This document shows positions 1 through 64,000 of a stretch of DNA of 64,000 bases, in pieces (the first letter of the stretch is position 1; each line of letters starts with the position of its first letter). Below the pieces are notes generated by a model that saw only the letters and a list, made by a program, of their open reading frames with translations, ran no database searches and was not told the DNA's origin. This DNA is from Adhaeribacter soli (GTDB lineage Bacteria > Bacteroidota > Bacteroidia > Cytophagales > Hymenobacteraceae): positions 62,001 to 126,000 of the forward strand of contig NZ_VTWT01000002.1 of the NCBI RefSeq assembly GCF_008727925.1. Reading direction: 5' to 3'. The translations under genes and the position numbers were made by a program.

Positions 1-470
1 TTTGCAACTGAAAGGTCAGGCAGGTTGCCGGAAGTTTCAGACGCCTCCGTTGCCTGGTTAACAATAGCCTGGCCTGAATTTTCAACAGAAACCAGTACTT
101 CTGTTTGACTAGCTTCCGGACGAACGCGCTCAGTAGCTCCTGGAATTATGGCGGATCCGGAAGCGGCGCTTATGGTGTTCTGGGCGGATACGGCAGTTTT
201 TTCGGGCGTAGCGGTACTGTTTTTAAGCAGCTCCGGCTTGGTAAACAGCACTACGTTAACGGCCGTTACTAAAATAGCGGAAGCAACAAACCCCAGTTTT
301 CCGAGGCTGCCTCCTACAGTTTTAGCGGCAGCAGCAGGTGCGTTTGGCTGGGTGCCCTGAAAATTATGCAGCTGGTCTTCCAGCCTGTCCCAATCGGCAG
401 GATTATAGTCAGGCTCGGGCATGTTTTCGAGAGCCTGCTGAATGAACCGATCGAAGTCTTTATCTTGCAT
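1..470 (-). CDS. Anti-sigma-factor-like membrane protein, 3' end beyond window
   Basis: An open frame reads from ATG at 470 leftward off the window edge (about 156 codons visible). The start MQDKDFDRFIQQALENMPEP followed by a Trp/Asp-rich segment (PADWDRLEDQL) is typical of the cytoplasmic end of Bacteroidota anti-sigma partners. A hydrophobic segment at about residues 63-80 (LGFVASAILVTAVNVVLF) is a single membrane pass. The visible part beyond it is Ser/Thr/Ala-rich and low-complexity, presumably periplasmic. The ATG lies inside the 3' end of the sigma-factor gene (11-nt overlap, 460-470), so the two are translationally coupled. An anti-sigma role is inferred from position and topology; no named domain was recognised. 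Confidence 0.7.
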   Translation of the reverse strand, partial: MQDKDFDRFIQQALENMPEPDYNPADWDRLEDQLHNFQGTQPNAPAAAAKTVGGSLGKLGFVASAILVTAVNVVLFTKPELLKNSTATPEKTAVSAQNTISAASGSAIIPGATERVRPEASQTEVLVSVENSGQAIVNQATEASETSGNLPDLSVA

Positions 471-1029
471 AACTGGTTCTGTTTTCTCTATCGGAGTGAG
501 CAATCATTTTCTGTAACTTCATGCGGGCTTTAAATAAATTCGATTTAGAAGCCCCTTCGGAGATCTGCAGTTTTTCTGCAATTTCCGGATGGGAAAAACC
601 TTCGATCACGTGAAGGTTAAAAACCAGGCGGTAAGCCGGCGATAGTTGCTGTACCATAGCCAGAATTTCTTCGGCCGAAATGGTATCCAGCACATCCTCA
701 ACCCCCAGCTCAGCTTCTGCGTAAACCAGATCGAGGGAATGGTAGTGTTTGCTGTTTTTGCGGTAATGATCGATGGCGGTATGCACCATAATCTTGCGCA
801 GCCAGCCTTTAAAGGCTTTATCGGGCTGGTAAGTGTTAATATTGGTAAATACTTTCATAAATCCGTCGTTCAAAATTTCAGCAGCTTCTTCGCGGCTGTC
901 GGAATACCGCAGGCAAACCCCCATCGAAAACCCGTAAAACTTCTTGTAGAGCATCTTCTGGCTTTTCAGATCGCCGCGAATGCACCCTTCAATCAGTTCT
1001 TTTTCAGAAATTTCTACCGTTGTACTCAC
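460..1029 (-). CDS. ECF-type RNA polymerase sigma-70 factor
   Basis: 189 aa, usual ECF length. Region 2 is visible at about residues 20-95 (YKKFYGFSMGVCLRYSDS, then a DGFMKVFTNI stretch and FKGWLRKIMVHTAIDHYR). Region 4 lies at about 120-175 (LSPAYRLVFNLHVIEGFSHP, then a helix-turn-helix in EIAEKLQISEGASKSNLFKA). The start codon is GTG (1027-1029), giving MSTTVEISEKELIEG. It overlaps the downstream anti-sigma-like gene by 11 nt, so the pair is probably one operon. ECF factors of this kind direct RNA polymerase to a small regulon under control of a membrane partner. The regulon cannot be read from this window. Confidence 0.93.
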   Translation of the reverse strand: MSTTVEISEKELIEGCIRGDLKSQKMLYKKFYGFSMGVCLRYSDSREEAAEILNDGFMKVFTNINTYQPDKAFKGWLRKIMVHTAIDHYRKNSKHYHSLDLVYAEAELGVEDVLDTISAEEILAMVQQLSPAYRLVFNLHVIEGFSHPEIAEKLQISEGASKSNLFKARMKLQKMIAHSDRENRTSYAR

Positions 1030-1339
1030 GCAGGTTTCGAGGTTTTAAGCTGTTTGTAATTATAGGTCGTATAAATTTCCGCAACAGTTGCCAGCTATAA
1101 AAACTTTTTTCTTTTTATTTCTGAATCAGGCCTTTAAAAAAGCGGCGATTTAAAAAGAGGTCGGAAGAAATAAAGCAGGGGTTGCCTCGTGAGAAAAAAA
1201 AATTATTTTTTTTTCCTTTTGTTCGTTTAAAAGCCACCAAACTCAGAAATCTGGTTTGGTTCGCAGCGGCTGCACGTTGGGATTTAAAAGGCCGGGCGGG
1301 CCATTAGAACAGATTTTCAGAAAAGTGCGGGCAAAAAAA

Positions 1340-1360
1340 ATCCCGCTGTTTCAGCGGGAT
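1340..1360 (-). terminator. Rho-independent terminator with no recognised gene upstream
   Basis: A 9-bp perfect stem (ATCCCGCTG/CAGCGGGAT, loop TTT) is flanked at 1333-1340 by an A-run, which is a U-tract when read on the minus strand. Its gene or small RNA would lie to the right (about 1361-1930), where no convincing coding frame is seen. Confidence 0.6.
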
Positions 1361-1930
1361 GTTTCCAGGAATATATGCAAATCATTACTACTCTTAAAAT
1401 AAATATCTTTAAGGCCAGACCCTTTAATGCAATTCTTTTACTATTTAACGATACAATTTTACGGCCCCCAAGTCTGAAAAAAAAGGAAAACACGCCCCTG
1501 AACGCAACATGAACTTTTCCATTTAATTTCTGTACTTTTTGTCTCGAAATTTCGGCACTCTCCATTACTCCCCCTACAAACAGCTGTTTTGCAAGAAAAA
1601 AAAGCATCAGCATAGCGTTAAACTATATATATGTTAAGCTATAAAATAACATAATGCCGGCAAACGCAACATTTACCGGCTATTTATTGCGCAATGTTTT
1701 TTTCTAATAACTGATGTAACGCAAGTTTTTTGAGGTCCCCCTTTGGAGGCAGGGCCGTTTCACTCTAAAGATTCTCCCCTTGAGCCTTAAGGGTGTTTAC
1801 GAATGGAGATATTTATCAAACGACGTGTTAACACTCCTATGACCCTCTCCAAGGGATAGTCATTAGCCAGAAGGAATCAACCCTGCTCTTCAAAAAGGGA
1901 CCTTCTCCTTCCTGCGAAAGACCAGTTATA

Positions 1931-1976
1931 AAAAAGTAAAAGCCGGAACATTTGTATGTACCGGCTTTTACTTTTT
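1931..1976 (-). terminator. Terminator of the first T9SS cargo gene
   Basis: A 16-bp perfect stem (AAAAAGTAAAAGCCGG against its complement) with a 14-nt loop. A-run and T-run at the two ends make it potentially bidirectional. It closely resembles the terminator at 10966-11007. Confidence 0.85.
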
Positions 1977-1998
1977 CGGGCAAAATGCTTAGCGTTCT

Positions 1999-3519
1999 CT
2001 AAAGCTTACTGAATTTAACGGTTTGTTTAATTGTATTACCATCCAGGAGCCTGGCAACGTACTGTCCCGGAGCAAACTTACCGGCATTGGTCCATTTTAC
2101 CCCATTGCCTGCCTCTTCCTTCTTCACAGGTATCTGGTCTATTTTCTGCCCTAAGGCGTTGTAAATTATTATTGTCTGTTCAGAGGCCGGGCTGCGGTTT
2201 ATTCTAAAGGAAACTTCGTTTTTGAACGGGTTCGGATAGGCTACAAATTCCAGCGTATTCTTTGTGCTTTCCTTGATTCCGGTTACTGCGCCTGAAGCGC
2301 TAACCCGCACAGCAAAAGTATACGTCTGGAAACCTCTTACCGGACAAGCATTGTCTTTTACAGTCACGTGAAAGAAATAAGGCCGGCTTCTTACATTAGC
2401 CGCGGTGGGCGTCCAGGAAACAGTTCCGCCGGGTTGAGCGCCCTGCACTACCGTAAAGCTGGCATTGGGGAGCATGGTGGCTGCATTTGAGCTTATTTCC
2501 AGCACATCGGCCGGGTTCTGATCGGAGGCATTGAACTGGAAAGTAAGCGGCGAGCCCGGCCGGAGTTCGATCACGCTTGCAGGGGCCAGGGTTACGCCAT
2601 TTGCGGTTACGCCTGCAATTTTAGGATTGAGATTGGGCGCCGAATCTATTACATGGATTACCATATCCCGCCTTACATGCCCGATCTTTTGCATGGTGCC
2701 GCCTACCTTTCTATATTCATCTGCCTGCACAACTGCGAAATAGAAATTTGCCCCCGAACCGGGATTACCGGCCTGGAAAGTGGTGGGAATAAAGCTCATG
2801 CTTCCGTTTTCAGGGTCGAGCCTGATCGGAGCAAGTGTCGGAATAAAATTCTGGGCAGAAAAACCCTGCAGGTATTGGACCGGAGTATTGGCATCTGAAA
2901 GCGCAGGTTGTAAACTATAAACTACAGAATCGCCATCCGACTCCAGGGCAAAAGCAGTTAGCCCAACCTGATTGTTTAACGCAACAAATGGCGGCTCCAG
3001 ATCCATAAACTGGGGCGAACTATTATTCAGGCCGGCGCTTAAATTCAGATAGGCTTCGGTGTAAAGGCAATTTACGCCCTGCAGGTTGGCCGAATTAGGC
3101 CGGTCACATTCCAGAAGGCTTATAAACCAATCCGGGCACGAGGCTTCGGCAGCCGTAAAGGTTACATTTCCAGTATATAAAACCTCTTCGTAATTAAATG
3201 CCTGAGCAGACCCGGTGCAATTATTCGGGCCCGTGGCACAATAAGGTTGCGCAATACGGTTATTCCCGGCTTTATTCAGCGTAATTTGCTTTTGCCCGAT
3301 GGCAGCCCCGCAGGTATTTGCCTTTGCGATGGCTGTAAAAGCGTTATTTAACTGCGCCATTCCGCAGACCCGGTAATATTTCAGGCTAATAATGTACATA
3401 TTGGGAGCCACACAAGAATAGGTCAACTCCGAGCCTGACATGTGCGATGCAAGCACCTGCCTTGAATAACCGGCAACCACCATCGTTAGCAGCAGCAATG
3501 AAAGTAATTTCTTTTTCAT
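1999..3519 (-). CDS. T9SS type A cargo protein, paralog 1 of the array
   Basis: 506 aa. A signal peptide (about 1-24) is followed immediately by ASHMSGSELTYSCVAPNMY, the opening of a Cys-containing extracellular module shared by four other genes here. An acidic, cadherin/Ig-like stretch (about 300-405, ending in SWTPTAANVRSRPYFFHVTV and VKDNACPVRG) precedes the T9SS sorting domain at 428-506, with YPNPF, IIIYNALGQ, GQYVARL and a basic KFSKL end. The protein is predicted to cross the outer membrane through the type IX system and be attached to, or released from, the surface. A terminator follows at 1931-1976. Export is well supported by the domains; the binding or structural role is unknown. 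Confidence 0.92.
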   Translation of the reverse strand: MKKKLLSLLLLTMVVAGYSRQVLASHMSGSELTYSCVAPNMYIISLKYYRVCGMAQLNNAFTAIAKANTCGAAIGQKQITLNKAGNNRIAQPYCATGPNNCTGSAQAFNYEEVLYTGNVTFTAAEASCPDWFISLLECDRPNSANLQGVNCLYTEAYLNLSAGLNNSSPQFMDLEPPFVALNNQVGLTAFALESDGDSVVYSLQPALSDANTPVQYLQGFSAQNFIPTLAPIRLDPENGSMSFIPTTFQAGNPGSGANFYFAVVQADEYRKVGGTMQKIGHVRRDMVIHVIDSAPNLNPKIAGVTANGVTLAPASVIELRPGSPLTFQFNASDQNPADVLEISSNAATMLPNASFTVVQGAQPGGTVSWTPTAANVRSRPYFFHVTVKDNACPVRGFQTYTFAVRVSASGAVTGIKESTKNTLEFVAYPNPFKNEVSFRINRSPASEQTIIIYNALGQKIDQIPVKKEEAGNGVKWTNAGKFAPGQYVARLLDGNTIKQTVKFSKL

Positions 3520-3835
3520 AGTCTTTCTTTAAATTTTCAGGATCATTCTTTTTAATTCTTAGCCCGCTTGCCTGGCCAAGAATTAGTGTTTAGGGAAGTG
3601 TTATTTTTCTGACCAGACAAGCATTTAGCAGAAAGGGTTGCCTGACCAGGGAATTATCCGGTTCTTTTTTTCAGAGATATTTCCGGAAACTTATAGATCG
3701 CTTTATATGGTGTCCGGTTTTTACAATGCAGCCTAGCGAAAAGCATTATCCGAAATCACCTGTAAAAGAAAAAACCCGTGCATGAGCCGGGCTTTTTCTT
3801 TTAATTTCAACTTAAAACTTCGCTTTATTTCTGTA
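3520..3835. other. Intergenic region between paralogs 1 and 2
   Basis: About 316 bases without a gene. The only clear structure is the paralog-2 terminator at 3765-3801. No TAnnTTTG box was found in the part upstream of paralog 1. Confidence 0.6.
3765..3801 (-). terminator. Terminator of T9SS cargo paralog 2
   Basis: An extended stem pairs AAAGAAAAA...CCCG (3765-3778) with CGGG...TTTTTCTTT (3788-3801) with one mismatch. The loop is TGCATGAGC. Confidence 0.8.
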
Positions 3836-5458
3836 TTAGAGTTTGGTGAACTGAATGGACTGAACCACCTGATTACCGCTTAGCAGCCTGGCCACATACT
3901 GCCCTTTTGCCATCCGGCTTCCTTTCTCCCAAACCACCTGCTTCTGCCCGCTTGCTATATTTTTCAGCATGATCCGGTCTACCTGCTGGCCTAAGCTGTT
4001 GTAGATAACAATCTCCTGATTTACCGTGGCGTTTGCCTGCACTTTAAAGCTAACCGTTTCGGTATACGGGTTCGGGTAAGCTACAAAGGTAAGGCTCTTG
4101 CTGAGTTCTTCTTTGGTGCCGGTTACAGCTCCTGTATTACTTACCCGCACGCCAAAGGTCTGGGTCTGATGGCCTTTTACCGGACAGGCATCGTCCTCTA
4201 CGGTTATGTGGAAATAATAGACCTGGTCTCTTACATGGTTAACCGTTGGGGTCCAGGCAATGGTACCGCCTGGCTGGCCGGTAGTAGAGGGCGTAAAGGT
4301 GGCTCCCAGTAATACCGAAGCAATGTCACTCGAAAAGGTAAGTACATCATTCGGGTTGCCATCGGCGGTAGTAAACTGGAAATTCATAGGCGTGCCCGGG
4401 CGAAGGTTGATGATGGTGCCTGGGGTAAGCGTTACCCCATTGGCGGTTGGAGCAGTTACCTTTGGGTTCTGGTTCGGGCCACAATCCATGAGCGTTACAA
4501 ACATGTCGCGGCGCACATAACCTACTTTTACCGGTACGCCGTTAATCTTCCGGTATTCGTCTACCTGTACCACCATAACGTATTTGTTTGCCCCCTGCGC
4601 GGAGGGAGTGTTAGGCACATAATTGGTTGGTGTAAAGGACATAGAGCCGGTCTGGGTATCGAAAAGGAAATTCTTTACCGCACTTGGGCTAGGCTGGCTC
4701 CAGTTAACAGCATAGGAATGCAGCGGAAAGGCAGCACTAAAAGACCCGGCTGGGGCCGTTGCGTACTGACTGGTATTTGGGTTTAGGATGGTAACCTGCT
4801 GATATGACTGGTAAGGAACGAAAGTACTGGCAGAATTCATTGGTTCTTTTAAGCTGTAAACCAGGGAATCGCCATCAGGATCGTTTGCGTAGCTGCTCAT
4901 AATAATTGGCATGTCTTTATTTACAAACGGTATTAATGCGCCTCCAAATATGGGCGAATTGTTGTTTATTCCGGCTGCAAGATTCAAATAAGCTTCTGAG
5001 TAAGGGTCATCCTGACCAACGAGGTTGGCAGAAGACGGCCGGCAGCACTCGGACCAGGAAAGATTCCAGTCCGGGCAGTTTCTTTCAGCGGCCGTAAAGG
5101 TTACAGTGGCCGAAAAGGAAACAAATTCGAAGTTAGGCTGGCCCGCGGAAGTACACTGGGGTGCTCCAAGCTGCGGACAGTAAAAGTTACCAATGGTATT
5201 GGATCCCGAGCTTTTGGTCATTTGCACAGTCCGGGTAGTACCGCAGCCCTGCGGCCTTAAGTTTAGAACGGCAGTGGAGGGGGCGGTAGAACCGGAGCAG
5301 TCGCGGTATAGTTTGAGGTTAACCGAATATAAGCCCGGTGCTACACAGGTATACGTTAATTCGGAGGCCTGAAAATGTGTAGCTGCCACGTTATGGGAGA
5401 ATCCGGCTAAAAACAAGGCTGCTGCTCCAGCAAATAGATTGCGTATCTTTTTCTTCAT
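3836..5458 (-). CDS. T9SS type A cargo protein, paralog 2
   Basis: 540 aa. Signal peptide about 1-26, then ATHFQASELTYTCVAPGLYS and the conserved KLYRDCSG segment. The middle carries an NDPDGDSLVYSLK motif, and QVDEYRKINGVPVKVGYVRR is nearly identical to the equivalent stretch in paralog 1. An Ig/cadherin-like domain (about 335-440) ends with DDACPVKGHQTQTFGVRV. The T9SS sorting domain spans 461-540 (YPNPY, IVIYNSLGQQVD, GQYVARL, QFTKL). Same role prediction as its neighbours: secreted, surface-associated, ligand unknown. The gene has its own terminator at 3765-3801. Confidence 0.92.
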   Translation of the reverse strand: MKKKIRNLFAGAAALFLAGFSHNVAATHFQASELTYTCVAPGLYSVNLKLYRDCSGSTAPSTAVLNLRPQGCGTTRTVQMTKSSGSNTIGNFYCPQLGAPQCTSAGQPNFEFVSFSATVTFTAAERNCPDWNLSWSECCRPSSANLVGQDDPYSEAYLNLAAGINNNSPIFGGALIPFVNKDMPIIMSSYANDPDGDSLVYSLKEPMNSASTFVPYQSYQQVTILNPNTSQYATAPAGSFSAAFPLHSYAVNWSQPSPSAVKNFLFDTQTGSMSFTPTNYVPNTPSAQGANKYVMVVQVDEYRKINGVPVKVGYVRRDMFVTLMDCGPNQNPKVTAPTANGVTLTPGTIINLRPGTPMNFQFTTADGNPNDVLTFSSDIASVLLGATFTPSTTGQPGGTIAWTPTVNHVRDQVYYFHITVEDDACPVKGHQTQTFGVRVSNTGAVTGTKEELSKSLTFVAYPNPYTETVSFKVQANATVNQEIVIYNSLGQQVDRIMLKNIASGQKQVVWEKGSRMAKGQYVARLLSGNQVVQSIQFTKL

Positions 5459-5677
5459 AGGTAGTAGGTAAAAGGTGATGAACCAGGTGTTAAATTAGTT
5501 AAACCGTTATAATAACAAAACAACAGATCATTAAATATTTTAACACCCTGCTTTAAACCGGAAGACACGCCTTTTTCCTATCGGGTTGCCTGGAGCAGAA
5601 AATATTTTAAAAAAGTTAAAACAAGGCTTTCAGCTTTAATTTCCTTCCTGCTTTTTTACCCGGAATCGTAGCGTTTT

Positions 5678-5813
5678 AAGTAGCAGGACGCTTTAAATTG
5701 CATTACCCTGATTGTTATTCTGAAAGAAACTTTTGGATTAGAAGCACGGAAATCACAAGTTCCTTTCAGGATAACAAAGTGGGGTGGCTGCGTTTATAAC
5801 GGTCCTGCTACTT
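5678..5813. repeat. Nested inverted-repeat element in the 3' region of paralog 3
   Basis: This sits in the 353-base gene-free stretch 5459-5811. Outer arms AAGTAGCAGGAC (5678-5689) and GTCCTGCTACTT (5802-5813) are perfect complements. Inner arms of 19 nt (5712-5730 and 5759-5777, TTGTTATTCTGAAAGAAAC type) match at 17 of 19. The right outer arm overlaps the stop codon of paralog 3 (5812-5814). Related copies lie near 15601, 17642 and 25322. It may double as a terminator. Confidence 0.75.
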
Positions 5814-7485
5814 ACTTTACCTTCATAAATTTAATTGCCTGGATTGTTTTACCGCCGGAAACCAGCCTGGCCAGGTACGTTCCGGCGGCATGCTTGCCGG
5901 CATTTTCCCAATTAATGTTTTGCTCACCAATGCCTGCATGCTTTAAAGGAATCTGGTCTACCTGCTGGCCCAACAGGTTATAGATAATGATGTTTTCTGC
6001 TTTTGCCTTCAGGTCCAACCTGAATTGCAGCTCGCTGGTAAACGGGTTCGGATAGGCCAGGAATTTTCCGGCAGCGCTTAACTCCTCCTGGTTCCCTAAA
6101 GCCGTGCCGATATTGCCTACCCTAACCCCGATCAAGTAGGTTTGTTTGCCGGAAATGGGGCAGAAATCGTCTTTTACGGTAAGGTAGAACCACTTTATCT
6201 GGCAGGTTGGCCCGGCAGCGGTCCAGGAGATGGCGCCGATTGGATGAGTGGCAGAACTGGTAGAAAAAGTAGCTCCGCTCAGCACTGAACTTACGTCGGA
6301 TTCTACCGTCAGTACATCAGTTGCCTGGTCGGCGGTGGCAAATTGCAGGTTAAGCTGGGCGCCAGGCCGGATCGTAATCACCTCGCCGGAACTTAAAGCT
6401 TTGCCGTTAACCATTAGGGAAGTGAAAGTCGGCAGTTTATTTCCGGCACAATCTTCTACCTGGAAAAGCATTTCGCGGCGAACGTGCCCTACCTTGGTCA
6501 CTACCCCGCTTATTTTACGCCATTCAATCACCTGCACACTTACCGCATAACTGATATTGGCTGCAACAATGGGGTTATAAGCAGCCGGCTTAAAATTCAG
6601 GACCCCGGTTACCGGATCTAGTTTAAAGTATGGAGCGGCAGTAACTATTTTCGGAGGAATTCCGGTAGCCGGATCCGGTACATTCCAGGGAGCAGAAAAG
6701 GAAGGTATCGGATAGGCCACGCTATAGGCATTTCCTAATCCTTGCAAGATCGCAAATTGCGGATTGGTGGAAGTATTATAAGGCGGAAGCGGATTTGGAT
6801 TTACGACAATGGTGCCGCCAGGATTGCCGCCAATTGGAGCATAAGGAACCGGGGTTCCGCTGGCTTTTAGGGGCTGTGCCAGTTCGTAAGACACCGAGTC
6901 GCAATCGGCATCGGAAACAGCAAAATTCAGCATAATCTCTTCGCCTACGCATACCAGCGGCCTGGCCGGCGCAACCTGGTTGAACACGGCGCCATTATTG
7001 CCGACGGCTAAATTGAGATAAGCTTCGGTGTACACATCATCATTACTGTTACTGATCAGATTCATGGTAGGGGCACGGCTAGGTTGGGTTACACTTAACA
7101 GCCAGTCCGTGCATGCCTGCTCGGCGGCCGAGAAGGTTACCACGCCGGTATATTCCACTTCTTCGTGGTTACGCCGGCCGGGGCCTGTGCAGCCATTCCC
7201 AACAGCCGGGCAGTACGGGTCGCCAAATCGCGAATTAGCCGACTTGGTCAGGGTAACCGAACGGCCGCTGGTACAGCCTGTTGTCTGCAGGTTCAGGTTG
7301 ACCGTATTTGCCATAGTTGCCCCGTTACAATCGCGGAAGCCGGTGTAACTTACCAGGTAGCTATTCGGGCCCAAATGCTGATAGGTGATGGTAGCCCCTA
7401 AAAAATGGGAGGCCAGTGCCTGGATTGGCCCGAAACCAAATATTGCTAAAAACAAAAGCAGGAGCATTGGAGCGGTCTTTTTCAT
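5812..7485 (-). CDS. T9SS type A cargo protein, paralog 3
   Basis: 557 aa, the longest of the array. Signal peptide about 1-25, then ASHFLGATITYQHLGPNSYL and GFRDCNGA. The central segment PDPATGIPPKIV, preceded by PNPLPPYN and QFAIL, is shared with paralog 5 but not with 1 or 2. This suggests 3 and 5 form a subgroup. The Ig/cadherin-like domain (about 365-465) ends with KDDFCPISGKQTYLIGVRV. The sorting domain spans 478-557 (YPNPF, IIIYNLLGQQVDQIPLK, GTYLARL, KFMKVK). The stop codon lies inside the right arm of the inverted repeat at 5678-5813. Secretion is well supported; the function outside the cell is not known. Confidence 0.92.
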   Translation of the reverse strand: MKKTAPMLLLLFLAIFGFGPIQALASHFLGATITYQHLGPNSYLVSYTGFRDCNGATMANTVNLNLQTTGCTSGRSVTLTKSANSRFGDPYCPAVGNGCTGPGRRNHEEVEYTGVVTFSAAEQACTDWLLSVTQPSRAPTMNLISNSNDDVYTEAYLNLAVGNNGAVFNQVAPARPLVCVGEEIMLNFAVSDADCDSVSYELAQPLKASGTPVPYAPIGGNPGGTIVVNPNPLPPYNTSTNPQFAILQGLGNAYSVAYPIPSFSAPWNVPDPATGIPPKIVTAAPYFKLDPVTGVLNFKPAAYNPIVAANISYAVSVQVIEWRKISGVVTKVGHVRREMLFQVEDCAGNKLPTFTSLMVNGKALSSGEVITIRPGAQLNLQFATADQATDVLTVESDVSSVLSGATFSTSSATHPIGAISWTAAGPTCQIKWFYLTVKDDFCPISGKQTYLIGVRVGNIGTALGNQEELSAAGKFLAYPNPFTSELQFRLDLKAKAENIIIYNLLGQQVDQIPLKHAGIGEQNINWENAGKHAAGTYLARLVSGGKTIQAIKFMKVK

Positions 7486-7695
7486 AGATATGCAACTTTG
7501 TAAAAGATGGAGAAAATTAAACAGGCGCGTTATAGTGGATCCGGTATTGGCCTGAAGAAGGGCTGAATTATTTAACCTATAACATAAGGCCCTTCTGAAA
7601 GCAAGTCGAATGTTAAGGTATTAACCGTTGCCTGCTGCTTTAATTTTCTGTGAATTATTTTCCGCCTTTTAAAGCCGGCATAAAAGCGAGCTCAC

Positions 7696-7716
7696 ACCCC
7701 GGTTGCCGGGGTTTTT
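7696..7716 (+). terminator. Plus-oriented terminator without an obvious gene
   Basis: A perfect 7-bp stem (ACCCCGG, loop TTG, CCGGGGT) is followed by a T-run (7712-7716). The nearest annotated genes on either side are on the minus strand, so the transcript it would end is unknown. Confidence 0.5.
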
Positions 7717-7884
7717 AAGCTATAAATGCTATCGTTTTCAGCCGGACAAGTGAACCTGTATGTAGGAGGTAAAACTGAACGATATGCTAAGAACAAACTT
7801 ACAATTATGCTTATCTGCATTGGCCTAACCAACTTTTGCAACAGGCTCCTACCCTTTCCCAAGTCGCATAGATCCCAATAAAAA

Positions 7885-7924
7885 TTCCCTGCCGGAAAAG
7901 AAAATTAACTATTTCGGCAGAGAA
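7885..7924 (-). terminator. Terminator of T9SS cargo paralog 4
   Basis: A stem TTCCCTGCCG/CGGCAGAGAA (7885-7894 with 7915-7924, one mismatch) has an A-run at 7880-7884, read as a U-tract on the minus strand. Confidence 0.55.
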
Positions 7925-8006
7925 TTAAGGCGGCTTCCGGCAAAACCGGTTAAGAAACGTCTAAGAAGCGGGTTTCCGGAAAATGTATTGAACTGTTTAC
8001 TAACGC

Positions 8007-9029
8007 TTATTGAATTTTCATGAATTTAATGGTTTGTACTTCACCTGCCGGGCTAACAAGTTTTCCGAAATATTGACCGGCCGGCATTTGCGGAGCTTTT
8101 TCCCAACGGATATCCTGTTCGGCTGAAGTACCGGAAGAAACTAAAATGCGATCTACTTCCTGCCCTAAGGCGTTGTAAATTAATAGCTGGCCGCTGCTTT
8201 TCTGGTCTACTTTAAAAGTAAGTTGGCTGGTAAAAGGATTGGGATAAGCCTGGATTGGTTTCGTCTGGGTTACCTCCTGCCTCACTCCCGTTACGCCGCC
8301 GGCATTGCCTACGCGCACATTAAACGTGTAGGTGTACTGTTTGCCACCGGGAACGCTGCTGTCCTGCAACGAAACGGTAAACGTAAAAGGTTGGGCGTTT
8401 ACATGCGAAGCCGTTGGCACCCAGAAAATAGCTGCGGTCTGCTGTTTGGCATTATCCGTTATAAAAGTAGATCCCGGTAAAACGGAAGCTACATTGGAAG
8501 TAATCCTGATAGAATCGGTCAGGTTTGGATTAAGGCTGCTTACGCTTAAATTAAAGGGCGAACCGGGCTGAAGCTGAATTTCTTCGTTCAGGTTTACGGG
8601 GTTGTTGTTTAAAGTAATGCTGCCTGGTTTGTTTACCCGGATCCTTAAATGGTTAGAGGAAATCCCCCTGATTGGTGAGGCATTATCATCAATCCCTACC
8701 AAAATCATGTGGGGCTCCAGCCTGACATCGGCATTTGTGGGAATCCACTGAATTTGTAAAACAGGTTGCTTCGAATTACTTAAAGTATAGGTTGCCGTTG
8801 GCAGCACAGTAGCTAAATCTGTTGAAATGGATATAGAATCTGTTGAATTGGGATCGTAAGTAGAAAGGACCAGATGCATGGTATCGCCAGGGAACAACTC
8901 TATAATCTGGCTAAATGGTATTGCCTTATTCTTAAAGAATAAGCCGCCAGCAGGCATTTGGTTTCCCTGCGCAAAAGCATTAAACCCTAAGGAAAGCAGA
9001 AGAACGGAGAGAGCGAATATTTTTTTCAT
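8007..9029 (-). CDS. Short T9SS cargo protein with two Ig-like repeats, paralog 4
   Basis: 340 aa. A signal peptide (about 1-20, ending FNAFAQ) leads directly into two tandem Ig/cadherin-like repeats (about 38-130 and 143-240). Both carry the pattern P-G-D/S...DSI.I.....S.LP..T followed by W.PT...V. The Cys-rich ASH/ATH N-terminal module of the other paralogs is absent. The T9SS sorting domain (262-340) is intact (YPNPFTSQLTF, LLIYNALGQEVDRIL, GQYFGKL, KFMKIQ). It is probably a functional short family member, made by loss of the N-terminal module and duplication of the Ig-like unit, rather than a pseudogene: no frameshift is visible. Confidence 0.9.
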   Translation of the reverse strand: MKKIFALSVLLLSLGFNAFAQGNQMPAGGLFFKNKAIPFSQIIELFPGDTMHLVLSTYDPNSTDSISISTDLATVLPTATYTLSNSKQPVLQIQWIPTNADVRLEPHMILVGIDDNASPIRGISSNHLRIRVNKPGSITLNNNPVNLNEEIQLQPGSPFNLSVSSLNPNLTDSIRITSNVASVLPGSTFITDNAKQQTAAIFWVPTASHVNAQPFTFTVSLQDSSVPGGKQYTYTFNVRVGNAGGVTGVRQEVTQTKPIQAYPNPFTSQLTFKVDQKSSGQLLIYNALGQEVDRILVSSGTSAEQDIRWEKAPQMPAGQYFGKLVSPAGEVQTIKFMKIQ

Positions 9030-9046
9030 AACGGTAGTAGTTTAAT

Positions 9047-9054
9047 CAAAAGTA
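9047..9054 (-). promoter_or_regulatory. Putative -7 box of paralog 4
   Basis: TACTTTTG on the minus strand matches the Bacteroidota TAnnTTTG box, 17 nt upstream of the ATG. No clear -33 TTTG at 19 nt was found. Confidence 0.4.
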
Positions 9055-9139
9055 GGTTGTAATATTTTCAGCGCCTTTATAAACCAGTCGGGAGAAACTG
9101 GCAAAGAGTTGCTTTAACATGAAAAAAAAGCAACAAAAA

Positions 9140-9169
9140 AAAAACCGGAACAATGCTGTTCCGGTTTTT
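9140..9169 (-). terminator. Terminator of T9SS cargo paralog 5
   Basis: A 13-bp perfect stem AAAAACCGGAACA/TGTTCCGGTTTTT with loop ATGC, flanked by a long A-run on the left. Confidence 0.85.
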
Positions 9170-9195
9170 ACTTTTCCTGCCTTAAACATTACTGT

Positions 9196-10839
9196 TTACT
9201 GGAGTTTGGTGAATTTGAGCGTTTGGGTGATTTTATTTTCGGAAATTAGTTTTGCCAGGTAAGTTCCGGTAGCAAACTGCGGGGAACGCTCCCATTTTAC
9301 CACCTCCTCTCCGGAGCTGGTCGCTTTTACCAGGATCCGGTCTATTTCGCGGCCCTGCAGGTTATAGATGATAATTTCCTGCGGCATGTTCGCTGCCTTT
9401 ACCCGGAAGCTTACCTCTCCCCTGGAAGGATTGGGGAACGCTAAAAAGGAGGTTAACTGTTTATCAGAACTGATACCCGAAACTGCGCCGCTGTTGCTTA
9501 CCCGGAGGGCAATTGTTTCTACACGGGAGCCGGAAAACGGGGAAGCGTTATCCCGGGCCCAGATGCGCAGGTAATAAGGCTGCGACCGCACCTGGGCGGC
9601 AGTAGGCGTCCAGGTAATGGTGGCGGTCTGGCGCTGGGCGCCTCCTATTGTAACTGTAGCTCCCTGCAAAGCAGTGGTTGCATTGGTTTTCAGGTAAACC
9701 GAATCGGCAGCATTCAGATCGTCGGCGTCTACCTGAAGCGAAAGGGTACTGCCAGGGCTAACCGTTAAGATTGTATTCGGCTGCACCGGCGCATTGTTCA
9801 GCCGGGTGTTGGTAAGCGTTGGGTTGTTGTTTTGTCCGGCATCACCCACCACAATAATGGTTTCCCGGCGTACCGACCCGATTTTAGTTGCTACGCCGTT
9901 TATTCTCCGGAACTCATCTACCTGAAAGGAAGCCAGATAAATGTTATTGCCAGAAGAGTCGGAGATAATCGGATTAAAGGTGAGCGCTCCGGTTAAGGAA
10001 TCGAGAATAAAATACTGGTTTCCGTTTACAATTTTAGGCGGAATTCCGGTAGCCGGATCTGGTGTATTCCAAGGTGCGATATATGAAACTAAAGGGTAAT
10101 GCGGAGACAAGGTTGAAGCTGCATTGGGTAATATAGCAAATTGCTGATTGGTGGTTGAATTGTAGGGTGGCAGCGGATTCGGATTAACAACTATAGAAGT
10201 ATTGTAGCTCACATAATTCGTTACCGGCTGATTATGTCCCGTTAAAGGCGCTGCCATCCGGTAAACCAGCGAGTCGCCATCCTGATCGTATGCGGCCACG
10301 CTCAGCGTAATCGGCTGGTTTATGTTGGCGATTAAAACCGGGGCATTCATCGGGTCAAACATCGGGGAGGAACCGTTATAAATGGTATGGTCCAGTTTAA
10401 GGGTAGCTTCGGTGTAAATATCCAGCTGGTTCGGAGTTTGGGTCAGATTGGCACTTTGCTGGCCTTTCCGGTGGGTTGCCACGCTCAGAAGCCAATCTTT
10501 GCAAGTAGCTTCCGCAGCAGTAAACGTTACTGTGGCCTGCAGCACCGAGATTTTATAAGGCATAAGGCCACTGGTAGTCGGCACTTTACCGGCAACCCAC
10601 TCGTTCTGGAATTGCATGGGAACGGACCGGCCGGTATTACAACCCGGAGCGCTGATCTGGAGGTGAATAGGACTTGACATGCCGCTTAGTCCGGCCCAGT
10701 TGTAGTGCGAGTAGGTAACTACATAAGTATTGGTCGTTACTTCCACAAAAGAAATATCGCCGCCAATGTCGTGCGTGGCGTATGTATTTAAGGTACTCCC
10801 AGCCATTAGGGCACAAAACAATAGTAAGATCTTTTTCAT
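9196..10839 (-). CDS. T9SS type A cargo protein, paralog 5
   Basis: 547 aa. Signal peptide about 1-21, then ATHDIGGDISFVEVTTNTY. In the N-terminal module the usual RDCSG block is replaced by YNWAGLSG, so a Cys conserved in paralogs 2 and 3 is missing. The central part (PNPLPPYN, QFAIL, PDPATGIPPKIV) matches paralog 3. The Ig/cadherin-like domain (about 345-455) ends with ARDNASPFSGSRVETIALRV, where Ser replaces the Cys of other paralogs. The sorting domain (468-547) carries FPNPSRGEVSF, IIIYNLQGREIDRIL, GTYLAKL and KFTKLQ. The paired loss of both Cys is consistent with a lost disulphide, which is inference. Confidence 0.92.
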   Translation of the reverse strand: MKKILLLFCALMAGSTLNTYATHDIGGDISFVEVTTNTYVVTYSHYNWAGLSGMSSPIHLQISAPGCNTGRSVPMQFQNEWVAGKVPTTSGLMPYKISVLQATVTFTAAEATCKDWLLSVATHRKGQQSANLTQTPNQLDIYTEATLKLDHTIYNGSSPMFDPMNAPVLIANINQPITLSVAAYDQDGDSLVYRMAAPLTGHNQPVTNYVSYNTSIVVNPNPLPPYNSTTNQQFAILPNAASTLSPHYPLVSYIAPWNTPDPATGIPPKIVNGNQYFILDSLTGALTFNPIISDSSGNNIYLASFQVDEFRRINGVATKIGSVRRETIIVVGDAGQNNNPTLTNTRLNNAPVQPNTILTVSPGSTLSLQVDADDLNAADSVYLKTNATTALQGATVTIGGAQRQTATITWTPTAAQVRSQPYYLRIWARDNASPFSGSRVETIALRVSNSGAVSGISSDKQLTSFLAFPNPSRGEVSFRVKAANMPQEIIIYNLQGREIDRILVKATSSGEEVVKWERSPQFATGTYLAKLISENKITQTLKFTKLQ

Positions 10840-10965
10840 AGAATTTTAAGTTGCCGCTGCATTCAGTATAAAATAGCGCTGCTTTTGCCTCCGGATAGCG
10901 GTGCAGAAAACCATTTATAATAACAGGTCGTGGAATATAATAAAACCGTTGCCTTACCCCTAAAA

Positions 10966-11007
10966 AAAAGTAAAGGCCGGTACAGCAATGTACCGGCTTT
11001 TACTTTT
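10966..11007 (-). terminator. Terminator of T9SS cargo paralog 6
   Basis: A 19-nt stem with a GTAAAGGCCGGTACA arm and its complement, one G-U pair, loop GCAA. T-run to 11009. Nearly the same sequence as 1931-1976. Confidence 0.85.
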
Positions 11008-11026
11008 TTGCCTTAAACAATAGCGT

Positions 11027-12529
11027 TTACCGGAGCTTGGTGAACCGGAGCGTTTGGGTGATATTGTTTTCAGAAATAAGCTTTGCCAGGTAGGTGCCGG
11101 CAGCATATTTTCCGGCCTGCTGCCACTTTACCTGCTGGTTTGCTAATTCAGCAGCGCTCACCGGAATCATGTCTATTTCCTGGCCCTGTAAGTTGTAAAT
11201 AATAATTGCCTGTACTTTTTCGGGGGTCTTCAGGCTGAAAGTTACGCTATTGGTAAATGGATTAGGAAAAGAGGTAAAATACCGGGCTTGTTCCGTCTGG
11301 TTCTTTACTCCAAGCAAATTGCTGGAAACCCTGATCCCGACCATCTGGGTGGAAACACCTTTTACCGGGCAGGCATTATCGATCGTAGTTATGGGTAACC
11401 AATATAAGCCTTCGTTGGCAAAGGTTACGCTCAGGCTTCCGGTTGGGCGGTTGCCGCTACTGGTAGTAAAAGCCGGGAAATTCAGACCCTGACCAGGATC
11501 CTCAATAGTAACGATATCGGCGGCATTCGGATCGACGGTTTCAAATTGAATGCTCACCTGACTGCCGGCAGCCACTGCTGCTATTCCGTTCGGGGGCAAA
11601 GGCTGATTGTTTACAGTAATATTCGTTGCTTTGGGATTCTGATTGGGCGTATTGTTTACCACCGCAACCGGGATCTGGCGCTGGGTGGTGCTTACCCGGG
11701 TCATTACCCCGTTTATTTTTTTAAAACCGCTTGCCTCAATAACAACTGCATAGGCATTCGAGAAAAAATTTCCCTGATTAAAAACATTCGGCGTAAAGCT
11801 TAAAAGACCGGACTCCGGGTGCAAGGTTACTCCCCCAACAGAAGGAATAGGGTTAGAGAAGGACATTCCAGGGGTATAGGCAACGGGCGTGTTGGCATTA
11901 GACAGGACAGGCTTTAAGGCATATCCAATAGAATCGAGTCCGTCTGTGGTTCTATCCTGCACCAAGTTTGGAATAGTGGCGGGCGAGTTTACGGTAAAAT
12001 ATAAGGTGGGTACCCCCATAAAAACCGGCGAAACGCTATGATTAACAGCTGCCGCTGTGGTATTAATGTATGCTTCCAGGTATAAAAGACCGTTTGACGA
12101 TGCCGTGCCATTCAGGTTGGCCATTTGCGCTACGGCCCATTCCTGTACGCTTAAGTAATATCCCTGGCACTGACCGGAAACTGTAAACGTACCCGAAAAA
12201 ATTATTTCGGTAATCGTATACGGCGAGTTAAGGGTACAATTATTACCTACTGAGGTACAATAGGATTGAATAACCTTACTTCCAGCGCGGTTAACGTTAA
12301 TGATCTGATTTGCTGCGCAACCCGGAGAGCCCAGGTTTAACTGCATGGACTGAATCTGGGGGGTTGCATTATTTGCGCAATCATAGTAGGTTTTGTATTC
12401 GGCCATGTAAGTATTGGGCGCAACCGGGAAATAACCGATCTCGGCCCCTAAAAAATGCGAAGCATTACTGTTGCCGGCACACAGGCAGACCGCAAACACC
12501 AGCCATAAAAGCGTAGAAGTTTTTTTCAT
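11027..12529 (-). CDS. T9SS type A cargo protein, paralog 6
   Basis: 500 aa from the ATG at 12529. The frame is open 120 nt further upstream, but the MKKTSTLLWLVFAVCLCAGN signal peptide begins here and matches the MKK starts of the other five paralogs. After cleavage the protein opens with ASHFLGAEIGYFPVAPNTYM and YYDCANNA. A QNPKATNI linker leads to a single degenerate Ig-like domain. VDPNAADIVTIEDP is followed by DNACPVKGVSTQMVGIRV. The sorting domain spans 421-500 (FPNPFTNSVTF, IIIYNLQGQEIDMIPV, GTYLAKL, RFTKLR). First gene of the minus-strand array in the direction of transcription. Exported surface protein of unknown ligand. Confidence 0.91.
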   Translation of the reverse strand: MKKTSTLLWLVFAVCLCAGNSNASHFLGAEIGYFPVAPNTYMAEYKTYYDCANNATPQIQSMQLNLGSPGCAANQIINVNRAGSKVIQSYCTSVGNNCTLNSPYTITEIIFSGTFTVSGQCQGYYLSVQEWAVAQMANLNGTASSNGLLYLEAYINTTAAAVNHSVSPVFMGVPTLYFTVNSPATIPNLVQDRTTDGLDSIGYALKPVLSNANTPVAYTPGMSFSNPIPSVGGVTLHPESGLLSFTPNVFNQGNFFSNAYAVVIEASGFKKINGVMTRVSTTQRQIPVAVVNNTPNQNPKATNITVNNQPLPPNGIAAVAAGSQVSIQFETVDPNAADIVTIEDPGQGLNFPAFTTSSGNRPTGSLSVTFANEGLYWLPITTIDNACPVKGVSTQMVGIRVSSNLLGVKNQTEQARYFTSFPNPFTNSVTFSLKTPEKVQAIIIYNLQGQEIDMIPVSAAELANQQVKWQQAGKYAAGTYLAKLISENNITQTLRFTKLR

Positions 12530-12653
12530 AGGTGCTTTTCGCTTAAGTGCATGATATTTAATTACTTCAACAGCTTTAAAAAGAGCATTCGGGAAAAAAC
12601 ATACGGGACCGTTGCCGGTAATACTATGAAAAAATACTGTAAATAACAAAAAA

Positions 12654-12683
12654 AAGCCCCTCTGAATTGCTTCAGAGAGGCTT
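12654..12683 (-). terminator. Distal of two tandem terminators after lpdA
   Basis: A 12-bp stem AAGCCCCTCTGA with TCAGAGAGGCTT (one mismatch), loop ATTGCT, A-run at 12648-12655. Confidence 0.7.
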
Positions 12684-12701
12684 GGACATTATACAAAAAA
12701 A

Positions 12702-12725
12702 AGAGACGCCCAATTGGGCGTCTCT
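12702..12725 (-). terminator. Proximal terminator of lpdA
   Basis: A perfect 10-bp stem AGAGACGCCC/GGGCGTCTCT with loop AATT and an A-run 12695-12702 (U-tract on the minus strand). Confidence 0.88.
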
Positions 12726-12757
12726 ACGGGTGTTTTTTAGGGCTATTGCTTACCGTT

Positions 12758-14149
12758 TTACAGGTGAATTACTTCGCCGTAGGCGGCTGCGGTAGCTTCC
12801 ATAATGGCTTCGCTCATGGTTGGGTGCGGGTGAACGGCTTTGATGATCTCGTGGCCGGTGGTTTCCAGTTTACGGGCTACTACCACTTCCGCGATCATTT
12901 CCGTCACGTTCGCGCCGATCATGTGGGCACCTAACCATTCGCCGTATTTGGCATCGAAGATCACTTTAACGAAACCGTCTTTCGCACCGGCGGCGCTGGC
13001 TTTTCCGGAAGCTGAGAACGGGAACTTGCCTACTTTAATGTCGCGGCCCTGAGCTTTGGCTTCTTTCTCGGTTAACCCTACCGAGGCCACTTCCGGCTGG
13101 CAATAGGTACAGCCCGGGATGTTGGTGTAATCCAATGGCTCAGGATTGTGACCAGTAATATTCTCGACGCAGATAATACCTTCGGCCGAAGCAACGTGGG
13201 CCAATGCAGGCCCCTTCACGATGTCGCCGATGGCGTAAATGCCGTCCACGTTGGTTTTGTAGAAATCGTCTACCACTACGCGGCCTTTTTCTACGGCAAT
13301 GCCCATTTCTTCCAGGCCTAAACCTTCCAGGTTCGTCTGGATACCTACGGCAGAAAGTACGATGTCGGCTTCAATAACCTGTTCGCCTTTGGCCGTTTTA
13401 ATGTTCACTTTGCAGCCTTCGCCTTTGGTATCTACAGAAGTAACTTCAGAAGAAACCAGGATATCGATACCGGCTTTCTTCAGCGATTTCTCCAGTTGTT
13501 TCGATACTTCTTCGTCTTCTACCGGCACAATGTTCGGCATGAATTCCACGATGGTAACTTTGGTACCTATAGCGTTATAGAAGTAAGCAAACTCTACCCC
13601 GATCGCGCCGGAACCTACTACTACCATGCTCTTCGGTTGATTTTCAAGTACCATTGCCTGGCGGTAACCGATGATCTTTTTACCGTCGATCGGCAGGTTT
13701 GGCAGCTCGCGCGAACGGGCGCCGGTAGCCAGAATAATATGATCGGCTTCGATGGTCGATTTTTCACCGTTATTGTCAACCTCTACTTTGCCTTTGCCGG
13801 TAACTTTCCCGAAACCTACAATATGGTCGATCTTGTTTTTGCGAAACAGGAACTGAATGCCTTTGCTCATGCCGCCGGCCACGCCGCGGCTGCGTTCTAC
13901 TACGGCTTTAAAATCTACCGAAGCGTCGGAAACGCTGATGCCGTAATCTTTTGCGTGCGTTAAGTATTCGTAAACCTGCGCGCTTTTTAACAATGCTTTG
14001 GTCGGGATACAACCCCAGTTCAGGCAGATGCCGCCTAATTCGGCTTTCTCTACCACGCCTACTTTCATGCCCAATTGCGAAGCACGGATAGCTGCCACGT
14101 AACCACCGGGACCGCTGCCTATTACTACTAAATCGTATTTCGATGCCAT
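12758..14149 (-). CDS. lpdA: Dihydrolipoamide dehydrogenase (E3)
   Basis: 463 aa, full family length. The FAD-binding GSGPGGYVAA motif is at residues 11-20, and the redox-active disulphide C42-C47 lies in GGICLNWGCIPTK. A second dinucleotide (NAD) fold contains VVVGSGAIGVEFAY. The C-terminal dimer domain holds the catalytic HPHPTMSE (H440, H442, E447). It reoxidises dihydrolipoamide on E2 of pyruvate, 2-oxoglutarate or branched-chain 2-oxoacid dehydrogenase with NAD+, in the cytoplasm. It is monocistronic, with a near-consensus promoter at 14175-14206 and tandem terminators downstream. An E2 gene lies 8.4 kb away at 22595. Confidence 0.97.
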   Translation of the reverse strand: MASKYDLVVIGSGPGGYVAAIRASQLGMKVGVVEKAELGGICLNWGCIPTKALLKSAQVYEYLTHAKDYGISVSDASVDFKAVVERSRGVAGGMSKGIQFLFRKNKIDHIVGFGKVTGKGKVEVDNNGEKSTIEADHIILATGARSRELPNLPIDGKKIIGYRQAMVLENQPKSMVVVGSGAIGVEFAYFYNAIGTKVTIVEFMPNIVPVEDEEVSKQLEKSLKKAGIDILVSSEVTSVDTKGEGCKVNIKTAKGEQVIEADIVLSAVGIQTNLEGLGLEEMGIAVEKGRVVVDDFYKTNVDGIYAIGDIVKGPALAHVASAEGIICVENITGHNPEPLDYTNIPGCTYCQPEVASVGLTEKEAKAQGRDIKVGKFPFSASGKASAAGAKDGFVKVIFDAKYGEWLGAHMIGANVTEMIAEVVVARKLETTGHEIIKAVHPHPTMSEAIMEATAAAYGEVIHL

Positions 14150-14174
14150 ATTGCTGGTTTAATTTAAGTCGCGG

Positions 14175-14206
14175 CAAAGCTAAGGGAAATCAGCCACTAT
14201 GCAAAA
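14175..14206 (-). promoter_or_regulatory. Promoter of lpdA
   Basis: On the minus strand a -33 TTTG (14202-14205) lies exactly 19 nt before the -7 box TAGCTTTG (14175-14182). This is the Bacteroidota sigma-ABfr consensus arrangement. The start codon is about 26 nt downstream of the box. Confidence 0.75.
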
Positions 14207-14235
14207 TCGGTTCAGGGTTGTTGAATTCCTGATTG

Positions 14236-14277
14236 TTAATTGTTAAATGTTAATTGTTAAATGTTAATTGTTAAATG
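14236..14277. repeat. Three perfect copies of a 14-bp AT-rich unit
   Basis: TTAATTGTTAAATG repeated three times without a mismatch, followed by looser TTAAATGG/CTAAATGG variants. Similar material is at 37069-37218 and 39311-39447. Confidence 0.9.
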
Positions 14278-14600
14278 GCTAAATGGTTAAATTGCTAAAT
14301 GGTTGAATTAATGTTTTGTAGAATTTTACAGGCAGTTAATGAAGGCTACGCAAAGTTTCCCAAGGTCTTATTCATTGCCGTCTGCTTTAGCTGACCGATT
14401 TGTGATTGCAGAAAATGTTCAAAACCGCTTTAAGGGAAGCTTGAAGGATTTGGGGTAAAGTCAACTGCATTATTACCAGCAAGGCATTTGTTTAACTAAC
14501 CAAACCAACACCTTCCCTTTAAAATACAATTTTAACCAAACAGCATCCATAGTCGGGCGTAAGAGTTTTAAAATCTTCCTTCATTTAAAACTTCCCCTCT

Positions 14601-15479
14601 ATGAAAAAACACGCTTTCGCTCCGATACTTTTTTCTGCCTTTTTGCTACTGTTTTCAGCCTGCAGCAAAGAAAAAGACGCCTTAGCCGAAGGCCCCAATG
14701 GCCCCGGCTCCGGATTTGCCCAGGAACCCACCAGCACCCCGCTCAGCGCTACTATTAAAGAGGCTTCCGGCCTTGCCGACAGCAGAACCGCGCCGGGTAA
14801 TTTGTGGGTAGCCGAAGACAGCGGCAACCCGCCGCAACTGCATTTATTAAACTATAAGGGGCAGGCTACGGGTAAAATTTACCTGAAAGGCGCCACCAAC
14901 CGCGACTGGGAAGACATTGCTCTGGCCGGGAACACGCTTTACGTAGCTGACATTGGCGACAACAATAGCAGCAAATCGAACTATACCATTTACGAATTGC
15001 CGGAACCTGTCCTGGGAACCGATACCGTCCGGGAGTTTAACCGCATCCGGTTCCGCTATCCGGATGGCCCGCGCGACGCCGAAGCGGTGCTGGTAGACCC
15101 GCAAACCCATACGATTTACCTCCTTACCAAACGCGACAATCCTTCCAGAATTTATAAGCTAACGCCTCCCTTTAACTACCAGGCCATCGATACGGCTACT
15201 TTTGTGCAGGAACTTCCGTTTTCCGGCGTCGTAAGCGCGGCCCTCTCCCCCAATGGTTCGGAGGCCATTCTGAAAACGTATACCGGTTTATATTACTACA
15301 AGCAGCAGGCGCCAACGTCGGTAGATGCTTTATTCCGGCAGGAACCCAAAGAACTCGCTTACCAGATTGAGCCGCAAGGAGAAGCCGTTGCCTTTGCCCG
15401 CGATAATTCCGGGTTCTTCACCTTAAGCGAAAAAGGTTTATCTGATGCCGTTAACCTGTATTTTTATAAGCGGAAGTAA
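14601..15479 (+). CDS. Lipoprotein with predicted beta-propeller fold
   Basis: 292 aa. The signal peptide ends in a lipobox FSAC with Cys21, so the protein should be lipid-anchored. After a Gly/Pro-rich spacer the motifs EASGLADSR, LWVAEDSGNPPQLHLLNYKG, NRDWEDIAL, LYVADIGDNNSSKSNYTIYE, YPDGPRDAEAVLVDP and IYLLTKRDNPSRIYKL recur at roughly 40-residue spacing. This pattern suggests propeller blades. The DWEDIA and DIGDN motifs are typical of a Bacteroidota family without an assigned activity. A related fold occurs in phytase-like and SMP-30-like proteins, but no catalytic set was identified. Single gene between lpdA and pncB. Confidence 0.8.
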   Translation: MKKHAFAPILFSAFLLLFSACSKEKDALAEGPNGPGSGFAQEPTSTPLSATIKEASGLADSRTAPGNLWVAEDSGNPPQLHLLNYKGQATGKIYLKGATNRDWEDIALAGNTLYVADIGDNNSSKSNYTIYELPEPVLGTDTVREFNRIRFRYPDGPRDAEAVLVDPQTHTIYLLTKRDNPSRIYKLTPPFNYQAIDTATFVQELPFSGVVSAALSPNGSEAILKTYTGLYYYKQQAPTSVDALFRQEPKELAYQIEPQGEAVAFARDNSGFFTLSEKGLSDAVNLYFYKRK

Positions 15480-15859
15480 ATAGACATTGGTATCTGGATA
15501 TTGGTATCAGGACTTAAAACATGCAAAGGTTTAAAATTCAGCAGCGTACATAATTGTATTTCATGCTCAGGTTTGCGGCTATTTTAGTCTTGCTACTTAA
15601 TTGTCATTTTGAAAGAAACTTATGAGAGAGTAGCTCAGAATTCACAAGATTCTTCCAGAATGACAGAAAAGAAATGGAATAATTGGGTAAACTAATTTGT
15701 CTACTTCCTTAGTAATGTTTAAAAGTAAATCAGGCATAATACTTTAACCGATAAATTCCTGAAAAAACGGTAGGTTTTCAGGCTAAAAAGGTAAGATTTG
15801 CGTTTTAAAACGGTATGAATCAATTACCCGTTTAAGCAACATCAACACCTGCCTGCCGC
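15480..15859. repeat. Intergenic region with two dispersed repeats
   Basis: Starts with TAGACATTGGTATCTGGATA, the reverse of sequences at 17760-17790 and 26173-26206. An inverted repeat at 15601-15666 follows (TTGTCATTTTGAAAGAA against TTCTTCCAGAATGACAG), a relative of 5678-5813. No gene and no clear terminator for the lipoprotein gene. Confidence 0.65.
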
Positions 15860-17344
15860 ATGAATTTTACCCGCGACCTTTACGGAACTTCCCTCAGTTT
15901 ACTTACCGATCTTTACCAGCTTACCATGGCCTACGGCTACTGGAAAAGCGGCCTGGCCGAAAAAGAAGCCGTTTTTCATCTGTACTTCCGCAAAAATCCT
16001 TTCGAAGGCGGTTATGCTGTTTGTGCCGGCCTGGAATATGCCGTGCAATATTTGCAGAGTTTGCAGTTTTCGGAAGATGACCTGGCTTATTTAAGCAGTT
16101 TGAAAAGCGCTACGGGCCAGGAACTGTTCGAAACCGGTTTTATAAACTACCTCCGACAGCTGAAATTTACGTGCGATGTGGATGCCATTCCGGAAGGAAC
16201 CGTGGTGTTCCCGAACGAGCCCTTGATCCGCGTAACCGGTCCGCTGCTGCAGGCGCAACTTGTAGAAACCCCGCTCCTGACCCTGATCAATTTCCAGACT
16301 TTAATTGCTACCAAAGCTGCCCGCATTACCGAAGCCGCGCAAGGCGATCTGGTAATGGAATTCGGGATGCGGCGGGCTCAGGGCGTAGACGGTGCACTGG
16401 CGGCGGCAAGGGCCGTTTTTATAGGCGGGGCCAAAGCAACTTCCAACGTACTGGCCGGCAAGCTTTTCGGGTTTCCGGTAAAAGGCACGCACGCGCACAG
16501 CTGGGTAATGGCTTTCGAAGAGGAAGAAGAAGCGTTTGAAAAATATGCCGAAGCCTTCCCGAACGATTCCGTTTTTCTGGTAGATACTTACGACACGCTG
16601 GAAGGAGTAAAAAACGCTATTAAAGTGGCCCAAAAACTCCGGACCAAAGGTTCCGAACTGGCCGGCATCCGCCTCGACTCCGGCGACCTGACTTACCTGA
16701 GCCGGGAAGCCCGCAAATTATTAGATGAGGCCGGTTTTCCGAACGTTTCCATTGTGGCTTCCAACGACCTGGATGAATACCTGATCGCGGACCTAAAAAA
16801 ACAAGGCGCCCGGATCGATACCTGGGGCATCGGCACCAGACTGGTTACCGCGTACGACCAACCAGCTTTAGGGGGCGTTTATAAAATGGGGGCTTTAAGA
16901 GATGAGAAAGGAAACTGGCAATACAAACTGAAGCTGTCGGAACAACTGGCCAAAACCTCTACGCCGGGTGTATTACAGGTTAGGCGGTTTATTTCGGAGG
17001 AAAACAAGTTTGTGGCCGACATGATCTGCAACGAAGCGGAACCGCTGCCGGAGCAAGCCTTAATCATCGATCCGTTCGATTTTACCCATCGCAAAGCCAT
17101 CCCGGCCGGTACCCGCCACGAGGATCTGCTGATGCCGGTTTTCCGCGGCGGGGAACAGGTTTATAAACTGCCTTCCCTGCCGGAAATTCAGGCCAGAACG
17201 CAACAGCAGCTCCGGCAGCTTGATCCATCTTCCCGGCGTTTCCTGAACCCGCACGTGTACCCGGTCGGCCTGGAAGAAACCCTTTTTGAAATGAAAACGA
17301 ACCTGGTTTTAAGTTACCGGAAAACAGAAGCGGCCTCATCCTGA
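15860..17344 (+). CDS. pncB: Nicotinate phosphoribosyltransferase
   Basis: 494 aa, within the family range. It converts nicotinate and PRPP (with ATP) to nicotinate mononucleotide in the Preiss-Handler NAD salvage route. The diagnostic N-terminus SLLTDLYQLTMAYGYWKSG is present, followed by EFGMRRAQGVDGALAAARAV and IRLDSGDLTYLSREARKLLD, then SNDLDEYLI and the phosphate-binding GIGTRLVTA. Starts at ATG 15860, just upstream of the conserved N-terminus. The last codons and the TGA stop (17342-17344) form a perfect 13-bp hairpin (17326-17354) without a T-run. The CinA/PncC-like protein at 20153 belongs to the same NAD salvage theme. Confidence 0.96.
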   Translation: MNFTRDLYGTSLSLLTDLYQLTMAYGYWKSGLAEKEAVFHLYFRKNPFEGGYAVCAGLEYAVQYLQSLQFSEDDLAYLSSLKSATGQELFETGFINYLRQLKFTCDVDAIPEGTVVFPNEPLIRVTGPLLQAQLVETPLLTLINFQTLIATKAARITEAAQGDLVMEFGMRRAQGVDGALAAARAVFIGGAKATSNVLAGKLFGFPVKGTHAHSWVMAFEEEEEAFEKYAEAFPNDSVFLVDTYDTLEGVKNAIKVAQKLRTKGSELAGIRLDSGDLTYLSREARKLLDEAGFPNVSIVASNDLDEYLIADLKKQGARIDTWGIGTRLVTAYDQPALGGVYKMGALRDEKGNWQYKLKLSEQLAKTSTPGVLQVRRFISEENKFVADMICNEAEPLPEQALIIDPFDFTHRKAIPAGTRHEDLLMPVFRGGEQVYKLPSLPEIQARTQQQLRQLDPSSRRFLNPHVYPVGLEETLFEMKTNLVLSYRKTEAASS

Positions 17345-17354
17345 GGCCGCTTCT
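17326..17354 (+). other. Hairpin spanning the pncB stop codon
   Basis: AGAAGCGGCCTCA pairs perfectly with TGAGGCCGCTTCT across a 3-nt loop (TCC). The stop codon TGA is the first triplet of the right arm. No U-tract follows, so it may protect the 3' end rather than terminate. Confidence 0.7.
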
Positions 17355-17491
17355 GCATGGAAAATGGCATGTTAAATTTCAACCTAAAAAAATCATTTCG
17401 AAAGGCAAGTAGCAAGGCTGGAGTAACCACATAAATTCACAAACATTACAGTTATAAGCAATGGTACCAAATTAATTTAAACAACTGCCCG

Positions 17492-17600
17492 ACCAACTTA
17501 ATTATTAGCATTTGCTTGACGGGATTTGTAATCCCGTATTAACTGAGCCGTGGGATTTGTAATCCCACTTTCTAAAATTAACCTTGTCATGCACTACTAC
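17492..17600. repeat. Double-hairpin intergenic element, copy A
   Basis: Two consecutive hairpins, ACGGGATTTGTAATCCCGT (17519-17537) and GTGGGATTTGTAATCCCAC (17550-17568), sit between imperfect terminal inverted repeats (CAACTTAATTATTAG on the left, CTAAAATTAACCTTG on the right). Other copies: 25014-25130 and 63809-63905. Confidence 0.88.
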
Positions 17601-17641
17601 GATTGTCCTTTTGTAAGTCATCTATAAGTTCAAAGCTCCGA

Positions 17642-17713
17642 AATCACAAGATTCTTCCAGAATGACAGAAAAAGGAATGCGTATTATTCAAATTAGATTT
17701 GTCCTGATTCTTA
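17642..17713. repeat. Dispersed repeat: half of an inverted repeat plus a shared tail
   Basis: CACAAGATTCTTCCAGAATG matches 15645-15664. The following GGAATGCGTATTATTCAAAT and TTTGTCCTGATTCTT match 31131-31174. It lies in the 445-base gene-free region 17345-17789, together with element copy A. Confidence 0.75.
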
Positions 17714-17789
17714 ATTTTTAAAGAACCTTACCTACTTAAAAAACCTTACGTATTTCCAATCCAAATACTAACATCCAGATACCAATGTC

Positions 17790-19082
17790 TTAAAAAGTCC
17801 AGGGGTATAGATCTGGTGGTGCGTTGGTGGCCAAGGGGGTATGCAGTGGGTGCAGGGCTTCGGTTTCGTCTATGAACATAAAAGCATCGTAGCGTTCCGG
17901 TACTACCGAAGGCACGTAATTGCCGAAGCGTTCGGTTTTAGGGTCGTACACCACACCAATGGCCCGATGCCCGATAGTGTCGCGGAGTTCCGGGACATGC
18001 TTCAGGTCTTTGGAAAGAATGAGCTTGTCTTCCGGGCTTATTTCGTGCAGGAAATGCTCCCAGCTCCCGCGTTGCGCTTCCGGCACATCCATTTTCTGCA
18101 TGGGCGCGCCCCAGCTTTTTCCGGCAATCACGCTGCCTTTATAAGACCCGAAACCCACCGCAAAAACCTTGTCCCGGCCGTGTTGCTCGCGTACCAGCTG
18201 GCCTACGTTTAGCATACGGCTTCGGGCCATATCGGTAAAGCGGGCATCGCCGATGTGGGTATTATGCTCCCAGATAATGGCTTTGGCCTCCGGACCGTGG
18301 AATTGTAGCAGGCGGTTCAGGGTTTCTACCATGTGCTCGTCGCGCACGTTCCAGGAGTTAGAGCCTCCCTTCACCATGGCCCGGTAGTATTTTTCGGCAT
18401 TTACCGTTACCAAAGCATTTTGTTCGGTACTGAACTGGGCTTCGTTCTCTTTGTCGAGCGCGGCCGCTTTTTCCCGGATACGGGTAAGCAGATCCAGCAC
18501 TTCTTCCTCGCAATCCTGGGGCACAAAGGCAACGGCGCGGGCATATTCTTCCGGATCGTTGTTGAAGGGCTCGAAGCAATTTACCACCTTGCGGGCCGCT
18601 GTAACCAGTTCAGGGTCTTTGGCTTCCACGTAACTCAGGATCTCTTCCAGGCTTTCCCATAAACTGTACACATCCAGGCCGTAAAACCCGATCTTTTTGC
18701 TTACCGGTTTGGTCTGGTTATTTTCCTTCAGCCATTCCACCAACGCGGCTACTTCCCAGTTTCCCCACATCCAGGTTGGCCAGCGGTTAAAGTTCTGCAA
18801 AAGCTTGTGCACGGTATTGCTGCCGTCGGAATACCCCTTAACGTACCGGTTTACCAGGAAAGAATCGGGCCAGTCGCCTTCTACGGCAATAAAGTTAAAG
18901 CCTTTTTCCTGGATCAGGCGTTTGGAAATGGCAGTGCGCCAGGTATAGTATTCGGAAGTTCCGTGAGAGGCTTCGCCCAGCATTACAACCCGGGAATCGC
19001 CGATGGCTTCCATGAGGGGATTGAGGCTTTGCGCGTCTTCCAACAAATAGTGCCGAAAGGGTTTTTGATAGACCTTCTTCAT
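17790..19082 (-). CDS. Erythromycin esterase family protein
   Basis: 430 aa, typical of the Ere-like family (PF05139). The family signature GEASHGTSEYYTWRTAISKR (about residues 36-55) is followed by FIAVEGDWPD, FYGLDVYSLWESLEEIL, IIWEHNTHIGDARFTDM and ERYDAFMFIDETEALHPL. The Glu, His and Arg residues used by characterised Ere enzymes to activate water appear to be present. Chromosomal relatives in environmental bacteria are often not macrolide esterases, so the substrate is unknown. No signal peptide: cytoplasmic. The stop codon falls in a repeat also found at 15480 and 26173. Single gene, with no regulatory signal recognised. Confidence 0.9.
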   Translation of the reverse strand: MKKVYQKPFRHYLLEDAQSLNPLMEAIGDSRVVMLGEASHGTSEYYTWRTAISKRLIQEKGFNFIAVEGDWPDSFLVNRYVKGYSDGSNTVHKLLQNFNRWPTWMWGNWEVAALVEWLKENNQTKPVSKKIGFYGLDVYSLWESLEEILSYVEAKDPELVTAARKVVNCFEPFNNDPEEYARAVAFVPQDCEEEVLDLLTRIREKAAALDKENEAQFSTEQNALVTVNAEKYYRAMVKGGSNSWNVRDEHMVETLNRLLQFHGPEAKAIIWEHNTHIGDARFTDMARSRMLNVGQLVREQHGRDKVFAVGFGSYKGSVIAGKSWGAPMQKMDVPEAQRGSWEHFLHEISPEDKLILSKDLKHVPELRDTIGHRAIGVVYDPKTERFGNYVPSVVPERYDAFMFIDETEALHPLHTPLATNAPPDLYPWTF

Positions 19083-19281
19083 AATTTTCGAATTAAGTAA
19101 ACAGGTCTTAAATACTCTATTTCAGCGCCTTTCGTTGTTTTTTCGGCTTTTAACTGGTAAAGGATAGCGTTTCCGGTGGGGAGGGCACGGCATTTCCGGG
19201 CTGAATTTTTATAGTATTTTTCTAATTTAATTTATAACGTAATATATCAGATTGGATAAGTAAAAACAGCATCTAAGTACC

Positions 19282-19321
19282 AAAACAAAAGGCCGGAAAG
19301 TACTTTCCGGCCTTTTGTTTT
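19282..19321 (-). terminator. Strong terminator after the DUF4197 gene
   Basis: A perfect 19-bp inverted repeat (AAAACAAAAGGCCGGAAAG and its complement) with a 2-nt spacer, A-run and T-run flanks. Confidence 0.92.
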
Positions 19322-19347
19322 TTTTTTACTAATTGAATTTCTTCCAC

Positions 19348-20088
19348 TTAGCCTTTGCTGCCGAATACGCGTTTCAGCAGTTCGGTGGTTCGGGCAATCG
19401 GATTTTCTCGGATGTTAGCTTCCTCCTGGGCTACGAGCGTAAACAAACCGGCAATGGCTTTATCGGTAGCGTAAGCATTCAGGTCGGGGTTTACTTTCTG
19501 TACCAGTGGCACTTTATTGTAGGCTGTAATAATAGTGCCGTAATGCTTCGTGGCGTTTACTTTATCCAGCGACTTTTGAATGATCGGCTTAAAGGAAGCG
19601 GTTAGTTGCGGGGTGGTGGTGCGTTTCAGATATTGCGTTGCGGCATCCTTTTCTCCCCTCAGAATGTTCCAGACATCCCGGATGGTCAGGCTTTTTATGG
19701 CGGAAATGAAAATAGGTTTGGCGCTGGTAGCAGCATCTTCGGCGGCGCGGTTTAAGCTTACCACAAATTTATCGACCTCGCTGCCCATGCCCATGTTGCG
19801 TAAGGTGGTTTCCACTTTCTGAATTTCCGGCGGAAAAGGAATACGGATAAGGGAGTTGCCGTAATAGCCGTTGGTTTGCGAAGCCTGGGCGGTGCCTTTG
19901 GAGGTTCCCTGGATGAGGGCTTCTTTCAGACCGTTTGCTACTTCGGCTTCGGTTAAAGGCCGGTTGGTGGAACCCGTAGTTTTAGGCAGCCCCAAGCCGG
20001 AAACGTCGGGAATATTGAACTGGCCGGAGGCACAGGAAGAAAGCGAAGCAAAAAAAATGAGAAAAGAATAAAAACTTAACTTTTTCAT
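19348..20088 (-). CDS. DUF4197 family lipoprotein
   Basis: 246 aa from the ATG at 20088. An upstream in-frame start would add 32 residues but would bury the signal peptide MKKLSFYSFLIFFASLSSCA, whose SLSSC is a lipobox. The family pattern is clear: EVANGLKEALIQGTSKGTAQ, then LIRIPFPPEIQKVETTLRNM, NRAAEDAATSAKPIFISAIK, ATQYLKRTTTPQL and, at the C-terminus, EEANIRENPIARTTELLKRV. Helical, envelope-anchored protein with no known biochemical role. Divergently transcribed from cinA (64-bp gap). Strong terminator at 19282-19321. Confidence 0.92.
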   Translation of the reverse strand: MKKLSFYSFLIFFASLSSCASGQFNIPDVSGLGLPKTTGSTNRPLTEAEVANGLKEALIQGTSKGTAQASQTNGYYGNSLIRIPFPPEIQKVETTLRNMGMGSEVDKFVVSLNRAAEDAATSAKPIFISAIKSLTIRDVWNILRGEKDAATQYLKRTTTPQLTASFKPIIQKSLDKVNATKHYGTIITAYNKVPLVQKVNPDLNAYATDKAIAGLFTLVAQEEANIRENPIARTTELLKRVFGSKG

Positions 20089-20102
20089 ACGTATTAGGTG
20101 GT

Positions 20103-20110
20103 TAACTTTG
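20103..20110 (+). promoter_or_regulatory. Putative -7 box of cinA
   Basis: TAACTTTG matches TAnnTTTG, 42 nt upstream of the cinA ATG, in the 64-bp divergent spacer. No good -33 element. Confidence 0.4.
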
Positions 20111-20152
20111 AAGCATATTAAGTAGCAAGCTTTGCATAAACCCTGCCAGATT

Positions 20153-21397
20153 ATGAAACCGGTATTCGCAGAAATTATTACCATTGGCGACGAAATTCTT
20201 TACGGCCAGATAACCGATACCAACTCTGCCTGGCTGGGTACGGAACTCGGCCTGCTGGGGGTTCAGGTAAAACAGATTTCCTCCATAGCCGACAAAGCAA
20301 CCGACCTGATCGAAGCCCTGGAAGAAGCCATGAACCGGGCCGACCTGATATTAATAACCGGCGGCCTGGGCCCAACCCGCGACGATATTACAAAAAAAAC
20401 CTTAGCCGATTATTTTAAATGTGAGCTGAAACTGCACGAGCCTTCACTGGCCGACGTTACCGAACTTTTCCGGAGCCGCGGCCGCGAAATGACCGAAGCT
20501 AACCGTCAGCAGGCTTTTCTGCCGGAAAGCTGCATTCCGATCCGGAATATTATCGGTACGGCGCCGGGCATGTGGTTTGAGCATAAGGGCAAGATCATTG
20601 TTTCCATGCCGGGGGTGCCTTACGAAATGAAACGGATGATGACGGACCTGGTACTGCCGAAGATCAAAGAATCGTTCGAATTTCCGGTTATCATTCATAA
20701 GGTGATCCAGACCATTGGCATTGGCGAATCGTTCCTGGCGGACCAGCTTTCGGAATGGGAAGATGCTTTGCCGGAAAACATCAAACTGGCCTACCTCCCC
20801 CACCTGGCCGGCGTGCGGCTCCGCCTTACCGGTATCGGCTCCGACGCCGACGAACTGGAAGACCAATTGCTGAAAGAACTGAGCACGGTAAGTAACCTGA
20901 TTTCCAAACACATTTTTGCCTACGGCGAAGTAAGCCTGGAAGAAACCATCGGCATGCTGCTGCTGGCCCGCAACATGACCATTGCCACTGCCGAAAGCTG
21001 CACCGGCGGCTACGTAGCGCACAAACTAACCAGCATTCCGGGCAGTTCCATGTACTACATGGGCAGCATTCTGGCCTACGACAACGAGGTAAAAATAAAG
21101 CAATTGCAGGTAAAGCCGGAAACCATCGAACAGCACGGCGCCGTGAGCGAACAGGTAGTCCGGGAGATGGCTGAAAACGTGCGCAAGATTATAGGAACCG
21201 ATATTGGCATTGCCACCAGCGGCATTGCCGGTCCGGGCGGCGGCTCCGAAGATAAACCGGTGGGCACGCTTTGCATTGCCTATTCCGATGCCACCAAAAC
21301 CATCAGCAAAAAACTCTTCTTCAACAAAGACCGCGAACTAAACATCGAATTTACCACCATGAGCTTGCTGAACCTGGTGCGGCAGAGTCTGCCTTAG
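20153..21397 (+). CDS. cinA: CinA family protein (molybdopterin-binding domain plus nicotinamide-nucleotide amidase)
   Basis: 414 aa. The ATG at 20153 gives MKPVFAEIITIGDEILYGQI, the canonical family start; an in-frame ATG 21 nt upstream is not needed. The N-terminal MoCF-like domain (about 1-170) includes LILITGGLGPTRDDITKKTL. The C-terminal PncC-type domain (about 255-414) includes ATAESCTGGYVAHKLTSIPG, MGSILAYDNEVKIKQL and the GIATSGIAGPGGGSEDKPVG loop. Known family activities are NMN deamidation to nicotinate mononucleotide and ADP-ribose pyrophosphatase, i.e. pyridine nucleotide recycling. Neighbour pncB makes the same product, nicotinate mononucleotide. Confidence 0.96.
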   Translation: MKPVFAEIITIGDEILYGQITDTNSAWLGTELGLLGVQVKQISSIADKATDLIEALEEAMNRADLILITGGLGPTRDDITKKTLADYFKCELKLHEPSLADVTELFRSRGREMTEANRQQAFLPESCIPIRNIIGTAPGMWFEHKGKIIVSMPGVPYEMKRMMTDLVLPKIKESFEFPVIIHKVIQTIGIGESFLADQLSEWEDALPENIKLAYLPHLAGVRLRLTGIGSDADELEDQLLKELSTVSNLISKHIFAYGEVSLEETIGMLLLARNMTIATAESCTGGYVAHKLTSIPGSSMYYMGSILAYDNEVKIKQLQVKPETIEQHGAVSEQVVREMAENVRKIIGTDIGIATSGIAGPGGGSEDKPVGTLCIAYSDATKTISKKLFFNKDRELNIEFTTMSLLNLVRQSLP

Positions 21398-21452
21398 GTT
21401 CGACTGTTCGATTGTTCGATATTCGATTGTTCGACTTTTTTTCTGAATTATT

Positions 21453-21667
21453 TACCGTTATGCGGAGAGTTAGAGAAGCGCTCTCCGCATGGTTGGAGAG
21501 CCAATCTCCCGATTGGCGTTTGAAGCAGTTCTGATTTTAGAAGAATGTAAATTTCAAGATTGGATTGCTAATTGTTCCAAGTTGTTCGGTTTTGGTAATT
21601 ACGCCAATCGGGAGATTGGCTTTACGGAAATGCGTAGAGCACTTCGTTAACTCTACGCATAACGGAA
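21453..21667. repeat. Long inverted-repeat element (MITE-like)
   Basis: Left arm 21453-21518 and right arm 21602-21667 are 66 nt each and pair over most of their length. Each arm also folds on itself (ATGCGGAGAG/CTCTCCGCAT and ATGCGTAGAG/CTCTACGCAT) and ends inward with AGCCAATCTCCCGATTGGCG or its complement. The 83-nt centre is AT-rich. The element ends 17 nt before the next gene. A short TTCGATTGTTCGA tandem run (21409-21436) precedes it. Confidence 0.9.
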
Positions 21668-21684
21668 TAACGGAAAATGTTAAA

Positions 21685-22335
21685 ATGAAAAACTCACTCT
21701 TCTTTCTTACCATTGTGCTTGTTTTCTCAGGATGTAAAAAACCCGAACCAAAACAAGAAAAAGCTGAAAAGTCCAAGGAGAAAATTGAAGTACAGAATCC
21801 TTTAACCAGGCTGGAAAAGGATTTTAAATTCAGCCATTTAACTGCGTTCGAAATAGACACCTTTAATTGGGAAACCAGGCCAGGCAATTATGTTGAGCTA
21901 GATTCTCAAACATTCAGATTGGTCTGGCAGGATCCAAAAAGGAAATTCATCGGTCAAGGGAATGATCGGGATTACCTTTATTCATGGCAAACAAAAACGC
22001 CGGATAGAATAGAATTTGTAATTCTTTCCCAAGACGAAAGCAGTTACTGCGATCTCCTTCAGTATTGCATTTTCGACAAGAATGGCAAGGCTATCGACAA
22101 TTTCATCGTTGCTTCCAGTTGCGGAGATGGAGGTTGGAGTTACGAGTCCTCAGGGAAATTGATTGCCGAAAACAAATTCGAAATAAAAGGTACAGAGTCT
22201 GAAAGCGAACTTATCGGTTTAGAAAGCAATGAAACCATCGAAGGCGATTCAACTATAACGCATCTCACGATCGGCGAAAATGGCAAAGTAATGAAAGAAG
22301 AAATTTCAAAAGTTCATTTCAGAAAAAAGCTCTAA
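21685..22335 (+). CDS. Hypothetical lipoprotein
   Basis: 216 aa from the ATG at 21685. The frame extends 120 nt upstream, but that part is inside the inverted repeat, and the signal peptide MKNSLFFLTIVLVFSGC with lipobox FSGC (Cys17) starts here. A Lys/Glu-rich spacer (about 18-45) precedes a soluble domain with WQDPKRKFIGQGNDRDYLYS, CDLLQYCIFDKNGKAIDNF and VASSCGDGGW. Cys pairs could form disulphides. No family recognised. More AT-rich than cinA upstream; the inverted-repeat element directly in front may carry or disturb its promoter. Confidence 0.75.
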   Translation: MKNSLFFLTIVLVFSGCKKPEPKQEKAEKSKEKIEVQNPLTRLEKDFKFSHLTAFEIDTFNWETRPGNYVELDSQTFRLVWQDPKRKFIGQGNDRDYLYSWQTKTPDRIEFVILSQDESSYCDLLQYCIFDKNGKAIDNFIVASSCGDGGWSYESSGKLIAENKFEIKGTESESELIGLESNETIEGDSTITHLTIGENGKVMKEEISKVHFRKKL

Positions 22336-22530
22336 TGTAACAACGTGAATTTTAGGATTTAAGCAATCCAAAAATGCTATGGTTTTAAGCCGAAAAACTG
22401 GGTTCCAAATATTTCTATCTATCCATCCATTTTTACCCACCAGAACGCTATCCGTCCCACCACAAAAATCCAACATTCGAATCTCGAAAATTCGAACCTA
22501 CGAACCCGAGGTTAATTAGCTAAAATTATT

Positions 22531-22538
22531 ACCTTTGC
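22531..22538 (+). promoter_or_regulatory. Putative -7 box of the E2 gene
   Basis: TACCTTTG fits TAnnTTTG, 56 nt upstream of the ATG. No -33 match at 19 nt. Confidence 0.4.
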
Positions 22539-22594
22539 GACAGTTTTTGAACACATTCGAACAACGAATAACGACAAACGAACAACGAAAAAAT

Positions 22595-23959
22595 ATGGCA
22601 CTTGTAGAAATGCTGATGCCCAAAATGGGTGAGAGTATCATGGAAGGTACGGTTCTGAAATGGTTGAAGCAGGTTGGCGACACCATCGAGCAGGATGAAT
22701 CGGTACTGGAAGTAGCAACGGACAAAGTAGATACCGAAGTACCGGCCATTAATGCAGGTGTTTTAAAAGAGATTCTGGCCCAGGAAGGCGAAGTGGTTGC
22801 GGTAGGTAAACCAATTGCCATCATCAGCACCGGCGGCGACAACGGTCATGCAGGGGCTGCTCCGGCCGCGGCTGCTGTTTCGGCTCCTGCGCAAACGGCT
22901 ACAGCTACCGTAGCTGCTCCGGCAATGGCTGCTTCCGGCGGTTCGGTAGCAAAGTTAGACCAACCGGCTTCCGGCCGTTTCTATTCGCCGCTGGTACTTA
23001 ATATTGCCCGCGAAGAAGGTATCTCGATGCAGGAACTGGAATACATTCCGGGCACCGGCAAAGAAGGACGCGTATCTAAAAAAGACATTTTAGACTTCGT
23101 AGCCAACCGTGGCAAAGCTCCGGTTCAGGCGGCACCTCAGGTTAACGGCACGGCCCAAGCGGCTGCTCCGCAAGCGGCACCGGTTGCTGCTGCCCCGGCT
23201 CCTCAGGCTGCTCCACAGGTTTCTGCTACACCGGCTGCTTCTTACAGCGGTAACGTAGAGATCATCGAAATGGACCGCATGCGCAAAATGATCGCGCAAC
23301 GCATGGTAGACAGCAAGCGCATCAGCCCGCACGTTACTTCTTTCGTGGAAGCCGACATGACCAACATCGTGAACTGGCGGAACAAAATGAAGGACAGCTA
23401 CAAAAAACGCGAAGGCGAAAACCTGACCTTCACTCCGATCATCATCGAAGCCATTGTGAAAGCAATCAAAGATTTTCCGATGATCAATGTAAGCGTAGAT
23501 GGCGACCGCATCATTAAGAAACGCGACATCAACATTGGCGTGGCGGTTGCGCTGCCAAGCGGAAACCTAATCGTTCCGGTAATTCACAACGCCGACCAGA
23601 TGAACCTGAACGGTATAACCAAAAAGGTGAACGACCTGGCCAACCGCGCCCGCTTAAACAAACTTACGCCTGCCGACCTGGCTGAGCCTACTTACACCGT
23701 ATCGAACGTAGGTTCTTTCGGAAACGTAATGGGTACGCCGATCATCATGCAGCCACAAGTGGCTATTATGGCCGTTGGTGCGATCAAGAAAAAGCCGGCC
23801 GTAATCGAAACGCCGCAAGGCGACCTGATCGGTATCCGTCAGTTCATGTTCCTGAGCCACTCCTACGACCACCGCGTGGTTGACGGTTCTCTGGGCGGCA
23901 TGTTCGTACGCAAAGTAGCCGATTACCTGGAGAACTTCGATATGAACACTTCTATCTAG
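22595..23959 (+). CDS. 2-oxoacid dehydrogenase E2 (dihydrolipoamide acyltransferase)
   Basis: 454 aa from the ATG at 22595, at the start of the lipoyl domain; an earlier in-frame ATG adds 20 residues of no family similarity. A single lipoyl domain (about 1-80) has the modified Lys44 in EVATDKVDTEVPA. An Ala/Pro linker follows, then the peripheral E1/E3-binding domain (about 125-175, VLNIAREEGISMQELEYIPG), a second Ala/Pro-rich linker, and the catalytic domain (about 220-454) with SHSYDHRVVDG (His426, Asp430). It transfers acyl groups from lipoate to CoA. The substrate class (branched-chain, pyruvate or 2-oxoglutarate) cannot be decided; no E1 gene is adjacent. LpdA at 12758 is a plausible E3 partner. 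Confidence 0.95.
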   Translation: MALVEMLMPKMGESIMEGTVLKWLKQVGDTIEQDESVLEVATDKVDTEVPAINAGVLKEILAQEGEVVAVGKPIAIISTGGDNGHAGAAPAAAAVSAPAQTATATVAAPAMAASGGSVAKLDQPASGRFYSPLVLNIAREEGISMQELEYIPGTGKEGRVSKKDILDFVANRGKAPVQAAPQVNGTAQAAAPQAAPVAAAPAPQAAPQVSATPAASYSGNVEIIEMDRMRKMIAQRMVDSKRISPHVTSFVEADMTNIVNWRNKMKDSYKKREGENLTFTPIIIEAIVKAIKDFPMINVSVDGDRIIKKRDINIGVAVALPSGNLIVPVIHNADQMNLNGITKKVNDLANRARLNKLTPADLAEPTYTVSNVGSFGNVMGTPIIMQPQVAIMAVGAIKKKPAVIETPQGDLIGIRQFMFLSHSYDHRVVDGSLGGMFVRKVADYLENFDMNTSI

Positions 23960-23986
23960 TTTTACAGCTTAAAACGATACTATTTT

Positions 23987-24016
23987 AAAAAGCCCCGGAG
24001 CAATCCGGGGCTTTTT
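23987..24016 (+). terminator. Terminator of the E2 gene
   Basis: A 13-bp perfect stem AAAAAGCCCCGGA/TCCGGGGCTTTTT, loop GCAA. Confidence 0.9.
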
Positions 24017-24082
24017 AATTTATTCGAACTGACTTTTGTTAATTATTTTCTTTTGCTACCTTCCTGAAAATTAGCGCACGTT

Positions 24083-24781
24083 ATGATCAGCACGCTTTTC
24101 AGGTTTTTCCGCTATCTCCTTTTAGGTTTACCACTTGGTTTTACGAACTGTAAATCGATTTATTACACCCCGTTTATGCACCAGGTGCCCTTGCTGAAGG
24201 AAGAGGATGACTTCGTGTATTCCGGGGGCATTTCGGTTTCGGAGAATGAGACCTATATGGCGGAAAATAGCTATGCCGGTTCCATATCCGATAAAATAGG
24301 CATAGTGATCAATAATTCCATTCAGCTTTCACCTATAAGCGTGGGCTTTAATATGAGTGGCGGAGCGGGCTATTTTAAACCGGTAAATGCAAAGGAGAAC
24401 CTGATCTTCGAAACTTACGGCGGACTTGGCTATAACATGTTTTACAATGAAACCGGTACTTCAAATTTCTATCGTATTATTATTCAACCAGATTTTGGAT
24501 TCCGGCATAAGTATGTAGAAGCGGCCGTAGCTACGCGGATGGTGGCCATGTATTCCGATCCTTCCAACAAGCACCGGGCCGGCATGCGTGAATACAACAT
24601 CCATCAGGCTTACGATTTAAATGAAGGCATGTATTATATTTTTGAACCCGGTTTCGTTTTCCGCTTCGGCCTTGAGCACGTGAAACTACAGGTGCAGGTA
24701 GCAAGAGCAGCGCCTTTAACCTCCAAACCCATTTCCTACGACCGCCTGAGTTTTAATTTTGGTATTACTGTCAGGAATTAA
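24083..24781 (+). CDS. Hypothetical envelope protein, possible outer-membrane barrel lipoprotein
   Basis: 232 aa. A hydrophobic N-terminus with GLPLGFTNC may be a weak lipobox at about Cys23. The body opens with SIYYTPFMHQVPLLKEEDDF and then alternates short beta-rich segments (FVYSGGISVSE, SVGFNMSGGAGYF, ETYGGLGYNMF, IIIQPDFGFRHKYVEAAVA, YIFEPGFVFRFG). It ends in SFNFGITVRN, an aromatic-rich strand pattern seen in small outer-membrane barrels. No family was recognised with certainty. Monocistronic, after the E2 terminator; a long repeat-rich region follows. No regulatory signal was found. Confidence 0.7.
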   Translation: MISTLFRFFRYLLLGLPLGFTNCKSIYYTPFMHQVPLLKEEDDFVYSGGISVSENETYMAENSYAGSISDKIGIVINNSIQLSPISVGFNMSGGAGYFKPVNAKENLIFETYGGLGYNMFYNETGTSNFYRIIIQPDFGFRHKYVEAAVATRMVAMYSDPSNKHRAGMREYNIHQAYDLNEGMYYIFEPGFVFRFGLEHVKLQVQVARAAPLTSKPISYDRLSFNFGITVRN

Positions 24782-24848
24782 CCGAACCGTTTTTACCCCT
24801 TTGAATATGGCCAGGAAATGATACCAGAAGCTATTTCATAAATAAGAA

Positions 24849-24956
24849 TGTCCTGTTGAGCGCTAGCGAAACAACTCGTCGGCCTGAAGCAAAACCGTTA
24901 ATTCTGGCTTTTATGTTGTTGGCCGACGAAGTCCTTCGCTAGGGTTGCCCATGACA
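24849..24956. repeat. Inverted-repeat element, first copy
   Basis: Left arm (24849-24884) contains CTAGCGAAACAACTCGTCGG and pairs imperfectly with the right arm (24921-24956), which contains GGCCGACGAAGTCCTTCGCT. Termini TGTC and GACA. Confidence 0.7.
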
Positions 24957-25013
24957 TAATTAGGATTGGCAGAAATAATCACCCAGATCTGTGGTGCACC
25001 GACCCGCGCACTT

Positions 25014-25130
25014 CTAGTGCTCCACCAAATTAATTATTAGCGTTTGCTTGACGGGATTTGTAATCCCGTCTTAACCGAGCCGTGGGATTTGTAATCCCAC
25101 TTTCTAAAAATTAAATTGGTAATGCACTAG
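25014..25130. repeat. Double-hairpin intergenic element, copy B (most complete)
   Basis: Hairpins at 25051-25069 and 25082-25100 are identical to copy A. Terminal inverted repeats of about 27 nt are visible: CTAGTGC at 25014-25020 and GCACTAG at 25124-25130, continuing inward as ACCAAATTAATTATTAG and CTAAAAATTAAATTGGT. No transposase inside: it is 117 bp long. Confidence 0.9.
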
Positions 25131-25140
25131 TAGAAAAGGC

Positions 25141-25285
25141 AGGAATGGCTACGGCAGCAGCGAAACAACTTATCGGCGAATTGCGGACTTCTATTCTGGC
25201 GTATTTGCTATTGGCCGACGAGGTCCTTCAGAGCTACGCTCGCAAGTTTCGCGCTCCATCGCGCTCACTTGTGCTCAGGATGACA
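25141..25285. repeat. Inverted-repeat element, diverged second copy
   Basis: Shares AGCGAAACAACTTATCGGC and TTGGCCGACGAGGTCCTTCA with the element at 24849-24956 and ends in CAGGATGACAC. It has an extra insertion between the right half and the end. Confidence 0.6.
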
Positions 25286-25501
25286 CTTAGCAAACGGCAC
25301 CACTACTGAAAACCAATCTTTGATGTCATATCCACTTTTCGAAATTCTAACCACAAAATTTTTCCCCACTCAGAATGACATTTTTTGAGATAGTTTCTAA
25401 TTAATCGCGGAAACGTTGCGGATTCAGCCGAGGCTTTTTTATTTTAAATAACCACAGCAGGTTTGGCAAACTCTTTCTAACTTCGGACTTTAAAACGCTA
25501 T

Positions 25502-25509
25502 TATTTTTG
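25502..25509 (+). promoter_or_regulatory. Putative -7 box of the 25524 gene
   Basis: TATTTTTG fits TAnnTTTG, 14 nt before the ATG, implying a very short leader. No clear -33 box. Confidence 0.35.
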
Positions 25510-25523
25510 CTTTAAAACCTGCT

Positions 25524-26057
25524 ATGAAAAATTTCCTTTTTATTTTACTTATTGCCGCTTCCCTGTTCCTGGCCATTTTATTTTACTGGCAATTCAGCTC
25601 GGCTCAGAAAGAAGTAAACCTCTCCCGCCAGCGCATTGCCGACCGCGATTCTAAAATTTACAAACAGGACCGGCTGATCGATTCGTTGCAGAAGCGGGTA
25701 ACCGGCCTACCGCAACTAGCAGCCGGCGATACCATTGAGCTGGAAACGCCGCCTTCCGCCCAATTTGCGGATGAACTGGGCAGCCTGAGCGAAAGCGACA
25801 TTAACCGGTTGCAGAAGAAAGGTTTACGTAACCCGGAAGTGGAATTGAAGAACAGCCTGATCAAAAACCAAAGCTCCCTGATACCGGTTAAGGGTACGGT
25901 TGGCGGCACCATGACTTTCCGCGACATCCGCATCCTGAACGACAGTTACGCGCTGGCCTATTTCGAAGACGGTCATAACGGCGGCAATATGCTCCTGAAG
26001 TATTCAGTAGCCAATGGCGTAGTAACCTGGAAAGTGCTGGACAGCTATTCGATGTAA
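25524..26057 (+). CDS. Hypothetical single-pass membrane protein with coiled coil
   Basis: 177 aa. An N-terminal membrane anchor (about 4-24, FLFILLIAASLFLAILFYWQ) is followed by a heptad-like polar stretch (about 28-65: EVNLSRQRIADRDSKIYKQD, LIDSLQKRV) that is probably a short coiled coil. The C-terminal part (about 110-177: SSLIPVKGTVGGTMTFRDIR, ILNDSYALAYFEDGHNGGNM) is a small globular domain. No family recognised. Topology suggests a periplasmic or membrane-associated protein. The upstream 740 bases are all repeats, so the gene has no operon partner on that side; the next gene downstream starts about 170 nt later. Confidence 0.75.
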   Translation: MKNFLFILLIAASLFLAILFYWQFSSAQKEVNLSRQRIADRDSKIYKQDRLIDSLQKRVTGLPQLAAGDTIELETPPSAQFADELGSLSESDINRLQKKGLRNPEVELKNSLIKNQSSLIPVKGTVGGTMTFRDIRILNDSYALAYFEDGHNGGNMLLKYSVANGVVTWKVLDSYSM

Positions 26058-26224
26058 AGAAGACTTCATTCAGATCTGAGAATTTTCGCTAAGTAGCAGG
26101 ACTGAAATAACTGCCTGATTAGAACAGAAGACAAATTACTACAATCTTCTTAATTTCAGCTTCTTACACCTTTAATCCAGATACTAATATCCGGATACCA
26201 ATGTCTTTTCACTTAAAAAAGAGC

Positions 26225-26587
26225 ATGAGAATTCCCTTTAATTTACCTGCCGCATTGCTGCTTTTTTCCTTTGCCTGTGCAAATAATAAAATGCCCGAGC
26301 CCAAGCCTGTTACCGAAGATTGCACCCCGGGTTCGGTTACGTTTTCCGGCCAGGTTACTGCCATTGTTCAGCAGGATTGCGCCCTTTCCGGCTGCCACGG
26401 CTCAGGTTCACCCTATGGGGATTTTAATAAATATACCGATCTGAAAGCGAAAGTAGACAATGGCAGCTTCCGGAATTCGGTTCTGGAACAACATACCCCC
26501 GTAATGCCCCCGCCGGGTTCTACCGAACTTACCGAAGCCGAACGACAAACGCTGGAATGCTGGGTGAACGATGGCGCGCTGCAATAA
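26225..26587 (+). CDS. Small lipoprotein with CX4CH motif, possible haem binding
   Basis: 120 aa from the ATG at 26225. An earlier in-frame ATG (26201) lies inside a dispersed repeat (26173-26206) and would spoil the signal peptide. Signal sequence MRIPFNLPAALLLFSFAC has a lipobox-like FSFAC. The domain has VQQDCALSGCHGSGS, with Cys-X4-Cys-His instead of the usual CXXCH, then PVMPPPGSTELTEAERQTLE and a C-terminal CWVNDGALQ. The MPP, LTEAE and CWVxDGA pattern is that of small cytochrome c-type domains in Bacteroidota. A haem link through CX4CH is inference. The next gene also carries a CXXCH protein. Confidence 0.8.
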   Translation: MRIPFNLPAALLLFSFACANNKMPEPKPVTEDCTPGSVTFSGQVTAIVQQDCALSGCHGSGSPYGDFNKYTDLKAKVDNGSFRNSVLEQHTPVMPPPGSTELTEAERQTLECWVNDGALQ

Positions 26588-26675
26588 CTAAACCATAGAC
26601 TTCAACTTTGTACATCAGAAGATGAATTAGTACATTTACCATAATTCAGGTTAAACTATATATCATCTTCGCTCT

Positions 26676-27461
26676 ATGAAAAAAGTAATACTTGGTTTTG
26701 CTGCCTCCGCGCTTGTATTGGGGCTTCATGTAAGAGGCAATACCAACTCCATGACGCCGCCGGCCGGCTATACGGGCGCGCCCGGCCAGAGTAATTGCAC
26801 CAGCTGCCATGCGGGTACGGTAAACTCCGGCTCCGGCTCGGTAAACCTGATCAGCGCGCCTGCCGCGTATGTACCCGGCGCTACCTATACGCTGCAACTG
26901 GTAGTAAACGATATTTCCCAGATGCGCTTCGGGTTCGAACTGGCCGCCCTGACCAGCAGTAACCAGCAGGCAGGCTCTTTTACCCTGATAAATGCCAACA
27001 ATACCGCCATTCAAACGGCCAACCGCATCAGTTATGTTTCGCACCGGAACGCCGGCGTAGGCAATTCCTGGACATTTCAATGGACAGCGCCGGCTACCAA
27101 TGTTGGGCCGGTTACCTTTTACATGGCCGGCAATGCCGCCAACGGCAACAGCTCCGACCGGGGCGACCTGATTTATACCAACCGCGTGATATTAAACCCC
27201 CAGGCCATCAGCGGTATTGTTGAAACCGAAAAAAGCGTTTCCAGGATCTACCCCAACCCGGTTAGCAGCACTTTAAACGTAGAACTGCCAAAAAGCCATT
27301 CCGTAAAAGTGCTCGACCATACCGGAAAAGAAGTAAGCAACCTGGCCGGAATTACAGAGAAGGAGCCGCTTGATGTCAGAAATTTCCCGAACGGCACGTA
27401 TTTCTTACAGGTTACCGGCAAAGAAACCCGAGAGTTGAAACGGTTTGTAGTGCAGCATTAA
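26676..27461 (+). CDS. Choice-of-anchor V-type protein with CXXCH and T9SS sorting domain
   Basis: 261 aa. A signal peptide (about 1-23) is followed by PPAGYTGAPGQSNCTSCHAG, the typical single c-type haem motif (C41-T-S-C44-H45) of the choice-of-anchor V family. A reelin-like beta domain (about 60-175: GATYTLQLVVNDISQMRFGF, VSHRNAGVGNSWTFQWTAPA, VTFYMAGNAANGNSSDRGD) precedes a T9SS sorting domain (about 190-261: IYPNPVSSTLNVEL, VKVLDHTGKEV, GTYFLQVT, KRFVVQH). It is predicted to be exported to the surface carrying one covalent haem. Neighbour 26225 is another likely haem lipoprotein. Confidence 0.92.
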   Translation: MKKVILGFAASALVLGLHVRGNTNSMTPPAGYTGAPGQSNCTSCHAGTVNSGSGSVNLISAPAAYVPGATYTLQLVVNDISQMRFGFELAALTSSNQQAGSFTLINANNTAIQTANRISYVSHRNAGVGNSWTFQWTAPATNVGPVTFYMAGNAANGNSSDRGDLIYTNRVILNPQAISGIVETEKSVSRIYPNPVSSTLNVELPKSHSVKVLDHTGKEVSNLAGITEKEPLDVRNFPNGTYFLQVTGKETRELKRFVVQH

Positions 27462-27472
27462 CCGGCAGAAGC

Positions 27473-27511
27473 AAAAAAAAAAGCAGCGTCCCGGATTGAC
27501 GCTGCTTTTTT
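27473..27511. terminator. Bidirectional terminator between converging genes
   Basis: An A-run plus AGCAGCGTC pairs with GACGCTGCT plus a T-run, loop CCGGATT. It serves the plus-strand gene ending at 27461 and the minus-strand gene ending at 27528. Confidence 0.9.
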
Positions 27512-27527
27512 GCAGTCTCACAGAGAA

Positions 27528-28016
27528 TTAATACTTCTTCTTTTTCATTGCCGCAACATCTTTGGTTTCAAGCATATTTCCGTTAGCATCGAAGGTTAAG
27601 TACATTTTTTTGTTTCCGTCCTTAGCTTTCACCCGGTACAATTTCCCTTTTTCCGGGGTGTCCATTTCCGTGTAATCGTCCATAGACCAGTTGCTGTAAG
27701 GGCCAGCGGTTAACGATTTGTTTACCGGTGCCGGTAACTGGTTTTTATGAATTTCGGTTTCGGTTTCTTCCCAAGCGCCTTCCGGTGTAAAATAGGCTTC
27801 CCATTCTTTGCCGTCCATTTTGAATTCGGCCTCATAAAGTCCTTTGTCCCGTTCCCAATCCCAGTCGGTTACCTTCATGTTGGGGTACTTGGTGTTAAAA
27901 GCAGAAGTAACCAACGCCGGCACCTGGTGCCCTCCTGCCCTTCCTTCGTTCTGGGCCCAAAGGGCCTGTACATTGCAAAGGCAAAAGCCCAACATAATCC
28001 ATAAAGCCTTCTTCAT
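27528..28016 (-). CDS. PepSY-like domain protein (PF11396 type)
   Basis: 162 aa. A signal peptide (about 1-21, ending QALWAQ) is followed by two related beta-alpha units. The first includes VPALVTSAFNTKYPNMKVTD, WDWERDKGLYEAEFKMDGKE and WEAYFTPEGAWEETETEIHK; the second includes VNKSLTAGPYSNW and LYRVKAKDGNKKMYLTFDAN with GNMLE. This is the putative beta-lactamase-inhibitor-like/PepSY-like fold of Bacteroidota periplasmic proteins. The biochemical function of the family is unknown. Lys-rich C-terminus KKKKY. Single gene; shares a bidirectional terminator with the convergent haem protein. Confidence 0.88.
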   Translation of the reverse strand: MKKALWIMLGFCLCNVQALWAQNEGRAGGHQVPALVTSAFNTKYPNMKVTDWDWERDKGLYEAEFKMDGKEWEAYFTPEGAWEETETEIHKNQLPAPVNKSLTAGPYSNWSMDDYTEMDTPEKGKLYRVKAKDGNKKMYLTFDANGNMLETKDVAAMKKKKY

Positions 28017-28128
28017 AATAATAAAATTTAAGTTTTAATATTATTATAACGGCCTTTTACAAACACAGGTTAAAAGCAACATTAAGTTGTTTGATTCCTT
28101 CCCTAAAAAACGGTACGCTGTTAACTAA

Positions 28129-28156
28129 AAAAGTCCGCTCCCAGGAGCGGACTTTT
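28129..28156 (-). terminator. Terminator of valS
   Basis: A 13-bp perfect stem AAAAGTCCGCTCC/GGAGCGGACTTTT with a 2-nt spacer, A-run on the left. Confidence 0.9.
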
Positions 28157-28180
28157 CATTTTCAGTACGAAACCTATTCG

Positions 28181-30805
28181 TTAGGCCAGGGCTGCCAGGC
28201 TTTCTTCCAGCGCTTTGATCTTGGCTTCGGCATCGGCTTTTTTCTGGTATTCCTTTTCCAGTACTATTGCCGGTGCGCCGCTTACAAAACGCTCGTTGCT
28301 TAGTTTTTTATCTACCGAAGCCAGGAAACCTTTGGTATACTCCAGCTCTTTCTGCAGACGGTCTTTTTCGGCTTCAACATCGATGTTGCCTTCCATCGGC
28401 ACAAAATACTCGTCCGGACCTTCCACAAAGCTGATCGCGTTATCGATAATGGCTTCGCTGTAGCTTACCGTTTCAAGGTTGGCCAGTTTGCGAATTATAC
28501 TTTCGAAACCGTTGTAATAATGCGGCGAAGCGGTTTTCACATGCAGGTTCAGAGCTTTATTGTTCGGAATATTTTTGGTGTTCCGGATGTGGCGGATGCC
28601 GGCTACGATATCGAGCACGCGTTCCATTTTTTCGAGAAGAATGGTATCTACTTTATCGATCTTCGGCCAAGGGGCTATAATTAAGCAATCTTTAACCGGA
28701 CGCTCTTTCAGTTCGTGCCAGATCTCTTCGGTAATGAACGGCATGAACGGATGCAGCACTTTCAGGATGTTTTCCAGGAAATGGTGCGTGGCCTTAAGCG
28801 TGTGCGGATCGATCGGTTTCTGGTAGGCCGGCTTGATCATTTCCAGATAAGAAGAACAGAAATCGTCCCAAACCAGCTTGTACACCGTCATTAAAGCATC
28901 GGAGATCCGGAATTTTTCGAAGTGTTCTTCCAGCACGGCAAACTCCTGATTGAAACGGCTTTCGAACCAGGCAATGGCGCTTTCGTTCGGGCTCTCCAGG
29001 GTCTGGTCGCATTCCCAGCTGCTGATCAGGCGGTACGCGTTCCAGATCTTGTTGCTGAAGTTCCGGCCCTGTTCGCACAGTTTCTCATCGAACAGAAGGT
29101 CGTTACCGGCCGGCGAGCTGTACAACATCCCGGTTCTTACGCCATCGGCGCCGTATTTCTCGATCAGGTCCAGCGGGTCCGGCGAGTTGCCTAATTGCTT
29201 CGACATTTTCCGGCCTTGCGTATCCCGTACGATACCGGTCAGGTACACGTTTTTGAACGGCATTTCTTTCCGGTACTCGTAGCCGGCCATAATCATGCGG
29301 GCCACCCAGAAGAAGAGTATTTCCGGAGCGGTAACCAGATCGTTGGTCGGGTAATAGTAGTTGATGTCTTTGTTGTCCGGGTCTTTGAAACCATCGAACA
29401 CGGAGATCGGCCACAGCCAGGAAGAGAACCAGGTATCGAGTACGTCTTCATCCTGACGTAAGTCGCTTTCAGTCAGGTGCTGATTGCCGGTTTTTTCGCG
29501 GGCCATTTCCACGGCTTCCTCCAGGGTTGGCGCTACCACAAAGCTGCCATCGGCAAGGTAATACGCCGGGATCTGCTGCCCCCACCACAGTTGACGGGAA
29601 ATGCACCAGTCGCGCACGTTTTCCATCCAGCTCCGGTACATGTTCTTGAATTTCGGCGGATGCAGCTTGATGTCGTCGTTCATTACCGCATCCAGGGCCG
29701 GTTTTGCCAGGGTATCCATTTTCACCCACCACTGCATCGAAAGTTTCGGTTCTATTACCGCGCCGGTTCTTTCGGAAGTCTGCAGCACGCTGGCGTATTC
29801 TTTTACGTCGGCCAGTAAGCCGGCCGGCTCCAGGTCTTTTACGATCTGCTTGCGCGCCGCAAAACGATCCTGCCCCACGTACAGCACCGCTTTTTCATTC
29901 AGCGTACCGTTGTCGTTCAGGATGTCGATCACCGGCAGGTTGTGCTTCACGCCCAGCTCGTAGTCGTTCAGGTCGTGCGCCGGGGTTACTTTTAAGCAGC
30001 CCGTTCCGAAATCCATGGCCACGTACTCATCGCCGATAATCGGAATGGCACGGTTCAGCAGGGGAATTAAAACGTTCTTGCCGATTAAGTGCTTGTAACG
30101 GTCGTCGTTCGGGTTTACCGCCACGGCCACGTCGGCCATAATGGTTTCCGGACGCGAGGTGGCTACTACAATAAATTCTTCGGAACCTTCGAGCTTGTAC
30201 CGGAGATGGTACATTTTGGCGGTGGTTTCCTTCGCAATTACTTCTTCGTCGGAAATAGCCGTTAAACCCACCGGATCCCAGTTAACCATGCGCACGCCGC
30301 GGTAGATCTTGCCTTTGCGGTACAGGTCCACGAATACATCGATCACGGCTTTGGTCAGGTCCGGCTCCATGGTGAAACGGGTGCGGTCCCAGTCACAGGA
30401 AGCGCCTAATTTCTTCAGCTGCTCCAGGATAATGCCGCCGTATTTGTTTTTCCATTCCCAGGCGTATTCCAGAAATTCTTCACGGGAAAGGTCGGTTTTC
30501 TGAATGCCTTTTTCGCGGAGCATGGCCACCACTTTGGCTTCGGTAGCAATAGAAGCGTGGTCGGTGCCCGGTACCCAGCAGGCTTCCTTGCCCTGCATGC
30601 GGGCGCGGCGGATAAGCACATCCTGAATGGTATTGTTGAGCATGTGGCCCATGTGCAGCACGCCGGTTACGTTAGGCGGCGGAATTACGATGGTGTAAGG
30701 CTGTTTGCGTGGGTTGGGTTTAGAGCGGAAAAAGCCCTGTTCCATCCAGGTCTTGTACCACTTTTCTTCGGTTTCTTTCGGATTATACGTTTTGGCTATC
30801 GACAT
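28181..30805 (-). CDS. valS: Valine--tRNA ligase
   Basis: 874 aa, normal length. The class I HIGH motif appears as [14 protein letters not shown] (His51-His54). The KMSKS loop appears as [14 protein letters not shown] (about residue 533). The CP1 editing domain includes [20 protein letters not shown]. The anticodon-binding region (about 590-720) includes [13 protein letters not shown]. The C-terminal coiled-coil arm starts at about 800 ([19 protein letters not shown]). Charges tRNA-Val in the cytoplasm and hydrolyses mischarged Thr. Monocistronic with a clear terminator. A TAATTTTG box about 95 nt upstream (30901-30908) is a candidate promoter. Nothing unusual in the catalytic motifs. Confidence 0.98.
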
Positions 30806-31193
30806 CTTTCTTCTGATTTGAAAATTTGGAAAAAAGGAGATTTGAAAATGAAATCTTCCTTATTCCTTTACCGGCAGAACCGGCCGTTTTCGGTAAAAAG
30901 CAAAATTAGGGATTTTTTCAGATGTTCGATTTTTGAAGCACCGATTCGGACTTTTTTATTTGGAGAAGGTAGCGTTTTGAAGGCGGGAATTGGGGTGGAT
31001 TTAGCGGGAAGCGGCTTGTCGGGAAGTTCCTGCAGGTTGTTTTTGGTAGAAGGTATTTACGGAAGTCTGGAGACTTCCTTTTGTTCTTCAGGCCCAAGTG
31101 ACGCTTACGCTTAACACTTGCGCCAGCGACGGAGAATGCGTATTATTCAATTTAAATTTGTCCTGATTCTTATTACAATATATTTTCAGGCTA
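30806..31193. other. Intergenic region upstream of valS
   Basis: Holds a possible -7 box for valS (TAATTTTG, 30901-30908, minus strand) and, at 31131-31174, GGAGAATGCGTATTATTCAA plus TTTGTCCTGATTCTT, a repeat also at 17673-17713. No gene is called; a plus-strand open frame that overlaps valS has no family features. Confidence 0.6.
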
Positions 31194-32531
31194 CTATTTT
31201 TCTTTACGCATCAGGTAATTTGCAACAGCCTGATAGGCTGGTAAAGAATAGGGATCGTTTGCACTATTGGCTGCTACGGGATGGGAGGCTAAACGAACAA
31301 GTACCATTTCGGCTTTGGGGTCTATGTATATCGTTTGGCCGTGTACCCCACGAGCAGCAAAGGCGCTATCGGCATTTTCGGTAATCCACCACATATCCCG
31401 GTACGACCATCCTTTTAACCCAGAATGCCCGGATTTCGCAAAAGCCTCTTTGCTTCCGCCTTTTTCAATGTCGGCAACTGCTGCCATAGGAATAATTTGT
31501 TTCCCGTGCCACTTGCCCATATCAAGGATCAACTGCCCAAACCGACCCAAATCACGAAGGCCTGCACTAAGTCCGCCTCCGGCAAAAGGAACGCCAAGGG
31601 CATCTACCTGATAATAAGCATCCTCTTCCATCCCTATTTTGCTCCAGATATTTTCTGATAGTAGCTGGGCCACCGATTTTCCGGTAACTTTTGAAATAAT
31701 CCAACCCAGCGCATCGGAATTTACCGTTTTATAGCCGAAGGCTTCGCCGTGTTTTCCCTGCTTTTTAACGGTTTCCAAATAAGCATAATAACCAACAGGT
31801 CCTTTATAGCCTTTTGGTTTTGGAAAGGGATTGCCGGCAGCTGAAAAGTCCCAAAGTTCGGCTTTGGGGTCGGCATAATCTTCGCTGTATTTTAATGCCG
31901 TAGTCATATCCATAACCTGCCGAACGGTAGCATCTCCGAAAGCCGATTTCTTTAGCTCAGGCACGTAAAACGATACCAATTTATTTGGATCTAACCGCCC
32001 TTCTGCAACCAGTATAGCCGCCAATGTTCCGGTAAATGATTTGGTAAGCGACATTACAGCATGAACGTTTTTCTCTGTTAGCGCCCCAAAATAGCGTTCA
32101 TAAACGATTTTGCCTTTATGCAGGATCAGAATGCCATCCGTATAATTCTTCCATAGCGATTGCTCCCACGTCATTGTTTTATTTTCGCCCCAGGGCAGAA
32201 ATTCAAGGGCATCAATCTTAGGATCGAGCTCGTAGGTGAATGGAGCAGGTTTGTCCGGGCCACGGGAAACATTTACCGTGGGTAAAAATTCACGCATATG
32301 TACCACACTATACCGCAGCCCGGGAAAACTGAAAAAAGATCCATCGGCCACGCTTAAAACCTTCTCCTTTGGCGTTGGAAAACCCTGCATCCAGCCCATT
32401 TTTATCGGGTCACTTTCCTTTGCAGATAAAAAGTCATGCTGCTGCGCCTGCAGATTTGGGGTTACCAGGCAGGCTACCAGCACAGGGAATAAGCCCTTTT
32501 CAATTTTCGATAAAAAATGGATCTGTCGCAT
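31194..32531 (-). CDS. Secreted serine hydrolase, class C beta-lactamase/NylB-like
   Basis: 445 aa. A probable signal peptide (about 1-29, FPVLVACLVTPNLQAQ) marks it as periplasmic or secreted. The catalytic SLTK (Ser161-Lys164) has the SxxK form in AVMSLTKSFTGTLAAI. A Tyr-containing motif GYKTVNSDALGWII (Tyr267) and the late HGQTIYIDP (HxG form) complete the serine beta-lactamase-like fold. RGPDKPAPF near residue 90 and LWDFSAAGNPFPKPKG resemble 6-aminohexanoate-dimer hydrolase (NylB) relatives more than true beta-lactamases. The substrate is unknown; esterase, amidase or peptidase activity is possible. Base composition is somewhat more AT-rich than valS next door. Confidence 0.88.
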   Translation of the reverse strand: MRQIHFLSKIEKGLFPVLVACLVTPNLQAQQHDFLSAKESDPIKMGWMQGFPTPKEKVLSVADGSFFSFPGLRYSVVHMREFLPTVNVSRGPDKPAPFTYELDPKIDALEFLPWGENKTMTWEQSLWKNYTDGILILHKGKIVYERYFGALTEKNVHAVMSLTKSFTGTLAAILVAEGRLDPNKLVSFYVPELKKSAFGDATVRQVMDMTTALKYSEDYADPKAELWDFSAAGNPFPKPKGYKGPVGYYAYLETVKKQGKHGEAFGYKTVNSDALGWIISKVTGKSVAQLLSENIWSKIGMEEDAYYQVDALGVPFAGGGLSAGLRDLGRFGQLILDMGKWHGKQIIPMAAVADIEKGGSKEAFAKSGHSGLKGWSYRDMWWITENADSAFAARGVHGQTIYIDPKAEMVLVRLASHPVAANSANDPYSLPAYQAVANYLMRKEK

Positions 32532-32663
32532 AAAACATGTTTTTTTGAATTTTTAATTTATGCGTTCTATTTCATTCCGCTGTCCGGGTATTGGGATTCT
32601 GTTTTCCCGTATGCCCCAACCGGATCGTTTCCTGTTGTCCCAGATTTAAATATTCCAACTACA

Positions 32664-33287
32664 TCAGGGCTTAATCTGAACGACTTGAAAATAAAGGCTA
32701 TGTTGCAAAATGGTTTTCATTTGAAGACTCAAAATAACTGGGATAAGCCAGCTTAAAGCGGAAACTACCATAATAACGAATGCAGCTACCGGCCAGCCTG
32801 ACAGCGAAATAAGAATGGCGCAAATATACAGGGTGATTGTAAGATAGGTCTTTCGGAAACTTTTGGAAAACGTTTTTATGGTTTCAGCATCTTTGATGTG
32901 TAAGGCCAGCAGATGTCTGGATAAAAAGAAGTAGCACAGGCTGGTGACCATAATGTTTATTGCATAAACAGTTACTGCAACTTCAGTCATGGCATTTTTG
33001 CCCATCGCGGAGGTTGTAAACGGAATAAAGGAGAGCCAAAACAGACAAAATAAATTAATCCAAAGCGTTTTGTTGCTGACCTGACTAACATTGCGGAAAA
33101 TATTATGATGGCTTACCCAGAAATTCCCAATAATTAAAAAGCTCAAGGCATACCCGGCAAAGATTGGCCAGGCATTCAGATAGCTTTTCAAGTTGGGGTT
33201 ATCAGGCACGTGGAGATCTAACACCATTATCGTAATAATAATGGCTATTACGCCATCGGAGAATGCTATCAGCTGGTTTTCACTCAT
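32664..33287 (-). CDS. TMEM175 family potassium channel-like protein (DUF1211)
   Basis: 207 aa, the one-repeat bacterial length. The family signature is at the N-terminus: LIAFSDGVIAIIITIMVLDL with the FSDG element, followed by HVP. Membrane helices are predicted at about 10-28, 42-62, 75-95, 105-128, 148-166 and 170-190. WVSHHNIFRNV (helix 2-3) and LFCLFWLSFIPFTTSAMG are also family features. Bacterial TMEM175 forms tetrameric K+ channels in the inner membrane. It lies between the serine hydrolase and the SDR on the same strand with gaps of 132 and 43 nt, so cotranscription with the SDR is possible. Confidence 0.92.
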   Translation of the reverse strand: MSENQLIAFSDGVIAIIITIMVLDLHVPDNPNLKSYLNAWPIFAGYALSFLIIGNFWVSHHNIFRNVSQVSNKTLWINLFCLFWLSFIPFTTSAMGKNAMTEVAVTVYAINIMVTSLCYFFLSRHLLALHIKDAETIKTFSKSFRKTYLTITLYICAILISLSGWPVAAFVIMVVSALSWLIPVILSLQMKTILQHSLYFQVVQIKP

Positions 33288-33330
33288 TCTGGTTCACTTG
33301 TTTATACGAAACAGGTGAGACAGGCAAAAG

Positions 33331-34107
33331 TTAATCTAAGGTCTGCACCCCGCCTCCATTTACGAAAAGAACCTGCCCGCTAACCCAGTTGGAAATTGGG
33401 GCGGCAAAATACAGCACGGCTCCTGCAATATCTTCTGGCTCGCCCAGCCTTTTTATTGGGGTATGCGACAACATTCTGTCCTTAATTTCAGGTGTCAAAA
33501 CTTTCTCCAGAGCAGCAGTACGGGTGGCGCCCGGGCCAATTGCATTTATCCGGATACCATCCGGCCCGTAATCGTGGGCCAAATTAGCCGTCATGTGATT
33601 TACCGCTGCCTTTGAAGAAGCATAGGCGCTAATTGCAGGGCTTTTGTTGATACTGGCCATAGAAGACATATTGATAATGCTGCCATAGCCGGAGGTTTTC
33701 ATATGTGGGGCAACCAACTGGCATAAACGCCACATACTAAACACATTCATCTTAAAAACACGTTCAAAGGCTTCAACAGAAATCTGAGAAGGACTTTCTC
33801 TACCGGCTCCGCCGCCACCTGCATTGTTTACTAAAATATTGATTTGCCCGTATACTTCCATTGTTCTGTTTACTAAATTGACCAGGGCTTCATCTTTCGT
33901 TACATCGCAGTCAATTGCAATGGCTTTTCCACCGGCGTCGTTTATTTCCCGGGCTGTTTTTTCGGCTGCTTCCAAATTGTAGTCTGAGACCACTACTTTC
34001 GCACCGTAGGCTGCAAGTATTTCACAACTTGCTTTACCGATCCCGTTTGCCCCACCCGTTACGATGGCAGTTTTTCCTGTTAGATCCAACAATTTTGATG
34101 TATCCAT
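33331..34107 (-). CDS. Short-chain dehydrogenase/reductase
   Basis: 258 aa, classical SDR. The cofactor motif TGGANGIG is at 17-24 and D42 in VVSDYN favours NAD(H). NNAG is at 94-97, the catalytic Ser is in INMSSMAS (148-149), and the catalytic pair is Tyr162/Lys166 in YASSK. IGPGATRTAALEKVL follows the active site. The nearest well-known family is 7-alpha-hydroxysteroid dehydrogenase/HdhA-like, but this class is broad and the substrate is not predictable. Cytoplasmic oxidoreductase. Upstream of the TMEM175 gene on the same strand (43-nt gap). Confidence 0.93.
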   Translation of the reverse strand: MDTSKLLDLTGKTAIVTGGANGIGKASCEILAAYGAKVVVSDYNLEAAEKTAREINDAGGKAIAIDCDVTKDEALVNLVNRTMEVYGQINILVNNAGGGGAGRESPSQISVEAFERVFKMNVFSMWRLCQLVAPHMKTSGYGSIINMSSMASINKSPAISAYASSKAAVNHMTANLAHDYGPDGIRINAIGPGATRTAALEKVLTPEIKDRMLSHTPIKRLGEPEDIAGAVLYFAAPISNWVSGQVLFVNGGGVQTLD

Positions 34108-34205
34108 AATCTTTGTTGTTGTTTTGTGACGGGTGGTTTCTAAGTTTGCCTATTACGTCTGGGCTAAAAAACGTTTTAATGGTTTTTAGCTTTTGTTGGC
34201 AAGCG

Positions 34206-34646
34206 TTATTTTTTATCCTTTTTTAGCACTGTTTCGATTGCAACAATATTCTTATCTCCGTTCTCAATACTTTCACTATATGAGCAATGTCTGACGGAGT
34301 ATTTGTACTTTTTCTTGTCCAAGAATAGTAGGTACTTTTGCTTATCCTTAAAGTAGATGTCACAATTAGAAAATTCTGAATCTAAGTCAATTAATTCTCC
34401 GGTTTTTAGTTTCCCCTTATATGAAGTTATAATTCGTACCTTAACTCTGTAACTTTGGTCAGGTTTGCTAAAATAGTAATCAATCCTTTCTTCAGGCGTG
34501 TCTAGTAGTTCTACTACTTCGATTATAACAATATTTTTTGTTTCCTTTATATGACTCTCAATAGGTGTCATTGTACAAGTACAAGCCCAAGAAGAAACTG
34601 CAAACATTAAAATTGTAATTGTAAAAACTAATTTGATAAGTTTCAT
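34206..34646 (-). CDS. AT-rich secreted protein, TIMP/netrin-like N-terminus
   Basis: 146 aa. A signal peptide (about 1-21) ends in SSWA, and the mature protein begins CTCTMTPIESHIKET. A Cys-X-Cys start directly after cleavage is characteristic of tissue-inhibitor-of-metalloproteinase (NTR-like) bacterial proteins. Further features are IVIIEVVELL, YRVKVRIITSYKGKLKTGEL and SNCDIYFKDKQKYLLFLDKK, with later Cys at about 93 and 119 that could pair with the N-terminal ones. Function unknown; a protease-inhibitor-like role is inference. The gene is clearly more AT-rich than its neighbours, which suggests relatively recent acquisition. Confidence 0.75.
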   Translation of the reverse strand: MKLIKLVFTITILMFAVSSWACTCTMTPIESHIKETKNIVIIEVVELLDTPEERIDYYFSKPDQSYRVKVRIITSYKGKLKTGELIDLDSEFSNCDIYFKDKQKYLLFLDKKKYKYSVRHCSYSESIENGDKNIVAIETVLKKDKK

Positions 34647-34871
34647 AAATTCTAATGTATGCCAACTTCCGAATAAACAACACTACTACGTTTATCTGCA
34701 TTATGTAACAGGGTTTTTCAGCGCTACTTTTAAGCCCCTTCTCAATACTGCTCCTTCGTTCCACGCGCAAACAGCATAGCTCAACAGCCAAGATAGCAAA
34801 TTGTTACCGGCAAGCAAAGACAGAAGTGCCTCCGTGCAGCGCTCCAGCCTGAACGCTATGCTTTATAAACA

Positions 34872-34895
34872 AAAAACCCGCCGAAGCGGGTTTTT
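34872..34895 (-). terminator. Terminator of the ferredoxin gene
   Basis: A 10-bp perfect stem AAAAACCCGC/GCGGGTTTTT with tetraloop CGAA. Confidence 0.9.
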
Positions 34896-34917
34896 AAAAT
34901 CATAAGTATACCAAATC

Positions 34918-35274
34918 TTAGCTTGCTTCGGCGTGAAGCCACTGTTTTTTGGCCAGCAGTTCTTCTTCGGTTTCGCGGTAATCTGGATCGTCTACACAGC
35001 AGTCTACCGGGCAAACGGCGGCGCATTGCGGTTCTTCGTGGAAACCAACGCACTCGGTGCATTTATCGGAAACAATATAGTAGAACTCTTCGGAAATCGG
35101 GGTTTGGGCCGCTTTGGCATCCACCACATCTCCGCCGTCAATTTTAACTTCACCCGTCAGCGAGGTACCGCCGCCCCAGGTCCACTTGGCACCGCCTTCG
35201 TAAATGGCAGTGTTCGGGCATTCTGGTTCACAGGCGCCACAGTTAATACACTCATCTGTGATCATTATCGCCAT
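34918..35274 (-). CDS. 4Fe-4S dicluster ferredoxin
   Basis: 118 aa. Two cluster motifs are present: C9-X2-C12-X2-C15-X3-C19 in [20 protein letters not shown], and C72-X2-C75-X8-C84-X3-C88 in [20 protein letters not shown], with extra Cys at 92-93. The X8 insertion and C-terminal extension ([20 protein letters not shown]) put it in the Alvin-type 2[4Fe-4S] ferredoxins. A low-potential electron carrier in the cytoplasm; its redox partner is not shown. It is divergently transcribed from an acyl-CoA reductase gene. A good promoter (35328-35358) and an AGGAG ribosome-binding site 10 nt before the ATG are visible, the latter unusual in this window. Confidence 0.95.
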
Positions 35275-35327
35275 AATCGTATCTCCTGTTTTATATTTTT
35301 AAATTTTATATACGTAATTTCGAGCCG

Positions 35328-35358
35328 CAAAAGTAGGAACATTCTCCTACGTAATCAA
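35328..35358 (-). promoter_or_regulatory. Promoter of the ferredoxin gene
   Basis: -33 TTG (35356-35358), a 20-nt spacer and -7 box TACTTTTG (35328-35335) on the minus strand. The leader is about 45 nt. Confidence 0.65.
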
Positions 35359-35479
35359 CTATTTACCGGTTTAATTCCCGGAACACCTTTTTTCACTTAT
35401 TTAAATACCGTTTTTTACGGGTAACGGGGCCGGAATTTTTAGAACGCTGCCCCTGTTTTCAGATATTCAGATAAACCCT

Positions 35480-36493
35480 ATGACTTTAGATAACCGCATT
35501 GAAGCTTTTGCCCGTTTAGGCCAGCGCCTGAAAAACTTAAGCCCCGATGAATTACAAAACTTAGCTTCCCGTGCCCGGAACGCCAATTCCTGGTTCGACC
35601 TGCCCAACGTAACGGCCGCTTTTCAGGGTATTGCCAATTTGCTCGAAGAACAATACCTCCGGGAATGGCTTTATACGTACGATTTCCCGGAACTCGAGTC
35701 TCCAAAAAAAGTGGGCATCGTAATGGCCGGCAATATTCCCTTAGTCGGTTTTCACGATCTGCTGAGCGTGCTGATCAGCGGCCACCATGCCCTGGTAAAA
35801 ACCTCTTCCGACGACCCGCACCTGATCAAATTTGTAGTAGACGAACTCCTGAAAATCGAACCGCGCTTTGCCGATTACATCACGTTCGTGGATCTGTTAA
35901 AGGAATCGGAGGCCATTATTGCCACCGGCTCGGATAATACGTCGCGCTACTTTGAATATTATTTTGCCAGCCGGCCGCACATTATCCGCAAAAACCGGAG
36001 CAGCGCCGCCATATTAACCGGTTACGAAAAACCGGAAGAGCTGCATGCCTTAGGGAACGATATTTTCCAGTACTTCGGATTGGGCTGCCGCAATATTTCC
36101 AAGCTTTTTGTGCCGGAAGGCTACCGTTTCGATCCGTTTTTCGAGGCTCTGGAACCCTACAAAGCCATCCTGGACCACCACCGCTACCAGAACAATTACG
36201 ATTACAACAAATCGATCCTGCTGGTGAATGGCGTCCCGCACCTGGATAACGGTTTCTTACTTTTAACCGAAAGTAAACAGCCGGTCTCCCCTATTTCGGT
36301 GCTGCATTACGAAACCTATAACGGTCTGCCGGATCTGGCTGAAAAAATGAAAGCTTCCGAAGAAAAAACGCAATGCGTGGTTTCCTCAACGGGCTGGTAC
36401 CCGAAAAGCTTCTCTTTCGGGCAGGCGCAATGCCCCATGGTCTGGGATTATGCTGACGGCGTAGATACCCTGGCCTTCCTGGCAAAACTATAA
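35480..36493 (+). CDS. Acyl-CoA reductase (LuxC-like, PF05893)
   Basis: 337 aa. It covers the catalytic part of the aldehyde-dehydrogenase-like fold. VGIVMAGNIPLVGFHDLLSV and SGHHALVKTSSDDPHLIKFV form the nucleotide-binding region. The active-site Cys203 is in FQYFGLGCRNISKLFVPEGY. The C-terminal TQCVVSSTGWYPKSFSFGQA is also typical. It is about 140 residues shorter than luminescence LuxC, lacking the N-terminal part, as is usual for Bacteroidota members. It would reduce an acyl-CoA or acyl-thioester to an aldehyde with NAD(P)H; the physiological substrate is unknown. Divergent from the ferredoxin gene, with its own terminator. Confidence 0.92.
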   Translation: MTLDNRIEAFARLGQRLKNLSPDELQNLASRARNANSWFDLPNVTAAFQGIANLLEEQYLREWLYTYDFPELESPKKVGIVMAGNIPLVGFHDLLSVLISGHHALVKTSSDDPHLIKFVVDELLKIEPRFADYITFVDLLKESEAIIATGSDNTSRYFEYYFASRPHIIRKNRSSAAILTGYEKPEELHALGNDIFQYFGLGCRNISKLFVPEGYRFDPFFEALEPYKAILDHHRYQNNYDYNKSILLVNGVPHLDNGFLLLTESKQPVSPISVLHYETYNGLPDLAEKMKASEEKTQCVVSSTGWYPKSFSFGQAQCPMVWDYADGVDTLAFLAKL

Positions 36494-36509
36494 TTGCCTT
36501 CCATTCACG

Positions 36510-36547
36510 AAGAAGCCCGCTCCTTTCCGGAAGCGGGCTTCTTTTTT
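36510..36547 (+). terminator. Terminator of the acyl-CoA reductase gene
   Basis: A 12-bp stem AAGAAGCCCGCT/AGCGGGCTTCTT followed by T's. Confidence 0.88.
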
Positions 36548-36706
36548 CCTGATAAAATTATTCCGGCGAAAGCGAACTTGCTTTTAAGCCGAAATTCCAG
36601 AATATCATTTTGTTAAGGCTTATTTTCTGACTTAAAGCATGGTGTTTGCGTATTAAGGAGAATGAAAAATTGGCGGAACATATAAAACAAATCGTTTTAG
36701 CCACCG

Positions 36707-36736
36707 TTGATTTTATATGTAGAAATACTATATTAG
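36707..36736 (+). promoter_or_regulatory. Putative promoter of the 36769 gene
   Basis: TTG (36707-36709), then exactly 19 nt, then TATATTAG (36729-36736), one mismatch from TAnnTTTG. Placing transcription start near 36743 supports the ATG at 36769. Confidence 0.4.
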
Positions 36737-36768
36737 CAGAAACACTCACAACTAAGCCTCACAAATTC

Positions 36769-37068
36769 ATGGAACATATCCTTAAAGCCCCTGAACTTAT
36801 CCAGAAAGAAATCATTCCGACCTTGCGTTTCGGCCGGGAAGATGTACTGCAAACGGTTGAGGGGCGCAAGCGCCGGCAGCACGACATTCACCGGGCTACT
36901 TTACTGGGAAATGCTTACCATGGCAAAGTAGATATTTTCTTTATAACCGAAGACGGCGAACAAAAACGGGTAAACACCACCATCTGGGACTACGACAAAG
37001 AATACATCATGCTCAAATCCGGCTCCTCCCTCCCGATCCGCTGTATTAACGGCGTGGAATTTTATTAA
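36769..37068 (+). CDS. Small conserved hypothetical protein
   Basis: 99 aa from the ATG at 36769. The frame is open 123 nt further upstream, but that extension covers the putative promoter and is of different composition. MEHILKAPELIQKEIIPTLR is followed by FGREDVLQTVEGRKRRQHDI and HRATLLGNAYHGKVDIFF; the protein ends in MLKSGSSLPIRCINGVEFY. Compact alpha/beta protein without signal peptide or membrane segment. I have the impression that this is a conserved Cytophagales protein, but no domain name can be given. It faces the nucleoside phosphorylase gene across a large AT-rich inverted repeat. Confidence 0.75.
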   Translation: MEHILKAPELIQKEIIPTLRFGREDVLQTVEGRKRRQHDIHRATLLGNAYHGKVDIFFITEDGEQKRVNTTIWDYDKEYIMLKSGSSLPIRCINGVEFY

Positions 37069-37218
37069 TTATTAATTGTTGATTGCTGATTGTTAATTGT
37101 TGATTGCTGATTGTTAATTGTTGATTGAAAAAAATCTCTCATTACCCTGTAAGACAATCAAAATTTCAACCAAGAACAATTTAGCCAATAAACAATCAGC
37201 AATTAACAATCAACAATT
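37069..37218. repeat. AT-rich inverted repeat between converging genes
   Basis: Left part contains AATTGTTGATTGCTGATTGT repeated in tandem (37072-37127). The right part (37187-37217) contains AACAATCAGCAATTAACAAT followed by CAACAATT, its complement. The pair can fold into one long hairpin filling the space between the stop codons. Confidence 0.85.
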
Positions 37219-38082
37219 TTAAACCCGGTCCAGTACTTTCAGGATCAGATCGTTAATGGTTTCGTCAGCATTTTCGGCGAAGCGGTGATTTACGCGGTCG
37301 GCTACGATGGCATTCAAAGACAGCATTTCGTGGCCCAGCAACCTTCCCAGGGAATAATAGCCGGCCGTTTCCATTTCAAAATTGGTGATCTTAAAATCTT
37401 CGAACTGGAAGCTGTGATAGGCTTGTATAAGCTGCTCGTTTTTCAGCGGCACGCGCAATACGCGGCCTTGCGGCGCATAAAAGCCCGGACAGGTTAGCGT
37501 GTTTCCCGGAATCATATCGAAGGCAATTTTCTGACGCAAGCTCTCGGAACCCTGCACGCAATAAGGCGCAAACGGTAAGCCCAACTGGGCTTTCAGGCCT
37601 TCGGAGATACTGTTTTCAAAATCGGTTTGCACCAGCGGGTAAAACTGCATCAGGCTGTCGAGGCCGATGGCGTAATTGCTGGCCAAAAGGCCACCAAGTG
37701 GCACCGAGCTTTGCAAAGCGCCGGAAGTACCAACACGAATAATTTTCAGGGAAATGCGGTCTTCTTCGGCCACCGGAATCCGGGTAAGCAAGTCTATGTT
37801 TACCAGGGCATCCAGCTCGTTCATCAGGATATCGATATTATCGGTGCCCATGCCGGTGGAAATTACCGTTAGGCGTTTGCCTTTGTAGTACCCGGTATGC
37901 GTAATAAATTCCCGTTTGGCCACTTCAATTTCAATGGAATCGAAGTAGCGGCTTACTTTGGCTACGCGCTCCGGGTCGCCTACCGTAATAATGGTATCGG
38001 AGATATGTTCCGGAAGTAAGTTCAGATGGTAAACACTACCGTCGGGGTTTAAAATGAGTTCCGATTCTGGAATTGCTTGCAT
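37219..38082 (-). CDS. Nucleoside phosphorylase (uridine phosphorylase-like)
   Basis: 287 aa, PNP/UDP phosphorylase family. The phosphate- and ribose-site motifs are visible: DTIITVGDPERVAKVSRYFD (about 29-48), VISTGMGTDNIDILMNELDA, IIRVGTSGALQSSVPLGGLL (about 114-133) and FKITNFEMETAGYYSLGRLL (about 231-250). It phosphorolyses nucleosides to base and ribose 1-phosphate in the cytoplasm; uridine phosphorylase is the closest named match, though purine substrates cannot be excluded. It is slightly longer than classical Udp because of the N-terminal ESELILNPDGSVYHLNLLPE. Single gene, convergent with the small protein gene. Confidence 0.93.
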   Translation of the reverse strand: MQAIPESELILNPDGSVYHLNLLPEHISDTIITVGDPERVAKVSRYFDSIEIEVAKREFITHTGYYKGKRLTVISTGMGTDNIDILMNELDALVNIDLLTRIPVAEEDRISLKIIRVGTSGALQSSVPLGGLLASNYAIGLDSLMQFYPLVQTDFENSISEGLKAQLGLPFAPYCVQGSESLRQKIAFDMIPGNTLTCPGFYAPQGRVLRVPLKNEQLIQAYHSFQFEDFKITNFEMETAGYYSLGRLLGHEMLSLNAIVADRVNHRFAENADETINDLILKVLDRV

Positions 38083-38181
38083 GGCTAATCTTTTTCTTGA
38101 AATTTGAGGTGAAGGTAGCAGATTTGAAAATGAGAAAGCGGGAAAAAGCGAAAATAATTTCCCTTTTCCTGCCCTACGTTA

Positions 38182-38220
38182 AAAACAAAAAGCAGGTAAC
38201 ATTTACCTGCTTTTTGTTTT
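38182..38220 (-). terminator. Terminator of trhO
   Basis: An 18-bp stem AAAACAAAAAGCAGGTAA and its complement, 3-nt loop. Confidence 0.92.
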
Positions 38221-38244
38221 CATATTCCTGAATTCCTGGTCTAT

Positions 38245-39201
38245 TTAAGCGTTGGCCTTCGTCCGTTTCAGTCCTTTGAACGGATTATAGCCGTTGGTTT
38301 CTTTCTGGTAATATCCGCTGCCGTCGTAAGGCCTTACTTCCGGGTGATTTTTACATTCTTCCGAACAAGCTCCCTGCATTTCATGGCCGCAGCTCTCGCA
38401 GATGGCCACGTGAATGTTGCAGCTCGGGTTGGCACAGTTCACCATGCGGTCGGAAGGTGTGGCACACACGTAGCATTGGGAGATAACGGTCGGGTTTACT
38501 TTGTTCACGTCTACGGTTAAGCGGTTATCGAACACGTAGCATTTGCCTTCGAAATCTTCGCCGCCGGCTTCCATGCCGTACTTAATAATGCCGCCGTGCA
38601 GCTGGTACACGTTCTCGAAACCCTGTTCCAGTAAAAACGCGCTGGCTTTTTCGCACTTAATGCCGCCGGTGCAGTAAGTCAGGATCTTCTTATCCTTGTA
38701 CTTTTCTTTCAGCTCGTCTACCTTGGCCGGGAAATCGCGGAAGTTCTCGATCGGCAGGGTAACGGCATTTTTAAAGCGGCCCACGTTGAATTCGTAATCC
38801 GAACGTACATCCAGAATAACCACGTCTTCGGAGTCCTTCATTTTTTTGAATTCTTCGGGCTCCAGGTGAATACCGGTGCGTTTGTTCGGGTCGATGTTCC
38901 GCAGGCTGGAATGCACAATTTCCGGTTTGTGGCGCACGTGCAGCTTGGCAAATGCGTGCTTATCGGAATAGTCTACCTTGAAATCGGTTTTGGCAAACCG
39001 CGGATCGGCTTTTACGGCGGCCATGTACTTTTCACAATCCTCTTTCAGGCCGGAAACGGTACCGTTCAGCCCTTCGGCAGCAATAATAATGCGGCCGCGC
39101 AGGTTCAGGTCCAGGCAAAGGCGGTGATGTTCTTCCCGGAATTGCTCCGGATCTTCGATCTGCGTGTAGCAGTAATAAAGTAAGATGCTGTAATCTTTCA
39201 T
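38245..39201 (-). CDS. trhO: tRNA uridine(34) hydroxylase (rhodanese family)
   Basis: 318 aa. The N-terminal domain has the family start KDYSILLYYCYTQIEDPEQF and IIAAEGLNGTVSG. The rhodanese domain (about 110-215) includes VVILDVRSDYEFNVGRFKNA and catalytic Cys177 in ILTYCTGGIKCEKASAFLLE, with Cys183 nearby. The C-terminal Cys-rich region (about 243-295: CYVCATPSDRMVNCANPSC, then CESCGHEMQGACSEEC) is a zinc-binding addition common in this family. TrhO makes 5-hydroxyuridine at tRNA position 34 using O2. A TAATTTTG box at 39249-39256 on the minus strand may be its promoter. Confidence 0.96.
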   Translation of the reverse strand: MKDYSILLYYCYTQIEDPEQFREEHHRLCLDLNLRGRIIIAAEGLNGTVSGLKEDCEKYMAAVKADPRFAKTDFKVDYSDKHAFAKLHVRHKPEIVHSSLRNIDPNKRTGIHLEPEEFKKMKDSEDVVILDVRSDYEFNVGRFKNAVTLPIENFRDFPAKVDELKEKYKDKKILTYCTGGIKCEKASAFLLEQGFENVYQLHGGIIKYGMEAGGEDFEGKCYVFDNRLTVDVNKVNPTVISQCYVCATPSDRMVNCANPSCNIHVAICESCGHEMQGACSEECKNHPEVRPYDGSGYYQKETNGYNPFKGLKRTKANA

Positions 39202-39310
39202 AACGGGCTTAGCTTCAGACTAAGTGTTTAAATTTCTGTTTGGTGCCGCAAAATTACATTTATCGGCACAAACTAAAAAGTGATAAATATCAGTAAAGGT
39301 TCCGGTTTGA

Positions 39311-39447
39311 ATTGCTTCACGGTTAAATTGTTAAATGGTTAAATGGTTAAATTGTTTAATGGTTGGATTGCTAAATGGTTAAAACTGAAGAATTTAAATT
39401 ATTCTGAACAAATAACAGTTTAACCATTAAGCAATTAAACAATTTAA
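39311..39447. repeat. AT-rich tandem and inverted repeat
   Basis: Tandem TTAAATGG/TTAAATTG units (39320-39383) pair with CAGTTTAACCATTAAGCAAT and AAACAATTTAA (39416-39446). Sits between trhO (upstream region) and the 3' end of the O-antigen ligase gene. Confidence 0.82.
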
Positions 39448-39456
39448 TCAGGTTTT

Positions 39457-40752
39457 TCAGGCAAAAAAGGTATCGTTTTTCCAGGAGAGCGTGGAAGGCT
39501 CTCCCGATTTATAATACCAGAGCGGCAGCAGAATAAAGACGAGCGAATAATTTAAACCGACCTGGGTTTCCAGGGTGGCTTCGAACAGGAAGGAAAAGGT
39601 GATGATGAGGTAATGAATCAAGAATAAGGGCTCGAAACGGGGCGAAAACCGCAAGAGCGGATAATAAAAGCCAATCATAAAGAGCAGCGTGCCTACGATG
39701 CCGAAAACTACCAGGTAAAAAATGAACTGGTTATGCGGTAAAATATGCCCGCGTTCCTTTATTTCCGGGAACAAGGTCGAATATTTCTGATCCAGCTCCG
39801 GTTCTAAATTTCCCATGCCTACGCCCAGAACCGGATGCTCCTGAAAAACTGCCATGGCCACTTTGTAAGAATACACCCGGCCGGCAATGGAATAGTTATG
39901 CGCGTTTTCCGCTTTCGAAACCCGCTGCATATCTTCGATGGTTAAGTAAAACCGGTTATAGAAAGTAGGCAGCGTATAAAAGGCTGCCATTAAACCCAAA
40001 GCCAGCCCCGCGCTTATAAGAACTACCCGTTTATATTTTTTCCGGACAATGAGATCGAACAATAGCCCCAGGCCGACCACTGCATAAAAAGCTACCAGGC
40101 CGCTCCGTACGGCCAGCAGGTGCAGGAAAACGTACAGCCAGCAGGTAATTCCTAAAATAAAAAGCCGCTCCCAGTTATATTTAAAGAAGAATTCCTGGCG
40201 GTAAAAACGGTACCCGATTACAATGGCAAAAGCAACCATTAGGCTGAAGCGCACATGGTTGGTGGGCGTATCCATTATTTTGGAATGCTTGTACAGCGCA
40301 TTTACTTCAGAAAAGTTAACCAGGTAATTCCCCAGGCTATAGAGCGAACCGGCAAAAACGCAAAGCAAAAAGAAGTAATAAAGCACCTGCAGCCGCCTTT
40401 GCGAAATGGCCGGTAAAAGCAGAAAAGAAAGCGGGAATATTACCAAAGGTAATTTCATGGACAGGTCCCGGTACAGAAACTTCCGGTCGATGAGTTCCGG
40501 CTGAAGCAGCCCTAATAAATGCAGAACATAGATCAATCCGAACCCCGCAAAGCAACCAAATAAGCGTTTATCGCATTTAACCGCTGAGAATCTCCAGGAA
40601 GCCAAGGCAGTAAGCAGCAAGCCTACCGTAGCAATGCTGGAAAGCAAACGGGCAAAGTAAGTGGTAAACATGCCGGCTATAAGCAGGCAGCAGAAGAAAA
40701 AAGCTACCTCCGAAAAGCTCCACCTGTTAAATAAAAGATAGCCTTTACCCAT
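39457..40752 (-). CDS. O-antigen ligase-like membrane protein (Wzy_C family)
   Basis: 431 aa with about 11-12 predicted membrane helices. The conserved large periplasmic loop holds the C-terminal family motif: VLGVGMGNLEPELDQ followed by RGHILPHNQFIFYLVVFGIV, where the PHNQF His is functionally important in WaaL/Wzy relatives. An MDTPTNHVRFSLMVAFAIV segment and a RSGLVAFYAVVG helix are also characteristic. It would polymerise or ligate an undecaprenyl-linked glycan at the outer face of the inner membrane. Last gene of a four-gene minus-strand operon, 33 nt after the PglD-like gene. Ligase versus polymerase cannot be resolved from sequence. Confidence 0.88.
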   Translation of the reverse strand: MGKGYLLFNRWSFSEVAFFFCCLLIAGMFTTYFARLLSSIATVGLLLTALASWRFSAVKCDKRLFGCFAGFGLIYVLHLLGLLQPELIDRKFLYRDLSMKLPLVIFPLSFLLLPAISQRRLQVLYYFFLLCVFAGSLYSLGNYLVNFSEVNALYKHSKIMDTPTNHVRFSLMVAFAIVIGYRFYRQEFFFKYNWERLFILGITCWLYVFLHLLAVRSGLVAFYAVVGLGLLFDLIVRKKYKRVVLISAGLALGLMAAFYTLPTFYNRFYLTIEDMQRVSKAENAHNYSIAGRVYSYKVAMAVFQEHPVLGVGMGNLEPELDQKYSTLFPEIKERGHILPHNQFIFYLVVFGIVGTLLFMIGFYYPLLRFSPRFEPLFLIHYLIITFSFLFEATLETQVGLNYSLVFILLPLWYYKSGEPSTLSWKNDTFFA

Positions 40753-40785
40753 TTAAATGGTTCGCAAAATAAATGATCGGGTAAA

Positions 40786-41418
40786 TTATACTTTCTGGGC
40801 CGGGTTACCGAAAACCGTTTGTCCGGCCGGCACATCGGCAATTACTACGGCTCCGGCGCCAACTCTGGCTTTTTTCCCGATCTTCACTCCTCCTACAATT
40901 ACCGCACCGGTACCAATAAAGGCCTGCTCTTCGATCTGCGCTTCGGCGTTTATCAGAGCTCCGGCGCCAACCTGTACAAAATCGCCTAACGTTGCGCCGG
41001 TCTCTATCACGGCATTCGATTGAATAATGCAATTATCCCCGATCCGGCAATCGATCTGCACAACGGCGCCTGCATTGATCAGGTTGCCGTGGCCCAGCCA
41101 GGCCTGTTCGGAAACATAACTGGCTTTGTGGATGGCATTTACGGGCACCTGCTTGTAATCTTCTTTCAGTTTATTGGCTATAGATTTCCGGGCAGCCGCA
41201 TCGTCGAGGGCAATAAAAACCTCGCATTTCTTGCCCAGAATTTTCAGGTACTCTTCTTCGTCGGTATTACCCAGAACCGGAACGTTGTGAATTTCAGTCT
41301 GGTGCAGTTTTGCGTCATCGTCCAGAAAGCAATACACCACTACGTTGTTGCTGGTAAAAATATCGAGGGCAGACTTTCCTGTTGGCGAAGCACCAAAAAT
41401 GATAACCGGGTTTTCCAT
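40786..41418 (-). CDS. PglD/NeuD-type sugar O/N-acetyltransferase
   Basis: 210 aa from the ATG at 41418. A start 21 nt further upstream would add MPLFQNF, but MENPVIIFGASPTGKSALDI is the normal opening of the family. The N-terminal Rossmann-like domain (about 1-85) binds the nucleotide sugar. A left-handed beta-helix of hexapeptide repeats (about 90-200) carries LGHGNLINAGAVVQIDCRI, ATLGDFVQVGAGALINAEAQ and VKIGKKARVGAGAVVIADVP. It acetylates a UDP-sugar amine or a sialic-acid-type hydroxyl using acetyl-CoA. It lies between two membrane genes of polysaccharide type, 23 nt after the previous stop. Confidence 0.92.
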   Translation of the reverse strand: MENPVIIFGASPTGKSALDIFTSNNVVVYCFLDDDAKLHQTEIHNVPVLGNTDEEEYLKILGKKCEVFIALDDAAARKSIANKLKEDYKQVPVNAIHKASYVSEQAWLGHGNLINAGAVVQIDCRIGDNCIIQSNAVIETGATLGDFVQVGAGALINAEAQIEEQAFIGTGAVIVGGVKIGKKARVGAGAVVIADVPAGQTVFGNPAQKV

Positions 41419-41441
41419 AAAATTCTGAAATAGTGGCAAAG

Positions 41442-42761
41442 CTACGGTTTTCTCATCCGGTTTGCAACATTCGCGGCTTGCCGGAAGAACAATCGGTTAA
41501 AGCGTATCAGCATATTTTTCCAGACGGGAAGCTGTAATAAAAGGAAAATAAAGAAAGGCAGAATCGCAGACCGGTAACGATTTAAAGAACCCAGGTTGGG
41601 CGTAGATAAGCCGAAAATGGTTGCCATTATAAATATATAAACCAGAAGCACAAAATAGAATCCAGGAATTTGTTTAGGTCTTCCTTTATAAAAAACTGAA
41701 AAAATGCCTAAGCTTAGCACCAGTAAAACCAGGTTCTCAATTCCTGCCAGTCGGTAAAGCAGGTTATTGCCTTCCCAGAAAAAGGGCCGGTAAAATACGC
41801 TCAATACTGCTTCGGGAACATTGGCAAGTGCGCTAAAAAAAGTGGGTTCGAAATTCTCCAGTCTAATTACCGGCCGACCGGTCGATAACTTCTGCAGGGT
41901 ATTGTAATTTGAGACGAGCCGCCGGAAGAAAAATTGGATATCAAAACTTTCGCTCCACTGCTGAATGAAAGCGGCCAGCGGCAACAATACTACCGGCAAA
42001 ATCAACCCTAAGCGGGAGGGCTTTCTGAAAAAGGGAAATTTCTGTTGCAGCCAGCGCAAAACAAACCAGGCGGCAGTAAGGCAAAAAACCAGGGCCGCTA
42101 AAAAGAACTTGATCTTCCACAGAATATATCCTGAAAAAAGCAGGAGCAGCAGCCAGAAATGTTTTCGGTTCCCATGTCCGTACAACAGGTTTAATGCAGC
42201 TCCCCAGAAAAAACACAAAGAACCTAACAGCACGCTTTCTTTTAAAATGCCGGAAGTCCAGAATACCACGGAAGGGAAAAACAGAAAAGCCAGCACCGCC
42301 GGAAACGTACTTCCCGGAAAAAATTTATGCACCGTTCGCACAAAATACCAGCAGCCGGCAAAACAGAATAAAGTGAAAAAGAGGCTGTTCAGGAAATAAT
42401 TACTGCCGGTAATAAAATTAAGCAGACTAAGGGGTTTTATAAAGAAGAAAGAATTGGAGTAGGTTTTGATCTTACCCAGCTGAATGATTCCCGGTTCCGG
42501 CAGCTTGCTGAAGAAAATTAAGTTCAGGTAGCCCGTGAAATCATTAAATCCAAAAGCAGTAAGCGACTCGGCAGCCTTCTGGTAAAGAAACGTATCATAT
42601 TTGCCTTGGTACGCCAGGCCTATAATAATGCCGCAAAGGATTTTAAAAGCCAGCGCAGGCCAGAATAAATGCCTGAATGAAAGGTCGCGCGCTGCCAGCT
42701 TCCAGAAAAGAAAAACCAGCCCCGAAAAAATACTCAGGGAAAGAATGGCAGAAAAAAGCAT
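41442..42761 (-). CDS. Polytopic membrane protein, probable polysaccharide biosynthesis
   Basis: 439 aa, about 11-12 predicted membrane helices and Phe-rich. Recognisable elements are AYQGKYDTFLYQKAAE after helix 2, SVVFWTSGILKESVLLGSLC, a long periplasmic loop (about 275-315) and, near the end, LSTPNLGSLNRYRSAILPF. The NRYRSAILPF motif and the G(I)LKES motif occur in uncharacterised glycan polymerase or glycosyltransferase-like membrane proteins of Bacteroidota. No DxD or GT39 signature was found, so the class is open. The start codon is one nucleotide after the stop of the DUF2851 gene (TGAAATG), showing translational coupling. Confidence 0.8.
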   Translation of the reverse strand: MLFSAILSLSIFSGLVFLFWKLAARDLSFRHLFWPALAFKILCGIIIGLAYQGKYDTFLYQKAAESLTAFGFNDFTGYLNLIFFSKLPEPGIIQLGKIKTYSNSFFFIKPLSLLNFITGSNYFLNSLFFTLFCFAGCWYFVRTVHKFFPGSTFPAVLAFLFFPSVVFWTSGILKESVLLGSLCFFWGAALNLLYGHGNRKHFWLLLLLFSGYILWKIKFFLAALVFCLTAAWFVLRWLQQKFPFFRKPSRLGLILPVVLLPLAAFIQQWSESFDIQFFFRRLVSNYNTLQKLSTGRPVIRLENFEPTFFSALANVPEAVLSVFYRPFFWEGNNLLYRLAGIENLVLLVLSLGIFSVFYKGRPKQIPGFYFVLLVYIFIMATIFGLSTPNLGSLNRYRSAILPFFIFLLLQLPVWKNMLIRFNRLFFRQAANVANRMRKP

Positions 42762-42762
42762 T

Positions 42763-44052
42763 TCAGGCAGCAGTTTTTGAACGTTTCAGGATACTGTTCC
42801 CGATGGCGCATTGCAGACAATGTACCGGCTGGCAGTAATTCTGCCCTAAAGATAGCAAGCCCTGCGATTGGGCGGCCGATTTATTTTCGAAACCCATCTG
42901 TTGAAATGCTTCCAGAATATGGTTCTTTTCCGGCGGCAGGGCCTCGAGTAAATGCAGGGCTTTCTCTACCAATGCGGGCTGGTCCATTTCCCGGGCATAC
43001 GCGACCAGCAGCGGCGCCACTACGTTTATCAGCAGCAAATGCACGCTGCTTTTACCCAACGCCCCGATCTTAAAATTAGCTTCCCTTTCCGGCATATAAT
43101 GCTTCTGCCAGTAACCCGAAGGATTCACCTTAAAAAATGCCTCGAGCTCTTTCAGCCGCAAATTACCGGTAAGGGTAGAAAACCAATGCGGGCGCGCGGA
43201 AATCAGAACTGCCAACTGGCTAAGCCGTACCGTTGGAAAATTAGCCGGACGCAACCGAAGGAAATTCCAGTCCGAAGGCTGCAAGGCCGGTGGCAAGTCG
43301 TATTTATGTTTCAGAAAAAGGTATTCCCGGCGGAGTTGCAGCAAATAAGGATCGGTATGGTTTTCCGCTAAAAAACCGGCCTGACCAAACAACAGCGCTT
43401 CCGTTTGCAAGGACTCATACTGGTGTTTCTGCAGGATTTTAAACGGCAGGGCCTGGGCCAGCTTCGAAAAACCGTTCTGGTTAATTTTAAAGCCAAAGCC
43501 GACCAGCATTATTTTATAAAGCGTTTCTTCCCAGTTATTGCCGGAATGGCGGTAAATCTCGCGGATGCGCTGGGCCTTTTCTTCGAGCCTTTCCAGCAAT
43601 ACCCTTTCCAGCATAAACGTTTTGGTAATAGCCGGAACCGTCGGCAGAAAAGCTTCGCAGGGAATAGCCGCTTTCGCTTTTTTCAGGTTCTGGTAGGTTT
43701 GAAGCAAATTCGGCGAAACAAGCTCTTTTAAGGCAAGTACTGGAACTGGCGTCTGGTCGGTACGCAATACGGTAGCATCGTTTTCCCAGACCACATGCAG
43801 AATTACCTGGTCGTATTTGCCGTCGGTGGTGTGGGCGTGCCGTTGCCAGTTCGAAGCTTTCACGTGAAATTCCACGCTGCCAACCCATACAATATCGTTT
43901 ATCCGAATACTGGCCTGCTGAAAATCGGGGCCGGCGTTCGTATTCAGGTTGCCCGGTTTTAAAACCACCAGTTCTTCATTTCCGGCGGTACGCAGGTTCT
44001 CTTTATTAAAGTACTGGAACTTCCAGATGTAGGCCAGAAAATCTTCGGTCAT
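42763..44052 (-). CDS. DUF2851 family protein
   Basis: 429 aa from the ATG at 44052; an ATG 27 nt upstream adds VVVNYAAA without support. The family start MTEDFLAYIWKFQYFNKENL is followed by PGNLNTNAGPDFQQASIRI, WVGSVEFHVKASNWQRHAHT and ILHVVWENDATV. The C-terminus has the Cys cluster NYCQPVHCLQCAIGNSILKR. DUF2851 proteins are widespread in Bacteroidota and have no established function. The N-terminal half resembles a nuclease-like or nucleic-acid-binding fold only in general; this is not claimed. First gene of the four-gene operon, tightly coupled to the next. Confidence 0.92.
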   Translation of the reverse strand: MTEDFLAYIWKFQYFNKENLRTAGNEELVVLKPGNLNTNAGPDFQQASIRINDIVWVGSVEFHVKASNWQRHAHTTDGKYDQVILHVVWENDATVLRTDQTPVPVLALKELVSPNLLQTYQNLKKAKAAIPCEAFLPTVPAITKTFMLERVLLERLEEKAQRIREIYRHSGNNWEETLYKIMLVGFGFKINQNGFSKLAQALPFKILQKHQYESLQTEALLFGQAGFLAENHTDPYLLQLRREYLFLKHKYDLPPALQPSDWNFLRLRPANFPTVRLSQLAVLISARPHWFSTLTGNLRLKELEAFFKVNPSGYWQKHYMPEREANFKIGALGKSSVHLLLINVVAPLLVAYAREMDQPALVEKALHLLEALPPEKNHILEAFQQMGFENKSAAQSQGLLSLGQNYCQPVHCLQCAIGNSILKRSKTAA

Positions 44053-44494
44053 CGCGGCTGCATAATTAACAACAACCAAATGTACGTAATTTTGCGAGGA
44101 AGTTTAGTTTACTTATTGAATTATTTGTCAGGTAAAAGCAGACAGAAGCATGGTTGCTACTGAAAACACCATAGCCGTCAGGCTATGATGTTTTATTGTG
44201 ATTTTAGCCTGTAGAGACGTAATATATTACGTCTCCGTTCGGGGTATTACGTCTTCATTCTGGGTTCAAACAATTATGATTGATGCTAAAGCCAGCTAAA
44301 GGGCGGGTACAGACGTTGCTTATTTGTCGCAATGCAGGGAAAGACGTAATATATTACGTCTCTACAGATGGCGGCAATTTGCCTGACGGCTATCGTGAGA
44401 ACACGCAACAATGGCGAACGGAGGTAGCAGACAATTTAACCTTTATGGACTATTGGCTTTTTCGGTATAAAAACTACCGTCATCCTGAAATGAG
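44053..44494. other. Repeat-filled intergenic region with a coding-like tail
   Basis: Contains the nested inverted-repeat element 44168-44397. To its right, one frame reads to a TAG at about 44496-44498 with ENTQQWRTEVADNLTFMDYW, a normal-looking protein segment without a plausible start. It may be the 3' remnant of a gene broken by the element. Confidence 0.5.
44168..44397. repeat. Nested inverted-repeat element
   Basis: Outer arms ATAGCCGTCAGGC (near 44171) and GCCTGACGGCTAT (near 44385) are perfect complements. Inner arms are CTGTAGAGACGTAATATATT (from 44210) and its complement ending at 44368, each itself palindromic around GACGTAATATATTACGTC. A small hairpin CATAGCC/GGCTATG lies at the left end. 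Confidence 0.82.
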
Positions 44495-45322
44495 TTAGGC
44501 CGGCAGGTATTTATCCAGGAGCCGGGCCATTTCCTGCTGCACTTCTTTAGCGGCAGCGCGGGCTTTTTCGGCAAAGTCTTCGCCGCTGGAAGCATAAATA
44601 ATTTGCCGCGAGGAATTTACCAGCAAACCACACTCCTTATTAAAGCCATGTTGCGAGATCTCGGACAAGCTTCCGCCTTGCGCGCCCACGCCGGGCACCA
44701 AAAGGAAATGATCCGGCACAATTTCGCGCACTTTTTTAATATAAGCCGTTTGGGTTGCTCCTACCACGTACATCAGCTGGTCGGCGCTGCCCCACTGCTG
44801 GCTGGTTTTTAACACTCGCTCAAACAGCATTTCGGTGCCTTCGGCATTCGTAGGCAACAGCTGAAAATCGTGGCTGCCGGCATTGGAAGTGAGCGCCAGT
44901 AAGATCACCCACTTATTTTCATGGCCCAGGAAAGGCTTTACCGAATCAGCTCCCATATAAGGCGCCACCGTAATAGAATCGAAATTCATCTGGCTGAAAA
45001 ACGCCCGGGCATAGAGTTCGGAAGTATTCCCAATGTCACCGCGCTTGGCGTCGGCAATGCTGAAGCAATTTTCCGGCAGAATGGCTACCGTTTTCTCAAG
45101 ACTTTCCCAACCTTTCCGGCCCAGGGCTTCATAAAAAGCAATATTCGGTTTATAAGCCACGCAAAGGTCCAAAGTGGCTTCTACGATCTGCCGGTTGAAT
45201 TCAAAAACCGGGTCTTCCAGGTTCAAAAGGTGCTTCGGGATCTTATTAATATCGGTATCGAGGCCGATGCAGAGGTACGATTGCTTTAAACGGATCTGAG
45301 CGAAGAGTTGGGCTTTGTTCAT
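44495..45322 (-). CDS. pyrF: Orotidine 5'-phosphate decarboxylase (long form)
   Basis: 275 aa, the longer subfamily (about 270 residues). [18 protein letters not shown] begins the barrel, and the catalytic Asp/Lys motif is [10 protein letters not shown] with Lys93. [49 protein letters not shown] and [13 protein letters not shown] supply the phosphate-binding loops. It forms UMP from OMP, the last step of de novo pyrimidine synthesis; pyrD at 50842 is an earlier step. A TAGCTTTG box (45352-45359) lies 30 nt upstream, and a terminator-like hairpin (45393-45417) lies just beyond it. Confidence 0.96.
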
Positions 45323-45392
45323 AGCGGGCAGGCAGGAGGCTGATTTTGGCGCAAAGCTATTTTATTTTTTTTGCTTTCCGAAAAAAATTAAA

Positions 45393-45417
45393 AAGGCCCT
45401 GTAGCGTAACTACGGGC
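45393..45417 (-). terminator. Hairpin with U-tract upstream of pyrF
   Basis: On the minus strand GCCCGTAG and CTACAGGGC pair (one bulged base) around TTACG and are followed by CTTTTTAATTTTTTT. GGCCC at 45395-45399 can alternatively pair with GGGCC at 45424-45428. Either the end of an unknown transcript or an attenuator. Confidence 0.5.
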
Positions 45418-45691
45418 ACAATTGGGCCAACCTTTTGCTTTTCTTAGTGACCGAAAAAAAAATATCATAAAATTTATTATGGAAAATTGGCTAACAGGTC
45501 TTACCTTGCTGAACTAATTCTATAAAAACTATCTTTTAACTTAAAGATATCTGTTATGAAACATTTAGGATGAGGGCAATATAATATCCGGAAAACATTT
45601 GCGTTATGTTCGTGTTAACTTAATCTGAGGCTCTGGTATTTTAACAGCAAACATTATCTAAATTATTTTTCGAACTTAGTAGAATAAGTGT

Positions 45692-45699
45692 TATATTTG
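45692..45699 (+). promoter_or_regulatory. Putative -7 box of the AP2-domain gene
   Basis: TATATTTG fits TAnnTTTG; the predicted leader is about 52 nt. At 19 nt upstream the sequence is TTCG, one base from TTTG. Confidence 0.5.
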
Positions 45700-45758
45700 C
45701 CCTGGAATCCCGGATGGTTAACGATGGATTTCTTTTTTAAAACTCTCACAAAAAAACC

Positions 45759-46313
45759 ATGATCTGTAAACTAACCTTAAAAAACTCAGACAAGCTGGTG
45801 CTTGTAGACGACACCGTTTATGATTACCTGCAGAATGACCCGTACCTGACAAGCATCGGCTTTTTAAAGCACCTGCGCATTCACTCAGGCGGTTACGCTT
45901 TCTTCCAGAAGAACTGGCCATTAAAAAACGGCACGTACCGGAACGAAACCATTTATTTGCACAAACTAATCGGCCTGAAATTCATTGAACAGCCACAGGA
46001 TGACCGTCGTTTGTACGTTACTTTCAAGAACAGCAATCGTTTGGACTGCCAGATTGAAAACCTTGAGTGGGCTCCGCTGAGCAAGGTAGTACGCAACACT
46101 TCCAAAACCGACAACAAATTAGGTATCCGGGGCGTTGTGAAAGATTCCAATAAGTACCGCGCCATTATTCACTACGAAAAACAGCGGATTAACTTAGGTT
46201 TGTTCGAAACGCTGGAAGAAGCTGCTTTAGCTTACAACCGTAAATCAGAAGAACTTTTCGGCATAACCAAGAGCCTCAACAAAATTGAAGGTTACGAACC
46301 GAAAGAAAAATAA
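45759..46313 (+). CDS. AP2/ERF-domain protein with HNH-like N-terminal region
   Basis: 184 aa. The C-terminal part (about 125-170) is a clear AP2 DNA-binding domain: LGIRGVVKDSNKYRAIIHYE, KQRINLGLFETLEEAALAYN and KSEELFG. The N-terminal part has YLHKLIGLKFIEQPQDD and NRLDCQIENLEWAPLSKVVR, the layout of HNH-endonuclease-associated proteins, where a NxxxLDCRxxNL motif follows the metal site. The HNH histidines are not obviously complete, so nuclease activity is doubtful. Usually such proteins are phage or mobile homing enzymes. Here the gene is a single chromosomal unit with its own promoter and strong terminator, which favours a host regulatory role; that is inference. Confidence 0.85.
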   Translation: MICKLTLKNSDKLVLVDDTVYDYLQNDPYLTSIGFLKHLRIHSGGYAFFQKNWPLKNGTYRNETIYLHKLIGLKFIEQPQDDRRLYVTFKNSNRLDCQIENLEWAPLSKVVRNTSKTDNKLGIRGVVKDSNKYRAIIHYEKQRINLGLFETLEEAALAYNRKSEELFGITKSLNKIEGYEPKEK

Positions 46314-46363
46314 CCAAAATCTCTCACCAGGAATTTACTGCAAATCATTTTCAAGTTCCTGTG

Positions 46364-46407
46364 CCGGGCCGGTCTCCTAAGTAAGAGGCTGGCCCGGATT
46401 TTTTTTG
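46364..46407 (+). terminator. Terminator of the AP2-domain gene
   Basis: A 13-bp stem CCGGGCCGGTCTC/GAGGCTGGCCCGG with two G-U pairs, followed by a T-run (46399-46406). Confidence 0.9.
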
Positions 46408-46414
46408 CCCCTAG

Positions 46415-46830
46415 ATCAGGATTTTCAGGATTTAAAGATTTTCAGGACAATTGTTTAAATCAGGATCAGAATTTTCAGAATAAAAGAATTTTCAGAATTA
46501 GGAATTACATGTAGGGGCATCCCTTGTGGGTGCCCTTTCACATTATCATTTCACGTTTATGTCTGAACACAATTTTAAGGAATAAAGGATTTTCATGATT
46601 TCCCTTTTCCCACGTACGGACAGGGCTTGACCTGTCCCCACGCATATCGCCAGCGCAGCGTTGCTCGAGCCTACATTATCTGAACTTACACAAAAAGATA
46701 AAAGCCAGCTCGGTGGGAAACTGACAGAAGCCTGTCCGGAGCATTTCGGGCTTGAGGGGGGGAAGTCAGTTAAGAGTTGAAAGTTATGAGTTAAGGGTAA
46801 AAGCCTATTACTATAATTGAAAGTCTCAAC
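46415..46830. repeat. Composite dispersed repeat, copy 1
   Basis: Includes ATCAGGATTTTCAGGATTTA, AGGACAATTG, a GGGGCATCCCTTGTGGGTGCCC hairpin-like unit, CACGCATATCGCCAGCGCAG, and CAGTTAAGAGTTGAAAGTTA. The same modules in the same order occur at 59333-59806. No credible gene in the 600 bases 46314-46914. Confidence 0.8.
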
Positions 46831-46852
46831 AAGAAAGCTAACCAAACAAAAT

Positions 46853-46880
46853 AGGCTGCCTCCTTTAAAAGAAGCAGCCT
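46853..46880 (-). terminator. Terminator of lolA
   Basis: The stem AGGCTGC/GCAGCCT is extended by partial pairing of CTCCTTT with AAAAGAA. A-rich flank read as U-tract on the minus strand. Confidence 0.65.
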
Positions 46881-46914
46881 TTAAAACAGTAGGCTTAGTG
46901 CCTGAAAAAACAGC

Positions 46915-47559
46915 TTAGCGTAAGTCGATCACTTTAACGCCCTTGTACTTGGTTTTATCGAAGGCGAAAGTATTGCCATCTACCGGTACGTTCGGCGTGA
47001 ATTCTTTAATGGTGAAGGTATAACGGTTACCGTTGTTCTTGAACATTTTCCAGCTCTTTACCGAGTTGTCTTTTTTGCTGATGAGCATGCGCACTTTAAA
47101 GATCGGGTTGCTTTTATCTTCCGGCGAAAGCTCGATCACGCTGCAAAGTTCGCCATCCACTTTTTCATCGTTCAGATAAACGTATTTGTAGCCTTTCTTA
47201 TACATGGTGTAGATCCGGTTCGGGGACATTTCCTGCTCATCCGGGTCGTTTTCCGAAATATTCACCTCGTTTTCCGATTTCATGTAGGTCCAGATGGTAG
47301 CGCCGTTGTTGATCACTTCCTGGCCGCTCATTTTTAACCGGAATTTGTTGCCGCTCACGGTAATGTCGCCTTCCATGTTTTCCTTTATTTTGGCCGAAGG
47401 GTTTTCCAGGGTCTGTACGAAGCTGGCGCGGAAGGCTTTCATGGCCTGGTATTTTTTGCTCATGGCATCCAGGATCTTTGCCGCTTTGGGGTCCTGCTGA
47501 GCAAAAGAAAGCTGCACGATGCTGAACAAAAAGAAAAATAAAATTGATATGCGTTTCAT
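46915..47559 (-). CDS. lolA: Outer-membrane lipoprotein carrier protein
   Basis: 214 aa. A signal peptide (about 1-20, ending QLSFAQ) directs it to the periplasm. KAAKILDAMSKKYQAMKAFR and ASFVQTLENPSAKIKENMEG open the LolA fold. Hydrophobic-pocket strands follow: DITVSGNKFRLKMSGQEVIN, GATIWTYMKSENEVNISEND and LISKKDNSVKSWKMFKNNGN, with FAFDKTKYKGVKVIDLR at the C-terminus. It ferries lipoproteins from the LolCDE complex to the outer membrane, which fits the many lipoproteins here. It lies 107 nt downstream of ftsK on the same strand, a conserved Bacteroidota gene order, and has its own terminator. Confidence 0.94.
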   Translation of the reverse strand: MKRISILFFFLFSIVQLSFAQQDPKAAKILDAMSKKYQAMKAFRASFVQTLENPSAKIKENMEGDITVSGNKFRLKMSGQEVINNGATIWTYMKSENEVNISENDPDEQEMSPNRIYTMYKKGYKYVYLNDEKVDGELCSVIELSPEDKSNPIFKVRMLISKKDNSVKSWKMFKNNGNRYTFTIKEFTPNVPVDGNTFAFDKTKYKGVKVIDLR

Positions 47560-47666
47560 ATAGGGTATTGGTAAAAAATCCGAAAAAGCGGCAATCTGAA
47601 AATGTTTTGAGGTTTATACTGCTCCCGATTTCAAAGTGCCAACATCTTCTAATGCGTAAGAGTTTA

Positions 47667-50336
47667 TTATTTCTCCATGCTATTCAATAACTGTTCCAAA
47701 CTGTATTCGTCCGGAATTAAAACCTCGCGCGCTTTGCTGCCCTCGAACGGACCAACTACCCCGGCGGCTTCCAATTGATCGATTAAGCGGCCGGCGCGGT
47801 TATAACCCAGTTTCAGGCGGCGCTGCAATAAAGAGGTACTTCCCTGCTGGTGCATCACAATGGTCCGGGCTGCTTCTTCAAATAAAGGGTCACGGTTGCT
47901 TGGGTCGAAATCGGCTTTTTCGCCACCGCCGCTGTCATCACCTACAAATTCCGGCAGCAGATAAGCATCGCTGTAGCCCTGCTGATCACCGATAAAATCG
48001 CAAATGCGGTCTACTTCCGGGGTATCTACAAAGGCGCACTGCAAACGGATCAGGTCGGAACCTACCGAGAACAGCATATCGCCCTGCCCTACCAATTGGT
48101 CGGCGCCGCCGGTATCCAGAATGGTGCGGGAGTCGATCTTGGAAGTCACTTTAAAGGAAATGCGGCACGGGAAGTTGGCTTTAATAATACCCGTAATTAC
48201 GTTTACCGAAGGCCGCTGGGTAGCAACCACTAGGTGAATACCAATGGCACGAGCCAGCTGCGCTAAACGGGCAATCGGCGTTTCCACTTCTTTCCCGGCC
48301 GTCATCATTAAGTCGGCAAGCTCGTCGATTACCAGTACAATGAAGGGCATAAAACGGTGGCCTTTTTTCGGATTCAGGCGGCGCTCGATGAACTTCTGGT
48401 TGTATTCTTTCAGGTTACGGCAGCCGGCATCTTTCAGCAGGTCATAACGCATATCCATTTCCATGCAAAGCGAATTCAGCGTGTTCACTACCTTTTTGGT
48501 ATCGGTAATGATCGGTTCTTCGCTGTCGGGCAGTTTGGCCAGGAAGTGGCGCTCTATTTTATTGAAAAGGGAAAGCTCTACTTTTTTCGGGTCAACCAAT
48601 ACGAATTTCAGCTGGCTCGGGTGCTTCTTATATAAAAGTGAAGTAAGAATGGTATTCAGACCAACCGATTTCCCCTGGCCGGTAGCACCCGCCATGAGCA
48701 AGTGCGGCATTTTGGCAAGGTCGGTAATGAACACTTCGTTCGTGATGGTTTTACCGAAAGCAATTGGCAGGTCCATTTCGCTTTTCAGGAATTTCTCCGT
48801 ACTCAGGATCGATTTTATGGCCACCATTTCCTTTTTCTTGTTCGGCACTTCAATACCAATGGTACCCTTACCCGGAATTGGCGCGATAATACGAATACCC
48901 AAGGCGGCTAAGCTCAAAGCAATATCGTCTTCCAGATTTTTGATCTTGGAAATACGCACCCCGGCATCCGGCACAATTTCGTAGAGCGTAACCGTCGGAC
49001 CGATGGTGGCTTTAATGCTGGCAATACCGATGCTGTAATTGGCCAGCGTTTCAACAATTTTATCTTTATTGGCTTCGAGCTCTTCCTTGCTTACCTGTAT
49101 TTTATTGCCGCCATAATCATTAAGCAGTTCCAGGTTCGGGTATTGGTAGCGGGCCAGATCAAGCGTTGGATCATAATTTTCGATGGCAATGCCGGTGGCA
49201 TCGTCTGGTAAAGGCGTTACATCTAATTCAACCGGTTCTTCTTCTATAAACTCCTCTTCATCTTCGAACTCCTCCAGTTCCAGGTGCGGCGTTTCGATCT
49301 GCAGGCTTAAATTATTGGCCGGAGCAGGCGGCGTGACGACCGGCGGAGCAACCACTACCGGCGGCGTTACATTCAGTTCCAGGGCATGGCCGTTGGCGCT
49401 GTTTCCGCCAGGCTTTTTAACGGTAAATGTTTCGGCAACTTCTTCCAGTTCTTCGTCTTCTTCAAAAAACTCCTCGTCTTCCTCCTCTTCCTCTAAATTG
49501 GCAACAGGATTGGTATAGTGGTTGAAACCGGTGGAAAGCTGCTCGTACGTTTCGCCGTCGGCAGCAATCTGGTTACCGCGTGGTTTGGCAGCGGTTTCAG
49601 TTTGCGGGTTGGTTGCTTTCAGGGTGGTAATATTGAAGAAGAAAACCACGAAAACGATCAGCAGGAACGCCAGTAGCAGGATAGAACCCCAGCCGATGAT
49701 GCTTTCCATCCACAGGGCCGTTTCGTAGCCGATGCCGCCGCTGAAAAAGCCGTAATCGGCCACCGTGTTGCTACTCAGCACCAGGTAACCGCACAAAAGG
49801 CTGGTCCAGAGCATGCCGAAAAGGCAGAAGGTATTTACCGAAGAAACAGAAACGAAAGTACGCCGGAAAACGATCTTATACCCCCAGAAAAATACCAGCG
49901 GGATCAGGAAAAAAGCCCCAATGCCAACCCACTCGTTAATAAAATAATTGGCAATGTACGCGCCCGTTAATCCCAGCCAGTTCTCCGATTCCAGGCCGGC
50001 ATCTTTTACGGCCGTCTGGTTCAGGGCCTCTACTACGCTCTGGTCGGCGGGGCCGGTAAACAGGAACGAGACAAAGGCAATCGTTAAATAAAGGGAGGTC
50101 AGCAGGAAAAAGAAACCGGCCAGCAATTGAAATCGCCGGTCTTTCAGAAAAGAGATTTGCGGAAACCGGAAGGTTGGCCACGCAATAGGCTTCCGCTCCT
50201 TCTTGGGTTTTTCGGATTTCGGTTCGTTGGATTTCCTAAACTCGTTCCGGCCTAAAGGCTCCTTCGTTACATTGCGCGGTGCGTTCATTTGCCTCGCCTC
50301 ATTCCCAGCTTCGTTACGGTACGTATTTTTTGCCAT
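47667..50336 (-). CDS. ftsK: DNA translocase FtsK
   Basis: 889 aa. A basic N-terminal cytoplasmic tail precedes four membrane helices (about 68-92, 128-152, 165-188, 215-238). A low-complexity linker (about 260-395) has Glu-rich runs and a Val/Pro-rich stretch (PVVVAPPVVTPP). The motor domain (about 400-800) has the Walker A loop in MAGATGQGKSVGLN (about 548-556), Walker B in FIVLVIDELADLMMTAGKEV, and LAQLARAIGIHLVVATQRPS. The gamma winged-helix (about 820-889: QGSTSLLQRRLKLGYNRAGR, LIDQLEAAGVVGP) recognises polar KOPS sites. It pumps DNA at the septum and activates XerCD; xerD is at 53652. TAAATTTG at 50354-50361 is a candidate promoter box. Confidence 0.97.
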   Translation of the reverse strand: MAKNTYRNEAGNEARQMNAPRNVTKEPLGRNEFRKSNEPKSEKPKKERKPIAWPTFRFPQISFLKDRRFQLLAGFFFLLTSLYLTIAFVSFLFTGPADQSVVEALNQTAVKDAGLESENWLGLTGAYIANYFINEWVGIGAFFLIPLVFFWGYKIVFRRTFVSVSSVNTFCLFGMLWTSLLCGYLVLSSNTVADYGFFSGGIGYETALWMESIIGWGSILLLAFLLIVFVVFFFNITTLKATNPQTETAAKPRGNQIAADGETYEQLSTGFNHYTNPVANLEEEEEDEEFFEEDEELEEVAETFTVKKPGGNSANGHALELNVTPPVVVAPPVVTPPAPANNLSLQIETPHLELEEFEDEEEFIEEEPVELDVTPLPDDATGIAIENYDPTLDLARYQYPNLELLNDYGGNKIQVSKEELEANKDKIVETLANYSIGIASIKATIGPTVTLYEIVPDAGVRISKIKNLEDDIALSLAALGIRIIAPIPGKGTIGIEVPNKKKEMVAIKSILSTEKFLKSEMDLPIAFGKTITNEVFITDLAKMPHLLMAGATGQGKSVGLNTILTSLLYKKHPSQLKFVLVDPKKVELSLFNKIERHFLAKLPDSEEPIITDTKKVVNTLNSLCMEMDMRYDLLKDAGCRNLKEYNQKFIERRLNPKKGHRFMPFIVLVIDELADLMMTAGKEVETPIARLAQLARAIGIHLVVATQRPSVNVITGIIKANFPCRISFKVTSKIDSRTILDTGGADQLVGQGDMLFSVGSDLIRLQCAFVDTPEVDRICDFIGDQQGYSDAYLLPEFVGDDSGGGEKADFDPSNRDPLFEEAARTIVMHQQGSTSLLQRRLKLGYNRAGRLIDQLEAAGVVGPFEGSKAREVLIPDEYSLEQLLNSMEK

Positions 50337-50841
50337 CGCTACAGTTCAAACCTCAAATTTACATTATTTCTGCTGAAAACGGCGGCCAATTTTATGAAGG
50401 AATTCCGGGTTATTTTCCGGCGGTTTCTTTATAGAGCATCTATATTCCTGGCTAACTATATAGCATAACAGCTAACTAATTAACCCACTTACCTTTACTT
50501 TCCTGCTATGAATGAGGGAGATAAACTGACTGAAAGAATATTTCTCTTTGCAACTACGAAAAGTTCTCCGGTCATCCCGACGCCAGAGGGGATCTCATCA
50601 AAATGATAGTAGCTTCTTTTCAGACTTGGCTGCCTTATTCCGGGAAACTCTCCTATCGTCGAGTTGACTATGATCATTAGTTTCTACCTTAAAACCCGCA
50701 CTCTTCAAAAAAAGGAAAATGTTTTCTTTGTTCCATTAGTAATGGGATCTGGCTGTTTCCCCGAATTAATCCAACTATCCGCCTTGTTTTTTTAACAGAA
50801 ATATAGCGTTTTCAGTTGGCATTACACCGCTTCAGAATAGC
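50337..50841. other. Intergenic region between pyrD and ftsK
   Basis: About 505 bases. A TAAATTTG box for ftsK lies at 50354-50361. CGGTCATCCCGACGCCAGAG (around 50570) looks like part of a dispersed repeat but no second copy was found in the window. No gene or strong hairpin seen. Confidence 0.55.
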
Positions 50842-51876
50842 TTATTTTCCGGCGATGATCTTTTTGTTTATCGCGCGCACCAGACCCGGACCTTCGTACA
50901 CGAAACCGGTATAAAGCTGAATGAGGTCGGCACCGGCCTCCAGTTTTTCCAGCGCATCTTCCGGAGTCATGATGCCGCCTACACCGATAATGCGGATGCT
51001 TTCCGGCAGGTGGGCCCGCAAATAGCGGATCACTTCGGTGGCTCTTTCTTTTAAAGGTTTCCCGCTTAAACCGCCCGCTCCTATTTCCTGCAGGTCGGAT
51101 AAATGGGTTTCGAGGCCATCGCGGTTAATGGTGGTATTGGTAGCAATTATGCCGCTGAGTTTGGTATTGATGGCAATTTCTACAATGTCGTTCAGCTGGC
51201 TTTCGGTAAGGTCGGGAGCAATTTTAAGCAGTAGCGGCTTGGGTTGGCGTTTAGCATGGTTGCGCTCCTGCAATTTTGCCAGCAAATGCTGCAGCGGTTC
51301 TTTATCCTGCAATTCTCGAAGGCCGGGCGTATTCGGCGAGCTCACGTTCACTACAAAATAATCTACCACCTCATAAAGCGCGTCGAAGCATTTTTCGTAA
51401 TCGCTCAGTGCCTGCTCGTTGGGGGTATCTTTGTTCTTGCCGATGTTTCCGCCAATAATAATGCTGCTTTTACGATACTTTAGCCGGTGGGCGGCCGTTT
51501 CAGCGCCCTGGTTGTTGAAGCCCATGCGGTTAATAATGGCTTGGTCGGCAGGCAGACGGAAAAGACGCGGCTTGTCATTACCGGGTTGCGGCCGCGGAGT
51601 AACTGTTCCGATCTCGATAAAACCAAAACCGAAATGCGAAAACTCGTCAACCAGTTGGGCATTTTTATCGAAGCCTGCCGCTAGCCCTACGGGGTTCGGG
51701 AACTTCAGACCGAATACTTCGCGCTCCAGGGCAGCATGCTTTACACAAAAAATATTATCGGCAATTCTGGAGGAAAAAGGAAGGCGGAAGGCAGTCCGGA
51801 TGGCGCTGTAAGAAAGCGTATGAATCTTTTCGGGATCGATCTGGAAAAGCAGCGGACGTAAGAGCGATTTATACAC
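50842..51876 (-). CDS. pyrD: Dihydroorotate dehydrogenase, class 2 (quinone-dependent)
   Basis: 344 aa from a GTG at 51876, giving [20 protein letters not shown], the usual class 2 start. A TTG at 51882 would add two residues; no ATG is available. The N-terminal helices (about 1-40) that dock on the membrane quinone pool mark class 2. [39 protein letters not shown], the substrate loop [18 protein letters not shown] with its catalytic Ser, [13 protein letters not shown] and [20 protein letters not shown] complete the FMN barrel. It oxidises dihydroorotate to orotate at the inner membrane. Confidence 0.95.
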
Positions 51877-51913
51877 AGGCAAGAATTTGTGAGAGGCTTA
51901 TTTTACTTGCATA

Positions 51914-51945
51914 CAAATATATAATAATATTACAGGAATAAGCAA
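51914..51945 (-). promoter_or_regulatory. Promoter of pyrD
   Basis: -33 TTG (51943-51945), 21-nt spacer, -7 box TATATTTG (51914-51921) on the minus strand; leader about 30 nt. Confidence 0.55.
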
Positions 51946-52160
51946 GAAAATCAACCGGCTTCCATATCCGGCAGGTTCTTGCCGGATATGGAATAAGCAA
52001 AATTAAACCGGCGCAAAGCTGTTAAGGCTTCCTTCCTTTTGCTGCCCTTTTTCAAGTTTAAAGGTACTGTTTTCCGAGGAAAATGGATTTCAAGAACATA
52101 AATTAAATTTCACAGGCAGCGTTAGCCCGTTAAATATTGTCTTGTTAAAAAGACAAGGAT

Positions 52161-52268
52161 ATGTTTAGATGGACGATAAGAATTATACAGGCAGGCTTCG
52201 TTTTACTTACCCTGCTCTTGCTTACCCGGTTCGATAAAGGGCATCGTTATCATAAGAATCGGTTTTGA
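52161..52268 (+). CDS. Possible small membrane protein
   Basis: 35 aa: FRWTIRIIQAGFVLLTLLLL forms a hydrophobic helix followed by a basic tail (TRFDKGHRYHKNRF). AAGGA precedes the ATG but almost touches it. Coding status rests only on the amphipathic layout, so this is tentative. Confidence 0.2.
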   Translation: MFRWTIRIIQAGFVLLTLLLLTRFDKGHRYHKNRF

Positions 52269-52506
52269 ATTTCAGCTAATTGGTTAAGAAAATGGTTTAG
52301 GGAAGTACTGGGTTAAGAATAATGGAAGCCTGGTTATAAAAACCCGTGACAGACTGGTAACATCTTCTTATCTTAGCTGCAGGCTTTGCGGTTGCTTTTA
52401 AAGCGGTTATGAGTTTAAGGTTGAACCTTCGCAAATTAAGCTTATAACTGGAGTAGCGTTTTAAATCATTTGCGAGTCAAATTGAAACAAACACATCTTT
52501 TTTCAA

Positions 52507-53640
52507 ATGAAGCAGGTTCCTGGTTTTATAAATTTGTTTTTAGTTGTTTCCTTTTTTTTAATCTTAAATGCTTGTAACGGCAAATCGAAATCAGACCAAC
52601 CCCATGAAGGCAAACGAGTTGAGGAAAAGAAAAAGAATTATAAACCGAAGCAGAAAGAAGTTCCTGCACAGCCGCCTCTCCCGGTAGTACATCCAAAACT
52701 GCAAGATCTCAGGTTATTTGTTATCAGGATGCATGAAATAAAACCCAAATGGAGCACCGGTTTTATTTCGCTGTCAGATATTTATCATCCCGATACTGCT
52801 GCTATGCCGGATCTAACGGAAAAGGAATTTGAGGATATCCAATATCTTAAACTAACCGGTAAAAACCGGAAAGCCTTTCTTGCCGGAACAAAAATATCGG
52901 AAACGGATACCGTATTCCTCTATGATTATGCTATCGATGTTCTCGCCACATTTCCTGTAAAAAGCCTGGGAGTAATGGCAACCCCCAGCGTTTATAGATC
53001 CAAAGAAGACTGGCCATTCCCCCAGGACGATTTTATGATCGGATTTGAGATAAAACCAAACCATTTAAAAAAGTTTGGGGAATATTCAGACCATACCCTG
53101 GTATTTATAGGTAAAGAAAATCATTTTATTAAAGGGCAGCTAAAACCAATTAAATGGGAAAAAATAGCTGTAAAGGATTTTCCTTCTACCTCAACAGATG
53201 CGGCGACCTATTCTAAGGTAAATACTACTCTCCGGGAATTCACATTTCCTAAAAGCTTTTCAATTCTTAAGAATAAAGAAGTCCAAGTAAACACTTATAA
53301 GTACGAAACCAACGGCTACCGGTATTTCATTAAAAGTTTTTTCATAAAGCGGGAAGGGTATGACGAAATTCTTGCCCGGAGATTACTCATTTATAAATCC
53401 GATCCGCAGGAACTGGTTTGTGATAATTCCTTTGTTTTAAGCGATGGCTTATCACCCACTCCGCTGAATTACGTTGAGCGTAAGGATGACCAGGCAGCCT
53501 ATCAATGGACGGGAAATCTCTTCAGAAACAAGCCTCCCGTAATTTTTGAATTTGAATACGCTTCTTTCGGTTGTCCTGGAATTACGTTTTTAAGCAAATC
53601 TGAAGGTGAAATCTATATAAATTGCGATAACCGCCATTAA
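52507..53640 (+). CDS. Hypothetical lipoprotein
   Basis: 377 aa. Signal sequence with lipobox LNAC (Cys23), then a Lys/Glu-rich and Pro-rich spacer (about 24-62) reaching PLPVVHPKLQDLRLFVIRMH. The globular part includes WSTGFISLSDIYHPDTAAMP, LFLYDYAIDVL-like segments, FMIGFEIKPNHLKKFGEYS and SFGCPGITFLSKSEGEIYIN near the C-terminus. No family recognised. It is likely at the periplasmic face of the outer or inner membrane. More AT-rich than pyrD and xerD beside it. Convergent with xerD, with only 11 nt between the stop codons. Confidence 0.8.
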   Translation: MKQVPGFINLFLVVSFFLILNACNGKSKSDQPHEGKRVEEKKKNYKPKQKEVPAQPPLPVVHPKLQDLRLFVIRMHEIKPKWSTGFISLSDIYHPDTAAMPDLTEKEFEDIQYLKLTGKNRKAFLAGTKISETDTVFLYDYAIDVLATFPVKSLGVMATPSVYRSKEDWPFPQDDFMIGFEIKPNHLKKFGEYSDHTLVFIGKENHFIKGQLKPIKWEKIAVKDFPSTSTDAATYSKVNTTLREFTFPKSFSILKNKEVQVNTYKYETNGYRYFIKSFFIKREGYDEILARRLLIYKSDPQELVCDNSFVLSDGLSPTPLNYVERKDDQAAYQWTGNLFRNKPPVIFEFEYASFGCPGITFLSKSEGEIYINCDNRH

Positions 53641-53651
53641 CCTATTCCTCT

Positions 53652-54551
53652 CTAACTCCTCGGATGAAAATCGGTAATGATCTGCTTTAAATAATCCCGG
53701 TCCAGGTGCGTGTAAATTTCGGTAGTGGTGATGCTTTCGTGGCCCAACATCTCCTGAACGGCCCGCAAATCCGCGCCGCCTTCTATTAAATGCGTGGCAA
53801 ACGAATGCCGGAACGTATGCGGACTGATCTGCTTGTTCAACCCGATCTTCTGGGCCAGTTCCTTTATAATGAGAAAAATCATAACCCGCGTTAATTTGGC
53901 TCCCCGCCGGTTCAGAAAAAGATAATCCTCCTGCCCGGGCTTAATTTTCAGGTCTTTGCGAAAATGCTCGAGGTAGATCTGAATAAATTTAAGCGCATCG
54001 CGGCCAACCGGCACCAACCGTTCTTTATTGCCTTTCCCTACCACTTTCAGGAAACCCAGATCCGGGTAAAAATTACTCAGCTTCAAATCTACCAGTTCCG
54101 AAACCCGCAGACCCGAACTGTACAGCGTTTCGAGCATGGCCTTGTTGCGCGCACCTTCCGCCTTCGAAACATCGATGGCGTTCAGCAATTCCTCAATTTC
54201 ATGAAAGTTCAGCGTATCGGGCAGTTTGCGGCGTAGCTTCGGGGCTTCAATGGTTTCGGTCGGGTCGGCGGTTACAATGTTTTCCATGATCAGGAATTTG
54301 TAAAACGCCCGGATGCCGGAAAGAATCCGCGCCTGGCTCGTAGCCGACATGCCCAGTTCGTTCACCCACTGCAGAAAACCCTGCAAATGCGCTGGCATAA
54401 CCGCTGCCGGATCAACTTTCTGCCCAGTAGCATCCAGGAACTGGCGCAACTTGCCTAAATCGTTCAGGTAAGCTTCCACCGAATTACCGCTCAGCGATTT
54501 TTCCAACTGCAAATAACTCTCAAACTGTTGCTGGTAGATCGGCCAATTCAT
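53652..54551 (-). CDS. xerD: Tyrosine recombinase XerD
   Basis: 299 aa, typical length. The N-terminal SAM-like DNA-binding domain (about 1-95) includes QQFESYLQLEKSLSGNSVEA. The catalytic domain holds Arg149 (SSGLRVSELVDLK), Lys173 (VGKGNKERLVPV), His245 and Arg248 (HTFRHSFATHLIEGG), His271 (MLGHESITTTEIYTHLD) and the nucleophile Tyr280. With XerC it resolves chromosome dimers at dif when stimulated by FtsK; ftsK is 3.3 kb away. Assignment as XerD rather than another Xer relies on overall similarity. Its start is 7 nt from a 93-bp inverted repeat (54559-54651) in the divergent region shared with aroQ. Confidence 0.95.
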   Translation of the reverse strand: MNWPIYQQQFESYLQLEKSLSGNSVEAYLNDLGKLRQFLDATGQKVDPAAVMPAHLQGFLQWVNELGMSATSQARILSGIRAFYKFLIMENIVTADPTETIEAPKLRRKLPDTLNFHEIEELLNAIDVSKAEGARNKAMLETLYSSGLRVSELVDLKLSNFYPDLGFLKVVGKGNKERLVPVGRDALKFIQIYLEHFRKDLKIKPGQEDYLFLNRRGAKLTRVMIFLIIKELAQKIGLNKQISPHTFRHSFATHLIEGGADLRAVQEMLGHESITTTEIYTHLDRDYLKQIITDFHPRS

Positions 54552-54558
54552 CTTCTTT

Positions 54559-54651
54559 AGACATAAGTATCAAGACACAAGTAGCAAGACTAAACTTAAA
54601 AAAATAGTAAAAGGAAAAAGTCCTGATACTTGTGTCTTGATACTTATGTCT
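54559..54651. repeat. Inverted repeat in the xerD-aroQ divergent region
   Basis: The 33-nt arms (54559-54591 and 54619-54651) carry ATAAGTATCAAGACACAAGT or its complement and match at 31 of 33. The loop is 27 nt. They could form one hairpin over both promoters. Confidence 0.92.
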
Positions 54652-54656
54652 ATAAT

Positions 54657-54687
54657 TCTGCAAAGATACTGAAATCCCGTACCTTTG
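54657..54687 (+). promoter_or_regulatory. Promoter of aroQ
   Basis: TCTG (one base from TTTG) at 54657-54660, exactly 19 nt, then TACCTTTG (54680-54687). Leader about 33 nt. Confidence 0.55.
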
Positions 54688-54725
54688 TTTTCAGAAAAAA
54701 CGCTACCCATTCTGCCCGAAAAACC

Positions 54726-55181
54726 ATGAAGATCAGCATTATTAACGGACCAAACCTGAATTTACTGGGTCGCCGCGAAACGCAGCACTACGGCAAACGT
54801 TCTTTTGAAGATTATTTAAAGGAACTGCAGGAAGATTTTCCGGAACTGGAGCTGGAGTATTTCCAAAGCAACCACGAAGGCGAATTAATTGACAAACTGC
54901 ACGAAGTGGGCTTTCATGGCTATAAAGGCATTGTGCTGAACGCCGGTGGCTATACGCATACTTCTGTAGCCCTTGCCGATGCTGTTGCTGCCATCGAAAC
55001 TCCGGTGGTGGAAGTGCACATCTCCAATATTTACGCCCGCGAAAGTTTCCGGCACACGAGTTTGCTCGCGCCAAAATGCGCCGGTTCTATCTCAGGCTTT
55101 GGTCTGGAAAGTTACCGGCTGGCGCTGCATCATTTTTTCCGGCTGAAACCCCGGAAGTTAGGCTTTGGTGCGCATAAATAA
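54726..55181 (+). CDS. aroQ: 3-dehydroquinate dehydratase, type II
   Basis: 151 aa from the ATG at 54726; the earlier in-frame ATG lies in the inverted repeat. The family start KISIINGPNLNLLGRRETQH contains the catalytic region (Arg17/Tyr22 in RRETQHYG). FQSNHEGELIDKLHEV, IVLNAGGYTHTSVALADAV (Asn73) and VVEVHISNIYARESFRHTSL (His98) complete the active site. It forms a dodecamer of flavodoxin-like subunits and converts 3-dehydroquinate to 3-dehydroshikimate. Other shikimate genes are not adjacent. Divergent from xerD, with a well-placed promoter. Confidence 0.96.
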   Translation: MKISIINGPNLNLLGRRETQHYGKRSFEDYLKELQEDFPELELEYFQSNHEGELIDKLHEVGFHGYKGIVLNAGGYTHTSVALADAVAAIETPVVEVHISNIYARESFRHTSLLAPKCAGSISGFGLESYRLALHHFFRLKPRKLGFGAHK

Positions 55182-55327
55182 ACAGCCACTTTCTTCGTTC
55201 TCTCGTAGGCAATTATTTATTTCCCGAAAAGCCTGACTACTACCGCTTATAAAACGGTAAGCTTTTTGAGATAAATCCTGCTGAAAGAAAACCTTGCTTC
55301 CAAACTCACCCATTACCCGCCACCCCT

Positions 55328-56392
55328 ATGCTGCTCAATTTCTATCCTGGTCCGTCAAAAGTTTACCCGGAGGTGCGCCAGTACCTGGCCGATGCCTACG
55401 ACAGTAGCGTAATTACGCTGCCGCACCGTTCCGAAACCTTTATGCAGCTTATGCGCGCCACGGTGGCCAACCTGAAAAAGAAACTCAACATTCCGCAGGA
55501 CTATTACATTTTCCTGGCTTCTTCGGCCACCGAATGCTGGGAGATTATTGCGCAAAGCCTTACCTATTCCCATAGTTTTCACCTGTATAATGGCGCCTTC
55601 GGGGAGAAATGGTACCAGTACGCGCATAAGATCTGCCCGGAAGCACAGGGGCAGGAATTCGATCCGGAAGAACCGCTCGATGTTGCTAACCTGGAAATTC
55701 CGGAAAGCGCCGAAGTGGTGTGCATTACCCAGAACGAAACTTCCAACGGCACCCAGCTCAATGCTAATACCATCCTGAACCTGTTCAACAAGTGCAAAGA
55801 CCAGTTGCTGGCCGTAGATGCTACTTCAAGCATGGCCGGACTGAATCTGAAATACATTAAAGCCGACATCTGGTTTGCCAGCGTGCAGAAATGCTTTGGT
55901 TTGCCACCGGGCATGGCCGTAATGGTTTGTTCGCCTCGCGCCCTGTACCGGGCTAAAAAGATCGACGAGAAAAACCACTACAATAGTTTGGTTCTTCTCT
56001 ACGAGAAAATGCTGAATTACCAGACATCCTACACGCCCAACACCCTGAATATCTATTTAATGTACCGGGTGCTGGAGCAGCGCGATGTCATTAAAAATAT
56101 TGACCAGCATCTGGTGCAGCGCGCCCAGCATCTGTACGAATTCTTCGAGCCCTTCACCCAGTTCCGGCCTTTAATTACGAACCCGGAAGTCCGCTCCAAC
56201 ACCGTAATTGCCCTTCAGGGACCGGATAAACTGGTTGAAGAAATAAAGAAGCATGCGTTGGCAAACAACATTCAGCTCGGCAACGGTTACGGCAAATGGG
56301 CGCGCACTACGTTCCGCATCGCTAACTTTCCCGCCATTTCCGATACCGATTTCGATGCTTTAAAAGATTTTTTCGTAAAGCATTATAATTAA
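55328..56392 (+). CDS. Class V aminotransferase, phosphoserine aminotransferase-like
   Basis: 354 aa. The N-terminus MLLNFYPGPSKVYPEVRQYL is shared with SerC-type and alanine-glyoxylate aminotransferases. Asp164 in LLAVDATSSMAG binds the pyridine nitrogen of PLP, and Lys188 in WFASVQKCFGLPPGMAVMVC is the Schiff-base lysine. SSATECWEIIAQSLTYSHSF is the phosphate-binding side. NYQTSYTPNTLNIYLMYRVL is the usual helix after the active site. It differs from canonical SerC in lacking the HxxR substrate-phosphate set in a form I can identify, so the amino acceptor is uncertain. No close neighbours of the serine pathway. Confidence 0.88.
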   Translation: MLLNFYPGPSKVYPEVRQYLADAYDSSVITLPHRSETFMQLMRATVANLKKKLNIPQDYYIFLASSATECWEIIAQSLTYSHSFHLYNGAFGEKWYQYAHKICPEAQGQEFDPEEPLDVANLEIPESAEVVCITQNETSNGTQLNANTILNLFNKCKDQLLAVDATSSMAGLNLKYIKADIWFASVQKCFGLPPGMAVMVCSPRALYRAKKIDEKNHYNSLVLLYEKMLNYQTSYTPNTLNIYLMYRVLEQRDVIKNIDQHLVQRAQHLYEFFEPFTQFRPLITNPEVRSNTVIALQGPDKLVEEIKKHALANNIQLGNGYGKWARTTFRIANFPAISDTDFDALKDFFVKHYN

Positions 56393-56416
56393 TAAGGAAG
56401 TCTCATTAAAAGTAAA

Positions 56417-56646
56417 CTCCCACTTTGGAGGCGGGGCTATTTCATTCTCAAGAATGCTGGTCTAAGTTTTTAACTTAGACCAATTTATAATCTGAAGTTT
56501 TCAACTTCAGTGAGGCGACAGCATCAAAAAGGGCTACTGTAGTTTTTTTGAAAGAGCCCCGACCTTTAACGGAAGTGCTTTGGCCTGTGAGACACAGGCC
56601 AAGGAGAATTTATATTAGCATGAAACCATCCCCTTCCAAAGGGGGA
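56417..56646. repeat. Inverted-repeat element with three internal hairpins
   Basis: Ends CTCCCACTTTGGAGGCGGGG (left) and CCCCTTCCAAAGGGGGA (right) form imperfect terminal inverted repeats. Inside are hairpins GGTCTAAGTTT/TTAACTTAGACC (56459-56481), CTGAAGTTT/TCAACTTCAG (56492-56510) and TTGGCCTGTG/CACAGGCCAA (56580-56602). Related ends occur at 1736 and 62870. Confidence 0.78.
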
Positions 56647-56687
56647 CAGAAAAATTAAACCTGCTCTAAAACACCCACAAACAAGCT

Positions 56688-57290
56688 ATGGAAAACTTAA
56701 ACAACCTATTCAGCTTAAAAGCAATCACCTCCGTTAGCCTGATTCTTTTTGCCGTGATTGATATTCTGGGCTCCATTCCCGTTATCATTACCTTACGGCA
56801 GCGCGAGGGCGTCATTCATTCCGAAAAAGCCACCATCGTAGCCGGCCTTATCATGATCGTGTTCCTGTTCGTAGGCGAATCGATTTTGTCGCTTTTCGGC
56901 ATCGATTTTCAGAGCTTTGCCTTGGCCGGCGCCATCATCATTTTCCTGATCGGGATGGAAATGGTGCTGGGAATTCACCTGTTTCAGTCGAACCCCGACG
57001 CTAAAACCGGCTCCATTGTCCCGCTGGCCTTCCCCTTAATTACCGGTGCCGGTACCATGACTACCCTACTTTCTTTACGGGCTGCTTATTCCCTGCCCAA
57101 CATTCTGGTCGGCATTGTGCTCAACCTGATCCTGGTTTATATCGTGCTCAAATCTTCGGGCTGGCTCGAACAAAAATTAGGCGAAGGCGGCACGGAAGTA
57201 TTGCGAAAAGTCTTCGGGGTAATTCTGCTGGCCATTGCCATAAAGCTTTTCAAAACCAACATCACCCTCGAACACCTGATCGGGAAGTAA
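56688..57290 (+). CDS. MarC family integral membrane protein
   Basis: 200 aa with six predicted membrane helices (about 15-35, 47-67, 74-92, 113-133, 140-160, 178-197). Family features: FAVIDILGSIPVIITL in helix 1, IGMEMVLGIHLFQSNPDA between helices 3 and 4, and VPLAFPLITGAGTMTTLLSL in helix 4. Inner-membrane protein of the MarC/UPF0056 group; the family function is not established, and the old link to multiple antibiotic resistance has not held. Single gene, own terminator at 57312-57346. Confidence 0.93.
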   Translation: MENLNNLFSLKAITSVSLILFAVIDILGSIPVIITLRQREGVIHSEKATIVAGLIMIVFLFVGESILSLFGIDFQSFALAGAIIIFLIGMEMVLGIHLFQSNPDAKTGSIVPLAFPLITGAGTMTTLLSLRAAYSLPNILVGIVLNLILVYIVLKSSGWLEQKLGEGGTEVLRKVFGVILLAIAIKLFKTNITLEHLIGK

Positions 57291-57750
57291 ACGAAAAATG
57301 AAACAGCCTACAGGCCCTTTCCTACTACAGAAAAGGGCCTTTTTTATTAATTCAGGGATGCCGGAATTCCTTTGAAGACCTCAATTCTGCGGACATTTTC
57401 ATAATGCAAGATGAAAGCTCAAAGCTTAACTCCTGATCTTACTCACCGATCAAAATTCATTGCCGTCTGCTTTAGCTGACGTATAGCAGACTGTTTGCCC
57501 GAAAATGCCAGGCCTCCTCGTCTCTATATGGCGAAAGAAGTTTTCAGAAAGCCTGAACCCGGAATTGGATGAGAATTCAGAAGAAGTAAACCAAAATCCT
57601 GAAAAAGAGTAAACCAAGAACCCGGTAAAAACCGGGAATGCCATCCGGCAAACCACAACCAACCTTTAAACCTTGCGTTTTAGCAAAAAACCGGCGGAAC
57701 AAGCGTTTGCCGGTTCCCGAAAAAAAATTCAAAACAGGATTAAGATTTAA
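57291..57750. other. Intergenic region with a shared repeat
   Basis: Contains the MarC gene terminator (57312-57346), TTCATTGCCGTCTGCTTTAG (about 57447), repeated near 14370, and hairpins GTCTGCT...AGCAGAC (57465-57490) and CCCGGTAAAAACCGGG (near 57620). A 35-codon frame at 57505-57612 is not called. Confidence 0.55.
57312..57346 (+). terminator. Terminator of the MarC gene
   Basis: AGGCCCTTT/AAAGGGCCT stem (9 bp plus), loop about 11 nt, T-run to 57346. Confidence 0.85.
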
Positions 57751-58491
57751 ATGATAAGTGAAGAAGAATTAGCAACCGAAGCCCACGGATTCTTCGGCAA
57801 CGCTTTGCACTTACTGTCGCAAAGCGGCATTCCGTTTTTAGTGGGCGGCGGCTTGGCCTTGCGCCAGTATACCGGCATCATGCGCGACCTCAAAGACCTC
57901 GATCTTTTCTGCAAAGCCGGCGATTACCCCCGTATTTTAAAGTTTTTTTCCGACCAGGGTTTCCTGACCGAACTCACCGATGTGCGCTGGCTGGCCAAAG
58001 TCTTTAAAGACGAATACTACATCGATATTATTTTCAATACGGTAAACAACATTTGCTACGTAGACGACAGCTGGTTCCAGTTTGCCACCGAAGGCGAAGC
58101 CTATGGCGTACCCGTAAAATTCATTCCGGCGGAAGAACTGCTCTGGTGCAAAATCTACGTGCAGAACCGCGAACGCTACGACGGCGCCGACGTGAACCAC
58201 ATCATTGTTAAATACGGCAAGCAACTCGACTGGAACCGCATCTGGATGCGCCTGGAACAGCACTGGCACCTGCTGCTGGCCCAGATCCTTATTTTTCAGT
58301 TCGTGTACCCTACCGAGCGCGACATTGTTCCCCGCTGGCTATTCGATGTGTTAATAGAAAGAGCCAAAGGCCAGTTCGATATGCCGCTGCCGGTAGAGCG
58401 CGTGTGCCTTGGTCCCATCATCGACCAGACCCAGTACCGGACCGACATTCTGGATTCGGACTTTAAAGTGATTACCATTAAAACCATTTAA
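57751..58491 (+). CDS. Nucleotidyltransferase-fold protein (MNT/AbiEii-like)
   Basis: 246 aa. The N-terminal domain has the minimal nucleotidyltransferase pattern: FLVGGGLALRQYTGIMRDLK (Gly-rich turn), then LKDLDLFCKAGDYPRILKFF with the DLD metal pair (about residues 48-50), and a third acidic strand in YYIDIIFNTVNNI. PVKFIPAEELLWCKIYVQNR and YDGADVNHIIVKYGKQLDWN form the helical C-terminal part typical of DUF6036/AbiEii-type proteins. Target of nucleotidyl transfer unknown. Only 5 nt before the metallophosphoesterase gene, so the two are almost surely one operon and probably act on the same chemistry. Confidence 0.85.
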   Translation: MISEEELATEAHGFFGNALHLLSQSGIPFLVGGGLALRQYTGIMRDLKDLDLFCKAGDYPRILKFFSDQGFLTELTDVRWLAKVFKDEYYIDIIFNTVNNICYVDDSWFQFATEGEAYGVPVKFIPAEELLWCKIYVQNRERYDGADVNHIIVKYGKQLDWNRIWMRLEQHWHLLLAQILIFQFVYPTERDIVPRWLFDVLIERAKGQFDMPLPVERVCLGPIIDQTQYRTDILDSDFKVITIKTI

Positions 58492-58496
58492 GCTTC

Positions 58497-59285
58497 ATGG
58501 AAGAAAATCTGAAAGCTAATATTCGCATTGCCTGTGTCGGCGATATTCACGTGCAGGAAACCGATCAGGGAAAGTGGCATCAATTTTTTAAAGAAGCCTC
58601 ATCGGCAGCAGATATTCTGATGCTTTGCGGCGATCTTACCGATACCGGTCACCTGGTAGAAGCTGAAATTCTGGCCGAAGAACTGAAAGGCTGCAGCATA
58701 CCGGTGGTAGCGGTTTTGGGAAACCACGATTATGAACGCGGCGAACAGCGGCAGATCAAAAAGATCCTGGAACACGCCAAGGTACATGTTTTAGACGGGG
58801 AATCGGTCGTGATCGAAAACATTGGCTTTGCCGGCGTTAAAGGTTTCGGCGGCGGTTTCGACCGGTATATGCTTTCGATGTTCGGCGAAAAAATGTTCAA
58901 GAATTTTGTAGAGGAAGCCGTAGACGAGTCGCTGAAACTGGACCGGGCCTTGTCGCATTTAGAAAGTAATTACGGCGATATTCCCAAAATTGTGGTACTG
59001 CATTACGCACCCATAAAAGCCACCATCGCAGGCGAACCCCTGGAGATATTTCCGTTCATGGGCTCCTCGCGCCTGGTAGAACCCATCAACCGCCGGCAGG
59101 TAGTAGCTGCTTTCCACGGCCACGCCCACGCAGGAACCCTGGAAGGGCAAACATCCGCCGGGGTAAAGGTTTTTAACGTCGCCAAACCCATTCTGCACCG
59201 CGCCGGTTTACCGGGCTATTACATTTTCGAGATCAGCAACAACAATATGCAGGAAAACAACCTGCAGGAAACAAACCAAGCCTAA
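58497..59285 (+). CDS. Calcineurin-like metallophosphoesterase
   Basis: 262 aa. The dimetal motifs are complete: ACVGDIHVQETD (Asp-X-His), ILMLCGDLTDTGHL (GD-L-D), VAVLGNHDYE (GNHD), IVVLHYAPIKAT (single His) and VVAAFHGHAHAG (GHxH). About residues 95-160 form an insert with GFAGVKGFGGGFDRYMLSMF. The C-terminus is Asn/Gln-rich (NNNMQENNLQETNQ), looking like low-complexity drift. Hydrolyses phosphomono- or diesters, possibly cyclic nucleotides; no signal peptide, so cytoplasmic. Translationally close to the nucleotidyltransferase gene, suggesting opposing add/remove activities. This is inference. Confidence 0.92.
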   Translation: MEENLKANIRIACVGDIHVQETDQGKWHQFFKEASSAADILMLCGDLTDTGHLVEAEILAEELKGCSIPVVAVLGNHDYERGEQRQIKKILEHAKVHVLDGESVVIENIGFAGVKGFGGGFDRYMLSMFGEKMFKNFVEEAVDESLKLDRALSHLESNYGDIPKIVVLHYAPIKATIAGEPLEIFPFMGSSRLVEPINRRQVVAAFHGHAHAGTLEGQTSAGVKVFNVAKPILHRAGLPGYYIFEISNNNMQENNLQETNQA

Positions 59286-59287
59286 AC

Positions 59288-59317
59288 AAAAAGCCTCGAA
59301 ACTGCGGGGCTTTTTTA
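59288..59317 (+). terminator. Terminator of the nucleotidyltransferase-phosphoesterase operon
   Basis: AAAAGCCTCG/CGGGGCTTTT-type stem with one G-U pair, T-run 59311-59316. Confidence 0.85.
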
Positions 59318-59332
59318 TTTTGCCGGTAAACA

Positions 59333-59806
59333 ATCAGGATTTTCAGGATTAAAGGATTTTCAGGACAATTGTCTGAACCATGATTTTTTTGATTTCCGTG
59401 ATTTTTATGATTCCCGTGACGGATGTTTGTAGGGACAGGTCGCGACCTGTCCGCACGTTATCTGATCAATTCGGTATTTGATTGGAATTGTCTGAATCAG
59501 AATTCTCAGAATTATAGAATTAGCAGAATTATATTAAAGGAGATTTCACGCATATCGCCAGCGCAGCGCCCCCGAAAACCACGTTAGCTGATTAAAAACT
59601 AATCTAAAAAACAGCCCACTACAAAGGAAAACTGACACCAGTTTCTGTTCCAAAGACTTTGGATTAACCGGTGCCGACGCAGGAGGCAGCCCGGAAGGGC
59701 AGGTGAATCCACGGCTTTGGAGCAGAAACGAAGCCACCCGGCTTGAGGGGGAAAGTCAGTTATGAGTTGAAAGTTATGAGTTATGAGTGTAAAGTCTCAT
59801 TAAGGT
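59333..59806. repeat. Composite dispersed repeat, copy 2
   Basis: Modules shared with 46415-46830: ATCAGGATTTTCAGGATTAA, AGGACAATTGTC, a GACAGGTCGCGACCTGTC palindrome (59435-59455 area), CACGCATATCGCCAGCGCAG, and CAGTTATGAGTTGAAAGTTA. Fills most of the 630 gene-free bases 59286-59917. Confidence 0.8.
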
Positions 59807-59917
59807 ATGCGAGCAAAAAAAACCAATCAGACCAAACCTCAGATTAAAAAATTTCACCAATACCGGTTCTTCGCTATATTTACAACTCAGGAATTCTTTA
59901 AAAACTCAAATTAAACA

Positions 59918-60328
59918 ATGGCACAAATTGCAGCTTACTTAACTTTCGATGGCAACTGCCGTGAGGCAATGGAATATTACAGAGAAGTTTTCGGCGGCGA
60001 CCTTAGGATCCAGACATTCGGCCAAGCGCCCATGGAATCTGCCCCGGATGCCAAAGACCGGATCATGCACGCCCATTTACAAAGCGGCGAACTTACGTTA
60101 ATGGCTTCCGACGGCATGCCGGGCCAGCCGGTTACTCAAGGCACTAACGTAACGCTTTCGGTACAATGCAAAACCAAAGAAGAGCAGGACAACTATTTCA
60201 ACAAACTGGCTGAAGGCGGAAAAATTACCATGCCACTGCAGGACACTTTCTGGGGCGCTTACTTCGGCATGCTCACCGATAAATTCGGCACCCAGTGGAT
60301 GTTCAACACCGAGCATAAACACCAGTAA
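59918..60328 (+). CDS. VOC family protein, PhnB-like
   Basis: 136 aa. AQIAAYLTFDGNCREAMEYY is the standard opening of the PhnB/3-demethylubiquinone-methyltransferase-like glyoxalase superfamily. IMHAHLQSGELTLMASDGMP and VTLSVQCKTKEEQDNYFNKL follow, and the C-terminal FWGAYFGMLTDKFGTQWMFN closes the second beta-alpha-beta unit. Cytoplasmic, probably a dimer. Members of this group are mostly uncharacterised; no fosfomycin- or glyoxal-specific metal set is evident. Followed by its own terminator (60357-60402). It lies alone after the composite repeat; a TATATTTA near 59873 is a weak promoter match. Confidence 0.93.
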   Translation: MAQIAAYLTFDGNCREAMEYYREVFGGDLRIQTFGQAPMESAPDAKDRIMHAHLQSGELTLMASDGMPGQPVTQGTNVTLSVQCKTKEEQDNYFNKLAEGGKITMPLQDTFWGAYFGMLTDKFGTQWMFNTEHKHQ

Positions 60329-60356
60329 TTTACAAAAACAGTAGGATTTTCTTTAT

Positions 60357-60402
60357 AAAAACCCAGAAGCCTTTCCCAACCCGGAAGGGCTTCTGAGTTT
60401 TT
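60357..60402 (+). terminator. Terminator of the VOC gene
   Basis: AAAACCCAGAAGCC pairs with GGCTTCTGAGTTTT-type right arm, internal TTTCCCAACCCGGAAG. The core resembles the terminator at 61075-61106. Confidence 0.8.
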
Positions 60403-60412
60403 ATGTAGTCTA

Positions 60413-60443
60413 TTTGCATTTACAACATGTTTTCATAATTTTG
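60413..60443 (+). promoter_or_regulatory. Promoter of the 60459 gene (consensus)
   Basis: TTTG (60413-60416), exactly 19 nt, TAATTTTG (60436-60443): a full match to the Bacteroidota consensus. The ATG follows 16 nt after the box. Confidence 0.75.
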
Positions 60444-60458
60444 TGCAAAATCTAAGTT

Positions 60459-61019
60459 ATGAAGAATTCTTTACTCCATTTTTTTAAGAAGCCCTTATTT
60501 GTTGCGTTTTTCTTATTTTCTTTACTTTTTAGTTCCGATCTGTATGCTCAGAAAGCTATACAACTAACGAATAAGAAAACCGGGAAAAAGCTAAAACCAA
60601 TTGTAGAAGGTACCCGTGTAATTTACTACCATGCGCCCGTAAATGGCCGCTCTGCCACAAGACCAATTAAGGGCATTCTTAGTGAAATTACCCCTACAAC
60701 CATTACCGTAAACGGAGTAACTGTAAATATTACCGACCTGGTAAGTTTCGGACCTAAAAAAAGCGGTTCTGGTTTCGGGAGTGCGCTCTTAACAGGCTTT
60801 GGAACTGCTTTAATTGCTGGATCAATTAAAGAACAAACCCAGGATGCTAAAGCACCTTGTCCGCGTTGCACCGTAGTAAAAGATGCCGTACCCGTGGAAA
60901 GAACCTTACTTTTTACTTCTCTGGGGATAGGTTTGGATGCCTTAGGCATTAAATCAGCAATTAAAAATTCCCCCCGAAATTTAAAAAAATGGGAGATACA
61001 GATAATTGATATGCAATAA
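60459..61019 (+). CDS. Hypothetical secreted protein
   Basis: 186 aa. Signal peptide (about 1-31, LFSSDLYAQ). The mature part begins KAIQLTNKKTGKKLKPIVEG and contains ILSEITPTTITVNGVTVNIT, consistent with a small beta-barrel or OB-like domain. It is followed by a Gly-rich hydrophobic stretch (SGFGSALLTGFGTALIAGSI), a CPRC pair (about 133-136) that could be redox-active or bind metal, and a second hydrophobic segment (LLFTSLGIGLDALGIKSAI). No family recognised. Preceded by the best consensus promoter in this part of the window and followed by a terminator, so independently transcribed. Confidence 0.78.
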   Translation: MKNSLLHFFKKPLFVAFFLFSLLFSSDLYAQKAIQLTNKKTGKKLKPIVEGTRVIYYHAPVNGRSATRPIKGILSEITPTTITVNGVTVNITDLVSFGPKKSGSGFGSALLTGFGTALIAGSIKEQTQDAKAPCPRCTVVKDAVPVERTLLFTSLGIGLDALGIKSAIKNSPRNLKKWEIQIIDMQ

Positions 61020-61074
61020 TTTAAACAATTGCAGCTCTCAGTTAAAATAAAAACTATTTTAACGCGCCTAATTT

Positions 61075-61106
61075 AAAAGCCTTTCCCAACCCGGAAGGCT
61101 TTTTTT
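61075..61106 (+). terminator. Terminator of the 60459 gene
   Basis: AAAAGCCTT/AAGGCTTTT stem, loop TCCCAACCCGG, T-run to 61106. Confidence 0.85.
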
Positions 61107-61204
61107 GTATCTTTAAAATCCGGCAGCCTAAGCATGCGGATATGGATGTTTTGTAAATTTAAAGGCCATCCATCTACAAAAAAACTATCCAGCGTTACTT
61201 ATCT

Positions 61205-62839
61205 ATGTTGAAACGAATTATTATTTCCTTGATTTTTGGTATCAGTGCTCTAAGCTGTAATAGTCAGAACTTTACCCGGCAGGATACGCTCCGCGGCTCC
61301 ATCACCCCGGAACGCGCCTGGTGGGACCTGAACTTTTACCACCTCAGCATTAAAGTAGATCCGGCCCAAAAATTTATTTCTGGCAGCAACCTCATCCGCT
61401 ACAAAGTGCTGCAACCGGCCCAGGTGATGCAAATAGATCTGCAGCCGCCGCTGAAAATTGAAAAAGTAACGCAAAAGGGTAAGGAATTGCAGGTAAAAAC
61501 TGAAGGCAATGCGCATTTCATTACCCTGCAGGAAAAACAGATTCCCAGCAGCTTTAACCAGGTGGAAATATTTTACAGCGGGAACCCGAAGATCAGCAAA
61601 AACCCGCCCTGGAGTGGCGGCTTTACCTGGCAACAGGATAAGCACGGTAATCCGTTCGTAGCTACCAGTTGCCAGGGCGAAGGCGCCAGTTTGTGGTGGC
61701 CCTGCAAAGACCACATGTACGACGAACCCGACTCCATGCGCATTAGCGTAACGGCTCCCGAAAAATTAATAGCAGTTGCTAACGGCCGCCTCCGGAAAAC
61801 TGATACGAATAAAGACGGCAACAAAACCTTTCACTGGGCCGTGGTCAACCCCATCAACAATTACGGCGTGAACGTGAACCTGGGCGACTACGTGCATTTC
61901 GGCGAAAAATTCCAGGGCGAAAAAGGCCCCCTGGATTGCGATTACTATGTATTGCGCGATAATCTAACCAAGGCCAAAGAACAGTTCAAGCAGGTGCCCT
62001 TAATGCTGAAAGCTTTTGAGTACTGGTTCGGCCCCTACCCTTTTTATGAAGACAGTTACAAGCTTGTGGAAGTACCGTATTTAGGCATGGAACACCAGAG
62101 TTCGGTAACCTACGGCAACGGCTACAAAAACGGCTACTTAGGCAAAGACCCCAGCGGCACCGGCTGGGGTTTGAAGTTCGATTTTATCATCATCCACGAA
62201 AGCGGGCACGAATGGTTTGCCAACAACATTACCTACAAAGACATTGCCGATATGTGGATCCACGAAAGCTTCACCAACTACTCCGAAGCTTTATATCTTG
62301 ATTACCACTTCGGCACCAAAGCAGGAAATGAGTACGTGATCGGCCTTCGTAAAAACATTGCCAACGACCGGCCCATTATCGGCAAATACAACGTGAACTA
62401 CGAAGGCTCCGGCGACATGTATTACAAAGGTGCCAACATGCTTCACACCATCCGCCAACTGGTAAACAACGATCAGAAATTCCGGGAGATCCTCCGCGGC
62501 CTGAACAAAGATTTCTACCACCAGACCGTTACCACCGGACAAATTGAAGATTACCTGAGCCAAAAGTCAGGACTGAACTTAAAGCCGGTTTTCAATCAGT
62601 ACCTCCGCGATATTCTCATTCCGAAACTGGAATACAGAACAGAGAAAAACAAACTAAGCTACCGTTGGGTTAATTGCGTGGAAGGTTTCAACATGCCGGT
62701 AAAATGCTATGTAAACGGCCAGGAAAAGTGGCTTACCCCAACTACCGAATGGCAGGAACTGAAAAGCTTACCCAAAAAGATCACGTTCAAAACCGACGAA
62801 AATTTCTATATTAACACCGCTGCAATTTCAAGTAAATAA
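61205..62839 (+). CDS. M1 family zinc metallopeptidase lipoprotein
   Basis: 544 aa. A lipoprotein signal (ISALSC, Cys18) suggests anchoring in the envelope. The aminopeptidase N-like N-terminal beta domain (about 30-230) is followed by the exopeptidase motif LGMEHQSSVTYGN (GMEN variant). The zinc site is HESGH (His331, Glu332, His335) with Glu354, 18 residues later (HEWFANNITYKDIADMWIHE). The helical domain (about 400-460: YKGANMLHTIRQLVNNDQKF) is present. The large C-terminal domain of PepN is missing, as in shorter bacterial M1 enzymes. It probably trims peptides in the periplasm or at the surface. Single gene. Confidence 0.94.
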   Translation: MLKRIIISLIFGISALSCNSQNFTRQDTLRGSITPERAWWDLNFYHLSIKVDPAQKFISGSNLIRYKVLQPAQVMQIDLQPPLKIEKVTQKGKELQVKTEGNAHFITLQEKQIPSSFNQVEIFYSGNPKISKNPPWSGGFTWQQDKHGNPFVATSCQGEGASLWWPCKDHMYDEPDSMRISVTAPEKLIAVANGRLRKTDTNKDGNKTFHWAVVNPINNYGVNVNLGDYVHFGEKFQGEKGPLDCDYYVLRDNLTKAKEQFKQVPLMLKAFEYWFGPYPFYEDSYKLVEVPYLGMEHQSSVTYGNGYKNGYLGKDPSGTGWGLKFDFIIIHESGHEWFANNITYKDIADMWIHESFTNYSEALYLDYHFGTKAGNEYVIGLRKNIANDRPIIGKYNVNYEGSGDMYYKGANMLHTIRQLVNNDQKFREILRGLNKDFYHQTVTTGQIEDYLSQKSGLNLKPVFNQYLRDILIPKLEYRTEKNKLSYRWVNCVEGFNMPVKCYVNGQEKWLTPTTEWQELKSLPKKITFKTDENFYINTAAISSK

Positions 62840-62865
62840 AGATCTCTACCAGCAGAAAAAAAAAG

Positions 62866-62900
62866 CTCCCCTCCTTTTCAAGGAGGGGCCGGGGGTGGTT
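62866..62900 (+). repeat. C/G-rich hairpin related to dispersed repeats
   Basis: CCCCTCCTTTTCAAGGAGGGG followed by CCGGGGGTGGTT. It resembles the ends of the element at 56417-56646 and the decayed copy near 1736. It could terminate the M1 peptidase transcript weakly; no T-run follows. Confidence 0.6.
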
Positions 62901-62965
62901 GTTACTTTTCCAGAATAATCACTACCGTTCTAACAAAAAAACCAATTCATTTCCATGCTTCAACT

Positions 62966-63754
62966 ATGAAACTCCGGATCTACCAGGTCGATGCCTTTAC
63001 GGATAAACTCTTTTGCGGCAACCCCGCCGCCATCTGCCCATTAGAAAACTGGCTGCCCGACGGCATGCTGCAAAACATTGCCCAGGAAAATAACCTGGCC
63101 GAAACAGGCTTTTACGTGAAGAACGGCGACCATTACCAACTCCGCTGGTTTACCCCAACAGTAGAAGTTGACCTGTGCGGCCATGCCACCTTAGCCGCTG
63201 CCTATGTATTGTTTAATCACGAAAATCACCCTGGCGACGAAATAAACTTCCATTCCCACCGGAGCGGCCCGCTAAAAGTTACCCGAACCAACGGCCAGCT
63301 CACGCTTAACTTCCCGACCGATGTTTTCCAGGTAGTTCCGCTTACTGCAGCGCTGCTCAAATGCTTCGATCCGGAACCCATAAAAGCGTACCGCGGTAAA
63401 GCCGACTACCTCCTTCTTTTTAATTCCGAAGCTGATATAAAAGAACTGCAGCCCAACCTGAACCAGATCGCAAAACTCGACAGCCGCGGCGTAATTGCCA
63501 CTGCCAAAGGCGAAAACGTCGATTTTGTGAGCCGCTGGTTCGGTCCCAGAGTTGGCGTAAACGAAGACCCGGTAACCGGTTCCGCCCACACCACCCTCAC
63601 GCCCTTCTGGGCAAAGGAACTAGGCAAAGACGAACTCACCGCCATACAACTATCCTCCCGCAAAGGCCACCTTTTTTGTAAACTCCTCGGCAACCGCGTC
63701 GAGATCAGCGGCAAAGCCCGCACTTACTTAACCGGCGAAATTGAAACAGCTTAG
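62966..63754 (+). CDS. PhzF family isomerase-like protein
   Basis: 262 aa. The family opening RIYQVDAFTDKLFCGNPAAI is followed by NNLAETGFYV with the general acid/base Glu46, then LRWFTPTVEVDLCGHATLAA and, in the second half-domain, GVNEDPVTGSAHTTL near residue 205. Two similar hot-dog-like halves form the diaminopimelate-epimerase fold. PhzF proper isomerises a dihydroanthranilate in phenazine synthesis. There are no other phenazine genes here, and most genomic relatives act on unknown small molecules, so the pathway is not assigned. Cytoplasmic. Its stop (63754) is about 20 nt before the duplicated promoter segment. Confidence 0.94.
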   Translation: MKLRIYQVDAFTDKLFCGNPAAICPLENWLPDGMLQNIAQENNLAETGFYVKNGDHYQLRWFTPTVEVDLCGHATLAAAYVLFNHENHPGDEINFHSHRSGPLKVTRTNGQLTLNFPTDVFQVVPLTAALLKCFDPEPIKAYRGKADYLLLFNSEADIKELQPNLNQIAKLDSRGVIATAKGENVDFVSRWFGPRVGVNEDPVTGSAHTTLTPFWAKELGKDELTAIQLSSRKGHLFCKLLGNRVEISGKARTYLTGEIETA

Positions 63755-63772
63755 AAAAAGTCCCGCTTCCTT

Positions 63773-63780
63773 TATCTTTG
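63773..63780 (+). promoter_or_regulatory. -7 box in the first copy of a duplicated 5' region
   Basis: TATCTTTG fits TAnnTTTG; 21 nt later comes ACC-ATG-ACT-TC (ATG at 63802). Frame A then enters the double-hairpin element and stops after 13 codons (ATG ... TCT TAA, ending 63842). Confidence 0.6.
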
Positions 63781-63808
63781 TATTCTCAACTACCCAAAAC
63801 CATGACTT

Positions 63809-63905
63809 CAGTTTGCTTGACGGGATTTGTAATCCCGTCTTAACGGAGCAGTGGGATTTGCAATCCCACTTTCTGAAAATCAACTTGGGAAGGCAGTATT
63901 TGTTT
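63809..63905. repeat. Double-hairpin intergenic element, copy C
   Basis: Hairpins ACGGGATTTGTAATCCCGT (63820-63838) and GTGGGATTTGCAATCCCAC (63851-63869). The left boundary falls within the first codons of a start copied again at 63993. Terminal repeats are more decayed than in copy B. Confidence 0.85.
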
Positions 63906-63963
63906 GCTTTTGAAAAGAGCTTCTAAAACGCTACGAAAAAGGTTAAAAAAGTCCTTTCTCCTT

Positions 63964-63971
63964 TATCTTTG
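63964..63971 (+). promoter_or_regulatory. -7 box in the second copy of the duplicated 5' region
   Basis: TATCTTTG again, with the same spacing to the ATG (21 nt) as the copy at 63773-63780. Confidence 0.6.
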
Positions 63972-63992
63972 CACCTTCATCTACCATAAACC

Positions 63993-64000
63993 ATGACTTC
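63993..64000 (+). CDS. Start of a gene cut by the window edge
   Basis: Only ATG ACT TC is visible. It is proposed as a real start because the 55 bases before and including it repeat those at 63754-63808 with 12 mismatches and no gap, including the -7 box and start context. Product unknown. Confidence 0.3.

Follow-up and report, generated by a model that had tools for sequence, protein, structure and literature searches.

The window, a 64-kb stretch of DNA (C9:62001-126000) from the 4.97-Mb genome of Adhaeribacter soli, opens with a run of minus-strand genes that comprises the start of a membrane protein gene (P0007), an ECF sigma factor gene and six genes for proteins with T9SS sorting domains, here numbered as cargo genes 1 to 6. 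The coordinates below are those of the window unless a contig is named.

1 to 470, minus strand: start of a Dma-like, putative anti-sigma gene (P0007; whole gene C9:60911-62470, 519 aa), overlapping the stop of the sigma gene
460 to 1029, minus strand: ECF sigma factor gene, 189 aa, 87% identical in Adhaeribacter terrigena
1999 to 3519, minus strand: cargo gene 1, 506 aa, signal peptide, N-terminal module, Ig domain, T9SS type A tail
3836 to 5458, minus strand: cargo gene 2, 540 aa, N-terminal module, Ig domain, type A tail; ortholog of A. terrigena C22:47668
5812 to 7485, minus strand: cargo gene 3, 557 aa, N-terminal module including a DPATGIPPKIV block, Ig domain, type A tail
8007 to 9029, minus strand: cargo gene 4, 340 aa, two Ig domains, type A tail, no N-terminal module
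9196 to 10839, minus strand: cargo gene 5, 547 aa, N-terminal module including a DPATGIPPKIV block, Ig domain, type A tail
11027 to 12529, minus strand: cargo gene 6, 500 aa, N-terminal module, Ig domain, type A tail; two A. terrigena co-orthologs

The six cargo genes are complete, co-directional reading frames, and all six products exceed the cut-off of 23 bits for TIGR04183, the T9SS type A sorting domain (31.6-36.8 bits), in line with the six tandem type A genes of the initial annotation. The count of six holds for the window and falls short for the array, which comprises at least eight cargo genes, including two long members of 764-766 aa with type B (CHU_C) tails that lie left of the window (C9:56048-60855, with module matches at C9:57281-60777 in an HMM search of the own genome); one of the two exceeds the TIGR04131 cut-off. 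The genes for the ECF sigma factor and the 519-aa membrane protein stand between the long and the short members, inside the array, where the initial annotation overlooked both of them as well as the common promoter described below. The genome carries at least 150 T9SS sorting domains, so that the presence of T9SS cargo does not by itself set this locus apart, and it encodes the T9SS machinery proteins PorU and SprA (NF033707, 1364.9 bits; TIGR04189, 2421 bits). The cargo proteins of the window are predicted to be exported by the T9SS to the cell surface.

Promoter-like sites of a single type, GGCAAC followed after 17 (18 or 19) nucleotides by a CGACCT- or TGTCTG-like element, are located about 60-160 nt upstream of the six cargo genes (one each) and of the sigma gene (two), as follows.

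1064 to 1092, minus strand: site P2 of the sigma gene, GGCAAC-N17-CGACCT, ECF-type promoter-like
1158 to 1186, minus strand: site P1 of the sigma gene, GGCAAC-N17-CGACCT, ECF-type promoter-like
3614 to 3642, minus strand: promoter-like site of gene 1, GGCAAC-N17-TGTCTG
5562 to 5590, minus strand: promoter-like site of gene 2, GGCAAC-N17-TGTCTT
7603 to 7632, minus strand: promoter-like site of gene 3, GGCAAC-N18-CGACTT
9085 to 9113, minus strand: promoter-like site of gene 4, AGCAAC-N17-CGACTG
10925 to 10953, minus strand: promoter-like site of gene 5, GGCAAC-N17-CGACCT
12586 to 12616, minus strand: promoter-like site of gene 6, GGCAAC-N19-CGAATG, among the weakest

The window holds six copies of the exact pattern, none of them on the plus strand or outside the array. 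The nearest named relative, A. terrigena BT258, which served as the sister species, displays like sites at its sigma gene and at six of its seven short cargo genes, and a matrix built from these sister sites alone recovers all eight sites of A. soli with scores of at least 14.8 each; the same matrix finds one other window site scoring at least 16, and shuffled sequence yields 0.47 such sites per window. Genome-wide, the two exact patterns outnumber the reversed-pattern control by 11 to 0 and 14 to 3 in A. soli, and by 12 to 2 and 12 to 1 in the sister. Six of the 20 unlinked exact sites in A. soli precede genes with T9SS tails, where about one would be expected if 5% of the genes encode cargo, an estimate drawn from the tails counted above; some of the unlinked sites are not near cargo. 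Outside the array the sites are kept at five gene pairs judged orthologous by reading of the sequences, including an unlinked long module gene. The housekeeping Bacteroidetes promoter, TTTG-N-TANNTTTG, was considered as well and discarded, with zero matches upstream of all genes scanned.

The motif extends well beyond the genus, being found within 250 bp upstream of the sigma gene at 41 of 80 homologous sigma loci from Bacteroidota and Balneolota (0.4 expected), usually in the form GGCAACCCTTT-N-CGT. Since so many of these loci carry it, and since ECF sigma genes usually autoregulate, the motif is assigned to this sigma subfamily. The sigma protein comprises the domains Sigma70_r2, Sigma70_r4_2 and TIGR02937; the one pointer to a particular group, its Dma-like partner, suggests membership of ECF21. 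We do not claim orthology to the barrel-linked sigma factors of close relatives, as the sigma tree does not group the protein with those of Rufibacter, Pontibacter and Hymenobacter.

Because all six cargo genes and the sigma gene carry sites, and the sister-trained matrix recovers all eight, the array is very probably the regulon of its own sigma factor. A self-contained cargo regulon, comprising the sigma factor, its autoregulation and the cargo promoters, is the best-supported reading of the locus at the level of sequence. Certain details within it are less firm. The long members of the array and the sister gene 59172 display no clear promoter site of their own, and the long members may be read from the sigma operon; the two variants of the -10 element, CGACCT and TGTCTG, may correspond to two sigma specificities; and other ECF factors of the genome could read similar promoters. 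An unlinked array-type module gene near a contig end (C14:343000-350416) displays no site in the short upstream stretch available. A conserved pair of lipoprotein genes, at C8:781818 in A. soli and C18:320154 in the sister, carries the same promoter site in both species; the lipoprotein is not T9SS cargo and is a possible non-cargo member of the regulon. A second tandem array in the A. soli genome (C9:577500-591000) consists of roughly nine type A T9SS genes from a different family; three of these have GGCAAC-type promoter sites.

The product of P0007 comprises, in order, (i) a cytoplasmic, anti-sigma-like N-terminus, (ii) one transmembrane helix, (iii) a low-complexity tether, (iv) an Ig domain, (v) an Ig_7 domain and (vi) a CHU_C tail (E 3e-22), which also scores above the TIGR04131 cut-off for T9SS type B. 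The N-terminus aligns with proteins encoded beside homologous sigma genes, with residues D3, D7 and W27 invariant in the 25 rows of the alignment and the transmembrane helix following at the same place; in P0007 the main hydrophobic stretch spans approximately residues 56-77, and residues 78-232, rich in A, S, G, T, N and P, come next. The first Ig domain matches the profile of the cargo Ig domains at 40-49 bits, its best matches in the own genome being gene 4, gene 1, the C14 paralog and gene 5, so that P0007 and the cargo share one Ig family as judged by sequence. The corresponding gene of relatives, which follows their sigma gene, specifies a protein with a short N-terminal region, a single transmembrane helix, a tether and an outer-membrane barrel. 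A barrel family was found in at least 56 of the 78 relatives scanned and a CHU_C tail in one, the sister; among the matches listed from 150 genomes of the family, only that of the sister covers the full length of P0007. The position of the gene and its conserved N-terminus are the grounds on which an anti-sigma role is proposed.

The strongest competing explanation, to which we still give a low probability, holds that the array is nothing more than T9SS surface proteins, adhesins or matrix components, multiplied in tandem by duplication, and that the sigma and P0007 genes are bystanders serving another regulon. The abundance of T9SS tails in this genome lends it some weight, as does the setting of the sigma homologues of other genomes, module cargo being seen beside them outside Adhaeribacter in a single weak case. 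A bystander pair is, however, difficult to reconcile with a motif that all window cargo genes share with the sigma gene, that is kept in the sister and that is typical of the sigma subfamily, nor would it account for a putative anti-sigma factor bearing a cargo-like Ig domain and a T9SS tail. As an observation from another genus of the same family (genome G024), two module cargo genes immediately precede another ECF sigma gene (L062:4388-8631), which is followed by an anti-sigma-like gene of weak similarity with a barrel-like end; linkage of module cargo to ECF pairs may thus have arisen more than once. This genome carries separate module arrays of four and two genes, upstream of which the motif was not found, so control by this type of sigma factor is not general.

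Somewhat less probable still, the T9SS-tailed protein beside the sigma factor might be an activator of it, or ordinary cargo whose N-terminus happens to resemble an anti-sigma factor, as could be argued from a Pfam scan of P0007 that returned no anti-sigma match, leaving the protein with no curated anti-sigma domain. Against both variants, the start of P0007 overlaps the stop of the sigma gene; its N-terminus, transmembrane position and putative tether match those of Dma-type proteins encoded behind homologous sigma genes; and its main hydrophobic stretch lies too far in to resemble an N-terminal signal peptide. Our preferred reading, a T9SS surface-protein regulon with its own sigma factor and a Dma-related, T9SS-tailed anti-sigma factor, is in our judgement probably correct.

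The cargo genes themselves are built around an N-terminal module of approximately 270-320 residues that begins with A[ST]H after the signal peptide and is common to genes 1, 2, 3, 5 and 6, the five for which it had been described; gene 4 displays two Ig-like repeats in its place. HMM matches to the module within the array reach E values down to 6e-143, therefore the resemblance is not due to chance, and unlinked module genes occur at C9:555k and on contigs C14, C1, C13 and C11. The label of a lineage-specific family does not suit the module, which is old and widespread, as 53 of the 59 genomes examined from the order contain it, the number of matches ranging from 0 to 15 per genome. A module gene on contig C4 of genome G009 (L076:4686-6205) is interrupted, its two parts lying in different frames and the search reporting internal stops; it is a probable pseudogene.

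The N-terminal module matches no named family in Pfam, NCBIfam or PHROGs, and no PDB sequence matched its profile significantly. In its AlphaFold2 model (mean pLDDT 85.5; 79.1 for the first domain modelled alone), the first half matches Ig-like sandwiches of a generic kind in the fold search, and the best structural matches of the second half are all cadherins (Z up to 6.7, rmsd 2.4 over 96 residues), a likeness that its D.DGDS.VY motif fits; Foldseek gave no match at E under 0.001. As the fold matches are only middling, no ligand or function is claimed for the module. The cargo proteins presumably belong to the cell surface or matrix and carry Ig/cadherin-like modules.

The turnover of the array can be followed by comparison of the locus in two species, A. 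soli and A. terrigena. In both, the array occupies the same gene interval, flanked by what we take, from reading the sequences, to be an EamA-like transporter and lipoamide dehydrogenase. Identity between the species amounts to approximately 64-95% in the syntenic flanks and 87% in the sigma factor, and only 36-54% in the members of the array, which comprises two long and six short genes in A. soli versus one long and seven short genes in A. terrigena. The tree of the N-terminal module groups (i) gene 2 with the sister gene 47668 (support 99/97), (ii) gene 6 with two sister copies (100/100), (iii) gene 5 with two sister copies (97/97) and (iv) the two long A. soli genes with each other, as a within-genome group (99/96), leaving genes 1 and 3 without a resolved partner. 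Of the expanding, variable array suggested by the initial annotation, the turnover is borne out, with one-to-one sister partners for some members only; the locus itself is old and syntenic in the genus.

Mosaic identity produced by recombination between copies had also been proposed, and the present data support it, because the two long members share an identical tract and because one block of the module is homogenised in each genome. The tract comprises the last 1,209 nt of the long pair and has distinct flanks on both copies, an assembly error being possible; beside it, the diverged N-terminal stretches alternate between approximately 55 and 98% identity. Within alignment columns ~220-320 of the module, identity is 46-75% within each genome versus 37-42% between genomes, whereas outside these columns the within-genome identity equals that between genomes; nor does each genome's set of copies make up a clade of its own. 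The DPATGIPPKIV segment, noted earlier in paralogs 3 and 5, is indeed found there and recurs in both long members outside the window, once as DPATGVPPKIV, giving four own copies; the sister has none, and three of its copies carry GQQVV at this position. Among the window genes, the DNA in common is limited to short stretches of 70-90% identity, so conversion among them is not recent. The pattern fits gene conversion, with the events in the long pair more recent than those in the six window genes.

That selection favours recombination between the copies for the sake of surface diversity within the species, making the locus a variable, antigen-like array, as the tract of the long pair and the homogenised block might suggest, is improbable, since an intact reading frame and a separate promoter-like site are seen for every gene, which makes all of them seem usable at once, and since conversion in the window is not recent.

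Under the regulon reading, the sigma factor would (i) activate its own gene, (ii) turn on each cargo gene separately through the GGCAAC-N17-CGACCT/TGTCTG promoters and (iii) turn on unlinked T9SS cargo genes elsewhere in the genome. P0007 would be a single-pass, Dma-related anti-sigma factor of the inner membrane, its outer end formed by a cargo-like Ig domain and a type B tail, that holds the sigma factor until this end is engaged, exported or displaced, so that cargo expression would follow the state of the secretion system or of the cell surface, and the cargo would have diversified through duplication, divergence and conversion between copies. More tentatively, and as a possibility that we do not regard as the expected outcome, an inner-membrane anti-sigma factor may have turned into a T9SS substrate, with the secretion system acting through the type B tail as the sensor that frees the sigma factor. 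Cargo synthesis would in that case be matched to export capacity or to the loss of surface cargo, and signalling across the envelope would proceed without an outer-membrane barrel. To our knowledge, little is established about how Bacteroidota choose among their many T9SS cargo; here a single locus brings together a sigma factor, a distinct promoter motif, a predicted set of cargo targets and a T9SS-tagged putative anti-sigma factor, which makes a coupling of export to expression directly testable.

With regard to known proteins and systems, a relative of gene 2, WP_324680343.1 from Hymenobacter sp. GOD-10R (22% identity over 75% of the length, tblastn), is annotated as "gliding motility-associated C-terminal domain-containing protein" and exemplifies T9SS cargo so annotated; it represents a single-gene type, whereas Adhaeribacter displays a tandem array with mostly type A tails and a common ECF-type promoter. 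The literature covered by our search, which lay outside most subscription journals, contained no description of a T9SS-tailed anti-sigma factor. Dma anti-sigma factors are reported to comprise an N-terminal sigma-binding region, one transmembrane helix, a long disordered tether and an outer-membrane barrel (PMC13088901). P0007 resembles them in adjoining an ECF sigma gene and in its anti-sigma-like N-terminus, single transmembrane helix, putative tether and C-terminal domain assigned to the outer envelope, and differs from them in carrying Ig, Ig_7 and T9SS type B domains instead of a C-terminal β-barrel and in its linkage to a T9SS cargo array, which suggests that the outer part of trans-envelope anti-sigma factors can be swapped, from barrel to secreted domain. 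In the PorA-PorXY-SigP system of Porphyromonas gingivalis, the T9SS-tailed PorA feeds into the ECF sigma factor SigP, which governs T9SS-related genes (PMC7712824). The two systems have in common a T9SS-tailed protein, an ECF sigma factor and T9SS-related target genes; PorA, however, is a separate surface protein that acts via a two-component system, whereas the Adhaeribacter tail sits on the putative anti-sigma factor itself, and SigP drives genes of the T9SS machinery, whereas the predicted Adhaeribacter targets are cargo. By analogy with both systems, a PorA-type tail and a Dma-type trans-envelope anti-sigma factor seem to be joined in a single Adhaeribacter protein.
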